DNA of 64,000 nt from Ignavibacteria bacterium RIFOXYB12_FULL_35_14 (GTDB taxonomy: Bacteria > Bacteroidota > Ignavibacteria > Ignavibacteriales > Ignavibacteriaceae): NCBI GenBank assembly GCA_001803045.1, contig MHAR01000008.1, positions 54,877 to 118,876 of the forward strand, read 5' to 3'. Below, piece after piece: positions 1 through 64,000 of this stretch. Positions within the stretch are counted from its first letter, which is position 1. The number at the start of each line of letters is the position of its first letter. The position numbers were made by a program, and so were the translations under genes. The notes under the pieces were generated by a model that was given only the letters and a program-made list of their open reading frames with translations, was not told the origin of the DNA and made no database searches.

Positions 1-3000
1 AAAAGCAAAATCTCTTTTATACTTTTTCTGATAATTACCTCTGTAATTTTCCCACAGGAAGACCTCAAAGTATTATCATCAGACCGAAACTCAGTCACGA
101 TGGAATATTCTCCCATTTTTTCCATTTCGAATGAGGAGATTAATAACGAATCTTTTGTGAGAGTTTCGTTAACATTTGGTTCAATTCTTAATTTTGATGC
201 AGTTGGATCTCCTGCACTCCAAACAAGACAAATTCCTATCGGCGTTCCCTCAGAATTTGGGAATACGGTTGAAATTTTATCCACATCAATAAAAGAAATT
301 GAAGGGAAAATTATTCCAATTCCGGCAATGGTTAAGAATGGAGGACTTGTTTCTTACAAATACGAAGTGGGTGAAAAGTACTACTCATCTCTACCGGTTG
401 ATCAAGTTATCGGTTTTGGAGAATATGCAATTGTTCGCGGAATGCCCGTACAATATTTTTTAATCAATCCCGTTTCGTTTTCTCCGAATGAAAATAAAAT
501 AAAACTTTATACAAAAATTATTTTTAGGATTAATTACAGTTCCAGTCAAAACATTGTTACTGCTTCAAAAGATGATTTCCTGTCAGACATAATACCCAAT
601 TTTGATTTTGCTAAGAATTGGATAAAAGAAAAAAAGAACGACGGTCTAAATAAGGTGCTTTTGGATAAAAGTGTCCTTTCATCAGGGAAGTGGATTAGGT
701 TTGAAACCAAAGAAGAAGGAATTTATAAGATCAGCAGATCAATCCTAGCATCATTTGGAATAGATCCAAATGTTGTTGATCCAAGGACAATAAAAATTTA
801 TAATAATGGTGGAAAAGCTGTTTCGGAAATTGTCAGTGCACAAAGACCAAGTGATTTGGTTGAGAATGCAATTATTGTTTCCGGTGAAGCTGATGGTAAG
901 TTTGATACTGACGACTACATTTTATTTTACGGAAGAGGTACAAATTTCTGGGATTACGATACCGTTGCACGGGCAATTAAAAGATATTTCCATCCGTATT
1001 CGATAGCAAATTATTATTGGATCACTTACGGCGGCTCTAATGGAAAGCGAATTCAGGATAAGTCCAGTATAAATACCACGATAAAGTTTGATCAAACATC
1101 AACCATTGCTTTTGCGAGTTTCGAAGAGGATAAAATCAACATCGGAAAAACTGGACGAATTTATCTCGGAGATGATTTCACACAATCCATAAACTCTAGA
1201 ACTTATATTAATAAGCTTGATGGACGAATTGAGAATTCTACTATCAACTATAATTTTCGCTTGGTTAATGCCTCTTCTGGCTCAGTAATTTTCGGCGTTG
1301 AAGAAAACAATACTCAGCTTTTTTCTCAGTCTTTCTCCGGATATGGAAGTTCAGATTATGATGTTGGTGCCGCTCATATCAAAAGTACATCTTTTGCTGG
1401 TGTGTTACCTGATTCACGAAGTGTTCTTAAATTAAAATTTACTCCAACCGCTACTACTTCAATCGGCTATCTCGATTACTTTGAAATAAAATACGAGAAG
1501 GAACTTAAAGCATATGATGATAATTTGCTGTTCTTCTCAAAAGATACTTCCTCAACAATTGAATATGATCTTTACGGATTTAGCTCGACAAATATTCGTG
1601 TCTTTGACGTTTCCGATTATTCAAACGTAAAGATTATTACTAATCCGTTAATGCAAAGCGGTAGTGAGTTTCGATTTCAAAGTACCGAATTTACGGGTAA
1701 GGTTTCTAAATATTTTGCAGTTGGCAGCGATAAGTTTAAAACTCCGGTTAATCCTTTTGAAATTCCAAATCAAAATCTTCACGGTTATTCGGACGGTGGA
1801 AAGCTCATAATTATTTATCATAGAAATTTGAAAGATCAAGCCCTGAGATTAAAAAGCTATCGCGAAAATAATGTAAAGCTTAATATATCAACTGTAGCAA
1901 TCGACGTTAACGAAATTTACAACGAGTTTTCAGGTGGATTGCTCGATGTAGTTGCTATTAGGGATTACATTAAATTTGCATACGAAAATTGGACAATAAA
2001 ACCTGAGTATGTACTTCTTTTCGGTGATGGTACTTATGATTATAAAAACACCGAGAAAAGTGGCGACAATCTAATTGCTGTATTCGAAACTATAGAAAGT
2101 TTAAATGAAATTTATTCTTACCCAATGGATGATTTCTTTGCCCGAGTTGATGGAAATGATTCGCGTGTAGATATCGCCCTTGGCAGATTAAATGTTCAGT
2201 CCTCATCAGAAGCGAGAATAGCTGTTGATAAAATTATTGATTATGAAACAACTCACGAAAAAGGAATTTGGAGAAACCTAATAGCTCTTGTTGCTGATGA
2301 TAACATGACAACTGCAGGACCAGAAGGAAATTGGCATACACCTCAATCAGAAGCGTTAGCGAACAACATTATTCCTGAATCATTTGATATTCATAAAATT
2401 TACTTAGCAGCATATCCAACTGTATTAACGGCTTTGGGAAGAACAAAGCCCGGGGTTTATGACGAAATTATAAATTCGGCAAATCGAGGAACACTTATCA
2501 TGAATTATGTTGGTCACGGAAGTCCAGAGCTATGGGCACATGAGAGAGTATTCGTTAAAAGTTCTACAATTCCTTTGATGAAAAATGATAAGTACTTTTT
2601 CTTAACGGCGGCAACATGCGATTTTGGCTACTACGATATTCCCGGGCTTCAAAGTTCAACTGAAGTTTTAATTACAAAAGAATCGAGTGGTTCCATTGGT
2701 GTTTTCACATCTGCAAGACCGGTTTATTCATTTGAGAATGCCGAACTGAATGAAGCCTTTTACTCAAGCTTGTTAAGAACACCAAGGGATACAATGAATT
2801 TGCCAATTGCAGTTGGTAAAGCTTATATGAAAGCTAAACTGATTGGCAGCGGTAATCAAGCTAATGATAATAAATTTCATCTATTCTGCGATCCATCATT
2901 AAGATTGAACATTCCCCAATATCCTGCAAGCATAGATTCAATCAATGGGCAGAATTTATCTGTTGATGTTCAGATTAAAGCACTAAGCAATACAAAAATT

Positions 3001-3996
3001 GAAGGAGTAGTTAAAAAATCCAGTTTAATTAACTGGGATGACTTTAATGGCGAAGGAACTTTAACAGTTTTTGATTCAAAAAGGCAAGTTAAGTTGGATC
3101 CGCTAAGCACTGCAAACAGTCCTTATAATATTTCTGTTCAGGGTGGAATAATTTTCAGAGGCAGAATTTCAATTGCAAATGGTCGATTTGAATCCGGTTT
3201 TGTAGTGCCTAAAGATATTTCTTATGAAAATACAAATGGTAAAGTGCTCATCTACTTTTCATCCGATCAGGCAGATGGTTTAGGTTATACCACAAAAGTA
3301 AAAATAGGCGGCACAGATTCTTCTACAGAAAATGATGGTAAAGGTCCTGAGATTGAAGTTTATTTTGATGATGCAACACTTGAAAATACAGCTTTGTTAA
3401 ACCCGAATTCATTACTAATTATAAAACTGAGTGATGAAACTGGAATCAACACAACCGGAACAGGAGTTGGGCATAAGCTCGAAGGAATACTTAATGAGAA
3501 GTTCAGCGAGCCAATTGATTTTACTAATTTCTTCACGGGTGATCTTGATGCTGGTGGAAAAACGGGATCTATCCGCTATCAGTTTAATAAATTGGAGACA
3601 GGCGATTATCAGATGCAAATTAAAGCTTGGGATGTATTCAACAATCCATCATCAGAACTAATTTATTTTACTGTCGTTGCCGGAAACGATCTATTTATTA
3701 CAGATGTGTACAATTATCCGAATCCATTCTCTTCAAACACTACATTCACTTTCCAGAAGAACAGTGTGAACTCTCTCGTAGATGTAGATATAAAAATTTA
3801 CAGCGTAGCCGGAAGATTGATTCGTAATCTGGAAGTAAAAAATCAATCGGATAATTTTATTAAAGTTGACTGGGATGGGCGGGATCAAGATGGTAATCAA
3901 ATTGCCAATGGTGCATATCTTTATAAACTGATAGTTAAAAGCACTGATGGTGCTTTTAATAAAAGTGTTTTAGGTAAGCTGGCAATTGTGCGATAG
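1..3996 (+). CDS. porU: Type IX secretion sortase PorU (C25 family), 5' end outside window
   Basis: PorU is the cell-surface cysteine peptidase that removes the C-terminal sorting domain of type IX secretion cargo and attaches the cargo to the outer membrane. The first in-frame ATG is at base 100, but the frame is open back to base 1 and encodes a hydrophobic signal-peptide-like stretch ending near FPQ, so the true start lies before the window. The gingipain-type (C25) catalytic residues are visible: the His in NYVGHGSPELW (codon 2515-2517) and the Cys in TAATCDFGYYD (codon 2617-2619). The C-terminus carries its own T9SS type A domain beginning YNYPNPF, with GAYLYKL near the end. The total of over 1,300 residues fits PorU. 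porV follows directly, a common T9SS arrangement. The family call is secure; only the start is missing. Confidence 0.93.
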   Translation, partial: KSKISFILFLIITSVIFPQEDLKVLSSDRNSVTMEYSPIFSISNEEINNESFVRVSLTFGSILNFDAVGSPALQTRQIPIGVPSEFGNTVEILSTSIKEIEGKIIPIPAMVKNGGLVSYKYEVGEKYYSSLPVDQVIGFGEYAIVRGMPVQYFLINPVSFSPNENKIKLYTKIIFRINYSSSQNIVTASKDDFLSDIIPNFDFAKNWIKEKKNDGLNKVLLDKSVLSSGKWIRFETKEEGIYKISRSILASFGIDPNVVDPRTIKIYNNGGKAVSEIVSAQRPSDLVENAIIVSGEADGKFDTDDYILFYGRGTNFWDYDTVARAIKRYFHPYSIANYYWITYGGSNGKRIQDKSSINTTIKFDQTSTIAFASFEEDKINIGKTGRIYLGDDFTQSINSRTYINKLDGRIENSTINYNFRLVNASSGSVIFGVEENNTQLFSQSFSGYGSSDYDVGAAHIKSTSFAGVLPDSRSVLKLKFTPTATTSIGYLDYFEIKYEKELKAYDDNLLFFSKDTSSTIEYDLYGFSSTNIRVFDVSDYSNVKIITNPLMQSGSEFRFQSTEFTGKVSKYFAVGSDKFKTPVNPFEIPNQNLHGYSDGGKLIIIYHRNLKDQALRLKSYRENNVKLNISTVAIDVNEIYNEFSGGLLDVVAIRDYIKFAYENWTIKPEYVLLFGDGTYDYKNTEKSGDNLIAVFETIESLNEIYSYPMDDFFARVDGNDSRVDIALGRLNVQSSSEARIAVDKIIDYETTHEKGIWRNLIALVADDNMTTAGPEGNWHTPQSEALANNIIPESFDIHKIYLAAYPTVLTALGRTKPGVYDEIINSANRGTLIMNYVGHGSPELWAHERVFVKSSTIPLMKNDKYFFLTAATCDFGYYDIPGLQSSTEVLITKESSGSIGVFTSARPVYSFENAELNEAFYSSLLRTPRDTMNLPIAVGKAYMKAKLIGSGNQANDNKFHLFCDPSLRLNIPQYPASIDSINGQNLSVDVQIKALSNTKIEGVVKKSSLINWDDFNGEGTLTVFDSKRQVKLDPLSTANSPYNISVQGGIIFRGRISIANGRFESGFVVPKDISYENTNGKVLIYFSSDQADGLGYTTKVKIGGTDSSTENDGKGPEIEVYFDDATLENTALLNPNSLLIIKLSDETGINTTGTGVGHKLEGILNEKFSEPIDFTNFFTGDLDAGGKTGSIRYQFNKLETGDYQMQIKAWDVFNNPSSELIYFTVVAGNDLFITDVYNYPNPFSSNTTFTFQKNSVNSLVDVDIKIYSVAGRLIRNLEVKNQSDNFIKVDWDGRDQDGNQIANGAYLYKLIVKSTDGAFNKSVLGKLAIVR

Positions 3997-4122
3997 ACTT
4001 ATGTGGACAATAATTATATAGATTTCTTTGGTTTATTTTATATATTTAAATTCGGTAGAAATAATTAATAGTCATTTGAAATAGATTAATAAAAGAACAA
4101 ATTCAAATTTGGAGGTTACAAA

Positions 4123-5319
4123 ATGAACATATTATTTAGGATTATGATGGTCAGCATTATGGTTATAGTTGTTGGTCGATCGTCTTATGCTCAAGGTGAG
4201 GCTGCTGTTCCATTCTTGCTGCTTGCCCCCGATTCAAGGGCTGGAGGAATCGGTGAATCCGGTACAGGATTAGCCGATAATTCAGCCGCAATATTCTGGA
4301 ATCCTGCAGGAATTGCTTTTCAAACCGGTACCGAGCTAAGCATAACTCACAGTAATTGGCTACCGCAATTTCAACTTGATCTTTTTTATGATTATTTGAC
4401 TTATCGTCAATACGTAGAGGATTTAAGCGGAAGTGTTACTGCAAGCATCACTTACATGAATTTTGGCGAGTTTGTTCGAACCGGTCCCGATTCACCTGAA
4501 GAATTAGGACGCTTTAGATCTTTTGACGCAGCGCTTACATTAGGGTTTGCTTCCAAATTATCGGAAGACTGGGGTTTAGGTTTAAATGCCAGATTAATTC
4601 ACAGTCGATTATCCGACCAGCCGACAGCCGAAGAGCAAGGCAAAGGTGTTGCAACTTCTGTGAGCTTCGATATTGCTGCAATGTGGAGACCCACTTCTTT
4701 CGTGATTCCATTATTGGATGAGGATATTGGCGATAAATTTAGTGTAGGCGTTAATCTTAGTAACTTAGGCCCTAAAATCTTTTACATAGATCGAGATCAA
4801 GCTGATCCAATACCAACTAATTTCAGGCTAGGTTTTGCTTTCAACATTTTCAAGGATGAATACAACTCATTAATTGGAACACTTGATTTTAGCAAACTGC
4901 TTGTTAGTAGAACAGGAACTAGAACTAAGGTTGTTAATATCAAGGGAAAGGATTCTACAATAACTATTTCAGAATCTGACGAATTTTATAAAGCAATTTT
5001 TACAGCTTGGGGAGACAAACCATTCCGTGAAGAGCTTAGGGATATCGTTACATCTGGTGGATTGGAGTATTGGTATGGAAGCCCCGGCGATTTCTTATTC
5101 GCCTTACGAGCTGGCTATTTTTATGAAGATCCTTCTTACGGAAACAGGAAATTCATGACTTTTGGTGCTGGTATCAGGTATGATATTTATGGATTTGATT
5201 TCAGCTACATCTCCGCTGCAGAGGAGAATCATCCACTTTCAGATACGTTAAGATTCAGTGTAATAATCGGCTGGGGTGGTGTTCCTGATAATACAAGAGG
5301 GCTTCCACGAGGCATTTAA
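4123..5319 (+). CDS. porV: Type IX secretion outer-membrane protein PorV
   Basis: PorV is an outer-membrane beta-barrel that carries T9SS substrates from the translocon to the PorU sortase. The 398-residue protein starts with a signal peptide ending near SYAQ. It then shows the conserved opening of the PorV/PorQ family: AVPFLLLAPDSRAGGIGESG followed by DNSAAIFWNPAGIAF. Alternating hydrophobic strands continue to the end, as expected for a barrel. A strong ribosome site (GGAGG) lies about 7 bases before the ATG. It sits 126 bases after porU, and the next gene, a T9SS cargo protein, begins 8 bases after its stop, so the three are probably co-transcribed. PorQ is a related alternative, but the pairing with porU favours PorV. 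Confidence 0.88.
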   Translation: MNILFRIMMVSIMVIVVGRSSYAQGEAAVPFLLLAPDSRAGGIGESGTGLADNSAAIFWNPAGIAFQTGTELSITHSNWLPQFQLDLFYDYLTYRQYVEDLSGSVTASITYMNFGEFVRTGPDSPEELGRFRSFDAALTLGFASKLSEDWGLGLNARLIHSRLSDQPTAEEQGKGVATSVSFDIAAMWRPTSFVIPLLDEDIGDKFSVGVNLSNLGPKIFYIDRDQADPIPTNFRLGFAFNIFKDEYNSLIGTLDFSKLLVSRTGTRTKVVNIKGKDSTITISESDEFYKAIFTAWGDKPFREELRDIVTSGGLEYWYGSPGDFLFALRAGYFYEDPSYGNRKFMTFGAGIRYDIYGFDFSYISAAEENHPLSDTLRFSVIIGWGGVPDNTRGLPRGI

Positions 5320-5327
5320 AATAAATC

Positions 5328-8309
5328 ATGTCTAAAATTCTTGGTTTTATAGTTTTCACATTATTTGTATTGGGCAGTTTATCTGCCCAATCGTTTTTAA
5401 CAAAAATTAATCCTTTTCCTCACACCCCGGATTCACAGGATACGGTAAAAATTCTTGCTGTCATGGTTGACTTTCAGGAAGATAACGATGCGGCAACATT
5501 TGGCAATGGTAAGTTTGGAACTATTTATTCAAAAGATTACGGAACGAAGATTTTGGACCCGCTTCCTCACAATAAAGAATATTTTGAATCACATCTGCTT
5601 TTTGTAAAAAATTATTTTGATAAAATTTCTAAAGGTAAACAGGCAGTTACTTTCACAGTTTTGCCGGATATTTTCTCTGTTTCAAAAACTATGAGGAACT
5701 ATTCACCGCCAAGTAATTCAAATGATTTTTTGCCACTTGCAGATTTTACTTCAGAAGTTTGGACAATTGTAGATCAGCTTTATCCGGGTTTTAATTTTAG
5801 TGATTATAACTTATTCGCAATTTTTCATGCGGGAGTAGGAAGAGATATAACTTTACCTGGAAGCCTGGGAAATGAACGCGATCTTCCCTCACTGTATCTT
5901 AGTCCCAAAGCTCTTCAGAATATTTACGGCAGCAGCTTTCAAGGATTTCCTGTTTCAGGCGGAAATTTTAGAATAAATAATTCGATGATATTGCCCGAAA
6001 CTGAAAGCAGAGAATTAACTTCTTTCGGAAGCACTTTTCTTTTTGAGATTACAATCAACGGGTTGATAGCTGCAAGCGTTGCAAGTTATTTGGGGCTGCC
6101 TGATTTATTTGATACTGAAACAGGATTAAGTGCTATCGGCCGTTTTGGTTTAATGGATGGACAATCGATATTTGGATACAACGGAATTTTTCCGCCTGAA
6201 CCATCTGCGTGGGAAAAAATTTATTTGGGATGGCAGCAGCCAGTAGTTGTTGAACAATTGCCCGGAATTTCTAAAATAATTACACTTGCAGCGAATGCCA
6301 TAGCAAATCTTTCAGATGCATCAATAATCAAAATTCCTATTAACTCTTCAGAATATTATTTAGTTGAGAATCGGATTCGCGATGTAAACTCTGACGGCGC
6401 AAAAATAACATACATAATAAACGGGCAGACTGGTACAAAGACTTTTCCCAATGATACTGCAGGATTTCAAAGTTACGCTGTTGATTCAATTGACGGTGTT
6501 GTAACCAATGTTGATGAATTTGATTGGGCTATGCCCGGAAATGGCATTGTGATTTGGCATATAGATGAAAATATCATCAATGATAATATTGCTGATAATA
6601 AAATCAACAACGATAAAAATCATCGCGGTGTTGATGTTGAAGAAGCCGATGGAATTCAAGATATTGGCGAGCAATTCACTACAATTTTTGGCGATGTTGT
6701 TATTGGTGAAGGTTCATCAGATGATTTTTGGTATGCAGATAATCCATCAATACTTTATGAAAACAAATTTTCAAAAGATACTAGACCCAATACTAACTCA
6801 AACGGAAATGCAAATAGTTTAATTACATTCTTAGATTTTTCTACTATCTCAAATAGAATGACTTTTCGATTAAGTTTTGGTGATTCACTCATTAAACCGA
6901 TATTCTCAAGGCAATTATCATTTCTCGACAGTAACTCATTAAAACTGACTCATCTTCAAGAAAGTAATAATTTTTATACACTTTCAGGAAATGATTTATA
7001 TTTATTTGATCAGAATGTAAATTTTTTCAAATTATTTTTACAGTTCTCAAGTTTCAATCCATTAGTAATCAGCGAGCAGAATTTAAACTACGTTATAGGA
7101 GCTTTCGGCTCAAAGATTAATCTTTACAAAACCTTATCTGACACTGAATTTCCTGTAATTACAACAGATATTTTGAATAATGATGAAATCTCTTCAGCAC
7201 CTGTATTTGCCGGCGGTTCTCTAATAATTCCGACAAAGTTGGGGAAACTGCTTCAGTACTCCATTGGTGATACGGCAAAGTATGTTAAAACTTTAAGTTC
7301 CCAAGCATATGAACCAATCATCAAAGTAGCATATGATAATTCCGGAACTTACTATTCGTTTATAACCAATTCCAAACTGTATGAAAATGGCAATGAGGTT
7401 TTTTCAGCTAATGATCTTAAGGATTTAGTTTTAACGAAAAATTCTTCCGGAGATTTTGTTTCTGCAATTCTAATTGGAGCTAATCGTATTTACATTCACA
7501 ATAGTAACAAAGGTAAATTAGCTGATGTAACTTTTTCTTCACAAGGTACAATTCATTCGTTAAGCATTGGTGACTTAAGAAATGACGGTGAAAATTATAT
7601 CGTATTTACAAATGGAACAGGCATCGAGGCCATAAACTTGGTTGGGGTATCAGCGGACAATTTTCCATTTGTTGATCCATTAGGTATTGGCTTTACAGGA
7701 ACTCCTTTAATTGCGAATTTTATTGGTGACTCAAAATCTGAAATCATTGCCGCAACAAAAGATGGAAGAATATTCGCGATTGATGGCGGAACGGGAAAAA
7801 TAGTAGATGGTTTTCCAATTTCAACAGGCAGCGTATTAAGTTGTACCCCTGTTCTTTTCACCAGCGACGGAAAACTTTCGCTTGCAGCAATCAACAAGAA
7901 AAATAATTTTTCTGCTTGGCAAATTGGAGCTGATGAAGGAAAACAAAGTTGGTCGCAGGAAAATGGAAATGGATTTAATCAATCTTTTGTTGATGCAGCT
8001 TCACGAAGCCAGTTAGTAAATGAATTTTTCCCAACAAGCAAAGCTTATAATTATCCAAATCCTGTTTATGATGGAGTTACGTTCATAAGATATTTTGTCA
8101 CTGAAGATTCGAAGATTAGTATAAAGATTTTTGATCTTGCCGGTGATTTTGTTGCTGAACTGAATGATAATGCCCGCGGAGGATTTGATAACGAAACTGA
8201 ATGGAATGTGGGAAATATTCAAAGCGGTGTTTATCTTGCCAGAGTTGAAGCAAACGGTTCATCAGGCAAAACTGAGAGTAAAGTAATTAAAATTGCGGTA
8301 GTTAAATAA
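5328..8309 (+). CDS. T9SS cargo protein with degenerate M6-protease domain
   Basis: This 993-residue exported protein has a signal peptide ending near LSAQ. An N-terminal domain follows that resembles M6 (immune inhibitor A-like) metalloproteases: ILAVMVDFQEDND near residue 45, then YLGLPDLFD at 254-262 and GRFGLMDG. In active M6 enzymes the segment just before GLPDLYD is the zinc motif HExxH. Here the aligned residues 249-253 are ASVAS, so both zinc-binding histidines and the catalytic glutamate are absent. The middle (about 500-870) looks like a beta-propeller with FG-GAP-like DGRIFAIDGGTG repeats. The end is a T9SS type A sorting domain (YNYPNPVYDG ... SGVYLARV). It lies 8 bases after porV. 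It is probably a non-catalytic surface or adhesin-like protein, although a different zinc site cannot be excluded from sequence alone. Confidence 0.8.
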   Translation: MSKILGFIVFTLFVLGSLSAQSFLTKINPFPHTPDSQDTVKILAVMVDFQEDNDAATFGNGKFGTIYSKDYGTKILDPLPHNKEYFESHLLFVKNYFDKISKGKQAVTFTVLPDIFSVSKTMRNYSPPSNSNDFLPLADFTSEVWTIVDQLYPGFNFSDYNLFAIFHAGVGRDITLPGSLGNERDLPSLYLSPKALQNIYGSSFQGFPVSGGNFRINNSMILPETESRELTSFGSTFLFEITINGLIAASVASYLGLPDLFDTETGLSAIGRFGLMDGQSIFGYNGIFPPEPSAWEKIYLGWQQPVVVEQLPGISKIITLAANAIANLSDASIIKIPINSSEYYLVENRIRDVNSDGAKITYIINGQTGTKTFPNDTAGFQSYAVDSIDGVVTNVDEFDWAMPGNGIVIWHIDENIINDNIADNKINNDKNHRGVDVEEADGIQDIGEQFTTIFGDVVIGEGSSDDFWYADNPSILYENKFSKDTRPNTNSNGNANSLITFLDFSTISNRMTFRLSFGDSLIKPIFSRQLSFLDSNSLKLTHLQESNNFYTLSGNDLYLFDQNVNFFKLFLQFSSFNPLVISEQNLNYVIGAFGSKINLYKTLSDTEFPVITTDILNNDEISSAPVFAGGSLIIPTKLGKLLQYSIGDTAKYVKTLSSQAYEPIIKVAYDNSGTYYSFITNSKLYENGNEVFSANDLKDLVLTKNSSGDFVSAILIGANRIYIHNSNKGKLADVTFSSQGTIHSLSIGDLRNDGENYIVFTNGTGIEAINLVGVSADNFPFVDPLGIGFTGTPLIANFIGDSKSEIIAATKDGRIFAIDGGTGKIVDGFPISTGSVLSCTPVLFTSDGKLSLAAINKKNNFSAWQIGADEGKQSWSQENGNGFNQSFVDAASRSQLVNEFFPTSKAYNYPNPVYDGVTFIRYFVTEDSKISIKIFDLAGDFVAELNDNARGGFDNETEWNVGNIQSGVYLARVEANGSSGKTESKVIKIAVVK

Positions 8310-8366
8310 CAAAAATAGAATGCTGATCCGGTGGCTAACGGATAATGATTAGTTTTAATAGTGATT

Positions 8367-8489
8367 AATTAACCTTATACATGAATTGGCTAATGGGTAA
8401 CTTTTTGGACTAAAGTCCATCTCAATTGTGTTAATAAATCATTAAGTGACTTGGGGCTTTAGGCACATTCTACCTAAGATGATTAATTA
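8367..8489. repeat. Dispersed MITE-like palindromic repeat, copy 1
   Basis: Within the 272-base gap between the two flanking genes, this stretch matches 48403-48559 over most of its length. Shared landmarks are ACCTTATACATG near the left end, TTTTTGGACTAAAGTCC (an inner palindrome), TTAATAAATCAT, and GGGCTTTAG. This copy lacks the GC-rich inner hairpin (AACCCCAGCC) found in copy 2, and its right end is more degraded. No protein is encoded. The remainder of the gap shows nothing else recognisable. Confidence 0.75.
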
Positions 8490-8581
8490 ATAAATTCTAT
8501 GTTCAAAAATCATAATCGATCTTAATCCGTTAGATGGCGGATCTGCGTGCCCATCATATTTTTTCAAAATTAATAACTCAA

Positions 8582-11500
8582 ATGAAATTTATCTCCATAA
8601 TATTTATTTTCTTCTTACTACCATATACAAATGTTTTACCGCAATTCACAGAATTCCATCCCGAACTGGATTGGTACACAATAAAGGGAAAGCATTGCGA
8701 AGTTCACTTTCATGAAGGTGCTGAGAGAACTGCTAAAGTAGTTGCTAAAATTGCCGATGAAATTTGGGAACCGGTAACTTCTCTTTACAAGTACGAACCA
8801 GATATAACTCACTTTGTAATTAAAGACATTGATGATTACTCCAACGGTGCCACATATTTCTTTGATAATAAAATTGAGATATGGACAAGTGCATTGGATT
8901 TTGATCTTCGAGGAACGCACAATTGGCTGCGTAATGTGATCTCACATGAGTTTACACATCTTGTTCAATTACAAGCTTCAATGAAATCAACTCGTTCTCT
9001 GCCCGCTGTTTTTCTTCAAATTTTAAATTATGAAGATGAACGACGACCGGATATTCTTTACGGCTTTCCAAACTTTATTGTGTCCTATCCGCTTGCAACG
9101 ATAAACATACCTGCATGGTTTGCGGAAGGAACTGCTCAGTACATGCGGAAAGAATTTGACTACGATAATTGGGATACACATCGCGATATGATTTTGCGAT
9201 CCTATGCTCTCGACGGAAATATGCTGTCGTGGAATGAAATGGGAGTGTTTGGTAAAACAAGTCTCGGCAATGAATCGGTTTATAACTCAGGTTTTGCTTT
9301 AACGAAATACATTGCTCAAAAGTACGGAGAAGATAAGCTTAGAGAAGTAACCAAAGCACTTGGCAAGCTTGGTAATTTTACAATCGATGCTGCATTCAAG
9401 GACGTTATTGGTAAAGATGGAAATGAGCTTTATGAAGAATGGAAAAATTATTTAACTGAAGATTACAAGAAAAGAACCGGGCAAATAAGTTCTAATCCTG
9501 TAACCGGTGAAATGGTGGCCAAAGATGGATTTGGAAATTTCTATCCAACATTTTCATCAGACGGAAAGAAAATTCTTTATACTTCGAATAAATCCTCCGA
9601 TTATTTCAGTCCTTCATCAATTTATCTTTATGATCCTTCAACTAAAGAAGAAAAAAAAATCGCATCTGGAGTTCGTTCAACTTTAGCTTGGCTTAAAGAC
9701 GGCAATCAAATTATTTACTCTAAATTGGATGACGATAACCCGAACATGTACAATGTTCACGATCTATATGTTTACAATATCAAAGAAGAGAATGAAGAAA
9801 GATTAACCTACAATCTCAGGGCGAATCAGCCGGCACTTTCACCGGATGAAAAGAAAATTGCATTCATATTCCAAAAAGACGGTACAACAAATTTGGGAAT
9901 GGTTGATATCGACGGAAAAAATTTTAAGCCGTTAACAACTTACAACAATGGTGAGCAGATTTATAATCCAAAATTTTCTAATGATGGAACTTTTATAATC
10001 TTTGATTATTCTTATCATAAAACCAGAGACATTTACAAGATTGATGTAGGGGGGATCGTAGCTCCAACACAAGTTATTGCAACTGATCATGATGAACGAA
10101 ACCCATGTTTTGATAAGAATGGAAACCTGATATACGCATCAGATGAAACCGGAATTTTTAATTTGTATTCGTATAATTTATCTTCACAAGAAAAGAAGCA
10201 GCTTACTAATGTTCTTGGCGGCGCATTTATGCCGGCAGCAGCCGAAGATGGAAATATCGTTTATTCGGGTTACACTTCAACGGGGTATAAATTATTTAGT
10301 CTGCCTTTAACGGAGCAAGGAAAAATAATTGAGGGAAATAAGTACGAACGGAAAGACAATCCTCCGCTTTCAATCGATAGACCAAATGGCGACGCAGCAT
10401 CTCTTAATTTAGCGCGGCTAACAAACTTTAATGATTATGAAGTTCCAAATTTCAGCAAAGAAAAATACTCCGGCGTATTTACTCGGTTAACTTTTTTCCC
10501 GTTTCTTCGATACGATAACTACAATACCTCAAATAAGTTTACCGAAAAGCTCAAACCGGGATTATACGTTTCTTCAAATGATATGTTGAATCGTTATTCA
10601 ATATTTGCAGGAGCATCTTTGAATACAAGATGGGAGCGTGATCTGTTCTTAATATTTGATTACAAGAATAAGCTCCCTCTGTTGTTTAATCTGGGCATAA
10701 AACCGGAAATGTCGCTTGAGCTTTACAATATTAGCAGGAAAGCAGACACCCAGATAATATTTGATGAACTTGATTCGCGATTTAACACTGCAACTGATGT
10801 TACTTACAATTTATTTGAAGTAGATGTAGCAGCAAAGCATCGTTTCATTTCTAGAGCTCAAAGCCTTGAGTTTAGATTTATTTTTAGTAGGTATTCCGCT
10901 GAGCTTGCCGCTTTTGTTATTCCTCAGAATAATATATTGTATCCAACAACCAACGATGTTTATTTGATTGGAAGAAATTTCCAAATCACTTACGCACTTG
11001 ATTTGATGCTGCCATACAAAGATGCAGATATTAATCCGATTGGTGCGAAAGCCGAACTTAGGTATAATTTTGAATCGAATAAATTTAACAACGAGGGAAA
11101 TTATGTTGCAGAAGATGGGCTTCTGAAACCACAATACAACAATTACAATTTTCATAAGCTTGAACTGAACAGTAAGCTGCACTTTCCGCTCTGGGCTAAA
11201 CACACATTATCCGCTCAGATAAGAGCCGGGACAATATTCGGCCCTAAAGTACCTGACTTTTTTGATTTCTATCTTGGCGGTTTAATAGGTATGAAAGCTT
11301 ATCCGTTTTATGCTATAAGTGGTAATGAAGTCGGCTGGTTAAATCTTACTTACCGGCTGCCGCTATTTACAAACATAGACACAAAAGTCGGTCATCTTTA
11401 TTTTGATAAAATTTTCTTTTCTGTTTATGGTGATTTAGGAAATGCCTGGGATGGAAAAATACCGCAGTTAAATAAATTTAAAAAGGGTGCAGGAGCAGAA

Positions 11501-11662
11501 CTTAGAATTCAGATGAATTCATTTTATCTTTTTCCAACGAGTGTTTTTTTCAACGCATCATATGGTTTTGATAAGTTTGATAGAAAGGTAAGAGATGAAA
11601 CTATCACCTACGGTAAAGAGTGGAGATTTTACGGCGGTATTTTATTCGGATTTGATTTTTAG
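8582..11662 (+). CDS. Exported HExxH peptidase / beta-propeller / outer-membrane barrel fusion
   Basis: A 1,026-residue envelope protein with three parts. The ATG at 8582 is chosen over the in-frame ATG at 8534 because it begins directly with a signal peptide (MKFISIIFIFFLLPYTNV, cut near LPQ). Part one is a gluzincin-like metallopeptidase: HEFTH at residues 122-126 with the third-ligand region WFAEGTAQYM about 55 residues later. Part two (about 300-620) holds TolB/WD40-like repeats such as YPTFSSDGKKILYTS and QPALSPDEKKIAF. Part three (about 660-1026) resembles a surface-antigen/Omp85-type barrel (FYLGGLIGMKAYP, GDLGNAWDG) and ends in a phenylalanine (FDF), typical of outer-membrane barrels. 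The substrate is unknown. The architecture suggests a protease anchored at the outer membrane by its own barrel. Confidence 0.82.
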   Translation: MKFISIIFIFFLLPYTNVLPQFTEFHPELDWYTIKGKHCEVHFHEGAERTAKVVAKIADEIWEPVTSLYKYEPDITHFVIKDIDDYSNGATYFFDNKIEIWTSALDFDLRGTHNWLRNVISHEFTHLVQLQASMKSTRSLPAVFLQILNYEDERRPDILYGFPNFIVSYPLATINIPAWFAEGTAQYMRKEFDYDNWDTHRDMILRSYALDGNMLSWNEMGVFGKTSLGNESVYNSGFALTKYIAQKYGEDKLREVTKALGKLGNFTIDAAFKDVIGKDGNELYEEWKNYLTEDYKKRTGQISSNPVTGEMVAKDGFGNFYPTFSSDGKKILYTSNKSSDYFSPSSIYLYDPSTKEEKKIASGVRSTLAWLKDGNQIIYSKLDDDNPNMYNVHDLYVYNIKEENEERLTYNLRANQPALSPDEKKIAFIFQKDGTTNLGMVDIDGKNFKPLTTYNNGEQIYNPKFSNDGTFIIFDYSYHKTRDIYKIDVGGIVAPTQVIATDHDERNPCFDKNGNLIYASDETGIFNLYSYNLSSQEKKQLTNVLGGAFMPAAAEDGNIVYSGYTSTGYKLFSLPLTEQGKIIEGNKYERKDNPPLSIDRPNGDAASLNLARLTNFNDYEVPNFSKEKYSGVFTRLTFFPFLRYDNYNTSNKFTEKLKPGLYVSSNDMLNRYSIFAGASLNTRWERDLFLIFDYKNKLPLLFNLGIKPEMSLELYNISRKADTQIIFDELDSRFNTATDVTYNLFEVDVAAKHRFISRAQSLEFRFIFSRYSAELAAFVIPQNNILYPTTNDVYLIGRNFQITYALDLMLPYKDADINPIGAKAELRYNFESNKFNNEGNYVAEDGLLKPQYNNYNFHKLELNSKLHFPLWAKHTLSAQIRAGTIFGPKVPDFFDFYLGGLIGMKAYPFYAISGNEVGWLNLTYRLPLFTNIDTKVGHLYFDKIFFSVYGDLGNAWDGKIPQLNKFKKGAGAELRIQMNSFYLFPTSVFFNASYGFDKFDRKVRDETITYGKEWRFYGGILFGFDF

Positions 11663-11715
11663 TTGAGTCATTCTATAAATTTTCTTTTGTGTTCTCAAAA
11701 TATTTTAAGGTTATT

Positions 11716-12591
11716 ATGAAAATTCTTATTTGTTCGATATTGTTTTTAACTGCATCATTTAGTCAATCTGCTGATGAAAAATTATTGCTTACAGGTAATT
11801 TGGCAAACGATTCCAAAGTAATTCAAAATAATTATGTAGAGAATCGGGCCGTTGAATATAATTTTCAGACGAATGAGAGAAAGTCTCCATTCTTAGGCGG
11901 AATAATGTCTTTAGTTGTTCCGGGAGCTGGAGAGATTTATGCCGGGGAATATTGGAAAGCCGGAATTTTTATTGCGATTGAAGCTGCAATGATTACAACC
12001 GCAATAATTTACGACAAAAAAGGCGATGACAAAACTGCTGAGTTTGAAAACTATGCTAATCAAAACTGGAGTGCAAAAAACTATGCGGATTGGTCTTTAA
12101 AGTATCTTAAGGAAAATATTGATCCAAGTGTAGATATTGAATATTACAGAGGTATCGTATTCAATTCGGATGGTAGCGTAAATTGGAGTGGATTGAATGA
12201 ACTTGAAAGGAAATTAGGTAAGTACCAAAATGTTGGGTATTCCCACACCCTTGCGCCTTTTGGTGATCAACAATACTACGAGATGATAGGGAAGTATCCT
12301 CAATTTAGCCACGGTTGGAATGATAGCATCTTTAAAGATACTGATTATCACATTTTATCTCCAAACTTCAAATCCTATTCGACAATGCGTGGTAAAGCAA
12401 ACGATTTGTATAATGTTGCATCAACTGCAGTCATTGGGATTTATGTTAATCATTTTTTAAGTGCGCTCGATGCCGCATGGTCAGTAGCAAATTACAACAG
12501 CGAGCTTGCTATGAAAATGCGGATTGAGCAAATGAACTTAACCGGACGAATAGAACTTGTTCCTACACTAAACTTTTCTTTAAGTTTTTAA
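11716..12591 (+). CDS. Small exported protein, DUF5683-like
   Basis: A 291-residue protein with a clear signal peptide (MKILICSILFLTASFSQS). The ATG at 11716 has AAGG a few bases upstream and is preferred over the in-frame ATG at 11689, which would put nine extra residues before the signal peptide. A hydrophobic block, GGIMSLVVPGAGEIYAGEYW followed by KAGIFIAIEAAMITTAIIY, resembles the repeated glycine-rich membrane motif of DUF5683-type proteins of Bacteroidota. A second hydrophobic stretch lies near the C-terminus (VASTAVIGIYVNHFLSALDA). No catalytic motif is visible and I do not know its function. It follows the protease-barrel gene by 53 bases and may share its transcript. Confidence 0.65.
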   Translation: MKILICSILFLTASFSQSADEKLLLTGNLANDSKVIQNNYVENRAVEYNFQTNERKSPFLGGIMSLVVPGAGEIYAGEYWKAGIFIAIEAAMITTAIIYDKKGDDKTAEFENYANQNWSAKNYADWSLKYLKENIDPSVDIEYYRGIVFNSDGSVNWSGLNELERKLGKYQNVGYSHTLAPFGDQQYYEMIGKYPQFSHGWNDSIFKDTDYHILSPNFKSYSTMRGKANDLYNVASTAVIGIYVNHFLSALDAAWSVANYNSELAMKMRIEQMNLTGRIELVPTLNFSLSF

Positions 12592-12602
12592 ATCTCGTCT
12601 AA

Positions 12603-12654
12603 AGATATGCCAGATTTTCACGGCGCATTTAGCGATGTTAAATCTGGCATATCT
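12603..12654. repeat. 15-bp perfect inverted repeat, 22-base loop
   Basis: The arms AGATATGCCAGATTT (12603-12617) and AAATCTGGCATATCT (12640-12654) are exact reverse complements, separated by 22 bases. The element lies immediately after the exported-protein gene and before der. There is no U-run after the right arm, so it is not a classical intrinsic terminator. It could still end or stabilise the upstream transcript, or be a small palindromic repeat. Confidence 0.6.
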
Positions 12655-12724
12655 GGAATAGCAGCGTAAATCTTGCATATTTAGAACATCTCCATTTCTC
12701 TCCATTTATTCTTAAATTAACAAT

Positions 12725-14035
12725 ATGAAAACTCCAATTGTTGTAATTGTTGGCCGGCCAAACGTTGGTAAATCAACCCTATTTAATAGACTTATTGGCA
12801 GTCGTGATGCTATTGTTGATAACATCAGCGGCGTAACTCGTGATAGAAATTATGGTGACGTTGAATGGGCTGGAAAGTACTTTACATTGATTGATACTGG
12901 TGGTTACGTTCCAAATTCAGCCGATCGATTTGAAGCTGCGATTCGTGAACAAGTTGAAATAGCTATTGAAGAATCCGATTCAATTTTATTCATGGTTGAT
13001 TCGAGAACAGGTGTAAATCCTTTTGATGTTGAAATTGTAAAAATGCTCAGAACCGCTAACAAAGATTTTTTTCTCGTCATCAATAAGGTTGATTCAGAAA
13101 AGCATGAAGCTTTAGTCGGAGAGTTTTACAAGCTCGGAGTAAAAAACTTGTACGATATTTCTGCAATTGGCGGGCGGAAAGTCGGCGATCTTTTAGATGC
13201 AGTTACTATGGATTTTGAAACTGTTGAAGAAAAATCAACAGATAAGCGATTGAAGATTGCCATCGTTGGAAGACCGAATGTTGGGAAATCCTCTTTAGTA
13301 AATTCGCTACTTGGTTACGATAGGAGCATTGTTACTGAAATTCCCGGAACTACAAGAGACAGCATTGATTCAATTCTGAAATATTATGGCCAGGAAATAA
13401 TTCTCGTTGATACCGCTGGTCTGCGTAAAAAAAGTAAGGTAGAAGAAAGCATTGAATTTTATTCTACCATACGAACTCTTAAAGCAATCGGTGATTGCGA
13501 TGTTGCTGTCATTATGCTGGATTCTAAATTCGGTTTAGAAAAGCAAGATCAAAAAATTATTGATGAGGCATTTCGTTGGAGGAAAGGAATTATCATCGCA
13601 ATTAATAAGTGGGATTTGATCGAGAAAGAAACCAACACTTCCAAAAAATTTGAGGATGAAATAAAACAGAAGTTAGGATCGGTAGATTTTGCACCGTTGA
13701 TCTTTATCTCAGCACTTACCAAGCAAAGAATTTATAAGCTGGTTGAAATGTGTCAGAATATTCAGGAAGAAAGAGCAAAAAAAATCACAACGAGTAAACT
13801 GAATGAGGTGTTATTGCCCGAGATTGAAAAAACTCCACCGCCATCAACTCATACCGGTAAAGAGGTTAAAATTAAATACATAACAAAAGCCGATGGGGAC
13901 TATCCCAAATTTCTTTTCTTTTGCAATTACCCAAAAGATGTTCATGATAATTATAAAAAGTTTTTGGAAAAAATAATTCGAAAGCACTTTGGATTTATCG
14001 GCGTTCCCCTGACGCTGGTATTTAAAGATAAGTGA
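12725..14035 (+). CDS. der: Ribosome-assembly GTPase Der (EngA)
   Basis: Der is an essential GTPase with two G domains that acts in assembly of the 50S ribosomal subunit. Both P-loops are intact: GRPNVGKSTLFNRL near residue 10 and GRPNVGKSSLVNSL near 182. The matching switch and base-recognition motifs are DTGGY with NKVD, and DTAGLRKKS with NKWD. A KH-like C-terminal domain follows (about 350-436). The length of 436 residues is normal for the family. It is the first gene of a run of housekeeping genes on the + strand. Confidence 0.97.
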   Translation: MKTPIVVIVGRPNVGKSTLFNRLIGSRDAIVDNISGVTRDRNYGDVEWAGKYFTLIDTGGYVPNSADRFEAAIREQVEIAIEESDSILFMVDSRTGVNPFDVEIVKMLRTANKDFFLVINKVDSEKHEALVGEFYKLGVKNLYDISAIGGRKVGDLLDAVTMDFETVEEKSTDKRLKIAIVGRPNVGKSSLVNSLLGYDRSIVTEIPGTTRDSIDSILKYYGQEIILVDTAGLRKKSKVEESIEFYSTIRTLKAIGDCDVAVIMLDSKFGLEKQDQKIIDEAFRWRKGIIIAINKWDLIEKETNTSKKFEDEIKQKLGSVDFAPLIFISALTKQRIYKLVEMCQNIQEERAKKITTSKLNEVLLPEIEKTPPPSTHTGKEVKIKYITKADGDYPKFLFFCNYPKDVHDNYKKFLEKIIRKHFGFIGVPLTLVFKDK

Positions 14036-14076
14036 AATAATAAATTTGACTTAAACATATTTAAACAATAAAATTT

Positions 14077-14718
14077 ATGAGCAATACGAAATTCTCAAAT
14101 TTCATTTTACTGAATCATCCTTTGGTGAAAAAAGATGTAACTGTACTTCGTAATGTAAACACTCCAAGTGAGTCTTTCCGTTCTGCAGTCAGAAGAATAT
14201 CTTCACTTTTAGCAGTTGAGATAAGTAAAAACATGAAAGTGACAAAACTTGAAGTTAGAACGCCTTTAGAGTTGACTATAGGATTTGAGTTAGTTCAACA
14301 AGTAGTTTTAGTTCCTGTACTCAGAGCAGGATTGGGAATGGTTGGAGGTTTTCTCGATATTATTCCGGATGCTAAAGTTGGACATATCGGGCTTCAGCGG
14401 AATGAGGAAACCTTAAAACCGAAACAGTATTATTACAAAACTCCAAAGAATTTGAGATTATCAAAAGTAATTCTTCTCGATCCAATGCTTGCAACAGGCG
14501 GAAGTTCATCTCAAGCAATAAATAATTTGAAAAAGCGCGGTTCAAAAGAATGTATGTTTGCATGTATAGTGGCATCACCCGAAGGATTATATAAAATAAA
14601 AAAAGATCATCCCGATGTGAAAATATTTGGTGCAGCTTTGGATAGAGGGCTTAACGAGTGGGGTTACATTGTACCAGGTTTAGGAGATGCGGGGGACAGA
14701 ACATTTGGTACTTTGTAG
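14077..14718 (+). CDS. upp: Uracil phosphoribosyltransferase
   Basis: Upp converts uracil and PRPP to UMP in pyrimidine salvage. The 213-residue length is typical. Visible family motifs are VPVLRAGLGMV near residue 90, the PRPP-binding loop VILLDPMLATGGSS near 130, and the uracil-binding end GYIVPGLGDAGDRTFGT. It lies 41 bases after der. Its last 32 bases overlap the annotated start of the following TPR-protein gene, suggesting coupled translation. Confidence 0.95.
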   Translation: MSNTKFSNFILLNHPLVKKDVTVLRNVNTPSESFRSAVRRISSLLAVEISKNMKVTKLEVRTPLELTIGFELVQQVVLVPVLRAGLGMVGGFLDIIPDAKVGHIGLQRNEETLKPKQYYYKTPKNLRLSKVILLDPMLATGGSSSQAINNLKKRGSKECMFACIVASPEGLYKIKKDHPDVKIFGAALDRGLNEWGYIVPGLGDAGDRTFGTL

Positions 14719-15727
14719 ATCAATCACTATAACTTTTCTCGTTCTCTTACTAAACTATTTTGCATACTCGCAAAGGTTTCCGAATCAGGAAATAAATAGA
14801 CTGCTTGATGTGGGAATTGAGTACGTGCTTAATCAAAATTATGATTTAGCGAAATCCAAATTCAGCATGCTTGAAAAGAAATATCCTGAATTACCGTTTG
14901 GGAAAATTTACCTTGCTGTAGTTGATATTACTAAGGCTTTCGATTATGGTGAAGAAATTAATTCAGAAGCGATAGCTAAAAATCTAGATGAAGCTCTTGA
15001 GCTTTCAGAAAATCTACTTGAAAATAACCCCACTGATATTTGGAATCATTACTTTGTGGCACTTTCGAAAGGGTACAAATCTTATCTCAGAGTTTTAAAT
15101 GGGGATTGGCTTTCAGCAATTTCAAGTGGACTTAGTTCGGTTAATTATTTTGCGGATTGCCTGGAACTGGATTCAAGCTTTTATGAATCATACGTTGCTC
15201 TTGGTACATTTAAATTTTGGAAAAGCCGAAAGCTGGAATTTTTAGAATGGCTTCCTTTTTTTGATGATGAATCAGAAAATGGCATCCGTTTCTTAGAGCT
15301 TGCACTGGATAAAACCTCATATAATAAAAATCTTGCTGCCATCTCTTTAATCTGGGTTTACATTGAGAACAAAAACTTTTACCGCGCCATACAAATTGCT
15401 GAAAAGGAGTTAAAGAAGAATCCGATAAACCGGACCTATAAGTGGGCGTTAGCTAGAGCTTATGAAGATGTCAATCCGAAAATAGCGATTCAGGTCTACA
15501 AGGAACTCATCACATCCTACCAAAAAATCCCGGATCAAAATCACTATCATGAGATAGCATTGAAACACATAATTGCGCAGCAGTATGCAAAGATTGGTGA
15601 GAAAAGGGATGCTTTAAGGTTATGCGACGAAATTCTCTCATTTCAAAACTTAACTGAATATGTGCGGGAAAAACTTGCTGACCGATTTAAGAGAGTCAAA
15701 AAACTACAGAAGGAACTTATAGATTAA
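14687..15727 (+). CDS. Exported TPR-repeat protein
   Basis: A protein of up to 346 residues with helical TPR-like repeats throughout (for example LLDVGIEYVLNQNYDLAKS, LENNPTDIWNHYFVALSKGY, AQQYAKIGEKRDALRLCDEI) and no catalytic motif. The N-terminus contains a signal peptide (ITITFLVLLLNYFAYSQ), so it probably works in the periplasm or at the outer membrane. The start is uncertain. The ATG at 14687 gives ten residues before the hydrophobic stretch and overlaps upp by 32 bases. A TTG at 14705, with GGGGGA upstream, would shorten the overlap to 14 bases. The function is unknown; TPR proteins usually act as protein-binding scaffolds. Confidence 0.75.
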   Translation: MRGTEHLVLCRSITITFLVLLLNYFAYSQRFPNQEINRLLDVGIEYVLNQNYDLAKSKFSMLEKKYPELPFGKIYLAVVDITKAFDYGEEINSEAIAKNLDEALELSENLLENNPTDIWNHYFVALSKGYKSYLRVLNGDWLSAISSGLSSVNYFADCLELDSSFYESYVALGTFKFWKSRKLEFLEWLPFFDDESENGIRFLELALDKTSYNKNLAAISLIWVYIENKNFYRAIQIAEKELKKNPINRTYKWALARAYEDVNPKIAIQVYKELITSYQKIPDQNHYHEIALKHIIAQQYAKIGEKRDALRLCDEILSFQNLTEYVREKLADRFKRVKKLQKELID

Positions 15728-15822
15728 CTTTTGGTTTAATCCATAGTAGTGACTTTCGCTATTCAAATAAAAAAAGTAAATTATTCAAGAAATCGAAATA
15801 ATTTTACAATTATCTTCAAAGA

Positions 15823-17994
15823 ATGAACTTTAGCAATCCAAAATATAAAAAAATGTTTGACCGGCTTTTGGGAGCATGCCATCAAAATTTTCCTAGCATT
15901 GATGAAAAACTGCTAGCAAAAGGTTTTGAATTTGCTATTGAAGCTCATAAGAATGACCGGCGTGCATCGGGTGATGAATATATTACTCATCCTTTTGAGG
16001 TTGCTTTGATTGTTGCTCAGGAAATACCTCTTGATGACGTGACAGTTGTTAGTGCATTGCTGCATGATACCATTGAAGATACCGAGATCAGTGTTGAATT
16101 GCTGCAGAAAGAGTTTGGGAAAGAAGTAGCAGAAATTGTTGATGGCGTTACAAAGATAAGCGGAATATTCAAGGGGCATGAGATTACTCAGGCAGAAAAT
16201 TTTCGAAAGCTTTTGCTTTCGATGGTTAAAGATGTTCGTGTAATTCTAGTAAAATTTGCTGATAGACTTCACAACATGAGAACATTAGAGCATCTGCACC
16301 CTGAAAAGCAAAGGAGAATTGCCCAGGAGACTTTGGAGATTTATGCTCCCTTCTCACATCGTTTCGGATTGGCTCAATTCAAATGGGAATTGGAAGATCT
16401 CGCATTTAAGTACCTCAACAAAGTTGCTTATGATGAAATCTCTAACAAAATAAGCGCTAAACGAAATGAGAGGGAATCATTCATAAAGAAATTTGCAGAC
16501 CCTATTTCTAAAAAGTTAGATGAGTATAAACTGAAATATGAAATCAGCGGTAGAGCAAAACATCTTTACAGCATTTACCGTAAAATGGTTAGGCGCAACA
16601 AACCATTTGAAGAAATATATGATTTGTTTGCAATCAGGATTATCTTAGATACAAGTGATAAAAATGACTGCTATACTACTTTAGGAATTGTTAATCAGAT
16701 GTATCCTCCCGTTGCGGACAGATTTAAGGACTATGTGTCTATTCCCAAAACAAATAACTATCAATCTATTCATACTACAGTTGTTGGCCCTGATGGAAAA
16801 TTGGTTGAGGTTCAGATCCGAACACGTAATATGCATGAAATTGCCGAGCGCGGTTTTGCCGCTCATTGGAGATATAAAGAAAGTAAAACTACTTCGGATA
16901 AAGATTTGGAGAATTGGGTTAACTGGGTGAGAGATATATTTGAATCTGCCACAAAGGATGAAGAGAAGAAAGATTTAATTGAAAACTTTAAGCTCAACCT
17001 TTACCAGGATGAAATTTATGTTTTCACACCCAAGGGCGATCTGAAACGGCTTCCTATTAATTCAACCCCTGTTGATTTTGCATTTGAAATTCATAGCAAG
17101 GTTGGACATCACTGTATCGGTGCAAAGGTCAACGGTAAAATTGTACCGCTTGATACCCGGCTTCATAGCGGGGATCAATTAGAGATAATCATTTCTAAAA
17201 ATCAGCATCCTAACAAAAACTGGTTAAAGTTTGCAGTAACACACAAAGCCAAAAATGCTATTAGAAAGTATATAAACAAGGAAGAAGAGGAAATAGTTAA
17301 TGCCGGGAAAGAGCTATGGGAAAAGAAATTAAAAAAGCTCAAATTATCTTTTAATATGGAGGACATCATACGATTAGCAGTTAGCTTGAAATTTGAGGGT
17401 ACAAAACATTTCTTTAAATCAATTGCGCAGGGCAAGCTCGATCTTGATGACGTACTTGCAACCACAAAAGAAAAAGAAAAAAAGGAAAAAGTTTCGGTTC
17501 TGGAATTCGATAGCTTTGCATCTTCAGCACGAAATACTGCCGGAGGAATTCTAGTTGACGGTAAGATTGATGGAATTTTATATTCATATGCAAAGTGCTG
17601 CAACCCTATTCCGGGTGATCCTGTAATCGGGTTTGTTACAATTGGTGAAGGAGTAAAAGTCCACCGTAAATCTTGCAATAATCTTTCGATGATTCAGGAA
17701 AAAAATGAATCAAAATTTATTACCGTGCAGTGGCCGGAGAATGAAAGTTCACTTTTTGTTGCCGGTTTGAAAATAGTCGGTAAAGATTCTCCTGGAATTT
17801 TAAATGATATTTCTCATGCAATTGTTTCGTATCAGAACACGAATATCAAATCGGTAAACATCAGCACCGCAGATTCATCTTTTGATGGAAGTGTAACATT
17901 GTATGTTCACAACATCGGTCATCTTGAAAGAATTATTGAAAGATTAAAAAAGATAAAGGGCGTTATTTCTGTTGAAAGATTCGAAAGCTTTTGA
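15823..17994 (+). CDS. spoT: Bifunctional (p)ppGpp synthetase/hydrolase RelA/SpoT
   Basis: This 723-residue stringent-response enzyme makes and degrades the alarmone (p)ppGpp. Domains in order are: HD hydrolase (THPFEVALIVAQ, ALLHDTIEDT, about 30-180), synthetase (YDLFAIRII, DRFKDYVSIPKTNNYQSIHT, EVQIRT, about 240-350), TGS (VFTPKGDLKRLPINSTPVDF, about 405-465), a helical and zinc-finger-like region with a CCNPIPGD motif near 590, and a C-terminal ACT domain. Both the HD motif and the synthetase residues look intact, so it is likely bifunctional, as expected for a single long RSH protein in this group. The downstream ruvX begins within about 20 bases. Confidence 0.95.
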   Translation: MNFSNPKYKKMFDRLLGACHQNFPSIDEKLLAKGFEFAIEAHKNDRRASGDEYITHPFEVALIVAQEIPLDDVTVVSALLHDTIEDTEISVELLQKEFGKEVAEIVDGVTKISGIFKGHEITQAENFRKLLLSMVKDVRVILVKFADRLHNMRTLEHLHPEKQRRIAQETLEIYAPFSHRFGLAQFKWELEDLAFKYLNKVAYDEISNKISAKRNERESFIKKFADPISKKLDEYKLKYEISGRAKHLYSIYRKMVRRNKPFEEIYDLFAIRIILDTSDKNDCYTTLGIVNQMYPPVADRFKDYVSIPKTNNYQSIHTTVVGPDGKLVEVQIRTRNMHEIAERGFAAHWRYKESKTTSDKDLENWVNWVRDIFESATKDEEKKDLIENFKLNLYQDEIYVFTPKGDLKRLPINSTPVDFAFEIHSKVGHHCIGAKVNGKIVPLDTRLHSGDQLEIIISKNQHPNKNWLKFAVTHKAKNAIRKYINKEEEEIVNAGKELWEKKLKKLKLSFNMEDIIRLAVSLKFEGTKHFFKSIAQGKLDLDDVLATTKEKEKKEKVSVLEFDSFASSARNTAGGILVDGKIDGILYSYAKCCNPIPGDPVIGFVTIGEGVKVHRKSCNNLSMIQEKNESKFITVQWPENESSLFVAGLKIVGKDSPGILNDISHAIVSYQNTNIKSVNISTADSSFDGSVTLYVHNIGHLERIIERLKKIKGVISVERFESF

Positions 17995-18014
17995 ATAGAA
18001 TGCTGACCGATACA

Positions 18015-18434
18015 ATGAAAAGAGCGTTAGCTATTGATTATGGTTCTAAAAGAATTGGTGTTGCAATCAGTGATCCTTTTCGTTTGTTTCCCTCTATAAC
18101 TATAACTCTTAAAAATGATAAAAATATATTTTCCGAATTATTGAAAATTATTTCGGAAAAGAATATCGATAAAATTATTCTCGGTTATCCGTATGATGAT
18201 AGTAGGGCAACCACACAGTTAGCAAAAGAAATATTGAAGTTTAAAAACCAGCTCGAGCTAAAGTCAAAATTATCAATTGATCTTTGGGATGAACAGCTAA
18301 CATCAAAAATGGCTGTGTCACGAATTATCAGTTCGGTAACCAAAAAATCTAAAAGACGGAATAAATCGTTAATTGATGCTCAATCGGCTGCAATTATTTT
18401 GGAAGAGTATCTTAAAAGCTTAGAAGATAAATAA
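18015..18434 (+). CDS. ruvX: Holliday junction resolvase-like nuclease RuvX (YqgF)
   Basis: RuvX/YqgF is an RNase H-fold nuclease linked to Holliday-junction resolution and 16S rRNA maturation. It opens with the family signature KRALAIDYGSKRIGVAISD, contains IILGYPYDD, and has DEQLTS and IDAQSAAIILEEYL toward the end, carrying the expected acidic residues. Three starts are possible: TTG at 17991, ATG at 18000 and ATG at 18015. I prefer 18015 because it places the family motif right at the N-terminus, giving 139 residues. It directly follows spoT and precedes the BMC-domain gene by 30 bases. Confidence 0.88.
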   Translation: MKRALAIDYGSKRIGVAISDPFRLFPSITITLKNDKNIFSELLKIISEKNIDKIILGYPYDDSRATTQLAKEILKFKNQLELKSKLSIDLWDEQLTSKMAVSRIISSVTKKSKRRNKSLIDAQSAAIILEEYLKSLEDK

Positions 18435-18464
18435 AATCATAATTCATTTAATATATTTTTTAAC

Positions 18465-19154
18465 ATGGAAACATCACTTGGAATTTTAGAAACAAAGGGA
18501 TTTGCTGCTGCAATTTCTGCGGCGGAAAAAATTTTAGAAGATAATAGTATTGATCTTGTCAAGATCGAGAAAACCGGCGGCGGAATTATTTCACTTTTTT
18601 TCAAAGGCAATAATGAACGATTGAAAACCTCATTTGAGAAAGCTATTCAGCAAGCAAGATTAGTCGGCGAGATTGTGGCTCTTTACATTAATAATAAATA
18701 CAATAAGAAATTAGAAAAATTTTTATTTACAAGCGATAAAGCAGCCGAATTGACTTCAGTGAAGAGAGAGACAGTTCAAGAAAAAATCATTGCAGAAAAA
18801 GCTGAGACGGAAGTTGAAAAAACACAAGTGCAAAAACCAGTCAAAGTTTTGAAGAAACTGTCCGCAGCAGAAAAAAAAATTAAAACTTCTAAGTTTTTAG
18901 GAACAACTTCAACAATTCAACGCTTAAGACGCGAAGCTCTATCGTCTGAAAATTTTGCTAAAGCGAAAGAAGGAGTATCAAAAGATCGAGGAGGAAAAGC
19001 TACATCAGAAATCAATATAAACAAGATTGAGAATTTAAATGTTCACGAGCTTAGAAGGTTGGCTCGAAGCACTAATGACTTCCCGATTCAAGGCAGAGAA
19101 ATCTCTAAATCAAATCGTAAAGAATTAGTGAAATATTTCAAGGACTTGGCATAA
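18465..19154 (+). CDS. Orphan BMC shell-domain protein with SAP/Rho-N-like tail
   Basis: A 229-residue protein in two parts. Residues 4-76 fit a bacterial microcompartment hexamer (BMC-H) domain: LGILETKGFAAAISAAEKIL, a GGG turn at 38-40 where shell proteins have their central pore loop, and QARLVGEIVALYI at the end. Residues 95-180 are a charged Lys/Glu-rich linker. Residues 185-229 resemble a SAP or Rho-N nucleic-acid-binding motif (LNVHELRRLARS, then SKSNRKELVKYFKDL). No other shell protein, encapsulated enzyme or pentameric vertex protein is encoded nearby; the neighbours are ruvX and a YbbR gene. The shell fold is well supported, while a nucleic-acid role for the tail is inferred. Possible roles include a shell component for a locus elsewhere, or a BMC fold reused as a hexameric nucleic-acid-binding scaffold. 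Confidence 0.78.
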   Translation: METSLGILETKGFAAAISAAEKILEDNSIDLVKIEKTGGGIISLFFKGNNERLKTSFEKAIQQARLVGEIVALYINNKYNKKLEKFLFTSDKAAELTSVKRETVQEKIIAEKAETEVEKTQVQKPVKVLKKLSAAEKKIKTSKFLGTTSTIQRLRREALSSENFAKAKEGVSKDRGGKATSEININKIENLNVHELRRLARSTNDFPIQGREISKSNRKELVKYFKDLA

Positions 19155-19234
19155 TGGGTTAGATAGTAAACGTTTCTTTTAGGACCCAATTTATCATGCA
19201 GTTTATTTATTTTTACTTTGGATAATATTATAAT

Positions 19235-20155
19235 ATGAAAAAGAATCTTTACGTAATATTTCTAAGCATTACATTTTCAGTAATTCTTTGGGTTTCAGTT
19301 TCACTCTCAAATGATTATAGCACAAATCTGCAATTACCAATTAAGTTTATCAATTTGCCCGAGGGATATGTACCGGTTTCACCTTCTTCAGATAAAATCA
19401 ACGTTAAGGTGAGAGGCAAAGGATGGAATCTCCTCACAACTAAGATTACTTCCCAAAATGATTATAATGTTGACGCCGGGAATGAACTTAAGAAAAAACA
19501 AATATTAAACCTCCAATCTTTTGCGGCGGATAACACCTGGTTGACTTCTAAACTCCAAATATTGGAAATTACTCCGGACACGATTTCATTTTCATTTGAA
19601 AAAATTGGTTATAATAAACTGAAGATAGTTCCCCATCTTCAATTGGAGTTTAAAACAGGTTATAGCTTAGTATCCGATGTTATTGTTATGCCTGAATCAA
19701 CCGTTGTATCAGGTCCAATTCAAAAAGTTAGTGCTTTGGTTGATATTCCTACTGAGCTTCTTCATATCAAAGATTTGAGTGACAAAATTGAAAAGATAGT
19801 TGAACTTAAAAATATACCCGGGCTGAATTATGAAGACCAATCAGCCACTGTAATTTTAAATGTTCAGAGAATTGTTGAGAAATCCTTTGATGAAATAAAT
19901 GTTAGAGTTATTGATATTCCTGCTGATAGAGATGTTATCTTACTGCCAAATAAAATAAATATTTTGCTGAGAGGTGGTATTGATGTTCTCGGGAAGCTAG
20001 ATAAAACTAAAATTGCGGCAGTGGTTAATTACCGTGATGTTGTACTCGATACGATTGGTAATGTCACCCCGAGGTTGATCATTCCTGATAATACCAAATT
20101 GGTTTACATCAAACCCGAAAATTTGAAATACGTCATAAAAAAATTCAATAAATAA
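19235..20155 (+). CDS. YbbR-domain membrane-anchored protein
   Basis: A 306-residue protein with an N-terminal membrane anchor (NLYVIFLSITFSVILWVSVS) and repeated beta-rich YbbR-like modules outside the membrane (LPIKFINLPEGYVPVSPSSD near residue 32, LQLEFKTGYSLVSDVIVMP near 135, FDEINVRVIDIPADRDVILL near 220). In other bacteria YbbR/CdaR proteins regulate the diadenylate cyclase CdaA, usually from an adjacent gene. No cyclase gene is visible here: the upstream neighbour is the BMC-domain gene and tmk follows 13 bases later. Its role is therefore inferred only from the domain. Confidence 0.75.
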   Translation: MKKNLYVIFLSITFSVILWVSVSLSNDYSTNLQLPIKFINLPEGYVPVSPSSDKINVKVRGKGWNLLTTKITSQNDYNVDAGNELKKKQILNLQSFAADNTWLTSKLQILEITPDTISFSFEKIGYNKLKIVPHLQLEFKTGYSLVSDVIVMPESTVVSGPIQKVSALVDIPTELLHIKDLSDKIEKIVELKNIPGLNYEDQSATVILNVQRIVEKSFDEINVRVIDIPADRDVILLPNKINILLRGGIDVLGKLDKTKIAAVVNYRDVVLDTIGNVTPRLIIPDNTKLVYIKPENLKYVIKKFNK

Positions 20156-20168
20156 AAAGTGAAAATTA

Positions 20169-20783
20169 ATGTTCATTACTTTTGAGGGAATAGATTTTTG
20201 CGGGAAATCAACCCAAGTTGAACTTCTGAGAAAATATTTAACAGATAGGAAGAAGATAGTAGAAATTATACGTGAGCCCGGCGGAACAACAATATCTGAA
20301 ATGGTTCGCTCTGTTTTACTGGATAAGGTTCACGAAAATATGTGCAGCGAAACCGAAATATTTCTCTTCTCTGCAAGCAGAGCGCAGTTGGTTAGAGAAA
20401 AAATTCGGCCATATCTAATGAAAGGATATTATGTAATTTCTGATCGGTTTCATGATTCATCTACGGCTTATCAAGGTTTTGGAAGAGGACTTTCTGTTGA
20501 TGCCATAATCAACATTCATAACTTAGCAATTGGTGAAACGATTCCGGACATAACTTTTTTTATCGATATTCCGGTTGGAGAAGCCGAAAATAGAAAGCGG
20601 CAAAAGCTGCATCATGAATTAGACAGAATCGAGGTATCTGAGAGAGATTTTTTTGAAAAAGTCAGGAATGGTTATTTATATCTTTCAAAAGATAAACGGT
20701 TTAGAAAAATAGATGGTATGCAATCAATCGAAGCAATTCACAACCATATTATTAGAGAAATTGAATTATTAGAAAAAAGGTAA
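20169..20783 (+). CDS. tmk: Thymidylate kinase
   Basis: Tmk phosphorylates dTMP to dTDP for DNA synthesis. The 204-residue protein has the P-loop FEGIDFCGKSTQ at the N-terminus, the substrate-binding REPGGTTISE near residue 37, and SDRFHDSSTAYQGFGRGL near 94. The P-loop has Phe-Cys where many homologues have Gly-Ala or Gly-Ser, which is tolerated within the GxxxxGKST consensus. It lies 13 bases after the YbbR gene and 5 bases before the processing protease, so these genes are probably one transcript. Confidence 0.95.
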   Translation: MFITFEGIDFCGKSTQVELLRKYLTDRKKIVEIIREPGGTTISEMVRSVLLDKVHENMCSETEIFLFSASRAQLVREKIRPYLMKGYYVISDRFHDSSTAYQGFGRGLSVDAIINIHNLAIGETIPDITFFIDIPVGEAENRKRQKLHHELDRIEVSERDFFEKVRNGYLYLSKDKRFRKIDGMQSIEAIHNHIIREIELLEKR

Positions 20784-20788
20784 TTGAC

Positions 20789-22444
20789 ATGAAATATCTT
20801 AAGTGGCAGCGGATTTTATTTTCATTTTTAGTTCTGATTTTTTTCTGCGGATTCTTCCCGGGGAACGATGATATTTATTTTGAAATATCACGCAATATCG
20901 ATCTATTTGGAAAAGTGTACAAAGAAATCTCCTTTAATTACGTAGATGAAATTGATCCTAAAGAATTTATACAGGCAGGAATAACAGGTATGTTAAAAAC
21001 TTTGGATCCGTATACAATTTTTATTGATGAAAACAGAAAAGATGAGATCGATCTAATTACAAATGGAAAATATGGCGGAGTCGGAATTTCAATTGGTGTA
21101 AGAGGTGATAATGTTACGATCATAGAAATTCTTGATGGTTACTCTGCACAAAGGCAAGGATTGAGAATTGGCGATGTTCTGATTGAGGCGGGTGGAAAAA
21201 AAGTCAGCAGTCAGAACGTCGACGATGTTTCATCACTTGTTAAAGGTGAACCTGGAACAATGGTTAAACTAAAAATTGTAAGAAATGAGAATAAAGACAC
21301 GATTGATTTTAACCTTGTACGCGAGGAAGTGATAATTAAGAACCTGACATTTTATGGTTTTTACCCTGAGAATACCAGCAATGTATATATCAAGCTTTCA
21401 AACTTCAGCCGTTCTGCTGGTGACGAGTTGAAAAAAGCATTAAAAGAATTACGCTCACAGAAAGAAATAAAGTCTATTATACTCGATTTAAGAGGAAACC
21501 CGGGAGGATTGCTTGATGTTGCTGTTGATATTTGCGATAAGTTTTTAAATAAGGAACTTTTAATAGTTACAACTAGAGGACGAGATGATGCGAGTGAAAA
21601 AAAATACTACTCGGTGCAGGAACCGATGTTTGGTGATGGGAAACTCGTGGTTCTCGTTAATGAGGGTTCAGCATCTGCATCCGAAATTTTAGCCGGTGCA
21701 ATTCAAGATCATGATAGGGGAATAATACTTGGGACAAAAACTTTTGGTAAAGGATTGGTCCAGACAATAACTCCGCTTAATTTTAACACATCACTAAAGA
21801 TTACAACGGCAAAATATTACACCCCCAGCGGTAGAAGCATTCAAAAAATTGATTATTCAAAAAAGAATAAAGTCTTTACCGGGGGTGATTCCATTACCAC
21901 AAGTAAGTTTCTCACAGATAATGAGAGAACAGTTTTCAGCGGTGGAGGAATTACTCCCGATTCAATTGTTAACTTTGAAATTGAAGGTGAAATAACAAGA
22001 GATTTATTAGCTAAGGGTTTATTTTTTCAGTTTGCCGATCATTTTTACTATGCTAACTCAGCAATCAAATTCAACGATCTAAATGATGAAAAACTATACA
22101 ACGAATTTAAAAATTATCTTGTGCAGCAAAAATACACTTATCATTCTGAATCGGAACATGAACTTGATAAGTTGATTAAAGAAGTTGATAAGAAAAAGCT
22201 TGGTGATAATTTATCTTCCGACTTGAAAAAGATTAAAACTCAATTCGAGATGTTAGGAATAAATGAGTTATCGACTTTTAAAGCAGAAGTTATTCGTGAG
22301 ATTAGAGAAGAAGTTGCTTCAAGATATCTTGGAAGTGAAGGAAGAGCTCGAGAATTTTTAAATAATGATAAACAATTAAAAGCTGCATTGGATCTGATCA
22401 GTACCTCTAATTATCAAAAATTATTGGGGTCTAAAAATAATTAA
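20789..22444 (+). CDS. ctp: C-terminal processing peptidase (S41), exported
   Basis: A 551-residue periplasmic serine protease of the S41 CtpA/Prc family, which trims exported proteins from their C-termini. It has an N-terminal signal or anchor segment (ILFSFLVLIFFCGFFPG), a PDZ domain beginning around GGVGISIGVRGDNVTI and continuing through GLRIGDVLIEAGGKKV, and the S41 core with LDLRGNPGGLLD. The catalytic Ser lies in NEGSASASEILAGAIQDHD and the Lys in GTKTFGKGLVQT. A long helical C-terminal extension (about 420-551) follows the protease core. It sits 5 bases after tmk and 12 before glcD. Confidence 0.93.
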   Translation: MKYLKWQRILFSFLVLIFFCGFFPGNDDIYFEISRNIDLFGKVYKEISFNYVDEIDPKEFIQAGITGMLKTLDPYTIFIDENRKDEIDLITNGKYGGVGISIGVRGDNVTIIEILDGYSAQRQGLRIGDVLIEAGGKKVSSQNVDDVSSLVKGEPGTMVKLKIVRNENKDTIDFNLVREEVIIKNLTFYGFYPENTSNVYIKLSNFSRSAGDELKKALKELRSQKEIKSIILDLRGNPGGLLDVAVDICDKFLNKELLIVTTRGRDDASEKKYYSVQEPMFGDGKLVVLVNEGSASASEILAGAIQDHDRGIILGTKTFGKGLVQTITPLNFNTSLKITTAKYYTPSGRSIQKIDYSKKNKVFTGGDSITTSKFLTDNERTVFSGGGITPDSIVNFEIEGEITRDLLAKGLFFQFADHFYYANSAIKFNDLNDEKLYNEFKNYLVQQKYTYHSESEHELDKLIKEVDKKKLGDNLSSDLKKIKTQFEMLGINELSTFKAEVIREIREEVASRYLGSEGRAREFLNNDKQLKAALDLISTSNYQKLLGSKNN

Positions 22445-22456
22445 ACCGAGCTTTAC

Positions 22457-23896
22457 ATGAACTCGTCTATTAAGGAAAATATCAGAAAGATAGTTGGTGC
22501 AAATAATTTTCTTGATTCACCTGAAGATAAATTATGCTACTCCTATGATGGTACACCCATTTTTCAGCAGCTTCCTGAAGCAGTAGTTTTTCCTGATAAT
22601 GAAGAGCAAATCTGTGAAATAGTTAAGTTCGCCAATCAAGAAAGATTTAATATTGTTCCCCGTGGAGCCGGTACAGGCTTAAGCGGTGGATCAATTCCTG
22701 TTGAGAATTCATTGGTAATTGTGATGACCCGCTGGAATAAGATATTAGAAATTGATTCAAAAAATCTTACAGCAACTGTACAACCTGGAGTAATAACCTC
22801 ACAGCTTCAAAAGGAGGTTGAAAAAATAGGATTGTTTTATCCTCCGGATCCTGGAAGTCAGAATGTTTGCACAATTGGGGGAAATGTAGCAAACAACGCT
22901 GGAGGTTTGCGTGGTTTAAAGTATGGCGTAACCAAGAATTATGTTCTTGGAACTGAGATGATCCTTCCAAATGGAGAGCTTCTTAAAACCGGTGGGAAAA
23001 ATATGAAAGACGTTGCGGGCTATAACTTAAGGGATTTTATTGTCGGCAGCGAAGGGACGCTCGGAATCATAACTAAAATTTTGTTAAAACTGATCCCATA
23101 TCCTTCATCGGCTATTACTCTTCTCGCTTACTTTGATAAATTAGGCGACAGTGCGAACTCGGTTTCAGAAATAATTGCCGCACACGTAACTCCATCGATG
23201 ATGGAGTTTCTCGATAACACAACTTTAAATTGTATTGAAGATTATACGCATATCGGATTGCCGAGACAAAGCGAAGCAATTCTTTTAATAGAAGTTGATG
23301 GAAGAGGCAGCATTGTTCATGAAGATGCTGAAACCGTTAAGAATATTCTAAAGAAAAATAATGCATCTTTAGTTAAAGTGGCAGACAATGCAGAAGAAGC
23401 ATTAAAATTAAAAACTGCACGACGAAGTGCTTTTAGTGCGTTGGCTAGAAGACGCCCTACAACAATTCTTGAAGATGCAACCGTTCCTCGCAGTGAATTA
23501 CCAATAATGATAGAGAAAGTGGCTGAAGCTGCTAAAAAGTTTAATCTTACGTTTGGAAATTTTGGGCATGCTGGTGATGGAAACCTTCATCCTACTTGTC
23601 TGACTGACGAAAGAGACAATCAGGAAATTAACCGCGCACACAAAGCATTTGAATTTATTTTTAATGAAGCGATAAAGCTTGGTGGAACAATCACCGGCGA
23701 ACATGGAACAGGCTTATCCAAAAAACAATTTCTCGAATTAGTTGCCGGTGCACCGGGAGTTGATATGATGATGAAGATAAAATCTGTAATTGATGAGAAT
23801 AACATAATGAATCCGGGGAAAATCTTCTCCATCTCTCCAAGGTGCGAAGGAACGATGCCAAGAAAAAGGGAAGCAATAAAGGATTATAGCTATTAA
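22457..23896 (+). CDS. glcD: FAD-linked oxidase, GlcD-like
   Basis: A 479-residue flavoprotein of the FAD-linked 2-hydroxyacid dehydrogenase family (glycolate oxidase subunit D or D-lactate dehydrogenase). The FAD-binding PCMH domain shows VPRGAGTGLSGGSIPVEN near residue 75 and CTIGGNVANNAGGLRGLKYG near 140. The C-terminal cap domain shows NFGHAGDGNLHPTCL near 365 and GGTITGEHGTGLSKKQFL near 413. The Fe-S partner gene glcF follows after 100 bases, supporting a GlcD-GlcF type complex feeding electrons to the quinone pool. Sequence does not decide between glycolate, D-lactate and other hydroxyacids. Confidence 0.88.
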   Translation: MNSSIKENIRKIVGANNFLDSPEDKLCYSYDGTPIFQQLPEAVVFPDNEEQICEIVKFANQERFNIVPRGAGTGLSGGSIPVENSLVIVMTRWNKILEIDSKNLTATVQPGVITSQLQKEVEKIGLFYPPDPGSQNVCTIGGNVANNAGGLRGLKYGVTKNYVLGTEMILPNGELLKTGGKNMKDVAGYNLRDFIVGSEGTLGIITKILLKLIPYPSSAITLLAYFDKLGDSANSVSEIIAAHVTPSMMEFLDNTTLNCIEDYTHIGLPRQSEAILLIEVDGRGSIVHEDAETVKNILKKNNASLVKVADNAEEALKLKTARRSAFSALARRRPTTILEDATVPRSELPIMIEKVAEAAKKFNLTFGNFGHAGDGNLHPTCLTDERDNQEINRAHKAFEFIFNEAIKLGGTITGEHGTGLSKKQFLELVAGAPGVDMMMKIKSVIDENNIMNPGKIFSISPRCEGTMPRKREAIKDYSY

Positions 23897-23907
23897 AACC
23901 AAAATTA

Positions 23908-23956
23908 CAAACCCAGTTCCTTAATATCGGATTAGGATCGAGAGGAACTGGGTTTG
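23908..23956 (+). terminator. Stem-loop between glcD and glcF, terminator-like
   Basis: The arms CAAACCCAGTTCCT (23908-23921) and AGGAACTGGGTTTG (23943-23956) pair perfectly over 14 bases around a 21-base loop. The right arm ends in a T-rich stretch (GGGTTTGTTTG). It lies in the 100-base gap between two genes expected to work together, so it may be a terminator, an attenuator that lowers glcF expression, or a repeat. Confidence 0.55.
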
Positions 23957-23996
23957 TTTGTAAAAATAAAACACGGGAACGATACTACGATCTTCG

Positions 23997-25295
23997 ATGA
24001 ATAAAAACTATCAACCCAACACCCGACTCTTAGGCGTCTTACCAAGTGATGATGTACTCCAGCAGTGCATACATTGCGGGATGTGCCTTGCTGTTTGCCC
24101 AACTTACGACATGACTAAGAATGAAAGATCATCACCGAGAGGAAGAATAAAGATGATAAAATCGGTGGCTCGTGGTGAAATGGAGATAACAAACTTATTT
24201 GCTGATGAGATGAACTTTTGTTTGGATTGCCAAGCGTGCGAGACTGCCTGCCCAGCGGGAGTAAAATATGGTTCAATGGTTGAAGCCGCAAGAGTCGAAG
24301 TTAATAACACAGGCTACAGATCTTCTCTTTACAGATTAATTAAAAAACTTTCTCTGAAAGTAATTGTCGGATCAAAATTTAACCTGAAATTCGTTTCAAG
24401 ATTACTCCGAATTTATCAGAATTCATTTATCAGAAAACTACTTCATAAATCTGGAGTGATGAAAATTATATCTGCTGATCTTGAAGAAATTGATAAACTT
24501 TCTCCCACAGTTTCAAAGCAATTTAGCGATGATATTATTCCAGAAATAACTATGGCAAAAGGAGAAGTAAAATACAAAACCGCCTTTCTCTCCGGCTGCT
24601 TGATGAATGTAATGTTTGCAGAGATAAATAAAGATACCGTAGACGTTCTTCAATCTTGCAGTTGTGAGGTGTTTACTCCCAAGGATCAAATATGCTGCGG
24701 TTCACTTCAGGCTCACAACGGAGATTTTGATACAACAAAAAAATTGGCCAAACACACGATTGATGTGTTTTCCAATTACCAGTTTGATTTCATGATTTCA
24801 AACTCTGCAGGCTGCGGTGCTTTTATGAAAGAATACGCACATATTCTTAGTGATGATGTTCAGTATGCAGAACGAGCAAAAAATTTTTCGAAGAGAGTGA
24901 AAGATATTTCCGAATTCCTAATCGAAACGAATATTCCTCAAAACATGAAATCATTAGCAGAAAGCATAACCTATCACGATGCATGTCATCTTGCACACAC
25001 TCAAAAAATAACAGAGCAGCCGCGAAATATTCTCAAAGCAATTCCTGGTACAAAGTACACTGAATTGGAAGAAGCATCCTGGTGCTGCGGTAGTGCGGGA
25101 ATTTATAACATTGTTCATTACAAAGAGTCGATGGTGATCCTTGAACGTAAAATAGAGAATATCAGAAAGACAAATGCTAAAATCGTACTTACCGGAAATC
25201 CTGGATGTTTAGCGCAACTTTGTTACGGTGCAAAAAAGTTTAATGTGAATGTTGAAGTAATGCATCCAGTGAGTTTTATTCGGCGTGCACTTTAG
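23997..25295 (+). CDS. glcF: Fe-S oxidoreductase, GlcF-like
   Basis: A 432-residue iron-sulfur partner of GlcD. Two ferredoxin-type 4Fe-4S motifs lie at the N-terminus (CIHCGMCLAVCPTYD near residue 22 and CLDCQACETACPAG near 75). Two CCG cysteine-rich domains follow: GCLMNVMF ... QICCGSLQAHNG ... NSAGCGAF, and YHDACHLAH ... ASWCCGSAGIYN ... TGNPGCLAQL. These motifs typify subunits that pass electrons from a flavoprotein towards quinone. A diverged partial copy of its last 95 codons lies downstream at 25957-26258, beyond a hicBA module. Confidence 0.9.
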   Translation: MNKNYQPNTRLLGVLPSDDVLQQCIHCGMCLAVCPTYDMTKNERSSPRGRIKMIKSVARGEMEITNLFADEMNFCLDCQACETACPAGVKYGSMVEAARVEVNNTGYRSSLYRLIKKLSLKVIVGSKFNLKFVSRLLRIYQNSFIRKLLHKSGVMKIISADLEEIDKLSPTVSKQFSDDIIPEITMAKGEVKYKTAFLSGCLMNVMFAEINKDTVDVLQSCSCEVFTPKDQICCGSLQAHNGDFDTTKKLAKHTIDVFSNYQFDFMISNSAGCGAFMKEYAHILSDDVQYAERAKNFSKRVKDISEFLIETNIPQNMKSLAESITYHDACHLAHTQKITEQPRNILKAIPGTKYTELEEASWCCGSAGIYNIVHYKESMVILERKIENIRKTNAKIVLTGNPGCLAQLCYGAKKFNVNVEVMHPVSFIRRAL

Positions 25296-25308
25296 GAATT
25301 TTTAATCT

Positions 25309-25336
25309 GGGCTGTCATGAACCAGTTCATGACAGC
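25309..25336. repeat. 28-bp palindromic repeat, copy a
   Basis: The sequence GGGCTGTCATGAACC followed by AGTTCATGACAGC forms a hairpin (GCTGTCATGAAC pairs with GTTCATGACAGC). It lies 13 bases after glcF. Two further copies are at 25919 and 26299, all within about 1 kb. It may also act as a transcript end for glcF. Confidence 0.8.
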
Positions 25337-25423
25337 ATTTAATTATAGTTTGAATATCTGCTGATCATTGTATATTTTTTCATAGAGGAATACTTGTCAA
25401 CATATTAAAAATTTGGAAAAAAG

Positions 25424-25654
25424 ATGGAACGAATTATAAGAGTTCATATAGAAAAGCTTCCTGAGAACTTATATCTCGCAACTTCTGAGGATATTCAGGG
25501 ATTAGTTGCGCAAGGGAGAACAGTTACTGAAACGCTTGAGATTGCGAGAGACGTTTGCCGCAAGCTTCTTGAAGCCCGGGCAGAAAACAATGATGCAATA
25601 CGGCTTGAACCGATTGCTGAATCGTTTGATTATCCATTGATTGTTGCATCCTGA
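25424..25654 (+). CDS. hicB: HicB-family antitoxin (DUF1902-like)
   Basis: A 76-residue protein with the partial RNase H-like fold of HicB antitoxins: VHIEKLPENLYLATSEDIQG, then GLVAQGRTVTETLEIARDVC. The short C-terminal part ends in DYPLIVAS. HicB normally binds and silences the HicA RNA-cleaving toxin and represses their shared promoter. The hicA reading frame starts one base after its stop codon (25656), the usual tight spacing, but hicA carries a premature stop. If the toxin is dead, HicB is an orphan antitoxin. The gene order (antitoxin first) is one of two known for this family. Confidence 0.82.
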   Translation: MERIIRVHIEKLPENLYLATSEDIQGLVAQGRTVTETLEIARDVCRKLLEARAENNDAIRLEPIAESFDYPLIVAS

Positions 25655-25655
25655 T

Positions 25656-25880
25656 ATGACACGGCTTGCCGGATTCAAATACCGCGAAATAACAAAACGG
25701 CTTCGTAAGTTTGGCTTTAGATTTCATCGCTAAGCTGCCGGAAGTCATGAAATTTGGTATAACCCCGAAACTCGTCGCTACACAACAATTCCCAATCATA
25801 CCGGCGATATGCCTGAAGGGACACTGCGAGCAATCTTGAAGCAGGGAGGTATCACACCTGATGAATTTCTTTCAGCTTAA
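25656..25880 (+). pseudogene. hicA: HicA toxin gene with in-frame stop
   Basis: The frame from ATG 25656 to TAA 25878-25880 encodes a 74-codon HicA-like protein interrupted by TAA at codon 26 (25731-25733). Before the stop it reads MTRLAGFKYREITKRLRKFG and on to FHR. After the stop it continues AAGSHEIWYNPETRRYTTIP, then NHTGDMPEGTLRAIL and GITPDEFLSA. HicA proteins usually have RQ-x-x-GSHEIW here, so the stop sits exactly at the conserved Gln codon, consistent with one C-to-T change (CAA to TAA). The catalytic His (GSH) lies after the stop, so the short product should be inactive. No ATG closely follows the stop, so internal restart is unlikely. Confidence 0.85.
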
Positions 25881-25918
25881 TATAATTTTGTTAATACTAT
25901 AGAAAAGATTTCCGTTAT

Positions 25919-25946
25919 GGGCTGTCATGAACCATTTAATGACGGC
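25919..25946. repeat. 28-bp palindromic repeat, copy b
   Basis: GGGCTGTCATGAACC continuing into ATTTAATGACGGC, a slightly degraded copy of the palindromes at 25309 and 26299. It lies between the broken hicA and the glcF fragment, so copies a and b bracket hicBA. The ATG at 25917 that could open the glcF fragment overlaps its left edge. Confidence 0.75.
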
Positions 25947-25956
25947 GATCATGGCT

Positions 25957-26258
25957 TCCAGACAATAACAGAGCAGCCGAGAAAAATTCTTATATCCATT
26001 CCCGGGACAAATTACACTGAATTAGAAGAAGCATCATGGTGCTGTGGAAGTGCGGGAATTTATAACATTGTTCATTATGAAGAATCTATGGTAATTCTTG
26101 AGAGAAAAATGGCGAAAATTAGAAAGGCAAATGCAAAAGTTGTTTTAACAGGAAATCCCGGCTGCTTAACCCAACTCCGCTATGGAGCGAAGAAATTTAA
26201 TGTTGAAGTAGAAGTAATGCATCCGATAAGTCTTATAAAAAAGTCGTTGGGTTTATAA
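25957..26258 (+). pseudogene. Diverged 3' fragment of a glcF paralogue
   Basis: From ITEQPRKILISIPG to the C-terminus this matches residues about 338-432 of the intact GlcF upstream, including ASWCCGSAGIYNIVHY and TGNPGCLTQLRYGAKKFNV. It holds only the last part of the second CCG domain and lacks all ferredoxin motifs, so it cannot replace GlcF. The frame is still open (an ATG inside palindrome b at 25917 would give 113 residues). DNA differences from glcF are frequent and mostly at third codon positions. This points to a remnant of a diverged allele or paralogue that was under selection, rather than a fresh tandem duplication. Confidence 0.85.
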
Positions 26259-26298
26259 AAACTTCATAAAAATTATTCAAAACTAGCACAACATTGCT

Positions 26299-26326
26299 GG
26301 GCTGTCATGAACCATTTCATGACAGC
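26299..26326. repeat. 28-bp palindromic repeat, copy c
   Basis: GGGCTGTCATGAACC continuing into ATTTCATGACAGC. It lies 40 bases after the glcF fragment, in the same relative place that copy a occupies after intact glcF. This suggests the palindrome belonged to the glcF 3' flank in both alleles. Confidence 0.8.
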
Positions 26327-26432
26327 AATCATCTTCAGTCACGAAGTGGTTCGTGATTGCCCATGAACAAACCATGTAACCCTCTTCTTTCCTGCATTGG
26401 CAAAATATTTTAGGTATCTCACACCCAAATTT

Positions 26433-26461
26433 TTGTTTTATGACCGAATTTTATAGATTTG
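26433..26461 (+). promoter_or_regulatory. Possible Bacteroidota-type promoter before actA
   Basis: In the 288-base gap between palindrome c and actA, TTG at 26433-26435 and TAGATTTG at 26454-26461 resemble the -33 (TTTG) and -7 (TAnnTTTG) elements of Bacteroidota housekeeping promoters, with an 18-base spacer. It would give a leader of roughly 145 bases before actA. The rest of the gap is AT-rich and shows nothing else recognisable. In AT-rich DNA such matches arise by chance, so this is tentative. Confidence 0.25.
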
Positions 26462-26614
26462 TCCGTCAAAAAATGAGCAATACTCGGTTGTTAATTTCTA
26501 AGCGAAGATTTTTATCACTTCATTTTCCAAAATCATAATTTCATTAAAATTTTAGCTTTTTAAAAGATATTATTTCTATTTTTACAGCCAATTTCGTAAC
26601 TATAATTTCCATTT

Positions 26615-27184
26615 ATGAATAGTTCCTTTCTGGATTACATACTTCGAATTAAACTACCCATAGTGCTATTCGTTGCCGTTGCCTCATTCGCATTAACATA
26701 TTTTATCAGCAGACCCGAACGCGATGGAATTGGTTATGCACCTGATCAACCGATAACTTTTTCACATAAGCTGCATTCCGGTGATATGAAAATTGATTGT
26801 AAATATTGTCATATCGGAGTTGAAAAATCACGTCATGCAATGGTTCCGCAGGTAAGCACTTGTATGAATTGTCACTCAATTGCCAGAAAAGATAGACCCG
26901 AAATTATTAAGCTCACAGAATATTATAACGAAGGCAAAGCGCTTCCTTGGAAAAGAATTCACAGAGTTGCAGACTTTGCTTACTTCAATCACAGCGTTCA
27001 TGTAAATCGGGGAATCGACTGCACGGTTTGTCATGGTGATGTAGGAAGAATGGATAAGGTTCTGCAGGTAAACTCATTTACGATGGGAGCATGTTTAGAT
27101 TGTCATCGAAGCCCGCACACAAATATTCCGAATGTAACTGAGATAAATAATGGTCCGACAAATTGTTTCGCTTGTCACAGGTAA
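26615..27184 (+). CDS. actA: Alternative complex III pentaheme cytochrome c, ActA
   Basis: ActA is the membrane-anchored multiheme cytochrome of alternative complex III, which oxidises quinol and passes electrons toward cytochrome c or oxidase. The 189-residue protein has one N-terminal membrane anchor (LPIVLFVAVASFALTYFI) and exactly five CxxCH heme sites: CKYCH 62-66, CMNCH 83-87, CTVCH 136-140, CLDCH 160-164 and CFACH 184-188. It opens a co-directional cluster of respiratory genes that runs to 41425 with only short gaps or overlaps. Confidence 0.94.
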   Translation: MNSSFLDYILRIKLPIVLFVAVASFALTYFISRPERDGIGYAPDQPITFSHKLHSGDMKIDCKYCHIGVEKSRHAMVPQVSTCMNCHSIARKDRPEIIKLTEYYNEGKALPWKRIHRVADFAYFNHSVHVNRGIDCTVCHGDVGRMDKVLQVNSFTMGACLDCHRSPHTNIPNVTEINNGPTNCFACHR

Positions 27185-27201
27185 AAAATTAAAATTCAAT
27201 T

Positions 27202-27384
27202 ATGAGAATAGACAGGAAAAAATTCTTCTTATCAGCCGCAACAGGTTTTTTAGGTATAACCTTGCTAAGGAAATTTCCATTTAATGTGTTCCGAAAAAAT
27301 AGCAGATCGGAAAGCGGCAAAATACAAGTTAAGATAAATCCATCAGCAGTTAGCCGAAGCAGGAAAGAAGGTGGACATGCTTAA
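27202..27384 (+). CDS. Small Tat-like protein between actA and actB
   Basis: A 60-residue protein of unknown function. Its start, MRIDRKKFFLSAATGFLGIT, looks like a Tat-type signal: basic residues including RKKFF, then a hydrophobic stretch. The remaining 35 residues are basic and show no metal-binding motif. It begins 17 bases after actA and overlaps actB by about 8 bases, which supports real, coupled translation. It may be a small ACIII subunit or assembly factor, or a degenerate relic of an iron-sulfur subunit's Tat leader. Confidence 0.6.
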   Translation: MRIDRKKFFLSAATGFLGITLLRKFPFNVFRKNSRSESGKIQVKINPSAVSRSRKEGGHA

Positions 27385-30300
27385 GAAAGATGAGAAGTTG
27401 TCCAAGCAGGAAAACCCGGAAATGATGGATAAGAATTATTGGAGAAGTTTTGAGGATCTTTACAATAACCCTAAGACAATCGAAGCTAGTCATCATGAGT
27501 TTAAGGAAGGTGTAACAGAAGAATTTAATCCTTCAAATTTATCCAACATTTCCAGAAGAAAATTTTTAGCGTTAGTTGGTGCTTCTGCAGCATTAGCCGG
27601 TGCTGGTTGTGCTGATTATCCCGACAAAGGCGAGATCATTCCTTACAACAAGAAACCGGAAGAAGTGACTATCGGAAAAGCCAATCATTACGCCTCAACA
27701 TCTACGGCTTGTTCGCACACTTGCGGAGTATTGATAAAAACTCGTGAAGGGCGCCCGATTAAAGTTGATGGTAATCCAGATCATCCTGTAAGTAAAGGAA
27801 AGGTTTGTCTGAAATGCCAAGCTGAAATTCTTAATCTTTATGATCCGGAAAGATTAACTGATCCGCTTCAAAAAGTTGGTGTTGGCAGTTTCGAAAAGAT
27901 CAGTTGGAAAAAAGTTGATGAAGCAATCTTGGCTTCCCTAACTTTTGCCGGTGATAAAGAAATCGCAATTGTAGCACAGAATATTAATTCTCCTTCAACT
28001 CTTAAAGTGCTGGATGATTTTGCCATAAAGTTTCCTACAACAAAAATATATTCTTACGAATTATTTAATGATGAAGTAAAGAACACAGCATGGAAAAAGT
28101 GTTATGGTACAGGTTCGTTTCCGTTAATAAAATGGAATGAAGCAAAAATTATTGTTGCTCTTGAATCCGACTTTTTAGGGAGTGAGGGAAACAGAGTTGA
28201 GAATTCTGCGCTTTTCGTTGAAGGAAGAGATGTAGATAAAATAAAAAACTTTAATAGATTGTATGTAATTGAAGGAAATCTTTCATTAACCGGAATTAAT
28301 TCTGATTACCGAATTCCTCTTCGTCCTCATGCTCAACTCGAATTAGTCTTCAGCTTAATTTCTGAAGTGAGTAAAAAAATAGGGAAGGGAAGCAGCTTAA
28401 GTAATTCATTATCTCTTGCTGATTTCTCTAACAAATATAATGTGCCGCTAAAGAAGTTAAATTCTTTAGTCAGCGATTTAGTTAAGAATGCCGGCAAATC
28501 TATTGTTCATTCAGGAACAACATTGACTGAAGAAGTTCACATTGCGGTAAATTATTTAAATAATATGCTGGGCAATAATTCGCTGTTTAGAACTGACACT
28601 GCAGAAGTTTCATTATTCCCATTTACACAAAAGAGTGATTGGGATAATCTTATTTCAAAAATGAACGCCGGAGAAGTTGATACCATAATCCATTTCAATT
28701 CTAATCCTGTATTTCATCTTGCGGATGATTACGATTACGAACAAGCTCTCAGCAAGGTTTCAACAGTTATCAGTTTGTCGGAGAAGGAAAACGAATCATC
28801 CCACTTAGCAAATTATGTTCTGCCCATCAATCATGATTTTGAATCGTGGGGAGATTACAAAACTCGAACAGGATTTTACTCATTACAGCAGCCGGTTATT
28901 GCGCCACTTTACAATTCACGACAGAAGGAATCAATTTTACTTTCATGGATTGATGGCAGATCAGACAGCTACAGCGAAAAGCTTTATCATGAATATTTAA
29001 TGAAGCGATGGAAAGATGAAGTCTATCCAAAATTAGATGCAACGTTACCTTTTGATAGATTTTGGTTTGCATTATTGCATGATGGAGTTATTAATGTGAA
29101 GGATGCCCCAATCTCAATTGGCAGCTTCAATTCCTCAGCGTTGGCAGTGTTAAATTCCTACAAAGCAGACTCATCAAAATATTCGATAGTACTTAAAAAT
29201 AATTATTCAATTGGCGATGGAAGATTTGCAGATAACGGTTGGCTTCAAGAATTGCCCCATCCTGTTTCAAAAATTACGTGGGATAACTATGCGGCTGTTT
29301 CCTTTAAGACCGCTAAAGAATTAACTCTGAAAAACAATGATTTAGTTGAAATAAAAGTTGGCTCGAGGAAATTAAAAATTCCAGTTTTCTTGCAGCCAGG
29401 TTCGGCGGATAATACTTTTACAATCGAACTTGGCTATGGTAGAAGAAAAACTGGAATTGTTGGAACTGACGTAGGTTTTGATGCAAGTTCACTTTTGTCG
29501 AGAACTAATTCATCGTCTCCTTTCTTATTAAATGGTGATGTTTCAAAGGTTGGTGGTACTCATGAATTGGCAACTGCTCAAGAGCATCATATGTTTGATA
29601 ATGAACTAACCAAAGATGCTGCAATAAAAAGAAAAGTGGTTCGTGAAGGAACTGTAGCTCAATATTTAAAAAATCCAAAGTTCTTGCATGATGGTTCGGA
29701 AGTGGAGCTTCACACAGTTTATCCTTTCATCGAGTATCCCGGTGTTAAGTGGGGAATGTCAATCGATCTGAATAAATGTTTGGGATGCGGAGATTGTGTT
29801 GTCGCTTGTACCGCAGAAAACAATGTTCCTATTGTAGGAAAAGATCAAGTAGCAAAAGGTCGTGAGATGCAATGGATAAGAATAGATCGTTACTATTCAG
29901 GCTCAGTTGATGATCCAAATACCAGTTTGCAGCCAATGCTTTGCCAGCACTGTGATCATGCACCTTGCGAAAATGTTTGTCCGGTAGTCGCAACTTCTCA
30001 TAGTCCTGATGGATTAAATCAAATGGCGTATAACCGCTGCGTTGGTACAAGATATTGTTCGAACAACTGTCCTTATAAAGTTCGAAGATTTAATTATTTC
30101 AATTATAGAGATTTCTTTAAAGATTCGTATCAGCAAAATGAAAGCTTCAATTTAATTTACAATCCGGAAGTTACTGTACGCTCACGCGGCGTGATGGAAA
30201 AATGTACATTCTGCATTCAAAGGATAATGGATGCAAGAGAGGAAGCAGTTCGTCAAAATAAAAATCTTAAAGGATCAGATGTAAGGACAGCTTGTCAGGA

Positions 30301-30469
30301 TGCATGTCCTACAAATGCAATTCAATTTGGTGATATAAATGATAAAGAATCAGAATTTCATAAATACCGAAATCATGATTTAGGTTATTATGTGCTTGAA
30401 GAATTGAATATTAAGCCAAACGTTACATACATCGCTAAATTAAGAAATACCCATTCGGAGGAAGCTTAA
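27377..30469 (+). CDS. actB: Alternative complex III ActB: molybdopterin-like plus iron-sulfur subunit
   Basis: A protein of about 1,030 residues and the large peripheral subunit of ACIII. It has a Tat-type leader at about 60-80 (SRRKFLALVGASAALAG) followed by a lipobox-like AGC. The first two thirds resemble a molybdopterin oxidoreductase (CSHTCGVLIKTREGRPIKVD near 115, then KVCLKCQAE). The last third is an iron-sulfur domain with four cysteine groups: CLGCGDCVVAC, CQHCDHAPCENVCP, CVGTRYCSNNCPY and CTFC ... CQDACPTNA. In known ACIII the first domain lacks molybdenum and the second carries three 4Fe-4S and one 3Fe-4S cluster. The ATG at 27377, preceded by GAAGG, is preferred over GTG at 27371. 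Confidence 0.93.
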   Translation: MLKKDEKLSKQENPEMMDKNYWRSFEDLYNNPKTIEASHHEFKEGVTEEFNPSNLSNISRRKFLALVGASAALAGAGCADYPDKGEIIPYNKKPEEVTIGKANHYASTSTACSHTCGVLIKTREGRPIKVDGNPDHPVSKGKVCLKCQAEILNLYDPERLTDPLQKVGVGSFEKISWKKVDEAILASLTFAGDKEIAIVAQNINSPSTLKVLDDFAIKFPTTKIYSYELFNDEVKNTAWKKCYGTGSFPLIKWNEAKIIVALESDFLGSEGNRVENSALFVEGRDVDKIKNFNRLYVIEGNLSLTGINSDYRIPLRPHAQLELVFSLISEVSKKIGKGSSLSNSLSLADFSNKYNVPLKKLNSLVSDLVKNAGKSIVHSGTTLTEEVHIAVNYLNNMLGNNSLFRTDTAEVSLFPFTQKSDWDNLISKMNAGEVDTIIHFNSNPVFHLADDYDYEQALSKVSTVISLSEKENESSHLANYVLPINHDFESWGDYKTRTGFYSLQQPVIAPLYNSRQKESILLSWIDGRSDSYSEKLYHEYLMKRWKDEVYPKLDATLPFDRFWFALLHDGVINVKDAPISIGSFNSSALAVLNSYKADSSKYSIVLKNNYSIGDGRFADNGWLQELPHPVSKITWDNYAAVSFKTAKELTLKNNDLVEIKVGSRKLKIPVFLQPGSADNTFTIELGYGRRKTGIVGTDVGFDASSLLSRTNSSSPFLLNGDVSKVGGTHELATAQEHHMFDNELTKDAAIKRKVVREGTVAQYLKNPKFLHDGSEVELHTVYPFIEYPGVKWGMSIDLNKCLGCGDCVVACTAENNVPIVGKDQVAKGREMQWIRIDRYYSGSVDDPNTSLQPMLCQHCDHAPCENVCPVVATSHSPDGLNQMAYNRCVGTRYCSNNCPYKVRRFNYFNYRDFFKDSYQQNESFNLIYNPEVTVRSRGVMEKCTFCIQRIMDAREEAVRQNKNLKGSDVRTACQDACPTNAIQFGDINDKESEFHKYRNHDLGYYVLEELNIKPNVTYIAKLRNTHSEEA

Positions 30470-31840
30470 TTGAATATTGATTATTCACAGGAACTGCCGG
30501 TAGTTGAAGGAGGATTAAAGCAGGCTCAGATTGAAGAGCTTGTTGCAAAACCTCTTGATACGAAACCTGATAAAAAGTTTTTAATAGCTATAAGCATAAG
30601 CGGAAGCTTGCTTCTGATAGGCGCAATTTGTTTGGGCTTAACATTTTATTATGGAATTGGTCTTTGGGGAAATAATCAACCGGTTGGGTGGGGATTTGAT
30701 ATTGTTAACTTCGTTTTTTGGGTTGGTATCGGTCATGCTGGTACTCTAATTTCAGCAATTCTTTTCTTGCTCCGTCAGAGATGGCGTACAGGTATCGCTC
30801 GATTTGCAGAGGCGATGACTATTTTTGCAGTTATGTGTGCAGGACTTTTCCCTGCAATTCACACTGGTCGTCCTTGGTTAGATGGTTATCTTATGCCTTA
30901 TCCGAATCAGCACCAATTATGGATTAATTTTACTTCACCATTAATTTGGGATGTTTTTGCGGTATCCACTTATTTTATTGTTTCTTTTGTCTTTTGGTTC
31001 GTTGGTTTGATTCCGGATTTTGCAACGCTGCGTGATCGTACGACATCAAAAATTAAAAAAACTATCTACTCAATCTTTAGTTTGGGATGGCGGCACTCAC
31101 ATAGAAATTGGCAGCACTATGAAAAAGCTTACATGCTTCTTGCCGGATTCGCAACTCCATTAGTTCTTTCGGTTCACACAATTGTAAGTTTTGATTTTGC
31201 TGTTTCGATAATTCCCGGCTGGCACACAACAATTTTTCCGCCATACTTTGTTGCCGGTGCAATTTTCTCCGGATTTGCAATGGTGGTTACTGTTTTAATT
31301 TTTGTAAGAAAGATATTCAACCTCGAGCACATCATTACGATAAATCATCTGGAAAAAATGAATAAAGTGATTTTAGCTACCGGAATGATGGTTGGCTATG
31401 CTTATGCAATGGAATTTTTTATTGCATGGTACAGCGGAAATCAATTTGAGAGCTTCGTGTTCATTAACAGAGCATTTGGTCCTTATGCCTGGGCTTATTG
31501 GATTATGGTTAGCTGTAATGTGATCTTTCCGCAATTATTCTGGATTAAGAAAATCAGAAGATCGATTTCCATAATGCTTGCAATCGCAATTTTTGTGAAT
31601 GTTGGAATGTGGTTTGAAAGATTTGTAATTACTGTTACTTCCCTCCACAGAGATTTTCTCCCGTCAAGCTGGGGATATTATGTCCCAACTCTGTATGATA
31701 TTGGAATCTTGCTTGGAAGTTTTGGATTGTTCTTCACACTGGTAATATTATTCACTAAGACTTTACCTGTAGTTTCAATTTCTGAAGTTAAAGCCGTTTC
31801 AGAGGGTGCACAACCTTCACACAATGGAGGTCATCACTAA
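30470..31840 (+). CDS. actC: Alternative complex III ActC, NrfD-like membrane subunit
   Basis: A 456-residue polytopic membrane protein of the NrfD/PsrC family, one of two related quinol-interacting subunits of ACIII. About ten hydrophobic segments are visible, for example [20 protein letters not shown] near residue 40 and [18 protein letters not shown] near 165. Histidines in the membrane region include [16 protein letters not shown]. The start is TTG at 30470, immediately after the actB stop codon, with a strong GGAGG 8 bases upstream; no ATG fits as well. The stop overlaps the next start by one base (TAATG). Confidence 0.93.
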
Positions 31841-33003
31841 TGAAACGAAGTAATAAGCTTTTTGGAATTAGTGCAATCTTCAATTCGCCGAATGAAATTA
31901 TCCATGCAGCAAAAGTTATTGCTGATTATGGTTATAAAAATTTTGATATAAATACTCCATACCCGCTTCATGGTATGGATAAGGCGATGAAGTTGAAGCC
32001 GTCCAAATTGGGTTACATTACTTTAGCATTCGGACTTAGCGGTGCTTTGTTTGCAATTCTGTTTATGTTTTGGGCAATGTCCATTGATTATCCACAGGTA
32101 ATCGGCGGTAAACCATTTTTCGCATTCCCTGCATTCATACCAGTAGCATTTGAAGTGACTGTTTTACTTGCAACACTTTCAACTGTTATCGGTCTATTAA
32201 CATTTGTCTTCGGATTCCCGAACAACAAGCAATCTCTGCATGACACCAATTATATGAAAAAAGTTTCTGCCGATAAATTTGGTGCAGTTATCTATGCAGA
32301 TGACCAGCAATTCAGCGAATTAAAAGTAAAAGAACTGTTCAGCTCGCTTAATGCAAGCAGCGTTGAATTAATTTACTATTTTGAAAAAGAATCATACCCT
32401 ATCTTTCAACCAAAATTTTTAATGCTTTTACTTGCTGTTGCAGTCGTCACTTCCGGAACAACTTATTTTGTCTTGAATAAACTTTTATTTATGACACCAT
32501 TTAACTGGATGGTTTATCAGGATAGGTTATCAGCACAGGAGAAGAGTGAATTTTTCTCAGATAATTATGGAGCGAGACCGAAAGTTGAAGGCACAGTTGC
32601 AAGAGGATTTCTGCCTTATCCGTTTGCGGGTCAAAACATTCCAACTGAAACTCTAGTTAATCCTTTGCTTCCAACAAAAGAAGTTTTAAAGTTGGGCGAG
32701 AATAAATATTTATCATTCTGCAGTCCATGTCACGGTAATTATGCTGATGGCGACAGCAGATTAAGGGGGCAATTCCCAAATCCACCTACTCTTCATTCAA
32801 CTCGTGCAAGAGAATTTAGTGATGGAATGATCTATCACATCGTGACGTACGGGCAGAATGTTATGCCGGCCTATGAATCACAGGTTACACGTGAGGAAAG
32901 ATGGGCAATTGTGAATTACATTAGAGCTTTGCAGAGAGCTAAAAATGCAAAGGAATCTGATATTAAAGAATTACAAATGGGATTATTAGATGCATCAAAA
33001 TAA
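31840..33003 (+). CDS. actDE: Alternative complex III ActD-ActE fusion
   Basis: A 387-residue protein that joins two usually separate ACIII subunits. Residues 1-175 match ActD (DUF3341): KLFGISAIFNSPNEIIHAAK, then two membrane segments (YITLAFGLSGALFAILFMFW; FEVTVLLATLSTVIGLLTFV). A further membrane segment near 200 (LMLLLAVAVVTSGTTYFVLN) leads into a monoheme cytochrome c domain (CSPCH near 290, VMPAYESQVTREERWAIVNY near 345), corresponding to ActE. The reading frame is continuous through the joint. Fusion fixes the 1:1 ratio of the membrane and heme parts. The next gene, actF, starts inside its last codons. Confidence 0.9.
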   Translation: MKRSNKLFGISAIFNSPNEIIHAAKVIADYGYKNFDINTPYPLHGMDKAMKLKPSKLGYITLAFGLSGALFAILFMFWAMSIDYPQVIGGKPFFAFPAFIPVAFEVTVLLATLSTVIGLLTFVFGFPNNKQSLHDTNYMKKVSADKFGAVIYADDQQFSELKVKELFSSLNASSVELIYYFEKESYPIFQPKFLMLLLAVAVVTSGTTYFVLNKLLFMTPFNWMVYQDRLSAQEKSEFFSDNYGARPKVEGTVARGFLPYPFAGQNIPTETLVNPLLPTKEVLKLGENKYLSFCSPCHGNYADGDSRLRGQFPNPPTLHSTRAREFSDGMIYHIVTYGQNVMPAYESQVTREERWAIVNYIRALQRAKNAKESDIKELQMGLLDASK

Positions 33004-34171
33004 TATTGAATATCAGAAAAAAGATCTTCCTAAAAATCTAAGTCAACTTGGCTGGATTTTATTTGGTGCAGGACTGATTCTTGGTGTAATCGGATTTTTC
33101 ACTGATCAGCACAGGGCACTGCTAAATTACCTGATAGCGTACATGTTTATTCTAAGCATTGGGATCGGTTCTCTGCTTCTCATCGCACTTGAATATGTTG
33201 GCGGTGCGGATTGGAGTGTTCCGATTCGACGAGTTGTGGAATTTTTATCATCCACAATTATTTTCCTGCCAATATTAGTATTGCCATTGGTGTTCAGCAT
33301 CCATGACATTTTTCATTGGGCTCATACAGATGTGGTAGCTAAAGACGAAATTCTAAAGGCAAAATCTTCTTACTTGAACGAAGCATTTTTTATCATTCGC
33401 GTATTTGCTGTTCTTGCAGTTTGGGGATTGTTTTATTACCTGTTAATCAGAAACTCAAATGCACAGGATATAACCAAAGATCAGCTTCTTACGAAGAAGA
33501 ATATAATCTTATCTGCAATCTTCATTCCTGTTTTTGCTATCACCATAACTATTACGGCTGTTGATTGGCTGATGAGTCTTGAGCCGCATTGGTTCTCAAC
33601 CATATTCGGAGTTTATTTCTTTTCAGGTTCAGTTATAGCTTCTCTTGCAGCAATAACTTTATTCGTAGTCTTCTTAAAAGAAAAAGGATTCATGCATCCT
33701 AAATTAATTGACGATCATCTTTTCAGCTTAGGTGCTCTTCAATTTGCGTTTGTTAATTTTTGGGCGTACATAGCTTTCTCACAATATATGCTTATTTGGT
33801 ATGCAAATTTACCGGAGGAAAATTTTTGGTTTTTGCAAAGATGGGAAAATGGTTGGCAGTACTTATCAATTTTATTAATTATTGCTCATTTTATTGTTCC
33901 CTATGCTGCGCTGCTTTCTCAGCCGGCTAAAATGGATCCGAAACGTTTAAAATTTATTTCAGTTTGGATCCTCTTTGCTCATTTCATTGATTTGTATTGG
34001 CTCGTTATGCCGAACGTAAATGGATATTACTTTAGCTTGATTGATATCGTAGTTCCATTAATCGCTGTTGGTTTGATAATACTTGTTTTCAATTATCGAG
34101 CGAAAAAATCTAATCTTGTTCCAATCGGAGATCCTAAGCTGCAGAAGGGATTGGATTTCCGGGTTCCATGA
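32990..34171 (+). CDS. actF: Alternative complex III ActF, second NrfD-like membrane subunit
   Basis: A 393-residue polytopic membrane protein related to ActC. Hydrophobic segments include LGWILFGAGLILGVIGFF, YLIAYMFILSIGIGSLLLIA, STIIFLPILVLPLVFSI and SILLIIAHFIVPYAALLSQP. HWFSTIFGVYFFSGSVIASL is typical of ActF. It would lie next to ActC in the membrane and take part in quinol oxidation or proton movement. The start overlaps the end of actDE by 14 bases, so translation is coupled. Confidence 0.92.
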   Translation: MHQNNIEYQKKDLPKNLSQLGWILFGAGLILGVIGFFTDQHRALLNYLIAYMFILSIGIGSLLLIALEYVGGADWSVPIRRVVEFLSSTIIFLPILVLPLVFSIHDIFHWAHTDVVAKDEILKAKSSYLNEAFFIIRVFAVLAVWGLFYYLLIRNSNAQDITKDQLLTKKNIILSAIFIPVFAITITITAVDWLMSLEPHWFSTIFGVYFFSGSVIASLAAITLFVVFLKEKGFMHPKLIDDHLFSLGALQFAFVNFWAYIAFSQYMLIWYANLPEENFWFLQRWENGWQYLSILLIIAHFIVPYAALLSQPAKMDPKRLKFISVWILFAHFIDLYWLVMPNVNGYYFSLIDIVVPLIAVGLIILVFNYRAKKSNLVPIGDPKLQKGLDFRVP

Positions 34172-34192
34172 TCCGGTACTTTAAGGAGTTTT

Positions 34193-35122
34193 ATGAATAA
34201 ATTAAACGAATTATTAAAGAAACAATTATCTGTCATAACGGAAGAACCTGTAAGGGCATTTGCCCTTTTGTATCCTTACATTTTGGTTATAGGAATTGGA
34301 TTTGGTCGCTTCTATCTAAGCAATTTGAATTTGATAACAAGACAAAATATTCCAACGGTTTTACCGGATACATCAAAAGTTGAAGAGTTAAAAATTATCA
34401 ATGCAAAAACAGTTCCTCCGATTGATATATATGCATTGAGCCAACCTACCGATCAGGTGATTAGCAAAGGAAAGACGCTGTACACTACTAATTGCGTTTC
34501 ATGTCATGGTGAAGATGGTAATGGAATTGGAGCAGCTTCAGCCAGATTGAATCCTCCGCCCAGAAATTTTTTAGTTAAGGATGGCTGGAAGAATGGTTCA
34601 AAGATATCGCAGATCTATCAAACTCTGCAGGAGGGAATTGCCAGCGGTGGAATGGTTGCTTACGATTTCATTTTACCAGAAGATAGATTATCAATTATTC
34701 ATTATATCAGAAGCACATTTATTCCTGATGCTCCACAAGATTCAAAAGATGAACTGACTGTTCTTGACCAGACTTATAATCTTTCCAAAGGGCTGCAGAT
34801 TTCTCCTCAGATTCCTGTTGGTGCGGCAATTGAATTGTTATCCAAAGGCACCGATCAAAGGCTTCAAAAAATTTTTGCTACGATGCAAATCATTGATAGC
34901 GACAAAGTTGAAAAAGGTGCTGAGATTTTCAGGAGAATATCTAATAATAAAATGAAAGCATTAACAGTTTTGACTTCTTCAACTGAGTGGCACCAAAATC
35001 AGCAGAAGTTTGTTGTTATTGTATCGGGAAGCATTAACAATGGCGGATTTTCAAGCAAAGTCAATAACCTTGGTAAAGAAGATTGGAATGCGTTGTACAA
35101 CTATCTGGTAAAACTTATTTGA
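34193..35122 (+). CDS. Membrane-anchored monoheme cytochrome c
   Basis: A 309-residue cytochrome with a single N-terminal membrane segment (FALLYPYILVIGIGFGRFYL) and one heme site, CVSCHGEDGNGIG, near residue 104. The methionine in GGMVAYDFILPEDRLSIIHY is a likely distal ligand. The C-terminal 130 residues carry no heme motif and are not recognised. A strong AAGGAG precedes the ATG. Its place between actF and sco/cox genes suggests an electron carrier linking ACIII to the terminal oxidase, or an extra ACIII subunit. The second function is inference from position. Confidence 0.82.
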   Translation: MNKLNELLKKQLSVITEEPVRAFALLYPYILVIGIGFGRFYLSNLNLITRQNIPTVLPDTSKVEELKIINAKTVPPIDIYALSQPTDQVISKGKTLYTTNCVSCHGEDGNGIGAASARLNPPPRNFLVKDGWKNGSKISQIYQTLQEGIASGGMVAYDFILPEDRLSIIHYIRSTFIPDAPQDSKDELTVLDQTYNLSKGLQISPQIPVGAAIELLSKGTDQRLQKIFATMQIIDSDKVEKGAEIFRRISNNKMKALTVLTSSTEWHQNQQKFVVIVSGSINNGGFSSKVNNLGKEDWNALYNYLVKLI

Positions 35123-35137
35123 TATGTGAGGTTTGAA

Positions 35138-35935
35138 ATGAAAAGTGTAGTAATTCTTATCGTCTTTTTATTAGTTCCATTGTTTCAGATTTTTTCTGCG
35201 GATCAGAAAAAAGTTGAGATTGGCGTGGTGGAGAATTTAGGTTCATATGTTCCTCTTGACACCGAACTAATTGATGAAAACGGGAATAAATTTCTCCTAA
35301 AAAATAATTTAGATAAACCGGTTGTTATAAATTTTGTTTATTACGAATGTCCGGGAATTTGTTCGCCTTTATTGACTGAACTTGCAAGTGTTATTGGTAA
35401 GGCCGATTTGGTTGCAGGTGTTGATTACAATGTGTTCACAATAAGTATGGATGCTTCAGAAGATTATAATCTCGCTACATCTAAAAAGCAGAATTACCTG
35501 AAGATGATGAAAAAGCAAATTGATCCCAATAGCTGGCGATTTTTAACAGGTGACAGCTTATCTGTCAGAAGACTTTCTGATGCAATCGGATTCTATTATA
35601 AAAAAGAAGGTGATGAGTTTATTCATTCAGCTGCTTTAATGTTTATAGCATCAAATGGGAAAATATGCCGATATCTATACCCGGATTTTACCAGGAGGGA
35701 TGAATTCAGCATTTTACCATTCGATTTTAAGATGGCAGTGCTTGAAGCTTCTGAAGGAACACCTACACCGACTATTGCTAAGGTAATGAAGTTTTGTTTC
35801 AGCTATGACCCTGAAGGAAAAACTTATGTGTTTAATTTATTAAAAGTTTTTGGAGGCGGAATTTTATTATTAACAGTAATTCTTGTTGTTTATCTTTCGG
35901 TGAAACCAAGAAAAGAGAAAGCAGAAAACAGGTAG
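35138..35935 (+). CDS. sco: SCO1/SenC copper chaperone
   Basis: A 265-residue thioredoxin-fold protein that delivers copper to the CuA site of cytochrome oxidase subunit II. It has an N-terminal signal or anchor (SVVILIVFLLVPLFQIFSA), the copper-binding CPGIC motif in FVYYECPGICSPLLTEL, and the third ligand His in EFIHSAALMF. A C-terminal membrane segment (GGGILLLTVILVVYLSV) is also present. The ATG at 35138 is preferred over GTG 35126 because GAGG lies at the right distance and the hydrophobic segment follows directly. It directly precedes ctaD. Confidence 0.92.
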   Translation: MKSVVILIVFLLVPLFQIFSADQKKVEIGVVENLGSYVPLDTELIDENGNKFLLKNNLDKPVVINFVYYECPGICSPLLTELASVIGKADLVAGVDYNVFTISMDASEDYNLATSKKQNYLKMMKKQIDPNSWRFLTGDSLSVRRLSDAIGFYYKKEGDEFIHSAALMFIASNGKICRYLYPDFTRRDEFSILPFDFKMAVLEASEGTPTPTIAKVMKFCFSYDPEGKTYVFNLLKVFGGGILLLTVILVVYLSVKPRKEKAENR

Positions 35936-35941
35936 AAAATT

Positions 35942-37600
35942 ATGTTAAAAGACACAACAATTATTTCAACAAACGGCCATACTAGTTTTCTGGATTACCA
36001 GGGAAAATATAAGGGAATCCGATCGTGGATTTTCTCGACTGATCATAAACGCATTGGAATTCTTTATCTAATTGCGCTTTTGTCATTTTTCGCTGTCGGT
36101 GTTACTTTTGGCTTTCTGATAAGACTTGAGCTATTTACTCAAGGTAAAACAATTGTAGATCCACAAACCTACAATGCGTTCTTTACACTGCATGGCGTGA
36201 TAATGATTTTTCTTTTTGTAATTCCCGGTTTACCTGCAGTATTCGGAAACTTCTTCCTGCCAATTTTAATTGGTGCAAAGGACGTTGCATTTCCACGAAT
36301 AAATTTATTGTCATGGTGGCTTTACATTATCGGTGGAGTTTTAGTGATTGTATCAATACTTCTTCCAGGCGGACCAGCAGATACGGGATGGACATTTTAC
36401 ATTCCTTACAGTGTTAGAACGAGTACAAACGTTATCTTCACAGGATTAGCGGCATTTATACTCGGATTCTCATCTATACTTACTGGAATTAATTTTGTTA
36501 CTACAATTCATAGATTGCGCGCACCCGGAATGGATTGGTTTAAAATGCCGTTATTCTCCTGGGCTTTATATGCAACAGCATGGATTCAAGTTTTAGCTAC
36601 ACCAATTATTGGCATCACGTTACTACTCATAGTCGTTGAAAGAGTTCTTGGCGTTGGATTATTTGATCCCGCACTTGGCGGAGACCCAATTTTATATCAG
36701 CATTTGTTTTGGATTTATTCTCACCCTGCAGTTTATATAATGATTGTTCCTGCAATGGGAGTTGTTTCGGAAATCATTCCTGTATTTGCAAGAAGAACAA
36801 TTTTTGGATATAAGTTCATAGCCTTCTCCAGCATTGCAATTGCACTGCTTGGCTCATTAGTTTGGGCGCATCACATGTTTTCTGCAGGAATGAGTTCAAC
36901 AGCGCAATTTGTTTTTTCGCTTTTAACTTTTCTTGTGGCAATCCCAAGTGCTATTAAAGTATTTAATTGGACAGCAACTCTCTATAAAGGATCAATTCAG
37001 CTTGATCCCCCGATGCTTTATGCATTAGCATTTATATTCCTATTTTCAATTGGTGGATTAACAGGAGTTGTTCAAGGCGCATTGTCGGTTGATATCCATC
37101 TTACTGATACATCTTTTATTGTTGCACATTTTCATTACGTGATGTTTGGTGGAACAGGCTTTGGAATTTTTGCGGCACTTCATTACTGGCTGCCCAAAAT
37201 GTTTGGGAGAATGTACAATTTAAAAACTGCTAAAGTTGGTTTTTGGTTTCTGTTTGTTGGATTTAACACTCTTTACTTTCCGCTATTCGTTATGGGATGG
37301 TTAGGAATGCCAAGAAGATATTATGATTATCTTCCTGAGTATGCAATTTATCATCAAATTTCTACTGTTGGATCCTGGATTTTAATAACAGGCTTGATCA
37401 TTATTTATTACAATTTGATTAAATCCCTTAGAAGCGGTGAAAAAATTACCGCAAGAAATATTTGGGGCGGAGAAACATTGGAATGGCAGATCGAAACTCC
37501 TCCAACTCATGAGAATTTTCATGATATTCCTAAGATAACTCATGGACCCTATGAATATAAAATGAATGATGAACTGGCTGAGAAAGAGGAGGTAAAGTGA
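35942..37600 (+). CDS. ctaD: Cytochrome c oxidase subunit I, A2 type
   Basis: The 552-residue catalytic subunit of an aa3-type heme-copper oxidase, with about 12 membrane segments. Heme and copper ligands lie in [32 protein letters not shown] and [10 protein letters not shown]. The helix VI segment reads YSHP (Tyr259, Ser260, His261, Pro262) rather than the GHPE of A1 enzymes. This is the A2 signature, in which Tyr-Ser replaces the glutamate of the D proton channel, as in Rhodothermus marinus. Subunit III overlaps its stop by four bases. Confidence 0.96.
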
Positions 37601-38217
37601 TCACTCAGGAGCACGCTGCTGCACATGTTCATCGAGATGATGTCGGTGCTCGAATGGGAATGTGGTTGTTTCTGTTCACCGAGCTTTTGCTTTTTGGAGG
37701 CATGTTCTTCCTCTACTCGGTTTACAGGTTTATCAATCAAGAGCAATTTAACATTGCAGCCAAAGAGTTAAATACTCTTGTTGGAACATTTAACACGATA
37801 ATTCTCTTAACAAGCAGTCTAACAATGGCTTTAGCTATTGGAGCTATCCAACGAAATAACAAGAGTTTATCGGTTTTTTTTCAGACATTAACTATACTTC
37901 TTGCTTTCGGATTTCTAATCAATAAATACTTTGAGTGGTCAATTAAATTTCATCATGGAATTTTTCCTGGTTCCGAAATACTGTTAAATAAACCAAAGGG
38001 TGAGATTCTATTCTTCGGGTTGTATTACGTAATGACAGGATTGCACGGTTTGCACGTGGTGATTGGAATTTTTCTAATAGGTTTTATGACCAGGCTTACC
38101 ATGAAAAATGTAATAAATAAAGACAGCTACGTTAAGCTCGAATCAGCAGGACTTTACTGGCATCTTGTAGATATAATTTGGATATTTTTATTCCCATTAT
38201 TTTATCTTATCACTTAG
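37597..38217 (+). CDS. ctaE: Cytochrome c oxidase subunit III
   Basis: A 206-residue membrane protein with about five hydrophobic segments and typical subunit III motifs ([60 protein letters not shown]). It starts with GTG at 37597, preceded by AGAGGAGG at a good distance, and overlaps ctaD by four bases, so it is translationally coupled. It supports the stability and proton uptake of subunit I. Confidence 0.94.
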
Positions 38218-38225
38218 GACGTTTG

Positions 38226-38522
38226 ATGGAAAAGCACAACTCATTAGCAGAACATAAACAGCATGGATATGGAATATACATTTTGGTGTGGTTAGCTCTC
38301 TTAGCTTTAACCGCGGTAACTGTAACCGTAGCAGGAATTAACTTTGGCGGGATTACTGTCACTACAGCATTACTAGTGGCATCCGTAAAATCATATTTGG
38401 TTCTAAAAATATTTATGCATCTTGGTGCTGAACAGAAAGCTTTTAAAGTATTCGTATTGGTAGCTCTATTCTTTATAATAATTTCATTTATTCTACTGTT
38501 CTCCGATTATTCTTTTATTTAG
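38226..38522 (+). CDS. ctaF: Cytochrome c oxidase subunit IV (small)
   Basis: A 98-residue protein with three membrane segments (YILVWLALLALTAVTVTVAG, TTALLVASVKSYLVLKIFMH, VFVLVALFFIIISFILLF), fitting bacterial small oxidase subunit IV. The ATG at 38226 is chosen because AGGA lies 7 bases upstream; upstream in-frame TTG 38178 would overlap ctaE. Sequence conservation in this family is low, so position in the operon carries part of the call. Confidence 0.85.
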   Translation: MEKHNSLAEHKQHGYGIYILVWLALLALTAVTVTVAGINFGGITVTTALLVASVKSYLVLKIFMHLGAEQKAFKVFVLVALFFIIISFILLFSDYSFI

Positions 38523-38529
38523 GTTGTTT

Positions 38530-39165
38530 ATGTTAATAGCCCAGTCAGAATTTGTTAAGTCAGTTGATTTTGCTTTCTTCTTTATAATTGCGATCTCAGT
38601 TTTCTTCCTTGTTCTAATAACCGGGTTGATGATTTATTTTGTTTTTAAGTACAGCAGGAAGAAACATCCTAAAGCAGAAAATATTCACGGTAATGTACCG
38701 CTTGAAATTCTTTGGACGGTAATTCCAACCATATTGGTTTTATTTATGTTTTACTTTGGCTGGATGGGGTATAAGGAAATGTCAAAAATTCCTGAAGATT
38801 CTATGGTTGTAACTGTTACTGCGCAAATGTGGAAATGGAGCTTTAAATATGAAAATGGCAGAATTTCAGATACACTATATGTTCCGGTAAATCGTCCTGT
38901 AAAGGTAATTCTTAATTCTTTAGATGTTAATCATTCATTTTACATTCCTGCTTTCAGAGTTAAAAAGGATGTAATTCCTGGGAAACAAAATACCTCTTGG
39001 TTCAAAGCAACCGAAGTTGGTTCATATCCAATATTTTGTGCCGAGTATTGCGGTTTGAATCATTCTTACATGTATAATGAAGTTGTTGTTATGCCTGAAA
39101 ATAATTTTATTACCTGGCTGACTACCGATGTTGGACAAGTAAATAACTTTACTAATCAGAAATAA
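38530..39165 (+). CDS. ctaC: Cytochrome c oxidase subunit II, CuA type
   Basis: A 212-residue protein with two N-terminal membrane hairpins (FAFFFIIAISVFFLVLITGL; EILWTVIPTILVLFMFYFGW) and a periplasmic cupredoxin domain. All CuA ligands are visible: His in DVNHSFYIPAF, and Cys, Cys, His and Met in CAEYCGLNHSYM. Unlike caa3-type enzymes it has no fused C-terminal cytochrome c, so an external cytochrome must donate electrons. It is encoded after subunits I, III and IV, an unusual order. The ATG at 38530 is chosen over TTG 38524. Confidence 0.95.
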   Translation: MLIAQSEFVKSVDFAFFFIIAISVFFLVLITGLMIYFVFKYSRKKHPKAENIHGNVPLEILWTVIPTILVLFMFYFGWMGYKEMSKIPEDSMVVTVTAQMWKWSFKYENGRISDTLYVPVNRPVKVILNSLDVNHSFYIPAFRVKKDVIPGKQNTSWFKATEVGSYPIFCAEYCGLNHSYMYNEVVVMPENNFITWLTTDVGQVNNFTNQK

Positions 39166-39182
39166 AAAAATTTAGTTTTAGG

Positions 39183-40049
39183 TTGAAAGAAAAATTAAAA
39201 ATATTATCAGAGCTGACTAAGATTCGAATAACATCATTCGTTACATTAACAACGGTATTCGGATATATTTGTAATTCAAAGGAATTCCCATCAAATATTC
39301 TCTCAGCTGTCTTTGGAATTCTATTGCTTGCCTGCGGTTCTGCTGTATTAAATCACATTCAGGAGCACAAAACTGATGCGCTGATGGAAAGAACAAAGCA
39401 TCGTCCAATTCCCTCAAACAAAATTAGTATTAAGAATGCAGCTATCATTTCTCTTTTACTAGTTTTAACGGGTTCGGTTTTATTGTCATTCAATGGAATC
39501 ATTCCATTACTTTTGGGATTGCTTAATCTATTTTGGTACAATGTAGTTTATACACCACTAAAAAGAATAAGCCCAATAGCTATTATTCCAGGTTCGTTAG
39601 TGGGAGCAATTCCACCTGCCATTGGATGGGCTTCTGCTGGAGGAAGTATTTTTGATTCACAGATTTTAGTGATTTCATTTTTCTTTTTTATCTGGCAGAT
39701 ACCTCATTTTTGGTTACTTCTGCTTGTGCTTGGAAATGATTATGAAAAAGCAGGATTCCCGACTTTGACCCGGGTATTCAATACAAAACAGCTTTCAAGA
39801 ATTACATTTGTGTGGATAATCGCAACTGTAGTAACCAGTTTGTTAATTCCTCTTTTTGGAATTGTGAAGAATCCCAGTTTTTATTTTGCACTTCTCGCAG
39901 CAGGATTGTGGTTAACCTGGAATGCGTCTAAGTTTCTCAAAGACAAAGATCAAAAAATGAACTTTAGATTTGCGTTTAAAGAGATTAACATCTTCGTTCT
40001 GCTTGTAATGTTAATTATTTCGCTTGATCAAATTTTATTTTTTATTTAG
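39183..40049 (+). CDS. ctaB: Heme O synthase (protoheme IX farnesyltransferase)
   Basis: A 288-residue membrane prenyltransferase that makes heme O, the precursor of heme A for the adjacent aa3 oxidase. UbiA-family Asp motifs are visible in NHIQEHKTDALMERTKHRPI and in NDYEKAGFPTLTRVFNTKQL; YTPLKRISPIAIIPGSLVGA is typical of CtaB. The start is TTG at 39183. A stop codon lies 9 bases upstream in frame and no ATG fits, so a non-ATG start is required. Heme A synthase (ctaA) is not in this cluster. Confidence 0.93.
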   Translation: MKEKLKILSELTKIRITSFVTLTTVFGYICNSKEFPSNILSAVFGILLLACGSAVLNHIQEHKTDALMERTKHRPIPSNKISIKNAAIISLLLVLTGSVLLSFNGIIPLLLGLLNLFWYNVVYTPLKRISPIAIIPGSLVGAIPPAIGWASAGGSIFDSQILVISFFFFIWQIPHFWLLLLVLGNDYEKAGFPTLTRVFNTKQLSRITFVWIIATVVTSLLIPLFGIVKNPSFYFALLAAGLWLTWNASKFLKDKDQKMNFRFAFKEINIFVLLVMLIISLDQILFFI

Positions 40050-40066
40050 CCGGAGAAATGTAATTA

Positions 40067-41425
40067 ATGAATTTTTTTGATAGTGTAGTTCTACCTCAGT
40101 CTGCTGAACATATTCAGCTTCTTCATTATTTGATGGTGCTGCTTCAGTTTCTGTTTCTATCATTTATAAGTATTGTACTTGTTGGTACTTTTCTCTCCTT
40201 GAGATATTGGAAAAAGGGATTAAAAGAAAAAAACCATCTCTACATCCAATTCTCAAAGGATGTAATCGACATTCTCACAGTTAATAAAAGCTTTGGAGTA
40301 GTTCTCGGAATTCTTCCCATTGTTACTTCAATACTTATTTATGCTCAGCTTTTGCATAAAAGCAATTCCCCTGCAATGATTATTTTGATGATTGCGTTTC
40401 CACTAATTGCGCTTGGACTTATCTTAGTTTACACGTTTAGATATTCATTAACTTTCAATGATCTTTTTAATTTTTTGAAAAATGATTCATCATTAGAACA
40501 GAAATTAAAAGATAAGGTCGCAAAATTTGAATTCGACAGCAATAATTTAGCAAGAAGATCAGGAATCAGCGGACTTGCGTTACTGGCTGTTGGATCCTGG
40601 TATTATATTTCAGCAATTTCGTTTGCCGCATTTTCTGAATTTTGGGGGAGCAGCAATCGATTGATAATATTGTTCTCAATGCCGGCAATCTTAAATTTCA
40701 TTCAGTTTTTACTTTTGGCATTTGCAATAACCGGAAGTACAATTCTGTTTGCATTTTTCTATTGGGAAGGCGGAAGAGAAAATATAACTGATGATTATAA
40801 AAATTTTGTCAAGAAGACTTCATTGACTATTACTTTCACTGCATTAATTTTGCTTCCTCTAATACTGTTGATTAACGTTTTGCTTTTACCTAAATCATCG
40901 CTATCCGGTTCGGTATTCACTTACACTGTAATTGCAGTTGTGCTTATATTTTTATCGTATCATTTCTTATACGCAATTTCCAAAACTTCAAATTTAAAAA
41001 TGAGTGGTCAGCTTTTCTTTGCAGTGATCTTTGCTTTTCTCGCTCTTGTAATCAAAGATCAGATGGCTATGAGCAATTCAACAAAGCTTCATTCAGCGGT
41101 TCTTAGTTCGGATTTTGATAAATATTTAAGTGAATTGAAAGGTGAAGGAACACTGGCAGTTAAAGCAAGAAGCGGAGAAGAAATATTTACAATCGTTTGC
41201 TCATCTTGCCATAAGTTTGATGAAAAATTAGTTGGACCTCCATACAACAAAGTGCTGACTAAATACGAAGGAAAGTTGGATCAGTTGGTTGCGTTTATTA
41301 GAAATCCAGTGAAAGTAGATCCAGCTTATCCTCCAATGCCAAATCTCGCACTAAAACTGGACGAAGCAAAAAATATTGCCCAATATCTGATGGATATGCA
41401 TTCTAAAAGTGCTGCACCAAAGTAA
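40067..41425 (+). CDS. Polytopic membrane protein with C-terminal cytochrome c domain
   Basis: A 452-residue protein. The first 340 residues hold about eight hydrophobic segments (for example LMVLLQFLFLSFISIVLVG, GISGLALLAVGSWYYISAIS, FVFTYTVIAVVLIFLSYHFL-like stretch near 295). The last 85 form a monoheme cytochrome c with CSSCHKFDEKLVGPPYNKV near residue 383 and a candidate axial Met in PPMPNLALKL. I do not recognise the membrane domain. The heme domain faces the periplasm if the segment count is even. As the last gene of the ACIII-oxidase cluster it may donate electrons to subunit II, which lacks its own cytochrome domain. This role is inferred from position. Confidence 0.72.
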   Translation: MNFFDSVVLPQSAEHIQLLHYLMVLLQFLFLSFISIVLVGTFLSLRYWKKGLKEKNHLYIQFSKDVIDILTVNKSFGVVLGILPIVTSILIYAQLLHKSNSPAMIILMIAFPLIALGLILVYTFRYSLTFNDLFNFLKNDSSLEQKLKDKVAKFEFDSNNLARRSGISGLALLAVGSWYYISAISFAAFSEFWGSSNRLIILFSMPAILNFIQFLLLAFAITGSTILFAFFYWEGGRENITDDYKNFVKKTSLTITFTALILLPLILLINVLLLPKSSLSGSVFTYTVIAVVLIFLSYHFLYAISKTSNLKMSGQLFFAVIFAFLALVIKDQMAMSNSTKLHSAVLSSDFDKYLSELKGEGTLAVKARSGEEIFTIVCSSCHKFDEKLVGPPYNKVLTKYEGKLDQLVAFIRNPVKVDPAYPPMPNLALKLDEAKNIAQYLMDMHSKSAAPK

Positions 41426-41440
41426 ATTGTCTTTTGTAAT

Positions 41441-42634
41441 CTAGCCGAGAATTGCAACGACCTCTTTCTGCTTTTCCTTTCCAGTGAACATTACTTTCCC
41501 AGTATTTGTGATAAAGACATCTATCTCACTTCTTACTCCAAACTTTCCTGGAAGATAAATACCCGGTTCAATTGAAAATGATGTTGACGGAAGCAGTAAA
41601 CGTTCATCCTTAGTTTCAAAGTTATCCATATGTGCTCCGCTTCCATGAAGATCCGTAGTTATTGAATGTCCTGTGCGATGAATAAAGTACTTTCCATAGC
41701 CAGCTTGTTCTATCACATTTCTCGCCGATGCATCAACTTCGTAACCTCTTATTTCATTTCCCTGTTTGAATCTTGAACAAACCAAATCAAAAGCTGTATC
41801 ACGAGCCTCAGCGACTATATTAAATATTTCGGTGTATTCATCCGGAACGGAGTTGCCTACGAATCCAACCCACGTGATATCAGCCCACACTGCATCTTCA
41901 CTATTTACTTTTGCCCAAAGATCAATCAAAATAAAATCACCCGTTTTAATTTTCTTATTTACTTCTCTACTTGGTGTATAGTGAGGATTGGCGCTATTTT
42001 CATTAACTCCAACAATAGGTGGATCATCGGTGAATAATTCTCTTCGTTTGAATTCATCCATCATAAATTGTTGAACATCATACTCAGTTATACTTTTACT
42101 GTTTTCTATCTTCTTTTTTATAAAATCAAAAGCTTTATAGACGATATCGTTTAAAGCATTTGCAACAGGTTTGTTCTCGTTGAATTGTTCCTTTGTCCAT
42201 AGTGCATTGTACATTGAAATGAGATCGGCGCTGCTTACGATCTCTACTCCGAGCGATCTTATTTGTTCGATTGTTCCTGCATCTACACGAGAGACATAAG
42301 GTATTGCATTTAGAGGAGAATATTCCATTGCAACTTTTTTAATCCCTAGCAGGCTCGATCTTAAATTATCAATTAAAGAGTCATAACTTGCATAAGGAAG
42401 TTTTTTACCGGGCAGATGGTCAAAGTGAAATGTTTCGATTGCATTAGCTATTTTTTTTGGCTCTCCATGCTTGGGAATTAGATAATAAAATCTTCTTGTT
42501 AAGTGGGATTTTTTGGTAATGCCAAGCATTGTCAAAGCTAATTCATTGGAAAACCTGAAATCGTATAAAAGCCAGGCATCGATATTCATGTTTGTTAGGA
42601 TTTCTTGTACTTTTTTAAGATTGAATTTTTTCAC
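41441..42634 (-). CDS. M24-family metallopeptidase (Xaa-Pro aminopeptidase-like)
   Basis: A 397-residue peptidase with an N-terminal creatinase-like domain and a C-terminal pita-bread domain. The expected metal ligands are visible: Asp in ILIDLWAK, Asp in WADITWVG, His in HRTGHSIT, Glu in FSIEPGIYLPG and Glu in RSEIDVFI. It probably removes N-terminal residues before proline from peptides. The GTG start at 42634 is chosen because GGAGG lies 5 bases upstream and the protein then begins MKKFNLKKVQEIL. The in-frame ATG at 42658 would place that ribosome site inside the gene. It is convergent with the respiratory cluster, with a 15-base gap. Confidence 0.85.
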   Translation of the reverse strand: MKKFNLKKVQEILTNMNIDAWLLYDFRFSNELALTMLGITKKSHLTRRFYYLIPKHGEPKKIANAIETFHFDHLPGKKLPYASYDSLIDNLRSSLLGIKKVAMEYSPLNAIPYVSRVDAGTIEQIRSLGVEIVSSADLISMYNALWTKEQFNENKPVANALNDIVYKAFDFIKKKIENSKSITEYDVQQFMMDEFKRRELFTDDPPIVGVNENSANPHYTPSREVNKKIKTGDFILIDLWAKVNSEDAVWADITWVGFVGNSVPDEYTEIFNIVAEARDTAFDLVCSRFKQGNEIRGYEVDASARNVIEQAGYGKYFIHRTGHSITTDLHGSGAHMDNFETKDERLLLPSTSFSIEPGIYLPGKFGVRSEIDVFITNTGKVMFTGKEKQKEVVAILG

Positions 42635-42799
42635 TATTTCCTCCGATTGGAATGACATTAAAAATTTCGGATGTGAGAGTAAAGAAGGGATTATCTAAAT
42701 TAGAATGAGTCATTCGGTTATTAATAAAATTGATTATATTATCTATTAATAATAATTTTAACCACTAATAAAATAAACATTAACTATTAAAGTAAAAAA

Positions 42800-45733
42800 A
42801 TGAAAACATCTTTTAGATTGGGGTTACCGTTCTTTTTTCTAATCACGTTGCAATATTCACACGGTCAAACATATCAAGGACCCGCTGTTGGTTCTGTCGC
42901 GAGTGGAAGTTCAGTAACCACGGGAAGTTTTCTAAAATCAGTTGAGATTGGTCCCCCTCGAGAAAAAGGAACAAGAAATGTTGGCGGTATAGAAAATACT
43001 CCAAGATTTATTGATTTTGGGAATAGAAGTAATGTTTACCAATCCATTTATTCTGAAGACAGAGGCTATTTAGGAAAGAATACACAGGGTAATTCGAACA
43101 CAATTTTATTGAAAAACTTCAAAGGATTGAGTATGGGTAACTCAATTCCCCCCGATCCTCATGTTGCTGCTGGACCAACACATATTATTGCCACGGTGAA
43201 TACTTCTTTTGGTATATGGGATAAGGAAGGAAACTTAATCCAAACAATTAATCCCGACACATGGTTTCAAGGTTTGGTTTCAGATCCAGGCTGTTTCGAT
43301 CCGCAGATTATGTACGATCACTATGAGAAAAAGTGGATAATGACCTGGGATAGTCAAGATGATGCCTTAAAGAGAGCTCATTTCTTGGTGGCTGTTTCAG
43401 ATGATTCAATTCCATTAGGAAACTGGTATATATGGGCCTTACCGGCAAATCAAAATGGAGGCACAGTAGTGAATAATTGGGGTGATTACCCGCATATCGG
43501 ATTTGATAAGGAAGCAATCTATATCAACTCAAGGTCATGGACTTTTGCCACTACTACTACGCCTGCGCAATACCAATACAATAAAATTAGAATTATTGCT
43601 AAATCCGATATTTATAACAATCTGGGCGGTGCAATAAGTTGGACGGACATTTGGGATATAACAGACACTGATGTTAGTGTTACGTATAAACCAGATGTAA
43701 TAATGCCGGCTATCACTTACGATTCTGATGATCCAAATTATTTTCTGCATTCTCCGAGATATGGAGGTAATTTTGTAAGTTTATATTCAATTACAAATCC
43801 GACTAGCAATCCAGTTTTAACTAGGGTGAATATCCTTGTCGAACCTTTTAATGCGGCTCCAAATGCTAATCAAAAAGGTGGAAGCTCTACTTTAATTTCT
43901 TCAAATGAAAGCGGGATGACAACTTCTCCGATTTATCGAAACGGTTATTTGTGGGGAGTGCAGTCTATAGAAAATCCGACCTCGGCAGGATATTCATCTG
44001 TCAGGTATTATAAAATAGACGTAGGTAATTCGACTGTAGTTGAGACTGCAACCTTAGGAAATTCCGGATATTGGTATCTTTTCCCAGCTTTAACTATTGA
44101 TAAGGATGAGAATCTTGCTATAACTTATTCACGAAGTGGTAATGATGAATATTGCGGGGCTTATTTTACAACAAGATTAAAAAATGATCCTCCAGGGTTA
44201 AGTGGAAGCAACGTGTTACAAGAAGGGAAAGGTAACTATGTTGTGACTTTTGGTGGTACAAGAAATCGCTGGGGTGATTATATGGGTATTTTCCTTGATC
44301 CTTTTGACGAGAATAATGTGTGGTTGTTTACTGAATATGCAGATGTAAACAATAAATGGGGAACTTGGGTTGGTAAAATTAGAATGATTCCTTTCCCAAC
44401 GGCAACTTTGTTTACTGAGATTCCTTCATTAGAATTTGGAGATTTAGAAATTAATGCTGTAAGTGATACTCTTTTTTCAAAAATAAAGAATATCGGTGCA
44501 GAAACTTTAGTTATTACAAGTATACCAAACTCAATAGGACCATTCCGCATGGTTTCTAATTTATCGTTTCCTCTTAATTTAGCTTCTTATGATTCTGCTG
44601 TGATTAAATTTGTTTTCTCTCCTGTTGATACGGGAAACTATAACACTAATTATTCAATTGCATGCAATGATCCACTGTTCACAGGTTTTACTTTAACTGG
44701 TTATGCTTATGTTATCAATCCTGCAGTTCAGAATCAATTGTATTCTACCTCAGGAAGCGGTAATGGAGGTAAGATAGGTACAATTGATATAAGTTCAGGA
44801 ATCGCCAGTAATATTGGTCCTTCGTTATTTCCGGAAATAAGATCAATTTCTATAAATCCAAAGAATAAAGTTATTTATGGAGTTATTCCTTCCGGTAGCG
44901 TCCCATCTAAATTATTAAGAATCAATTCCCAGAAGGGAGATGCTTATTTACTTTATGAATTTCCTTCAGTCTTTTTAACAAGTCTCGCATTCGATACTAC
45001 TGGTGTTTTGTTTGCAGCAGCAAGAAATGGTAAAATTTATCAAATTAATCTTGATAATGGACAGATCGATTCTATAATGACCGCTCCAATCTCTATTTCA
45101 TCTATTGCATTTAACCCAATAGATAATGAATTATGGACATCAATTTATACAACTAGTACAGGCAAAGATAGGATTTACAAACTGGACAAATTAACAGGCG
45201 ATACAATTCGTATTGGCCAGACAGGATTCAATATTGTAACAAACGGAATTGCTTTTGACGAAAATGGAAATTTGTTTGGAGTAACAGGCTTAGCCAGTCA
45301 AATCAACAATTTAATTTCTATTAATACATCCACAGGTGTGGGTACTCTGATTGGAGCAACTGGACTGAAGCATTTAACCGATATTGCTTATTTAGCTATA
45401 AAACCAACTTCGGTTAAAAGTGATCAATCTACTGTTCCATCTCAATATTCTCTGAAGCAAAATTATCCGAATCCATTTAATCCATCGACAACTATTGAGT
45501 TTGCTTTGCCTGTCTCAGCCAAGGTAAAAGTAAAAGTGTATAATCTATTGGGTCAGACCGTAAAGGTGATTTATGATGGAGGGAAAGATGTTGGCTATCA
45601 TAAATTGAATTGGAATTCTGATGATGTTAATGGAAACTCAGTCAGCAGCGGCATTTATTTTTATGAACTAAGTGCAGCCGGTATAGACGGAAGCGAATTT
45701 ACTCAAATGAAGAAGATGATTTTAATTAAGTAA
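42800..45733 (+). CDS. Secreted T9SS cargo protein with propeller-like and HYDIN/ASPM-like domains
   Basis: A 977-residue exported protein with a signal peptide ending near YSHGQ. Residues 95-530 form a beta-rich domain with DPHVAAGPTHIIATVNTSFG and FDPQIMYDHYEKKWIMTW, found in many secreted proteins of unknown function. Residues 545-640 resemble an Ig-like ASPM/SPD-2/Hydin domain (LEFGDLEINAVSDTLFSKIK). A second propeller-like region follows (640-880). The end is a T9SS type A sorting domain (NYPNPFNPSTTIEFALP, SSGIYFYELSA), so it should pass through the PorU/PorV route. It is followed by a clear terminator. Confidence 0.85.
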   Translation: MKTSFRLGLPFFFLITLQYSHGQTYQGPAVGSVASGSSVTTGSFLKSVEIGPPREKGTRNVGGIENTPRFIDFGNRSNVYQSIYSEDRGYLGKNTQGNSNTILLKNFKGLSMGNSIPPDPHVAAGPTHIIATVNTSFGIWDKEGNLIQTINPDTWFQGLVSDPGCFDPQIMYDHYEKKWIMTWDSQDDALKRAHFLVAVSDDSIPLGNWYIWALPANQNGGTVVNNWGDYPHIGFDKEAIYINSRSWTFATTTTPAQYQYNKIRIIAKSDIYNNLGGAISWTDIWDITDTDVSVTYKPDVIMPAITYDSDDPNYFLHSPRYGGNFVSLYSITNPTSNPVLTRVNILVEPFNAAPNANQKGGSSTLISSNESGMTTSPIYRNGYLWGVQSIENPTSAGYSSVRYYKIDVGNSTVVETATLGNSGYWYLFPALTIDKDENLAITYSRSGNDEYCGAYFTTRLKNDPPGLSGSNVLQEGKGNYVVTFGGTRNRWGDYMGIFLDPFDENNVWLFTEYADVNNKWGTWVGKIRMIPFPTATLFTEIPSLEFGDLEINAVSDTLFSKIKNIGAETLVITSIPNSIGPFRMVSNLSFPLNLASYDSAVIKFVFSPVDTGNYNTNYSIACNDPLFTGFTLTGYAYVINPAVQNQLYSTSGSGNGGKIGTIDISSGIASNIGPSLFPEIRSISINPKNKVIYGVIPSGSVPSKLLRINSQKGDAYLLYEFPSVFLTSLAFDTTGVLFAAARNGKIYQINLDNGQIDSIMTAPISISSIAFNPIDNELWTSIYTTSTGKDRIYKLDKLTGDTIRIGQTGFNIVTNGIAFDENGNLFGVTGLASQINNLISINTSTGVGTLIGATGLKHLTDIAYLAIKPTSVKSDQSTVPSQYSLKQNYPNPFNPSTTIEFALPVSAKVKVKVYNLLGQTVKVIYDGGKDVGYHKLNWNSDDVNGNSVSSGIYFYELSAAGIDGSEFTQMKKMILIK

Positions 45734-45757
45734 ACATCGGGAAAATATTTTATCTTT

Positions 45758-45785
45758 AAAGCCGGAAATTCTCCGGCTTTTTATT
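45758..45785 (+). terminator. Intrinsic terminator after the T9SS cargo gene
   Basis: AAAGCCGGA (45758-45766) pairs with TCCGGCTTT (45772-45780) around a 5-base loop, and is followed by TTATT. It lies 25 bases after the stop codon and separates this gene from the phosphorylase. Confidence 0.85.
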
Positions 45786-45804
45786 ATTTAAGTGCGAGGT
45801 GTTA

Positions 45805-48375
45805 ATGAATAAGTTTTTAGGTACATACCATGTAATTCCTTATCTCCCTAAGGAATTGGAAAAATTGCGTGAGATAACTTATAATTTATTTTGGACATGG
45901 AATCCAGATATAAGGGAATTACTTAAACGACTCGACCGTGACCTTTGGGTGGAGACAAATCATAATCCAGTTATGATGCTGGGGCTGATTAGTCAGGAGA
46001 GATTAATAGAAGTTTCTCAGGATGATGGCTTTAAAGCACATTTAGATAGAGCATATAATAATCTAAAACAATATCTCACAGAAAAAACGTGGTTTCAGAA
46101 AAATTATAATTATTCGAAAGAGTTCAACATAGTATATTTCTCTGCAGAATTTGGGTTGACGGAGTGCCTGCAAACTTATTCAGGTGGTTTAGGTGTGCTT
46201 GCAGGTGATCATCTAAAAGCTGCAAGTGATTTAGGAATTCCGCTTATAGGTATTGGTCTGCTTTATAAAGTTGGATACTTTCAGCAATATCTTAACTCAG
46301 AGGGCTGGCAGCACGAAAGATACGAGATAAATGATTTCGATAACCTTCCTATGATGCTGGTGCTTGATGAGAAGAAAGAACCTCTTGTTATATCAGTTTC
46401 TATGGCAGAAAGAGAAGTCTATTTTCAGATTTGGAAAATTCAAATCGGAAGAGTTCCGCTATATTTACTTGATACGAACGTTCCAGCAAATTCCGAGTAT
46501 GATAGAAAAATTACTGAATCACTTTATGGCGGAAGTGTCGAAACAAGAATACAGCAAGAAATTGTGCTTGGTATTGGCGGAATTAAAGCGCTTAAGACCA
46601 TTGGAATTAATCCAACAGTCTGTCACATGAACGAAGGACATTCATCATTTCTATCTTTAGAAAGAATTCGTCTTCTCATACAGAATCACGAACTAAATTT
46701 TAACGAGGCAAAGGAAGTTGGATTTTACTCAAATGTATTTACAACACATACGCCGGTCCCTGCCGGAATAGATGTATTTCCTAATGAGTTAGTTGAAAAA
46801 TATCTCGGCTCATATTATAGAAATGAGTTAAAGGTAAGCGATTCAGTATTTTACTCTTTGGGTTCAATTTACCGGCACCGAGAATCAAGTCTTTTCAACA
46901 TGGCGCATCTTGCAATGAACACATCGGGATTCATTAATGGTGTCAGTAAACTTCACAGTGAAGTATCCCGCAAAATGTGGGTCTCAGGTTATCCTAATGT
47001 TCCGTTCAATGAAATTCCAATCGGATATATTACTAATGGAGTTCATGCAAGATCGCACATCTCAAGAGAATTTGATGATCTTTTTATTCAGTACGTGGGC
47101 GAAAAGTGGATTCAAAATCCGGCATCAACTACTTTGTGGGAAAGAGTTGATACAATTCCTGATGAAGAAATTTGGCGGCTTCATGAAAGAAGACGTTCAA
47201 GATTGGTTGCATTTGTGCGTAAAAGATTAGTTAAGCAAATTACATCAAAGGGCGGAAGTCAAACTGAGATTGAGTCTGCCGGTGAAGTGCTTGATCCAAA
47301 TGCCTTGACAATTGGTTTTGCGCGAAGATTTGCAACTTACAAGCGAGCAACTCTTATTTTTCAAGATTTAGATAGATTATCAAAATTATTGAACGATAAA
47401 TCAAAACCCGTCCAGATAGTAATTGCAGGCAAGGCTCATCCGAAAGATGATGAAGGAAAAAGATTCATTCAGGAAATTTTTCAAATTGCAAAAGAAGATA
47501 GGTTCAAAAGAAAAATAGTATTTGTTGAAAACTACGATCTTGATGTTGCGAGTTATCTGGTTCAGGGCTGTGATGTTTGGCTTAACAATCCAAGAAGACC
47601 ATTAGAAGCAAGCGGTACATCGGGAATGAAAGTGATTGCTAACGGGGGATTGAACTTTAGCGTACTGGATGGCTGGTGGGATGAAGCTTTCAATCCTGAA
47701 GTCGGCTGGGAAATTGGAAATGGCGAAGAATCTGCTGATTCAATCTACCAGGACAATCTGGAGTCAAGGCAAATCTATAATACAATTGAAACAAAAATTA
47801 CTCCATTGTTCTATGCCCGGGGGCAGAATCACCTTCCAAGAGCTTGGATCGCCATGATCAAAAACTCAATGAAAAAGCTCGGGCCTATCTATAACTCACA
47901 ACGAATGGTTCAGCAATATTTTGAGAACTATTATGCTCCAGCTAACGAAAAAAGAATTGCATTATTGGAAGAGAGTGCAAAAAATGTTAAAGAGCTTACC
48001 GCATGGAAAAGTTTCATAAAAGAATCGTGGAGTCAAATAAGAGTTGTGAACGTTGAAACTTTAAACGGATCTAAGCAAATTTTTGTTGGTGAAGAATATC
48101 CTGTTAAAGCCGAGATATTGCTGGGTGAACTAAAACCGCAAGATGTTGAAGTTCAGATTTATTACGGTCCGCTAGAAGATCAAGATAATCCACAGTATAA
48201 TTCAACGATTGTTATGAATTCAGTTTCAGAAAAAAATGAAGAAGGATTTTATACTTTTAGTGGAAACATTAAATCTGAGAGAAGCGGGCAGCAAGGATTT
48301 ACAATTAGAATTCTGCCGAAGAATTTCTTATTAATAAGTCCATTCGAGCTTGGTGTCGTCTACTGGGCAAGTTAA
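45805..48375 (+). CDS. glgP: Alpha-glucan (glycogen/maltodextrin) phosphorylase
   Basis: An 856-residue PLP enzyme that releases glucose-1-phosphate from alpha-1,4-glucans. The N-terminal DUF3417-type segment (IPYLPKELEKLREITYNLFW) marks the AlgP-like long phosphorylases. Core motifs include YFSAEFGLTECLQTYSGGLG near residue 114, CHMNEGHSSF near 272, GFARRFATYKRATLIF near 508, and the PLP-lysine region EASGTSGMKVIANGGLNFSV near 604. ATG 45805 is preferred over GTG 45799 because GAGG is well spaced before it. It appears to be a single-gene transcript, with a repeat element after the stop. Confidence 0.93.
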   Translation: MNKFLGTYHVIPYLPKELEKLREITYNLFWTWNPDIRELLKRLDRDLWVETNHNPVMMLGLISQERLIEVSQDDGFKAHLDRAYNNLKQYLTEKTWFQKNYNYSKEFNIVYFSAEFGLTECLQTYSGGLGVLAGDHLKAASDLGIPLIGIGLLYKVGYFQQYLNSEGWQHERYEINDFDNLPMMLVLDEKKEPLVISVSMAEREVYFQIWKIQIGRVPLYLLDTNVPANSEYDRKITESLYGGSVETRIQQEIVLGIGGIKALKTIGINPTVCHMNEGHSSFLSLERIRLLIQNHELNFNEAKEVGFYSNVFTTHTPVPAGIDVFPNELVEKYLGSYYRNELKVSDSVFYSLGSIYRHRESSLFNMAHLAMNTSGFINGVSKLHSEVSRKMWVSGYPNVPFNEIPIGYITNGVHARSHISREFDDLFIQYVGEKWIQNPASTTLWERVDTIPDEEIWRLHERRRSRLVAFVRKRLVKQITSKGGSQTEIESAGEVLDPNALTIGFARRFATYKRATLIFQDLDRLSKLLNDKSKPVQIVIAGKAHPKDDEGKRFIQEIFQIAKEDRFKRKIVFVENYDLDVASYLVQGCDVWLNNPRRPLEASGTSGMKVIANGGLNFSVLDGWWDEAFNPEVGWEIGNGEESADSIYQDNLESRQIYNTIETKITPLFYARGQNHLPRAWIAMIKNSMKKLGPIYNSQRMVQQYFENYYAPANEKRIALLEESAKNVKELTAWKSFIKESWSQIRVVNVETLNGSKQIFVGEEYPVKAEILLGELKPQDVEVQIYYGPLEDQDNPQYNSTIVMNSVSEKNEEGFYTFSGNIKSERSGQQGFTIRILPKNFLLISPFELGVVYWAS

Positions 48376-48402
48376 ATATTGCTACGATATTAATTTCTAT
48401 TT

Positions 48403-48559
48403 ATTAATTCACCTTATACATGCATTGGAGAATTGGTAACTTTTTGGACTAAAGTCCATATCATTTATGATATTTTTCTAACCCCAGCCTTAAGGCTGGG
48501 GTTAATAAATCATGAAAGGCCATAGGGCTTTAGCCACATTTTGTGTAAGGTGAGTTATT
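48403..48559. repeat. Dispersed MITE-like palindromic repeat, copy 2
   Basis: A 157-base element with terminal inverted repeats TCACCTTATACA and TGTGTAAGGTGA, an inner palindrome GGACTAAAGTCC, and a GC-rich hairpin (AACCCCAGCC, TTAA, GGCTGGGGTT). It matches 8367-8489 over most of its length, apart from the hairpin. The right end overlaps the last codons of the - strand glycosyltransferase. The GC-rich hairpin could also end transcription from both sides. Confidence 0.8.
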
Positions 48560-49666
48560 AATTTCGCTGATAATTGCTTCGTAAATCATATCAGAAGAGA
48601 TAAGCTCCATGCAGTTAGGATTAAAATCACATTCCGGTTTATAGCAAACTAAACAATCCATTTCTGGAGATATCTTTTTTATCCTTCCGTAATCTTCAAT
48701 CTCTGCACTTGAGGTTGGACCAAAAAAACATATTATTTTTTTCTTGAGTGCTGTGGCCGTGTGAAGCGCTAAAGTATCGCCGGTTAAAATAATATCCGGT
48801 ATGTCCATCAAAGCGAAGAATTGTCTCAAAGAATTCTTCGAGCCGGTATCAACTAAAGAAGGGAAGAGATTTTTTAGTTCGGAGTTGCGGTCTTCTTCGT
48901 CCTCACCGCCAAATAATAATATTCCTACTTCTTTATTTTTTTGAAGCTTTGAAATGAGTTCTTTGAATCCGTCGAATCGCCACTGTTTGAGCTGCCATCG
49001 TTTACTTGCGCCTGTATTCAGTCCGATAATCGTTTTATACTTCTGAAGATTATGCGTGGCATAAAATTGATTTTTGAATGCGAGTTCATCATCGGTTAGA
49101 TTTATTATTATGTCACCTTTATTAAAGTTGAGTCCGGCAAGTTCATGAATAATCTGCTGATAAGTTTTTTTATTCTTCTTTTTTAATTCATCAAAAGCTC
49201 CCATTTCAAGCCACTCAATTGCATTGTTATCGAAGGAAGTAACTTGGCCAAGATGGTTCATACCAAATCCTTTTTTTACTTTGGCTTTTGCTAAAGAAGC
49301 AAGCGAGGCACTAACCGGCGAAGCATCAGGGTGAATAAGTAAATCAAATGTCTCAATACTTAACCGCGAGATGAGATCATAACTTTCAAAAGTTAATACA
49401 TTATCTACAAAGGTGTTATTTAAAAAAATATCTTTTGCACTCTTTTTCGTCAACCATGTGACATGTGATTCCGAGTATTTTAATTTTAATGCATGGAGAA
49501 TTGAAGTAGTACGCAGAACATCACCAACTGCATCAAGTTTGATGATTAGGATTTTAAAATTAATCGGTAAGTAATATTCGCAGTCGTCACATTTTTTATT
49601 TTCAAGCTTATTTGGTTTGCATGGTTTATCACCAGGAAAATGTTTGCAGTCGGTTTTGAGTATCAT
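48530..49666 (-). CDS. Glycosyltransferase family 9 (heptosyltransferase-like)
   Basis: A 378-residue GT-B enzyme of the ADP-heptose:LPS heptosyltransferase family. ILIIKLDAVGDVLRTTSILH near residue 34 and IIGLNTGASKRWQLKQW near 215 are typical, as is DIILTGDTLALHTATALKKK near 290. Two cysteine groups frame the fold: CKHFPGDKPC with CDDCEYY at the N-terminus, and CLVCYKPECDFNPNC near 340, which could bind a metal. The final residues (about PYTKCG) and stop codon are encoded by the repeat element at 48403-48559, so the original C-terminus was probably altered by its insertion. It overlaps the upstream glycosyltransferase by four bases. Confidence 0.87.
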   Translation of the reverse strand: MILKTDCKHFPGDKPCKPNKLENKKCDDCEYYLPINFKILIIKLDAVGDVLRTTSILHALKLKYSESHVTWLTKKSAKDIFLNNTFVDNVLTFESYDLISRLSIETFDLLIHPDASPVSASLASLAKAKVKKGFGMNHLGQVTSFDNNAIEWLEMGAFDELKKKNKKTYQQIIHELAGLNFNKGDIIINLTDDELAFKNQFYATHNLQKYKTIIGLNTGASKRWQLKQWRFDGFKELISKLQKNKEVGILLFGGEDEEDRNSELKNLFPSLVDTGSKNSLRQFFALMDIPDIILTGDTLALHTATALKKKIICFFGPTSSAEIEDYGRIKKISPEMDCLVCYKPECDFNPNCMELISSDMIYEAIISEINNSPYTKCG

Positions 49667-50823
49667 GATTGAGAATCCAAAATTATCTGGTTAAAGAGTT
49701 CAACTAAATTACCAAACTTATTTTTGCTGATGAATTCTTTGATGTTCTTCTCGAAATCAACTCTGCCTTTCAAGCTAAAAAATTCTTGAACGCCATTTAC
49801 AATTTCTTTGGGAGAATCAGGTTTGATTATAATTCCAGTTTTGCGATCATCTACAAATTCGGATAAACCGCCGACATTTGTAACTAAAACTGGTTTTAAG
49901 AATCCGTAGGCAACATTCAAGATTCCGCTTTGTGTGGCGCTTCGATAGGGAAGTATAACTAAATCACATGCTGTGTAATACTTCGCAACATCTTCATTCG
50001 GAACAAATTTATTAACAATAACTGTATCTTTCTCGATACTAAGGTTTTTTATTGTATCTGTGTAGAAAGCTGGTGAATTGTAAAACTCACCGACAATCAG
50101 CAGCTTTGCATTTGGAATTGATGACTGGATCTCCGGGAATGCCTCTATCAGCAAATCGAGTCCCTTGTATTTTCTCACATAACCAAAGAACAATAAAATT
50201 TTATCCTGTTCAGAAAATTCCAGTTCTTTTCGAAACTCAGAAGCAGATTTTGCTGCCGGCGTGTCATAGCAATCATAAATAGGTAATTCGGATTTATAAA
50301 TTTTCCGATTGTTTGAAATTCTGCCGACTTCCTTTTCTACTATGTTTGATAACACCATAAATGCTGATGCGTTTTTTAGTCCAAGGTTGGTAAGAGTCTT
50401 GTCAATAAAATTTCCTTCATGTGAGATAAAGTTCTCAGTTACGAATAAAATATTCTTTCTGAACTTCTTTTTGATCAATTCGCTGATAGTGAAATGACAG
50501 AATGCAAAAAAAGGATGCCACCAGTCGAACACTATTAAGTCAGGATTTTCTTTGATAATTCTGTTAGCAACTTGAAACCAGTTAATCGGTGAGATAGAGT
50601 TCACCAAACGTTCGTTAGGAGCTTTTTTAATCAGCGTTGTGCTCTCATCGTATTGAGTTTTGCCAGGGAATAAAATTGAAGGGTAGAGCAGGGAATAGTT
50701 AAAAATTTTAACTTCAAAGTCTTCCTTGAGCTCATCATAAACATGCGAAACGAAAAGCGAATTACCGCCGCGGTAAGGATGAGCCGGACCAATGAGAATA
50801 ATCTTTTTCTTAGGAGCTTGCAT
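49663..50823 (-). CDS. Glycosyltransferase family 4
   Basis: A 386-residue GT-B glycosyltransferase probably acting in surface polysaccharide or lipopolysaccharide assembly. It opens with KKKIILIGPAHPYRGGNSLF. The nucleotide-sugar domain shows ILLFFGYVRKYKGLDLLIEA near residue 210 and the acceptor-proximal NVAYGFLKPVLVTNVGGLSE near 308, with EFVDDRKTGIIIKPDSP after it. Its stop overlaps the start of the GT9 gene (ATGA), so the two are coupled. Its 5' end and leader have a diverged partial copy at 51843-52045, on the far side of a HEPN-MNT module. Confidence 0.88.
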   Translation of the reverse strand: MQAPKKKIILIGPAHPYRGGNSLFVSHVYDELKEDFEVKIFNYSLLYPSILFPGKTQYDESTTLIKKAPNERLVNSISPINWFQVANRIIKENPDLIVFDWWHPFFAFCHFTISELIKKKFRKNILFVTENFISHEGNFIDKTLTNLGLKNASAFMVLSNIVEKEVGRISNNRKIYKSELPIYDCYDTPAAKSASEFRKELEFSEQDKILLFFGYVRKYKGLDLLIEAFPEIQSSIPNAKLLIVGEFYNSPAFYTDTIKNLSIEKDTVIVNKFVPNEDVAKYYTACDLVILPYRSATQSGILNVAYGFLKPVLVTNVGGLSEFVDDRKTGIIIKPDSPKEIVNGVQEFFSLKGRVDFEKNIKEFISKNKFGNLVELFNQIILDSQS

Positions 50824-51079
50824 TAAATATTGAAGTGCAGTGTGTTAAGGTAAATTAGCTTTAACTCTATAAATATTTAATGAAATATAAATAAAATGGG
50901 TTTGATGAGAAAGGGAAGGAGATGTTATTTAGCAAGTAAGAGTTAGCGCAGCAACTCAGTCTCGCTTGCAGAAATTAATTGTTAATTTTCTTGTTGCAAG
51001 AAGGAATGAGCCGCAATAATTCGTTTTAATGAAGAGTATTTGTTTCGTTTGTTGTGCGAAGTAAAGGTGAAAAAGAAAA

Positions 51080-51472
51080 TCAAGTAACTAGATAAGCGCG
51101 AAGAGAATCAATAAATGGTTTAACCTCGCCTAACGCAACTTGAATATCTTCTATGGTGAGTCCAGCATTAAGGGTAAAAGGATAACGCTCTATAAAATAG
51201 AAACCTGTTATTTTTTGAAGAACCGAGCGATACTTTTCAAATGAACTATCATAAGTTAGTGCTTCATTGAGAAGCGGTTCTAAATTATGAATCCGCTTGA
51301 GACGCCAGCCGTTTTTCAGAAGAAAAGCTTTCAGAAATTTTTCAATGGATTGTTGAAGATAAAATCCAGCAGCTTCAGGGTCATCAATTTTTACCAGTTG
51401 TTGTGAACGATTTAAATCTTTTTCAGCAATGCGAAGCCAATCCTTAGGATAGAGGGATTCACTATGCAGCAT
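51080..51472 (-). CDS. HEPN-domain protein (putative RNase toxin of a HEPN-MNT pair)
   Basis: A 130-residue helical HEPN protein: WLRIAEKDLNRSQQLV, AGFYLQQSIEKFLKAFLL and the RNase-type motif Arg57-x4-His62 (RLKRIH). In HEPN-MNT systems the HEPN protein is usually a toxin that the partner nucleotidyltransferase inactivates. The HxY tyrosine modified in HepT proteins is not present here (the motif reads HNL), so control may differ. The ATG at 51472 lies inside the end of the MNT gene, giving an 11-base overlap; ATGs further upstream (to 51505) are possible. Partner and order are typical of the module. Confidence 0.8.
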   Translation of the reverse strand: MLHSESLYPKDWLRIAEKDLNRSQQLVKIDDPEAAGFYLQQSIEKFLKAFLLKNGWRLKRIHNLEPLLNEALTYDSSFEKYRSVLQKITGFYFIERYPFTLNAGLTIEDIQVALGEVKPFIDSLRAYLVT

Positions 51473-51791
51473 AGAGCACTTTTCCATGTTGGAGGATTTC
51501 TTCAATAAATTGGTCGTCGTGTGAAAGCCGTTCTTCTATTTCGTGCGGAGTCAGTACAAGCGTTTCAATAGCAAATTTTCTAGATGAATCCGAAAGGATT
51601 TTTTGAACAGCCACCCAGCGATCAATGAATCGAAGATTAGTATCTTTAATGATAAGTAAATCAATGTCACTATCGGATGTTGCATTTCCACGAGCATATG
51701 AACCAAAAAGAATTACTTTTTCGGGATCATATTGTGCTCGCAGCTTAGAGACAATCTGTTTTGTTACTTTATCAATTTCTGGTGATAACAT
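51462..51791 (-). CDS. MNT-type minimal nucleotidyltransferase (antitoxin of HEPN-MNT pair)
   Basis: A 109-residue minimal nucleotidyltransferase. The active-site signature GSx10DxD is complete: Gly30-Ser31 in LFGSYARGNATSDSDIDLLI, with Asp42 and Asp44. Such proteins adenylate their HEPN partner to switch off its RNase activity. It is transcribed first and overlaps the HEPN gene by 11 bases. Upstream lies a truncated copy of the neighbouring glycosyltransferase start, so this module appears inserted next to that gene. Confidence 0.85.
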   Translation of the reverse strand: MLSPEIDKVTKQIVSKLRAQYDPEKVILFGSYARGNATSDSDIDLLIIKDTNLRFIDRWVAVQKILSDSSRKFAIETLVLTPHEIEERLSHDDQFIEEILQHGKVLYAA

Positions 51792-51842
51792 AAATTGCTT
51801 TGATTATATGCTAATAAAATATACAAAATATCGGCAACCATT

Positions 51843-51938
51843 TCACATAATGTAAGTACAAACTCTTCCGTCTTTTTTGCCCCCGCGGTAAGGATATGCC
51901 GGACCTATTATGATGATCTTTTTCTTGGGAGAATTCAT
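51843..51938 (-). pseudogene. 5' fragment of a second GT4 glycosyltransferase
   Basis: On the - strand from ATG 51936-51938 the frame reads MNSPKKKIIIIGPAYPYRGG, closely matching the start of the intact glycosyltransferase (MQAPKKKIILIGPAHPYRGG). It then runs into unrelated sequence and stops at 51843-51845 after 31 codons. It is a truncated relic. The downstream neighbour on this strand is the MNT gene. Confidence 0.8.
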
Positions 51939-52045
51939 TAAATATTAAAACGCCGTGTGTTGATGCGAAAATCGAATATTCGATAAATATTTAACGAAAT
52001 ATAAAGAAAATGGATTTGATGAAAAAGGAAACGAGTATTTATTTG
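51885..52045. repeat. Diverged duplication of the GT4 start and leader (50771-50945)
   Basis: These bases align with 50771-50945: GCGGTAAGGAT, GATCTTTTTCTT, CATTAAATATT, GTGTGTT, ATAAATATTTAA, GAAATATAAA, AAAATGG and TTTGATGA occur in the same order. The copy covers about 19 codons of the gene plus about 110 bases of leader. Many substitutions separate the copies, so it is not a recent duplication. HEPN-MNT lies between the two copies. Confidence 0.75.
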
Positions 52046-52272
52046 GTGAGTAACGTGGTGCAAACAATGAATTACTTTAACGAACAATCAAACGATAAAT
52101 TTCTTGTGAGCAAAGCAATGGTTCATTTTGCAATTTTTTGCTGCACTAAGATGTGCATCTGTTTCTACTCCGACAGCTTAGGCGAATTTGTAACCTGCAT
52201 GCGGATAATTCTAATTCGGTTGCTTATTATAAAGAACAGTTATGTTTGGAATTGTGGCTCAAGGAGATGCTA
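52046..52272. other. Gap without recognisable gene, before herA end
   Basis: A + strand frame from 52010 to 52276 exists but has no recognisable domain, begins in duplicated leader sequence and overlaps the end of herA, so I do not call it a gene. No hairpin or repeat stands out. Confidence 0.4.
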
Positions 52273-53973
52273 CTAACTCCAATATTTTTGGTAATCAGCG
52301 CCTTCTGATTCAGGTTTTTCAGAAGGTTCGTTGATTTTGAGCGTAACAGGTAACGGAAAATTCACACCGATAATAATTGCTTGTCCGGGAGTAAGATTAG
52401 GAAGAAAAGCGGCCGCTGATCTGTCGATTTCTCCTGCAGCTCTTTCGACTACCTCGCGATCTTTGTCATTTATCAATCGATGTACAATTAGCGTACCCAT
52501 TTGGCTTAAAATTCCTTCTGGGATGTCTCGTGGTCTTTGGGTAGAGATACAAATGTTAAGTGAATGCTTGCGACCTTCTTTTGCAATGAGCTCAAACTGG
52601 TCTAATGGGTATCTGTTGTTTTCATCACCCAGTACTTTATTCAGGAATTGATGTGCTTCATCAACAAATAAAACAAGAGGCTTGTTAGAGAAGGAATTAG
52701 TTCTTGCTTTTCCAAGAATAAACCTTCCTATTGCATTCGCAATTAACTCACGAGTGTAATGAGCAAAGGATAAATGTTTTAATGAGATAAGTAATATTGT
52801 ATTTATATTTTGAGCCAAGAACGAATTTAATATATCATAAAGAGATATCTTCCCAACTGGATTGAAAATGCAATCAAGATCAGGTGAATTTATTATATCG
52901 TCTATTCTTGTTAATAGAGAGACACAATTACTTTTTGCGTTTGGGTCTTCTTTTCCCCAGAGGTTTGTGTTGTTAAAATCGTTCAAGTACACGCACTCTT
53001 CATCGATTTGAGAAACCAATTTCTTAATGTCAAAATCAGCAATGGGGCTTTCAATGCTTCTAATATTGGTTTTCATACTTGCTTCGTATTGGGTTTTATT
53101 TACCCCTGCCTTTCTGAAAATCCCATTGTTTGCAAGCACCGGTACTAGTTTAAGCAACTTTAGAGTTTTTATAGCAGCCCGAAGTTTTGGTCCCTGAACT
53201 AATCCGCTTGGACGAAGCATAGCAAATAGATCAGATTCATACAAAGATGTATGGGGAATCACTACTTCTGTAAAACCTGTTGGAGGTGCTAGCGCTCTAC
53301 CCAAATAAACCTTTTGAACTTTGTTTTTTAGAGTATGAAATTCACCAGTAGCATCTACAAGAATTAATCTAGAATTAAACTTGGAACTTTCTTCAATCAA
53401 TTTTGCAATAGTCCAACTCTTACCGCTACCAGTAGAACCCAATATGGCACAGTGCCGTCCAAACAAATCCTCGGCGGGGATTTTTATATTAGTAATCTTC
53501 GAATTGGACAATGAAGCCATCTCAAGAGAAATTGGAGCAATCGCGTTTTTTGAAGCAGAAGACCATTCAACCAAATGCTTGAGATGGGTAGGATGGGCAG
53601 CGTAAACTTTTGCACCTATTTTAGGATATATACTTATTCCCTTTACGACCTCATCATTAGAGGTGTCGATGCAAGACAATAATTGTATCATTCCTATAGG
53701 GTGAACTTGTTTTGATAAATTGAATGATTTTTCTACAATTGGCTTTTCGCTGTCTGGCAATTGAACTGATGTAATTTTACCGAATATTGCAAAGTTGTTT
53801 TCTTCAATTACAGCAAATTCTCCTACGTAACCTTCGTTTAGTTCGAATCCGTAGATAGATTTTTGTTTAGCAAGTTCCGATGATGGGAAATTAACTTTGA
53901 TGAATGTAGGATGGACCTCTGCAACAGATCCAATTAAGCGTTGAACATCAAATGGATTATACTCGAGTTTCAT
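52273..53973 (-). CDS. herA: HerA-like hexameric ATPase of a SIR2-HerA defence pair
   Basis: A 566-residue HerA/FtsK-type motor ATPase. Residues 1-140 resemble the HAS-barrel. Walker A is GSTGSGKS (179-186) and Walker B is LVLFVDEAHQFL. EGRKHSLNICISTQRPRDIP matches the sensor region of HerA ATPases. Together with a SIR2 NADase, HerA forms an antiphage complex that depletes NAD or attacks DNA on infection. Its ATG overlaps (ATGA) the end of the extended sir2 frame, showing that the two genes were built as a coupled pair. The ATPase itself looks complete. Confidence 0.87.
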   Translation of the reverse strand: MKLEYNPFDVQRLIGSVAEVHPTFIKVNFPSSELAKQKSIYGFELNEGYVGEFAVIEENNFAIFGKITSVQLPDSEKPIVEKSFNLSKQVHPIGMIQLLSCIDTSNDEVVKGISIYPKIGAKVYAAHPTHLKHLVEWSSASKNAIAPISLEMASLSNSKITNIKIPAEDLFGRHCAILGSTGSGKSWTIAKLIEESSKFNSRLILVDATGEFHTLKNKVQKVYLGRALAPPTGFTEVVIPHTSLYESDLFAMLRPSGLVQGPKLRAAIKTLKLLKLVPVLANNGIFRKAGVNKTQYEASMKTNIRSIESPIADFDIKKLVSQIDEECVYLNDFNNTNLWGKEDPNAKSNCVSLLTRIDDIINSPDLDCIFNPVGKISLYDILNSFLAQNINTILLISLKHLSFAHYTRELIANAIGRFILGKARTNSFSNKPLVLFVDEAHQFLNKVLGDENNRYPLDQFELIAKEGRKHSLNICISTQRPRDIPEGILSQMGTLIVHRLINDKDREVVERAAGEIDRSAAAFLPNLTPGQAIIIGVNFPLPVTLKINEPSEKPESEGADYQKYWS

Positions 53974-54116
53974 ATTACCCCGGCGCTCTTCAATTTCTTC
54001 ATAAACACCTCTTGTTCTGAATCTTTTTGTAAATCGGGCACTAATTCCACAAAATCATCAAAGGATGTTTCTATCATTGCCATACGCCAATCGCCCTCGG
54101 TTATCAGGTTCTTGAT
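53970..54116 (-). other. In-frame continuation of sir2 beyond its stop codon
   Basis: After the sir2 TAA (54117-54119) the same frame stays open for 48 codons, reading IKNLITEGDWRMAMIETSFD, then FVELVPDLQKDSEQEVFMKK, and ends at TGA 53970-53972, overlapping the herA ATG by four bases. The composition is protein-like and the end forms a typical coupled junction. This indicates the ancestral C-terminus of sir2, now separated by one in-frame stop. A sequencing error at the TAA would give the same picture. Confidence 0.75.
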
Positions 54117-55121
54117 TTACACAAGATAAGAATTGTTCGATACTTCAAGTCTTGGGTCAACAATCAAGACTTTCAGAGATATATTGGACTTAATTGCGGA
54201 TAAGACTGGCTCCGAAAGATGTATATCATTAAATCCAAAACCAATAATTAGAAGAGAAGAATTTGGTTCTCTTAGGCTTGATTGAAAACGGGCCATCATT
54301 TCTAAGAATGGTTGATCATAGGAAAGTTCATATTTTGTATCACGAGGATATATTATTAGAGGCTTTGAGGGATTTTTTGTCTTAATGATTGTAGAACCGT
54401 TTTGTTCCCAATCCATTGAGCCATGCACCTTGTATAGATGAAATAAATTCGAAATTAATTCAAGATTGTCTGTTGATTTTTCTCTTTTTACCAGATCGTA
54501 ATTGAAATAACCACCGTCAAACTCTCTTGGTTCTGTATTTGAGAATCCGTCGATAATTGTTACTTTGTTTCTTCTGGCAGCCTCTTCAAACAACAAATCA
54601 TAATTTGTTGTAAATAATTTTAATCTCGGCTTGTTTACAGATCGCCGCGCAATTTTTCTCAGGAAAGATTCATGGTAATCTAAATTGAGAGTATTGGTAA
54701 CGAAATTGCATTTGTCAACGATGGTCTTTTCTGTATCTTCAATAAATTTTTTTACGTCTTTGTCAGTCGAATATTTTTCCGCGGCTTGGCATCTGGATAG
54801 TAACATCTCGATGTTGTCTCCAGTTGCAGCGGTTTGGTACTTAACTTTCCCAATGATCAATTTGAGATGAACATCAGTGACTTTCCCCTTTACGGCATCC
54901 CATAAATCGCTCATTGAAGGAGCGGCTTTAGGAGTCTTCTTATTTATACTGAGCGAGCTTCCTAAACCTGTAAATACGATCAAATTATTTGCCATTAAAA
55001 CATCGACGAGATGCTGACGAAATTCGGTTTCAAGCTTTTTTTGTTCATCTGATTGAACTGCTCCGGAAGCAGCAGATGTATCGATCCATTTTTTATTTGA
55101 AGCTGCTGTTAATATTTTCAT
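54117..55121 (-). CDS. sir2: SIR2-family NADase of a SIR2-HerA pair, shortened by in-frame stop
   Basis: A 334-residue SIR2 protein as read to its first stop. The NAD-binding and catalytic motifs are present: FTGLGSS (50-56), TTNYD (171-175) with the key Asn173, HGSMD with catalytic His233, and GFGFND (294-299). In defence systems such proteins cleave NAD+ when triggered. A GAGGAC ribosome site precedes the ATG. The frame continues for 48 more codons after TAA 54117-54119 to an ATGA overlap with herA. The catalytic core survives, so the shortened protein may be partly active, inactive, or unable to assemble with HerA. Confidence 0.85.
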   Translation of the reverse strand: MKILTAASNKKWIDTSAASGAVQSDEQKKLETEFRQHLVDVLMANNLIVFTGLGSSLSINKKTPKAAPSMSDLWDAVKGKVTDVHLKLIIGKVKYQTAATGDNIEMLLSRCQAAEKYSTDKDVKKFIEDTEKTIVDKCNFVTNTLNLDYHESFLRKIARRSVNKPRLKLFTTNYDLLFEEAARRNKVTIIDGFSNTEPREFDGGYFNYDLVKREKSTDNLELISNLFHLYKVHGSMDWEQNGSTIIKTKNPSKPLIIYPRDTKYELSYDQPFLEMMARFQSSLREPNSSLLIIGFGFNDIHLSEPVLSAIKSNISLKVLIVDPRLEVSNNSYLV

Positions 55122-55186
55122 AGTGTCCTCAATAGGTTTGATTAGTGCGGGATCAATACAATAATTTAATTAAATATGTGTTAAAC

Positions 55187-55330
55187 TTACAAAATGTGCC
55201 TTCTATAAACCACAGACAGTTTAAATAGCGGTCTGTATCGAGGCTTATAAAATCTGGTGTTTTTAACGTCGTGCGATTTGCCACCTATCAACAACTTATT
55301 TTCTTTCGCGGCAAAAACGATGGAATGATC
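55187..55330 (-). other. Short open stretch, possible gene remnant upstream of sir2
   Basis: In the 272-base gap between the two SIR2 genes, a - strand frame without start codon reads IVFAAKENKLLIGGKSHDVK followed by NTRFYKP, and stops at 55187-55189. The wording faintly recalls the first strands of a Nudix hydrolase, but no Nudix box is present. I consider it a possible relic only. Nothing else is visible in the gap. Confidence 0.2.
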
Positions 55331-55393
55331 TCAATGATACTCTTCAAAAAAGTGAACGTCGTGGTTGCATTTAGTATGTGAAATTGCATTGAA

Positions 55394-56914
55394 TTAGGTT
55401 CCTGCTGTTAAATCGCGTTTCTGGGCAATCTTGCGGACCTCATTTTTTATTCTTGTTGCATATGATTTTTCTCCTGCTGCATATAGTGCATTTAGTGAAG
55501 ATAGTAGCAGTCCTTGAACTACAAATGCAACGTCCTTTGGTTCTGTTGCAAAAAGAGTCAGAAGGCGGACAATATCATTTGCTTCGACCAATTTTCCTTT
55601 TCTACGGGTGTCGTTCAAGTGTCTCATTATAGCGTCTATTTGCGTTTTAATCGAGCCGTAATAATGATGGGATTGCTTGATCTGAGCTGCGCGCCAAGTA
55701 TTATCATACACTACTGTTCGAAGATACTTCTTGTGAGCAGAAGGTAAGCCTTTCAATGCTAGAGCAAAGGAAAGTGGTTCAATTATTCCTGAAAGTGTGC
55801 TGTCTTCCTGAGCAAGTGCTTTGTTACAGATTTGGTTGAGTTTCGTAAGTAGATGTCGGTTTGCTTCCCAGTGTTCACTAATCGTGTTGAGAACGGTTGC
55901 AAATAAGCCACACGAGCGTGCATCTTTAAGGTTATTTTCTATAATGAACTCGGCACTCATATTGAGCAGGAGCCTCTTATTACTACTTTTATTAGTATAG
56001 AGAGTCCTCATCAATGAGGTCGTATTGTACTCAAAAGATTGCAATGCTACGATATCATAAAGTGAATCAATGGAAGTTACTTTAGGAATAAGGATTAGTC
56101 TACTGCTGGGATCGCACTGAGCTGTAAGATCTATAAACGCTTCTTTGAAGGCTCTATATTCTTTGTATTCAATCGTTGTCGAACCTGCATGAACTTTTGG
56201 AACATCACGATAGTACTTATCCTTATCTGCTTGTTTTGTAAGAATGATTCGCAATTGCGAATGTGGTCCTGCAAGGTTTGATGCAAATGTGAATACTTCA
56301 TTAATGTGTTCGTCTGGGAAGCTATAGCCAAGAATGATTAAGTAATGTATGGACAGAATAACAGCCAGCAAGGATTTGTATTCTTCAAATTTTTTCTGTG
56401 CAGCAACTTTATCTTGGTGAGTGATTACGAGTGGTTTTCTGTCTACACTTCCATGTAGATACAACACAAAGGGTTCATTATTCTTAAGGGCAGCTAAGAA
56501 ATCGCCCCGTTGTTCTGGCCAGTGAATCTGCTTAAAACCAGTTATCTTTGATAGCAAGGTATCCCAGTTTGTTGTAATAATTCCACTTAGGCCCATCTTG
56601 GCTATAAGTGCCATCCACTCTGCAAGGTTCAATTTTTTTGATATCTTTTCTTGAAACCGGTTTAATAAGATGATGATTCGATTCTCCAGTGATTCTCGTC
56701 CGATTATGCCTTGCAGGTACTCTGCTGCGTCATACTCATGTCCAGGTAATTCTAACAATTCGAGAAGATGTGCTTTCTCCGGACTGTTTGTGCATTCCTC
56801 AACGACCGTCTTGAGGAGTATAGTCCATGAGGGCATTCCCATTGAGATCGATAGACCTGAACCGACGAATAGAAGTCTTTTCGCAATCGGCAAGTGTAAT
56901 TGTGTTGGTGTCAT
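55394..56914 (-). CDS. Stand-alone SIR2-domain protein with unknown C-terminal domain
   Basis: A 506-residue protein. Residues 10-280 form a SIR2 domain: FVGSGLSISMGMPSW (16-30), ITTNWDTLL with Asn116, LHGSVDRKPLVIT with His154, and ILGYSFPDEHI (194-204). The remaining 220 residues are helical and not recognised; they contain NMSAEFIIENNLKDARSCGL and LIEPLSFALALKGLPSAH-like helices. Large SIR2 proteins of this plan are known antiphage NADases in which the C-terminal part senses the phage. It lies next to the SIR2-HerA pair on the same strand but 272 bases away, so it is probably a separate system in the same defence cluster. Confidence 0.82.
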   Translation of the reverse strand: MTPTQLHLPIAKRLLFVGSGLSISMGMPSWTILLKTVVEECTNSPEKAHLLELLELPGHEYDAAEYLQGIIGRESLENRIIILLNRFQEKISKKLNLAEWMALIAKMGLSGIITTNWDTLLSKITGFKQIHWPEQRGDFLAALKNNEPFVLYLHGSVDRKPLVITHQDKVAAQKKFEEYKSLLAVILSIHYLIILGYSFPDEHINEVFTFASNLAGPHSQLRIILTKQADKDKYYRDVPKVHAGSTTIEYKEYRAFKEAFIDLTAQCDPSSRLILIPKVTSIDSLYDIVALQSFEYNTTSLMRTLYTNKSSNKRLLLNMSAEFIIENNLKDARSCGLFATVLNTISEHWEANRHLLTKLNQICNKALAQEDSTLSGIIEPLSFALALKGLPSAHKKYLRTVVYDNTWRAAQIKQSHHYYGSIKTQIDAIMRHLNDTRRKGKLVEANDIVRLLTLFATEPKDVAFVVQGLLLSSLNALYAAGEKSYATRIKNEVRKIAQKRDLTAGT

Positions 56915-57219
56915 AATAACGAGAAAATCTTAATGCTAATTCGCATAATTAGTGTAATTCCGTATATGTGCATATATCATGTCTAAATTGGGTGGATATA
57001 CGCCATAATTTATAAAGTAAAAAATCCATCTATTCTCTTTTGTCATGAATGCGCCATCGAGCGAGTTTAATATTTACACTTTCGGCATGTTACTCACAGT
57101 TAAATTATTTAATTATGTAAGGCATTTAGTCAGTTGGCAGCAATAGTAAGCAATCCCTTTTATCTGCTCATAAAAAATTATGTAATCTTGCTGAGAAGGT
57201 CAAGCGGAGAGTAAGATAA

Positions 57220-57463
57220 AGACCTATCGGTCTCATATTTACCCAAAATAAAATATTTATATTTCGTCCCGATGGGACTTTTTAATACGGAGAAAAAAAT
57301 GTTCTACGCCAAAGGCATGGCCATGCCACAAATATTTTGTCCCAATCGGGACATAAGGCAGCTATTCACATTGTTTATTGTATAAGTCCTTTTAAGGACG
57401 GAATATTTATAGAAAATAGGAATCAATAATGATTTCAAGTCCCGCCGGCCTGCTGCAGGCAGG
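57220..57463. repeat. Cluster of short perfect palindromes in a gene-free gap
   Basis: The 762-base gap 56915-57676 has no convincing gene; a 102-codon - strand frame (57304-57612) runs through the palindromes and has no domain. Palindromes are AGACC-TATC-GGTCT (57220-57233), GTCCC-GAT-GGGAC (57266-57278), GGCATGGCCATGCC (57314-57327), GTCCC-AATC-GGGAC (57339-57352), GTCCTTTTAAGGAC (57386-57399) and a near-palindrome CCTGCTGCAGGCAGG (57449-57463). Such tandem palindromes resemble dispersed non-coding repeats of this bacterial group. The first 300 bases of the gap show nothing recognisable. Confidence 0.65.
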
Positions 57464-57614
57464 TATGGGCCGAAATATGACGATAGCTTTGAACAAATTC
57501 TAAAAGTATTCAAAGCATATTTCTTTTTATTAAGATTAGTATCACCTTCCGAATCTTTATTCCTTGCACTCATGTAGTACGATTGCCTGCCACTATACAA
57601 TGTGTCTGCCACAA

Positions 57615-57649
57615 GTGGGCAGGCGTCATCTTAATCTTTATCTTTATCC
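57615..57649. repeat. Short dispersed repeat, copy 1 (GTGGGCAGGC...)
   Basis: GTGGGCAGGCGTCATCTT followed by ATCTT-type short tandem repeats. It recurs at 59326-59360, on the other side of the tyrosine phenol-lyase gene, in the same orientation. Confidence 0.6.
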
Positions 57650-57676
57650 TAATTAATGAGATAATCGTACCCTAAT

Positions 57677-59134
<1,458 letters not shown>

Positions 59135-59325
59135 TTAGTGATTTATTAAAAGTTGAGTTTTTTTCTTTGAGTGATTTCTATTAAGAGACAAAATTGAAGC
59201 TTAAGCACAGTCTAAGTCGTTTCCCCAAAATGATTTGAATCACAAATTTTCATTATTCTGGATTCATTTTACTCAGTTGCTGGCCTAACAATTCAAATCT
59301 TCATCCCTGGCACGCGAATGATACT

Positions 59326-59360
59326 GTGGGCAGGCTTCATCTTCATCTTAATCTTAATCT
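59326..59360. repeat. Short dispersed repeat, copy 2 (GTGGGCAGGC...)
   Basis: GTGGGCAGGCTTCATCTT followed by ATCTT-type repeats, matching 57615-57649. It lies in the 415-base gap 59063-59477, in which I see nothing else apart from AT-rich sequence. Confidence 0.6.
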
Positions 59361-59477
59361 GAGTTTATAATAAGCGTCGAGCCGAGCAAATCTTTGCATA
59401 GAATTGAAGTCTCAAGCTGGTGCTTTCTAAGCATAGAAAATTAATCAATACCAAATGGAAACAAAGGTCGAGCTTAG

Positions 59478-60950
59478 CTATTCATTTTCAATTTTTCTTA
59501 TCATATCATTTGTGTACTTATTCTTAGAATTAAGGTTAAATGCATGTCTAAAATTTCTTAAAGCTAAACCTTTATTTCCATCTTTGTAATAAGCATCAGC
59601 TAAGCCGACATAATATTTAGAAAAATTATCTTTTTTTGAAATTAGATGTTTGAAATAATAAATTGCATCAGAATAATTATCTGTAGCGATTAAATCGTAA
59701 CCGAATAAAACTATTTCATCGTCATCATGTTTGAATGTATTAGAAGAATCGCGAATAAGCTGCTCTAACTTAACAATTGAAGAATCAATTGAATTTTCGA
59801 AATAGATACCTAGCAATCTATCGGCTAGAGATTTCTTTGGATTTTCATAGCTGTTATCTAGAAAAATTGAGATGAATGATCTTGCGGGATTTTCTTGGTT
59901 CCTATCGACAATATTTGTCACATAAACTGCAGCCAATGATTTTTCAGGATAAATTAAAAGTTCGGAAGTAAATCCATTCCATCCTCCAGTATGGCCAAAA
60001 TACTTTCTTCCTTTTTGATCGGTGCCATAGCTAAAACCCAGGCCATAATACACTGTATCTTTATTTTTTATAATCGTGGGAGTTAAAATTGTATCAAGTG
60101 TTGATGGCTTAATCAACTTAAATGAGATAAGCTTTTGCGCAAACTTTAGTAAGTCTTCAGGAGTTGAGATCATACCACCACCCGCAAATTTAATGCTTAA
60201 ATCAGCCAATGCAGCGTTTTCAAATTTTCTAAAACTATTTTTAATGTAACCCCGCGCTTTGTTAAAAATTATTTTGGGCTGATATTCTAAATATGTTGAT
60301 GTCATCTCAGCCGGTTGAAAAATATTTTTGTTTAAATATTCTTCGAAGCTGATTCCGGAAACATTTTCAATAATGCCGGCAAGCAAATTATAACTCAATG
60401 TTGTGTATTGGCGTTTTGTTCCTGGTTCAAATTGCAGCGAATCATCCATTACAGTACGAATAGCATCTTTTATAGATTTAAAAGAATCAGTGCTATTGAA
60501 TTCTCCGTATCGATAATTTCTAATTCCCGAAGTATGATTAAGAAGTTGACGAATTGTAAATTTCCATTTCTTTTTTGGAAAGTAGGGCAGATATGTTCTA
60601 GCATCTTCATCCAAGTTTATTCTATTCTGCTCGACAAGCTGCATTATTGCAACTGATGTAATAGCTTTAGAGATTGAGGCGATTCTGTAAACAGTATTAG
60701 TTTTAGCAAGGACATTATTTTCGATATCTGCTAAACCAGCGGCTCCAAGCCAGAAAATATTTCCATTTATGCTCACTCCACCGGAAATGGATGGAATATC
60801 TTTATTAGTTCTATATTCATTCAGAAATTTGTTTAAGTCATTCTTAAGGTTTTGTGAGTATAAAGTTTGCCAAGCATTGAGGCTCAAAAAAGCTGTGAAA
60901 AGAAAGGTGATTCTTGAGATTGTCTTTTCGAATAAGAATGGTTTTATCAT
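59478..60950 (-). CDS. Exported beta-lactamase-fold serine hydrolase with C-terminal TPR-like region
   Basis: A 490-residue protein of the class C beta-lactamase/esterase-like family (Pfam Beta-lactamase). A signal peptide (ITFLFTAFLSLNAWQTLYSQ) directs export. The catalytic motifs are SxxK in IASISKAIT near residue 95, YxN in TTLSYNLLAG near 165, and HTGG near 320. Residues 390-490 look like TPR helices (SDAIYYFKHLISKKDNFSKY, GNKGLALRNFRHAFNLN). The substrate is unknown: peptidase, esterase and lactamase activities all occur in this family. A terminator at 60995-61024 separates it from clpP. Confidence 0.83.
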   Translation of the reverse strand: MIKPFLFEKTISRITFLFTAFLSLNAWQTLYSQNLKNDLNKFLNEYRTNKDIPSISGGVSINGNIFWLGAAGLADIENNVLAKTNTVYRIASISKAITSVAIMQLVEQNRINLDEDARTYLPYFPKKKWKFTIRQLLNHTSGIRNYRYGEFNSTDSFKSIKDAIRTVMDDSLQFEPGTKRQYTTLSYNLLAGIIENVSGISFEEYLNKNIFQPAEMTSTYLEYQPKIIFNKARGYIKNSFRKFENAALADLSIKFAGGGMISTPEDLLKFAQKLISFKLIKPSTLDTILTPTIIKNKDTVYYGLGFSYGTDQKGRKYFGHTGGWNGFTSELLIYPEKSLAAVYVTNIVDRNQENPARSFISIFLDNSYENPKKSLADRLLGIYFENSIDSSIVKLEQLIRDSSNTFKHDDDEIVLFGYDLIATDNYSDAIYYFKHLISKKDNFSKYYVGLADAYYKDGNKGLALRNFRHAFNLNSKNKYTNDMIRKIENE

Positions 60951-60994
60951 GTTAAGCTTGAATAAAGTGAATGGAGCGGGAAAATTAAATTAAA

Positions 60995-61024
60995 GGAAGG
61001 AAGACCAATTAAAGTCTTCCTTCC
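60995..61024 (-). terminator. Intrinsic terminator of the tig-clpP transcript
   Basis: On the - strand GGAAGGAAGAC pairs perfectly with GTCTTCCTTCC around an 8-base loop and is followed by TTTAATTTAATTTT. It lies 10 bases after the clpP stop codon. Confidence 0.85.
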
Positions 61025-61033
61025 GGTACATAA

Positions 61034-61663
61034 TTAGCTTTTATCTAAGCTTGCTCGTTTTACAAAAATATTATCTACTAAATTATATTCCTTTGCTTCC
61101 TCAGCCGTGAGAAAATAATCGCGATCACAATCTTTTGTAAGCTGTCCAATTGTTTTTCCAGTGTGTTCAGCTAAAATATTGTACAGCGTATCGCGGGTTT
61201 TTACCATTTCCTTAGCATGGATTTCGATATCAGAAGTCTGCCCTTGCAACCCGCCAACCCAAGGTTGATGAATCAATATTTTTGCATTAGGTAATGAATT
61301 TCGCTTTCCTTTTGCACCGCCAGCTAATAGTACTGCGCCCATACTTGCTGCCATTCCCACACAAATTGTAGCAACCGCGGGCTTTATATATTTCATGGTA
61401 TCATAAATAGCGAGGCCTGCGGTTACACTTCCACCGGGAGAATTGATATACAGAAATATATCTTTATCAGGATCTTCCGCCTCTAAGAAAATTAATTGGG
61501 CAACTGTTAAGCTCGCCACATGATCATCTATTGCGGTTCCAAGAAAGATAATTCTCTCACGCAAAAGCCGTGAGTAGATGTCCATTCCTCTTTCGCCTCG
61601 GCCTGTCTGCTCAATTACGTAAGGTACTAACTGATTAAATATTTCAAATTTTGTTTTTGTCAT
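61034..61663 (-). CDS. clpP: ATP-dependent Clp protease proteolytic subunit
   Basis: ClpP forms the tetradecameric chamber of the Clp protease. The 209-residue protein has the full catalytic triad: Ser in [14 protein letters not shown], His in [10 protein letters not shown] and Asp in [40 protein letters not shown] is typical. It follows tig with a 19-base gap. The usual third gene clpX is absent; a terminator follows at once, so the ATPase partner must be encoded elsewhere. Confidence 0.96.
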
Positions 61664-61682
61664 TTATATTCCTTTTAGGTTA

Positions 61683-62978
61683 TTATGAAAGATTTTCTGG
61701 TGCAACTTTTACAATGTTATTTTTTTCTTTTAAGAAATCGAAAAGCTTTTTGTCTACTAATTTGTCCGTCACGTTTGACGATTTGTAATAATTGATAAGT
61801 TTATCAATAGCTAAACCTGTTTTTTCCGCATCTTTTGCGGCAAGATCATTAAGCTCCTCTTCTGAGAATTTTAGATTTTCCTTTTTCTGAATTAAATTTT
61901 TCAAAAGATACCACTTAACTTCAAATTCGGCAGATGGTAAAAGTCTTTCCTTGAGAATATTTTTATCCGTATTCTTCATTCCCATTCGCTTACCATTCTC
62001 TTCTTCCTGTTTAATAAGTTCTTGAAGAACATTTTGAACTAATGAAGAGGGAGGTTTAAATTCATTATTGCTGACAATTGAACTCATCAATTTTCTATGA
62101 ATAAATTCTTCTGTTCGCTGATTATAATAATTAGTAAAGTCTTTTCTAATTTCTTCTTTAAATTCTTGGGGAGAAGTTACTTTATCTTTAGAAATTTTTT
62201 TAACTAGTTCCTCATTAAGTTCAGGCAGCACTATTTTCTTTATATCTTTAAGCTCTGCTTTGTAAAGAAATGATTCGGAAACTTTTTCATCAGAACCTTC
62301 TCCATTTTTATTTATACGTTCATCATTAAACGCAAATGTAAAGCTCTCACCAACTTTTTTACCTTTTGCATTGTCTCTGATTTCCGGTTGAATCCGGTAA
62401 TTAGATAGATCGATGTCCAATGTTTCCGGTTTACTTCCTGCGAAAGGTTCGCCGTTCTCTGTAATTCTTTGCAGATCGACTTTGATGATGAAGAATTCGC
62501 CATCGCCAACAACATCAACATCCTCAGTTGTGCTGTTGGATTTTAGAATATGCTCCAGCTCATGCTCAACTTCATGCTCGGACACAACATAGTCGGGTAT
62601 TTTTATTTCCAAATCGGTATAGTCTTTGGGATCAATGATCGGAATTATTTCAAACTTCACTTTAAAGTTTAAATCTTTTCCCGGATTGAATTGAATATCA
62701 GTAAGAACAGGAGTTCCGATTGGTTTTAGTTCGTTATCTTTAGCAACTTTCCAAAATTGCTGTGTTGCTACTTTCTCTGATGCTTCATATTCCAAAGCAT
62801 CACCAAATCTGCTTTTCAAAATATTAGCCGGAACTTTTCCCTTTCTAAATCCCGGTAATTGAATTTTTTTTGCTTCTTTTTTTACTTCAGCATCTAACTC
62901 AGATTTAATCTCTTCATAAGAAAGTTCAATGCCAATTTCCTGTTCAGATTGGCTTAAATCATTAATAGTAAACTTCAA
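61683..62978 (-). CDS. tig: Trigger factor
   Basis: A 431-residue ribosome-associated chaperone that shields emerging nascent chains. The ribosome-binding signature is present near residue 44 (LPGFRKGKVPANILKSRFG, matching GFRxGxxP). A middle PPIase-like domain (about 150-240) is poorly conserved, as often in Bacteroidota, and the C-terminal helical domain completes the family length. It is followed by clpP in the same direction, a widespread arrangement, and is preceded by a tRNA-Leu gene 39 bases upstream on the same strand. Confidence 0.92.
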   Translation of the reverse strand: MKFTINDLSQSEQEIGIELSYEEIKSELDAEVKKEAKKIQLPGFRKGKVPANILKSRFGDALEYEASEKVATQQFWKVAKDNELKPIGTPVLTDIQFNPGKDLNFKVKFEIIPIIDPKDYTDLEIKIPDYVVSEHEVEHELEHILKSNSTTEDVDVVGDGEFFIIKVDLQRITENGEPFAGSKPETLDIDLSNYRIQPEIRDNAKGKKVGESFTFAFNDERINKNGEGSDEKVSESFLYKAELKDIKKIVLPELNEELVKKISKDKVTSPQEFKEEIRKDFTNYYNQRTEEFIHRKLMSSIVSNNEFKPPSSLVQNVLQELIKQEEENGKRMGMKNTDKNILKERLLPSAEFEVKWYLLKNLIQKKENLKFSEEELNDLAAKDAEKTGLAIDKLINYYKSSNVTDKLVDKKLFDFLKEKNNIVKVAPENLS

Positions 62979-63016
62979 AACTACCTCAATATTTGTAAAA
63001 TTATTAAGAAAAAATG

Positions 63017-63098
63017 TGCGAGAACGGGGACTCGAACCCCGACACCGTTAAGTACTAGATCCTAAGTCTAGCGCGTCTGCCAATTCCGCCATTCTCGC
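63017..63098 (-). tRNA. tRNA-Leu (anticodon UAG)
   Basis: Read on the - strand, GCGAGAA pairs with TTCTCGC as the acceptor stem, and the anticodon stem CTAGA/TCTAG encloses CTTAGGA with anticodon TAG, reading CUN leucine codons. The T arm is GGGG-TTCGAGT-CCCC and a long variable arm marks a class II tRNA. No CCA is encoded. It lies just upstream of tig and could share its transcript. Confidence 0.95.
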
Positions 63099-63314
63099 AA
63101 TACGGATTGTTTTAATAATTGAATAACAAATATAAATGCGATGATATTGTATCGCAAATATTTGAATTATGTATCTTTTAGATATTAATATAATCATGAA
63201 CATCAATTGGCACGAAATTGGCGATAATAAGAATTAAATGAGTTATAAGATTTAGTTTAAGCAATCTAAATGCAAGTTAGTAAAATATTTCGGCTCAAAT
63301 CAGTAGAATCCCGT

Positions 63315-64000
63315 ATGAATTACGCCTATTTGTCCATTTCCGAACACGGTAAAATAAGAGAGCAAAATGAGGATTCCGTTGGAATTTTTCATACAGATTT
63401 TGGGCTGCTCATAGTTATTTGCGATGGCTTGGGTGGAGGTTTATCTGGTGAATTTGCCTCTATGTTAAGCGTAGAAACAATTCACAAAAGTTTTGTTGAA
63501 TCTCATGAATTAGATTTGCTTAAACGTATCCGAAAGTCAATCGAAAAAGCAAATAAGTTTGTTTACGAAAAATCCAATGGCAACTTAAACTTTAAAGGAA
63601 TGGCAACTACATGTGAAGTATTGCTGCTTAACGGTGTTAGTGCCTTTTGGGGTCATATAGGTGATTCGAGAATTTATTTTCATAAAAACAAAAAGCTTAA
63701 CCAGCTTACAAAAGATCACTCACTAATTCAAAAATTGATTGATGAGGGAGAATTGGCAGTAAAGGATTTTAAAAATCATCCTAAAAAAAGTGTAATCACA
63801 AAAGCTATCGGTGATGATCAAATCCCCGAAATTGATACAAGTAAGATGCTTTTACCTAATCAATCTCAATTGAAATTTTTTGTTTGTACGGATGGGGTTA
63901 CTTGTGTAGTGAATGATAACGAATTGGAGATTCTGTTGGAGCATAAAGATTTAAGTGAAATTTCCAATAAACTTAAGAAGCTTATCAACAAACGCGGTGC
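63315..64000 (+). CDS. PP2C-family protein phosphatase, 3' end outside window
   Basis: An open frame from ATG 63315 runs to the window edge (228 codons). It matches bacterial PP2C (PrpC/Stp-like) Ser/Thr phosphatases: KIREQNEDSVGIF near residue 12, VICDGLGGGLSGEFAS near 37 with the metal-binding Asp, FWGHIGDSRIYFHK near 113, ITKAIGDD near 160, and FVCTDGVTCVVNDNEL near 190. The GGG after DGLG replaces the more common GGH. Such enzymes oppose Ser/Thr kinases; no kinase gene lies within the window, and one may follow. The end of the gene is missing. Confidence 0.9.
   Translation, partial: MNYAYLSISEHGKIREQNEDSVGIFHTDFGLLIVICDGLGGGLSGEFASMLSVETIHKSFVESHELDLLKRIRKSIEKANKFVYEKSNGNLNFKGMATTCEVLLLNGVSAFWGHIGDSRIYFHKNKKLNQLTKDHSLIQKLIDEGELAVKDFKNHPKKSVITKAIGDDQIPEIDTSKMLLPNQSQLKFFVCTDGVTCVVNDNELEILLEHKDLSEISNKLKKLINKRG

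Follow-up and report, generated by a model that had tools for sequence, protein, structure and literature searches.

The window, the whole stretch of 64,000 nucleotides analysed here, carries on its plus strand an open reading frame (18465..19154) whose translation is a 229-residue tailed BMC-H protein: a microcompartment shell domain followed by a linker and a conserved C-terminal tail. Its conserved neighbours lie on the same strand, with ruvX (17991..18434) upstream and a YbbR-like gene (19235..20155) and tmk (20169..20783) downstream. Pfam confirms two of the three neighbours named in the initial annotation, the RuvX (PF03652, E 3e-32) and thymidylate kinase (PF02223, E 3e-44) products. 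The YbbR label finds no Pfam match in the gene at 19235-20155 and is a putative name resting on synteny. Elsewhere in the window, a 113-aa ORF (25917-26258) seems to duplicate part of the C-terminal region of a glcF-like gene (23997-25295), with which it has an ITEQPR...CCGSAGIYNIVHY stretch in common.

The BMC-H shell domain proposed for residues 4-76 (18474..18692) is borne out. Against PF00936, residues 4-73 score 40.7 bits (E 2.4e-10; cut-off 24.5), and in a PDB sequence search solved BMC-H proteins align with residues ~3-87. The AlphaFold2 monomer model, built on an alignment of 44 homologues, has the BMC fold with a pLDDT of 95-98, and Foldseek places this part of the protein at a TM-score of up to 0.91 to PduA. 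The LGILETKG opening and the pore-loop glycines G38-G40 (18576..18584), both pointed out initially, are found in the translation.

The surface through which hexamers tile is altered. According to the title of PDB entry 4p2s, Lys26, Asn29 and Arg79 of PduA are essential for shell assembly; in our alignment the corresponding positions of the orphan protein are E, S and K. In residues 25-28 (18537..18548), E25 and S28 stand in place of the hexamer-tiling Lys26 and Asn29 (PduA numbering), and residues 78-80 (18696..18704) read K-Y-N in place of the relatives' edge motif R-P-H/D.

A charged linker follows, as initially described, at ~residues 89-184 (18729..19016). It evolves fast, is modelled with a pLDDT of ~50 and has 26% identity to the same-genus homologue. 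Within it lies a short conserved helix, TIQRLRREALS (residues 150-160, 18912..18944), predicted by AlphaFold2 with a block pLDDT of 84, whose motif recurs in the family alignment. The conserved C-terminal helical domain occupies residues 185-229 (19017..19151), with the consensus LNVHxLRxLARxxxxFPIKGREISKANRxxLLxYF across the alignments and predicted helices at residues 193-202, 211-215 and 218-228. Its pLDDT is ~96 within the full-length model and 89.7 when the tail is modelled by itself.

The likeness of this tail to SAP or Rho_N domains is the less secure half of the initial annotation. Neither curated profile matches: Pfam scans of 24 family members return no match of any family to the tail, SAP and Rho_N included, searches of its own genome with PF07498 and PF02037 leave it unmatched, and among PDB sequences the tail profile picks up chance matches only. 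Rho_N is nonetheless its nearest relative by both profile-profile comparison and fold, below significance. Foldseek ranks E. coli Rho first, at a probability of 0.47 and E 1.5, and more Rho structures are among the matches listed. Using hhalign, the tail aligns in register with the Rho_N domain of the same lineage, IENLNVHELRRLAR against SELKSKKIVELNTIAK; the score of 21.1 compares with a mean of 9.6, a standard deviation of 2.5 and a maximum of 21.2 over 100 column shuffles, one of which reaches it. The E2 peripheral-subunit-binding domain, also considered as a relative, compares less well than Rho_N (9 columns in hhalign, probability 8-13%). We regard the tail as a small helical domain that appears weakly like Rho_N/SAP, a lead rather than membership, and nucleic-acid binding by it as a plausible hypothesis.

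A second copy of the tail occurs in one genome (G239), in a 398-residue protein (L251 5943-7139) made of a weakly HU-like N-terminus (below the Pfam cut-off), a hydrophobic segment, the tail and then a C-terminal SPOR domain. The hydrophobic segment reads as a membrane anchor, and the tail beyond it is presumably periplasmic; given the usual topology, this would argue against a universal nucleic-acid role.

The ruvX-BMC-ybbR order is kept across the taxonomic order, within der-upp-relA-ruvX-[BMC-H]-[tailed BMC-H]-ybbR-tmk-S41 peptidase, and a homologue of the tailed protein or of its BMC domain occurs in 55 of 59 related genomes. Most relatives add a canonical, highly conserved BMC-H of ~93 residues directly upstream of the tailed gene, at the place where the window has the 30-bp gap between ruvX and the BMC gene (18435..18464). 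Of the 59 genomes, 49 carry BMC-P genes. Their position was examined in two relatives: the interval between deoB and rpoD, next to the ribosomal-protein/rpoA operon, holds two of them, and a third adjoins dprA. Going by named records, the family belongs to Ignavibacteria; relatives of it occur in candidate division KSB1 and in Gemmatimonadetes, and related tailed BMC-H proteins in Clostridium.

Such an arrangement is that of the FRAG microcompartments of Ignavibacteriae, whose shell genes are found at up to six places and include a BMC-P triplet (Sutter et al. 2021, PMC8217296). The orphan gene descends from such a compartment, an ancestral FRAG-type one of Ignavibacteria in which it encoded the tailed BMC-H: a homologous shell gene stands at the same conserved, scattered locus. 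Its housekeeping neighbours do not point to a new function, since the two-gene BMC-H pair found between ruvX and ybbR in relatives makes this setting the normal, ancestral place of a shell gene.

The partner shell genes have been lost from the window's genome (G000; 4.1 Mb, 100% complete). The statement that no shell partners are encoded nearby extends to the whole genome, which contains a single PF00936 gene over the cut-off and no PF03319 (BMC-P) gene; nor is there a full microcompartment locus anywhere in its 4.1 Mb that would explain the orphan. The partner BMC-H is absent, 30 bp being all that separates ruvX from the tailed gene. At the deoB-rpoD and dprA sites, both assembled and with unchanged neighbours, the BMC-P genes are missing, 391 bp and ~180 bp remain, and neither emptied site holds a recognisable BMC-P remnant. 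As all three syntenic sites are assembled but empty, the loss is real and an assembly gap is ruled out. The same-genus relative G001 likewise has the tailed gene alone and no BMC-P, so that the BMC-P triplet is missing from both genomes.

The deoxyribose-phosphate aldolase gene product DeoC adds to this picture. In intact relatives its N-terminus bears a segment with the pattern IDKVVSQVFIEKALxDFYCxGxTCxGWE. This segment, which looks like an amphipathic helix with a Cys motif after it, is absent from genomes without the FRAG shell (loci L212-L241 in relatives, L242-L247 and L250 in FRAG-less genomes, L248 in the window's own genome and L249 in G023). Among 29 shell-bearing genomes, 28 carry the segment, the exception (G013) having a single BMC-P, and the Cys motif occurs in none of the seven shell-less genomes that have this DeoC type; a worn helix persists in G019. 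This DeoC type is missing from the window's genome and from G023, each of which encodes no more than a distant homologue, and the absence of the cargo-type DeoC is a second, independent sign of compartment loss here. The helix and Cys motif are likely an encapsulation peptide, which would make DeoC a putative FRAG cargo. In KSB1, deoC and a gene for a pyrimidine nucleoside phosphorylase are found close to the BMC-H pair (L084 457-2624 and 5989-6750), as would suit a compartment that breaks down deoxynucleosides, and in Ignavibacteria deoB adjoins BMC-P; these neighbourhoods suggest that the FRAG compartments of this lineage handle deoxyribose phosphate, the ancestral one probably serving its breakdown. 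The same role was put forward for SPU types by Sutter et al. (PMC8217296), who left the function of FRAG unassigned; a DeoC with N-terminal helix and Cys motif offers a testable cargo for it.

The window's genus is not alone in keeping the tailed protein. In a survey of 293 genomes of the class, all of 90% completeness or more, 120 carry the tail, 121 BMC-P and 112 both, leaving eight with the tail and no BMC-P and nine with BMC-P and no tail. Nearly all genomes carrying the tail have it in single copy. On a species tree built from six flanking genes, loss with retention is seen in the window's genus, in G023, in the clade of G012, G020 and genus g27, in G019 and in genus g50; family f12 is a further case beyond this tree. 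The tailed protein has thus been retained after loss in at least six lineages, the window's included. The softer cases are G023 (87% complete), G019 (93% complete) and g27, whose sole BMC-P comes from an apparently unrelated microcompartment locus.

What remains differs between these lineages. A single tailed gene is left in the window's genus, in G023 and in g50 (judged by G230, the contig of G275 being cut), and a diverged BMC-H pair persists in the others. G020, a genome without BMC-P, still has a basal BMC-H upstream of the tailed gene (L034 9447-9731); this copy has diverged strongly, and its pore lacks the usual glycines. Three f12 loci (L165, L166 and L167) each have one tail gene in a genome without BMC-P, adjoining ybbR in L165 and L167. 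A separate microcompartment locus in G027 (L170), which belongs to a genus that lost its FRAG set, encodes a BMC-H pair, a BMC-T, one BMC-P, an EutS-like protein and an EutK-like tailed BMC.

Loss of BMC-P is accompanied by a change in the BMC domain. Scored with profiles made from BMC-P-bearing genomes only (leave-one-out for those genomes), the domain reaches 137-162 bits (median 152) with BMC-P versus 2-102 bits (median 41) without; the Mann-Whitney p of 5e-6 is indicative only, the sequences being related. The tail scores 59-98 bits (median 90) with BMC-P versus 62-86 bits (median 78) without. Lys26 is kept in every aligned tailed and basal protein from genomes with the FRAG BMC-P set. At the extreme, the BMC domain of f12 is recognisable by profile-profile comparison alone (P 4e-5 over 84 columns); its tail nonetheless scores 62-72 bits. 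By alignment and profile, then, the tiling residues are lost, while the tail stays nearly invariant.

Selection on the remodelled BMC domain is strongly purifying in the related genus g27. There, without the FRAG BMC-P set, its dN/dS is 0.03-0.04 (0.015/0.534 and 0.041/1.139), and the altered domain is therefore constrained, not drifting. In the window's genus synonymous sites are saturated, so that selection has to be judged from identity: the orphan protein and that of G001 are 60% identical over the BMC domain, 26% over the linker and 70% over the tail. The GGG pore prompted the idea that a tandem-gene deletion joined a basal BMC-H to the tail, which we do not claim: segment-wise profiles favour a tailed parent over the basal BMC-H, in a comparison biased by the tight basal profile, and the BMC-domain tree has long branches and does not resolve the matter.

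Retention in at least five further lineages suggests a job outside any microcompartment. Together with the lost tiling residues and the purifying selection in one related lineage, it supports the new use of the fold that the initial annotation had offered as one of two options. We consider the orphan a repurposed shell protein, not the satellite of a present shell nor, probably, a case of decay. Our proposal, which we hold to be evenly balanced between right and wrong, is that an ancestral FRAG tailed BMC-H was kept and is now a free, non-tiling ring with six partner-binding tails, for which nucleic acid is the likeliest partner. Its origin in a FRAG compartment of Ignavibacteria and the loss of the partner genes from the genus are shown by the comparisons above; its present role is inferred. 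In intact relatives the tail probably attached or positioned the compartment, in the manner proposed for the C-terminal domain of EutK. Once the shell was gone, selection would have preserved the tail together with a non-tiling ring. The free ring, a hexamer by homology, would not assemble into sheets and could display six flexible tails, with a small partner-binding domain at the tip of each that may contact nucleic acid through its Rho_N/SAP-like helices. Nucleic acid specifically as the partner is less probable than this statement as a whole, and the bolder version, in which a shell protein was repeatedly turned into a free ring-shaped nucleic-acid-binding protein with six DNA- or RNA-binding tails, strikes us as rather doubtful.

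The foremost alternative shares the same history and differs in the partner: the tail would be a protein- or envelope-binding adaptor, the BMC ring merely multiplying its binding sites. The near-invariant FPI[KQ]GR[ED]IS loop and the conserved linker helix suggest a specific partner of this kind, in one genome the tail is flanked by a hydrophobic segment on one side and a SPOR domain on the other, and the SAP and Rho_N profiles leave the tail unmatched. Against these points, Rho_N is its nearest structural and profile relative, ahead of the E2 peripheral-subunit-binding domain, and the Arg/Lys positions of the tail are conserved. We judge an adaptor possible, if on the unlikely side. Decay, by which the gene would be a relic merely not lost yet, agrees with the eroded BMC-domain scores and tiling residues where BMC-P is missing and with the almost unrecognisable domain of f12; it is improbable in view of open reading frames left intact across at least six separate losses, the dN/dS measured in g27, the conserved tail and the confident BMC fold.

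The other option of the initial annotation, a satellite shell protein, survives as ancestry, the gene of intact relatives sitting at this same site as a satellite locus of their scattered FRAG microcompartment. That this bacterium still makes a microcompartment for it to serve is very improbable: its complete genome has no BMC-P, no second BMC-H and no shell, the homologous sites are assembled and empty, the tiling residues are lost and the cargo-type DeoC is absent. Hardly credible is that the gene is kept for operon structure alone, as a coupler of transcription or translation from ruvX to ybbR-tmk and not for its protein; its position between conserved genes is fixed, but the tail protein sequence is conserved across very large distances, and the partner BMC-H and BMC-P genes were lost with their neighbours undisturbed.

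Repeated retention of the protein would matter in two ways. BMC proteins are familiar as building blocks of shells, and their retention after loss of the compartment would show that a shell component can be needed without a shell. The retained protein would also hint at the role of the tail in intact microcompartments, whose positioning is well understood in few systems only. A keyword search of the open-access literature returned no description of the tailed protein, its tail or such retention.

Among known systems, PduA and other canonical BMC-H proteins resemble the orphan in their BMC fold; they differ from it in retaining the tiling triad, and the orphan adds a linker and a tail. With FRAG shell proteins (PMC8217296) it has in common the Ignavibacteria host, the scattered shell genes, the three BMC-P of intact relatives and a BMC-H with a C-terminal extension, whereas the genome here has no other shell genes and its BMC domain no tiling residues. 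Like the helix-extended-loop-helix domains of Rho_N and SAP, the tail appears to consist of two helices and an extended loop, aligns in register and has Rho as its best Foldseek match; unlike them, it matches no curated profile, and the similarity is of marginal significance. The closest functional analogue is EutK, a BMC-H whose positively charged C-terminal domain has been proposed to bind nucleotides and without which Eut microcompartments are not distributed normally in Salmonella cells (PMC12487888). The NCBIfam EutK profile matches the orphan weakly and partially (E 0.004). Both proteins combine one BMC domain with a C-terminal domain, that of EutK being thought to bind nucleic acid, but EutK works with a complete shell, and the tail of the orphan belongs to a different sequence family.
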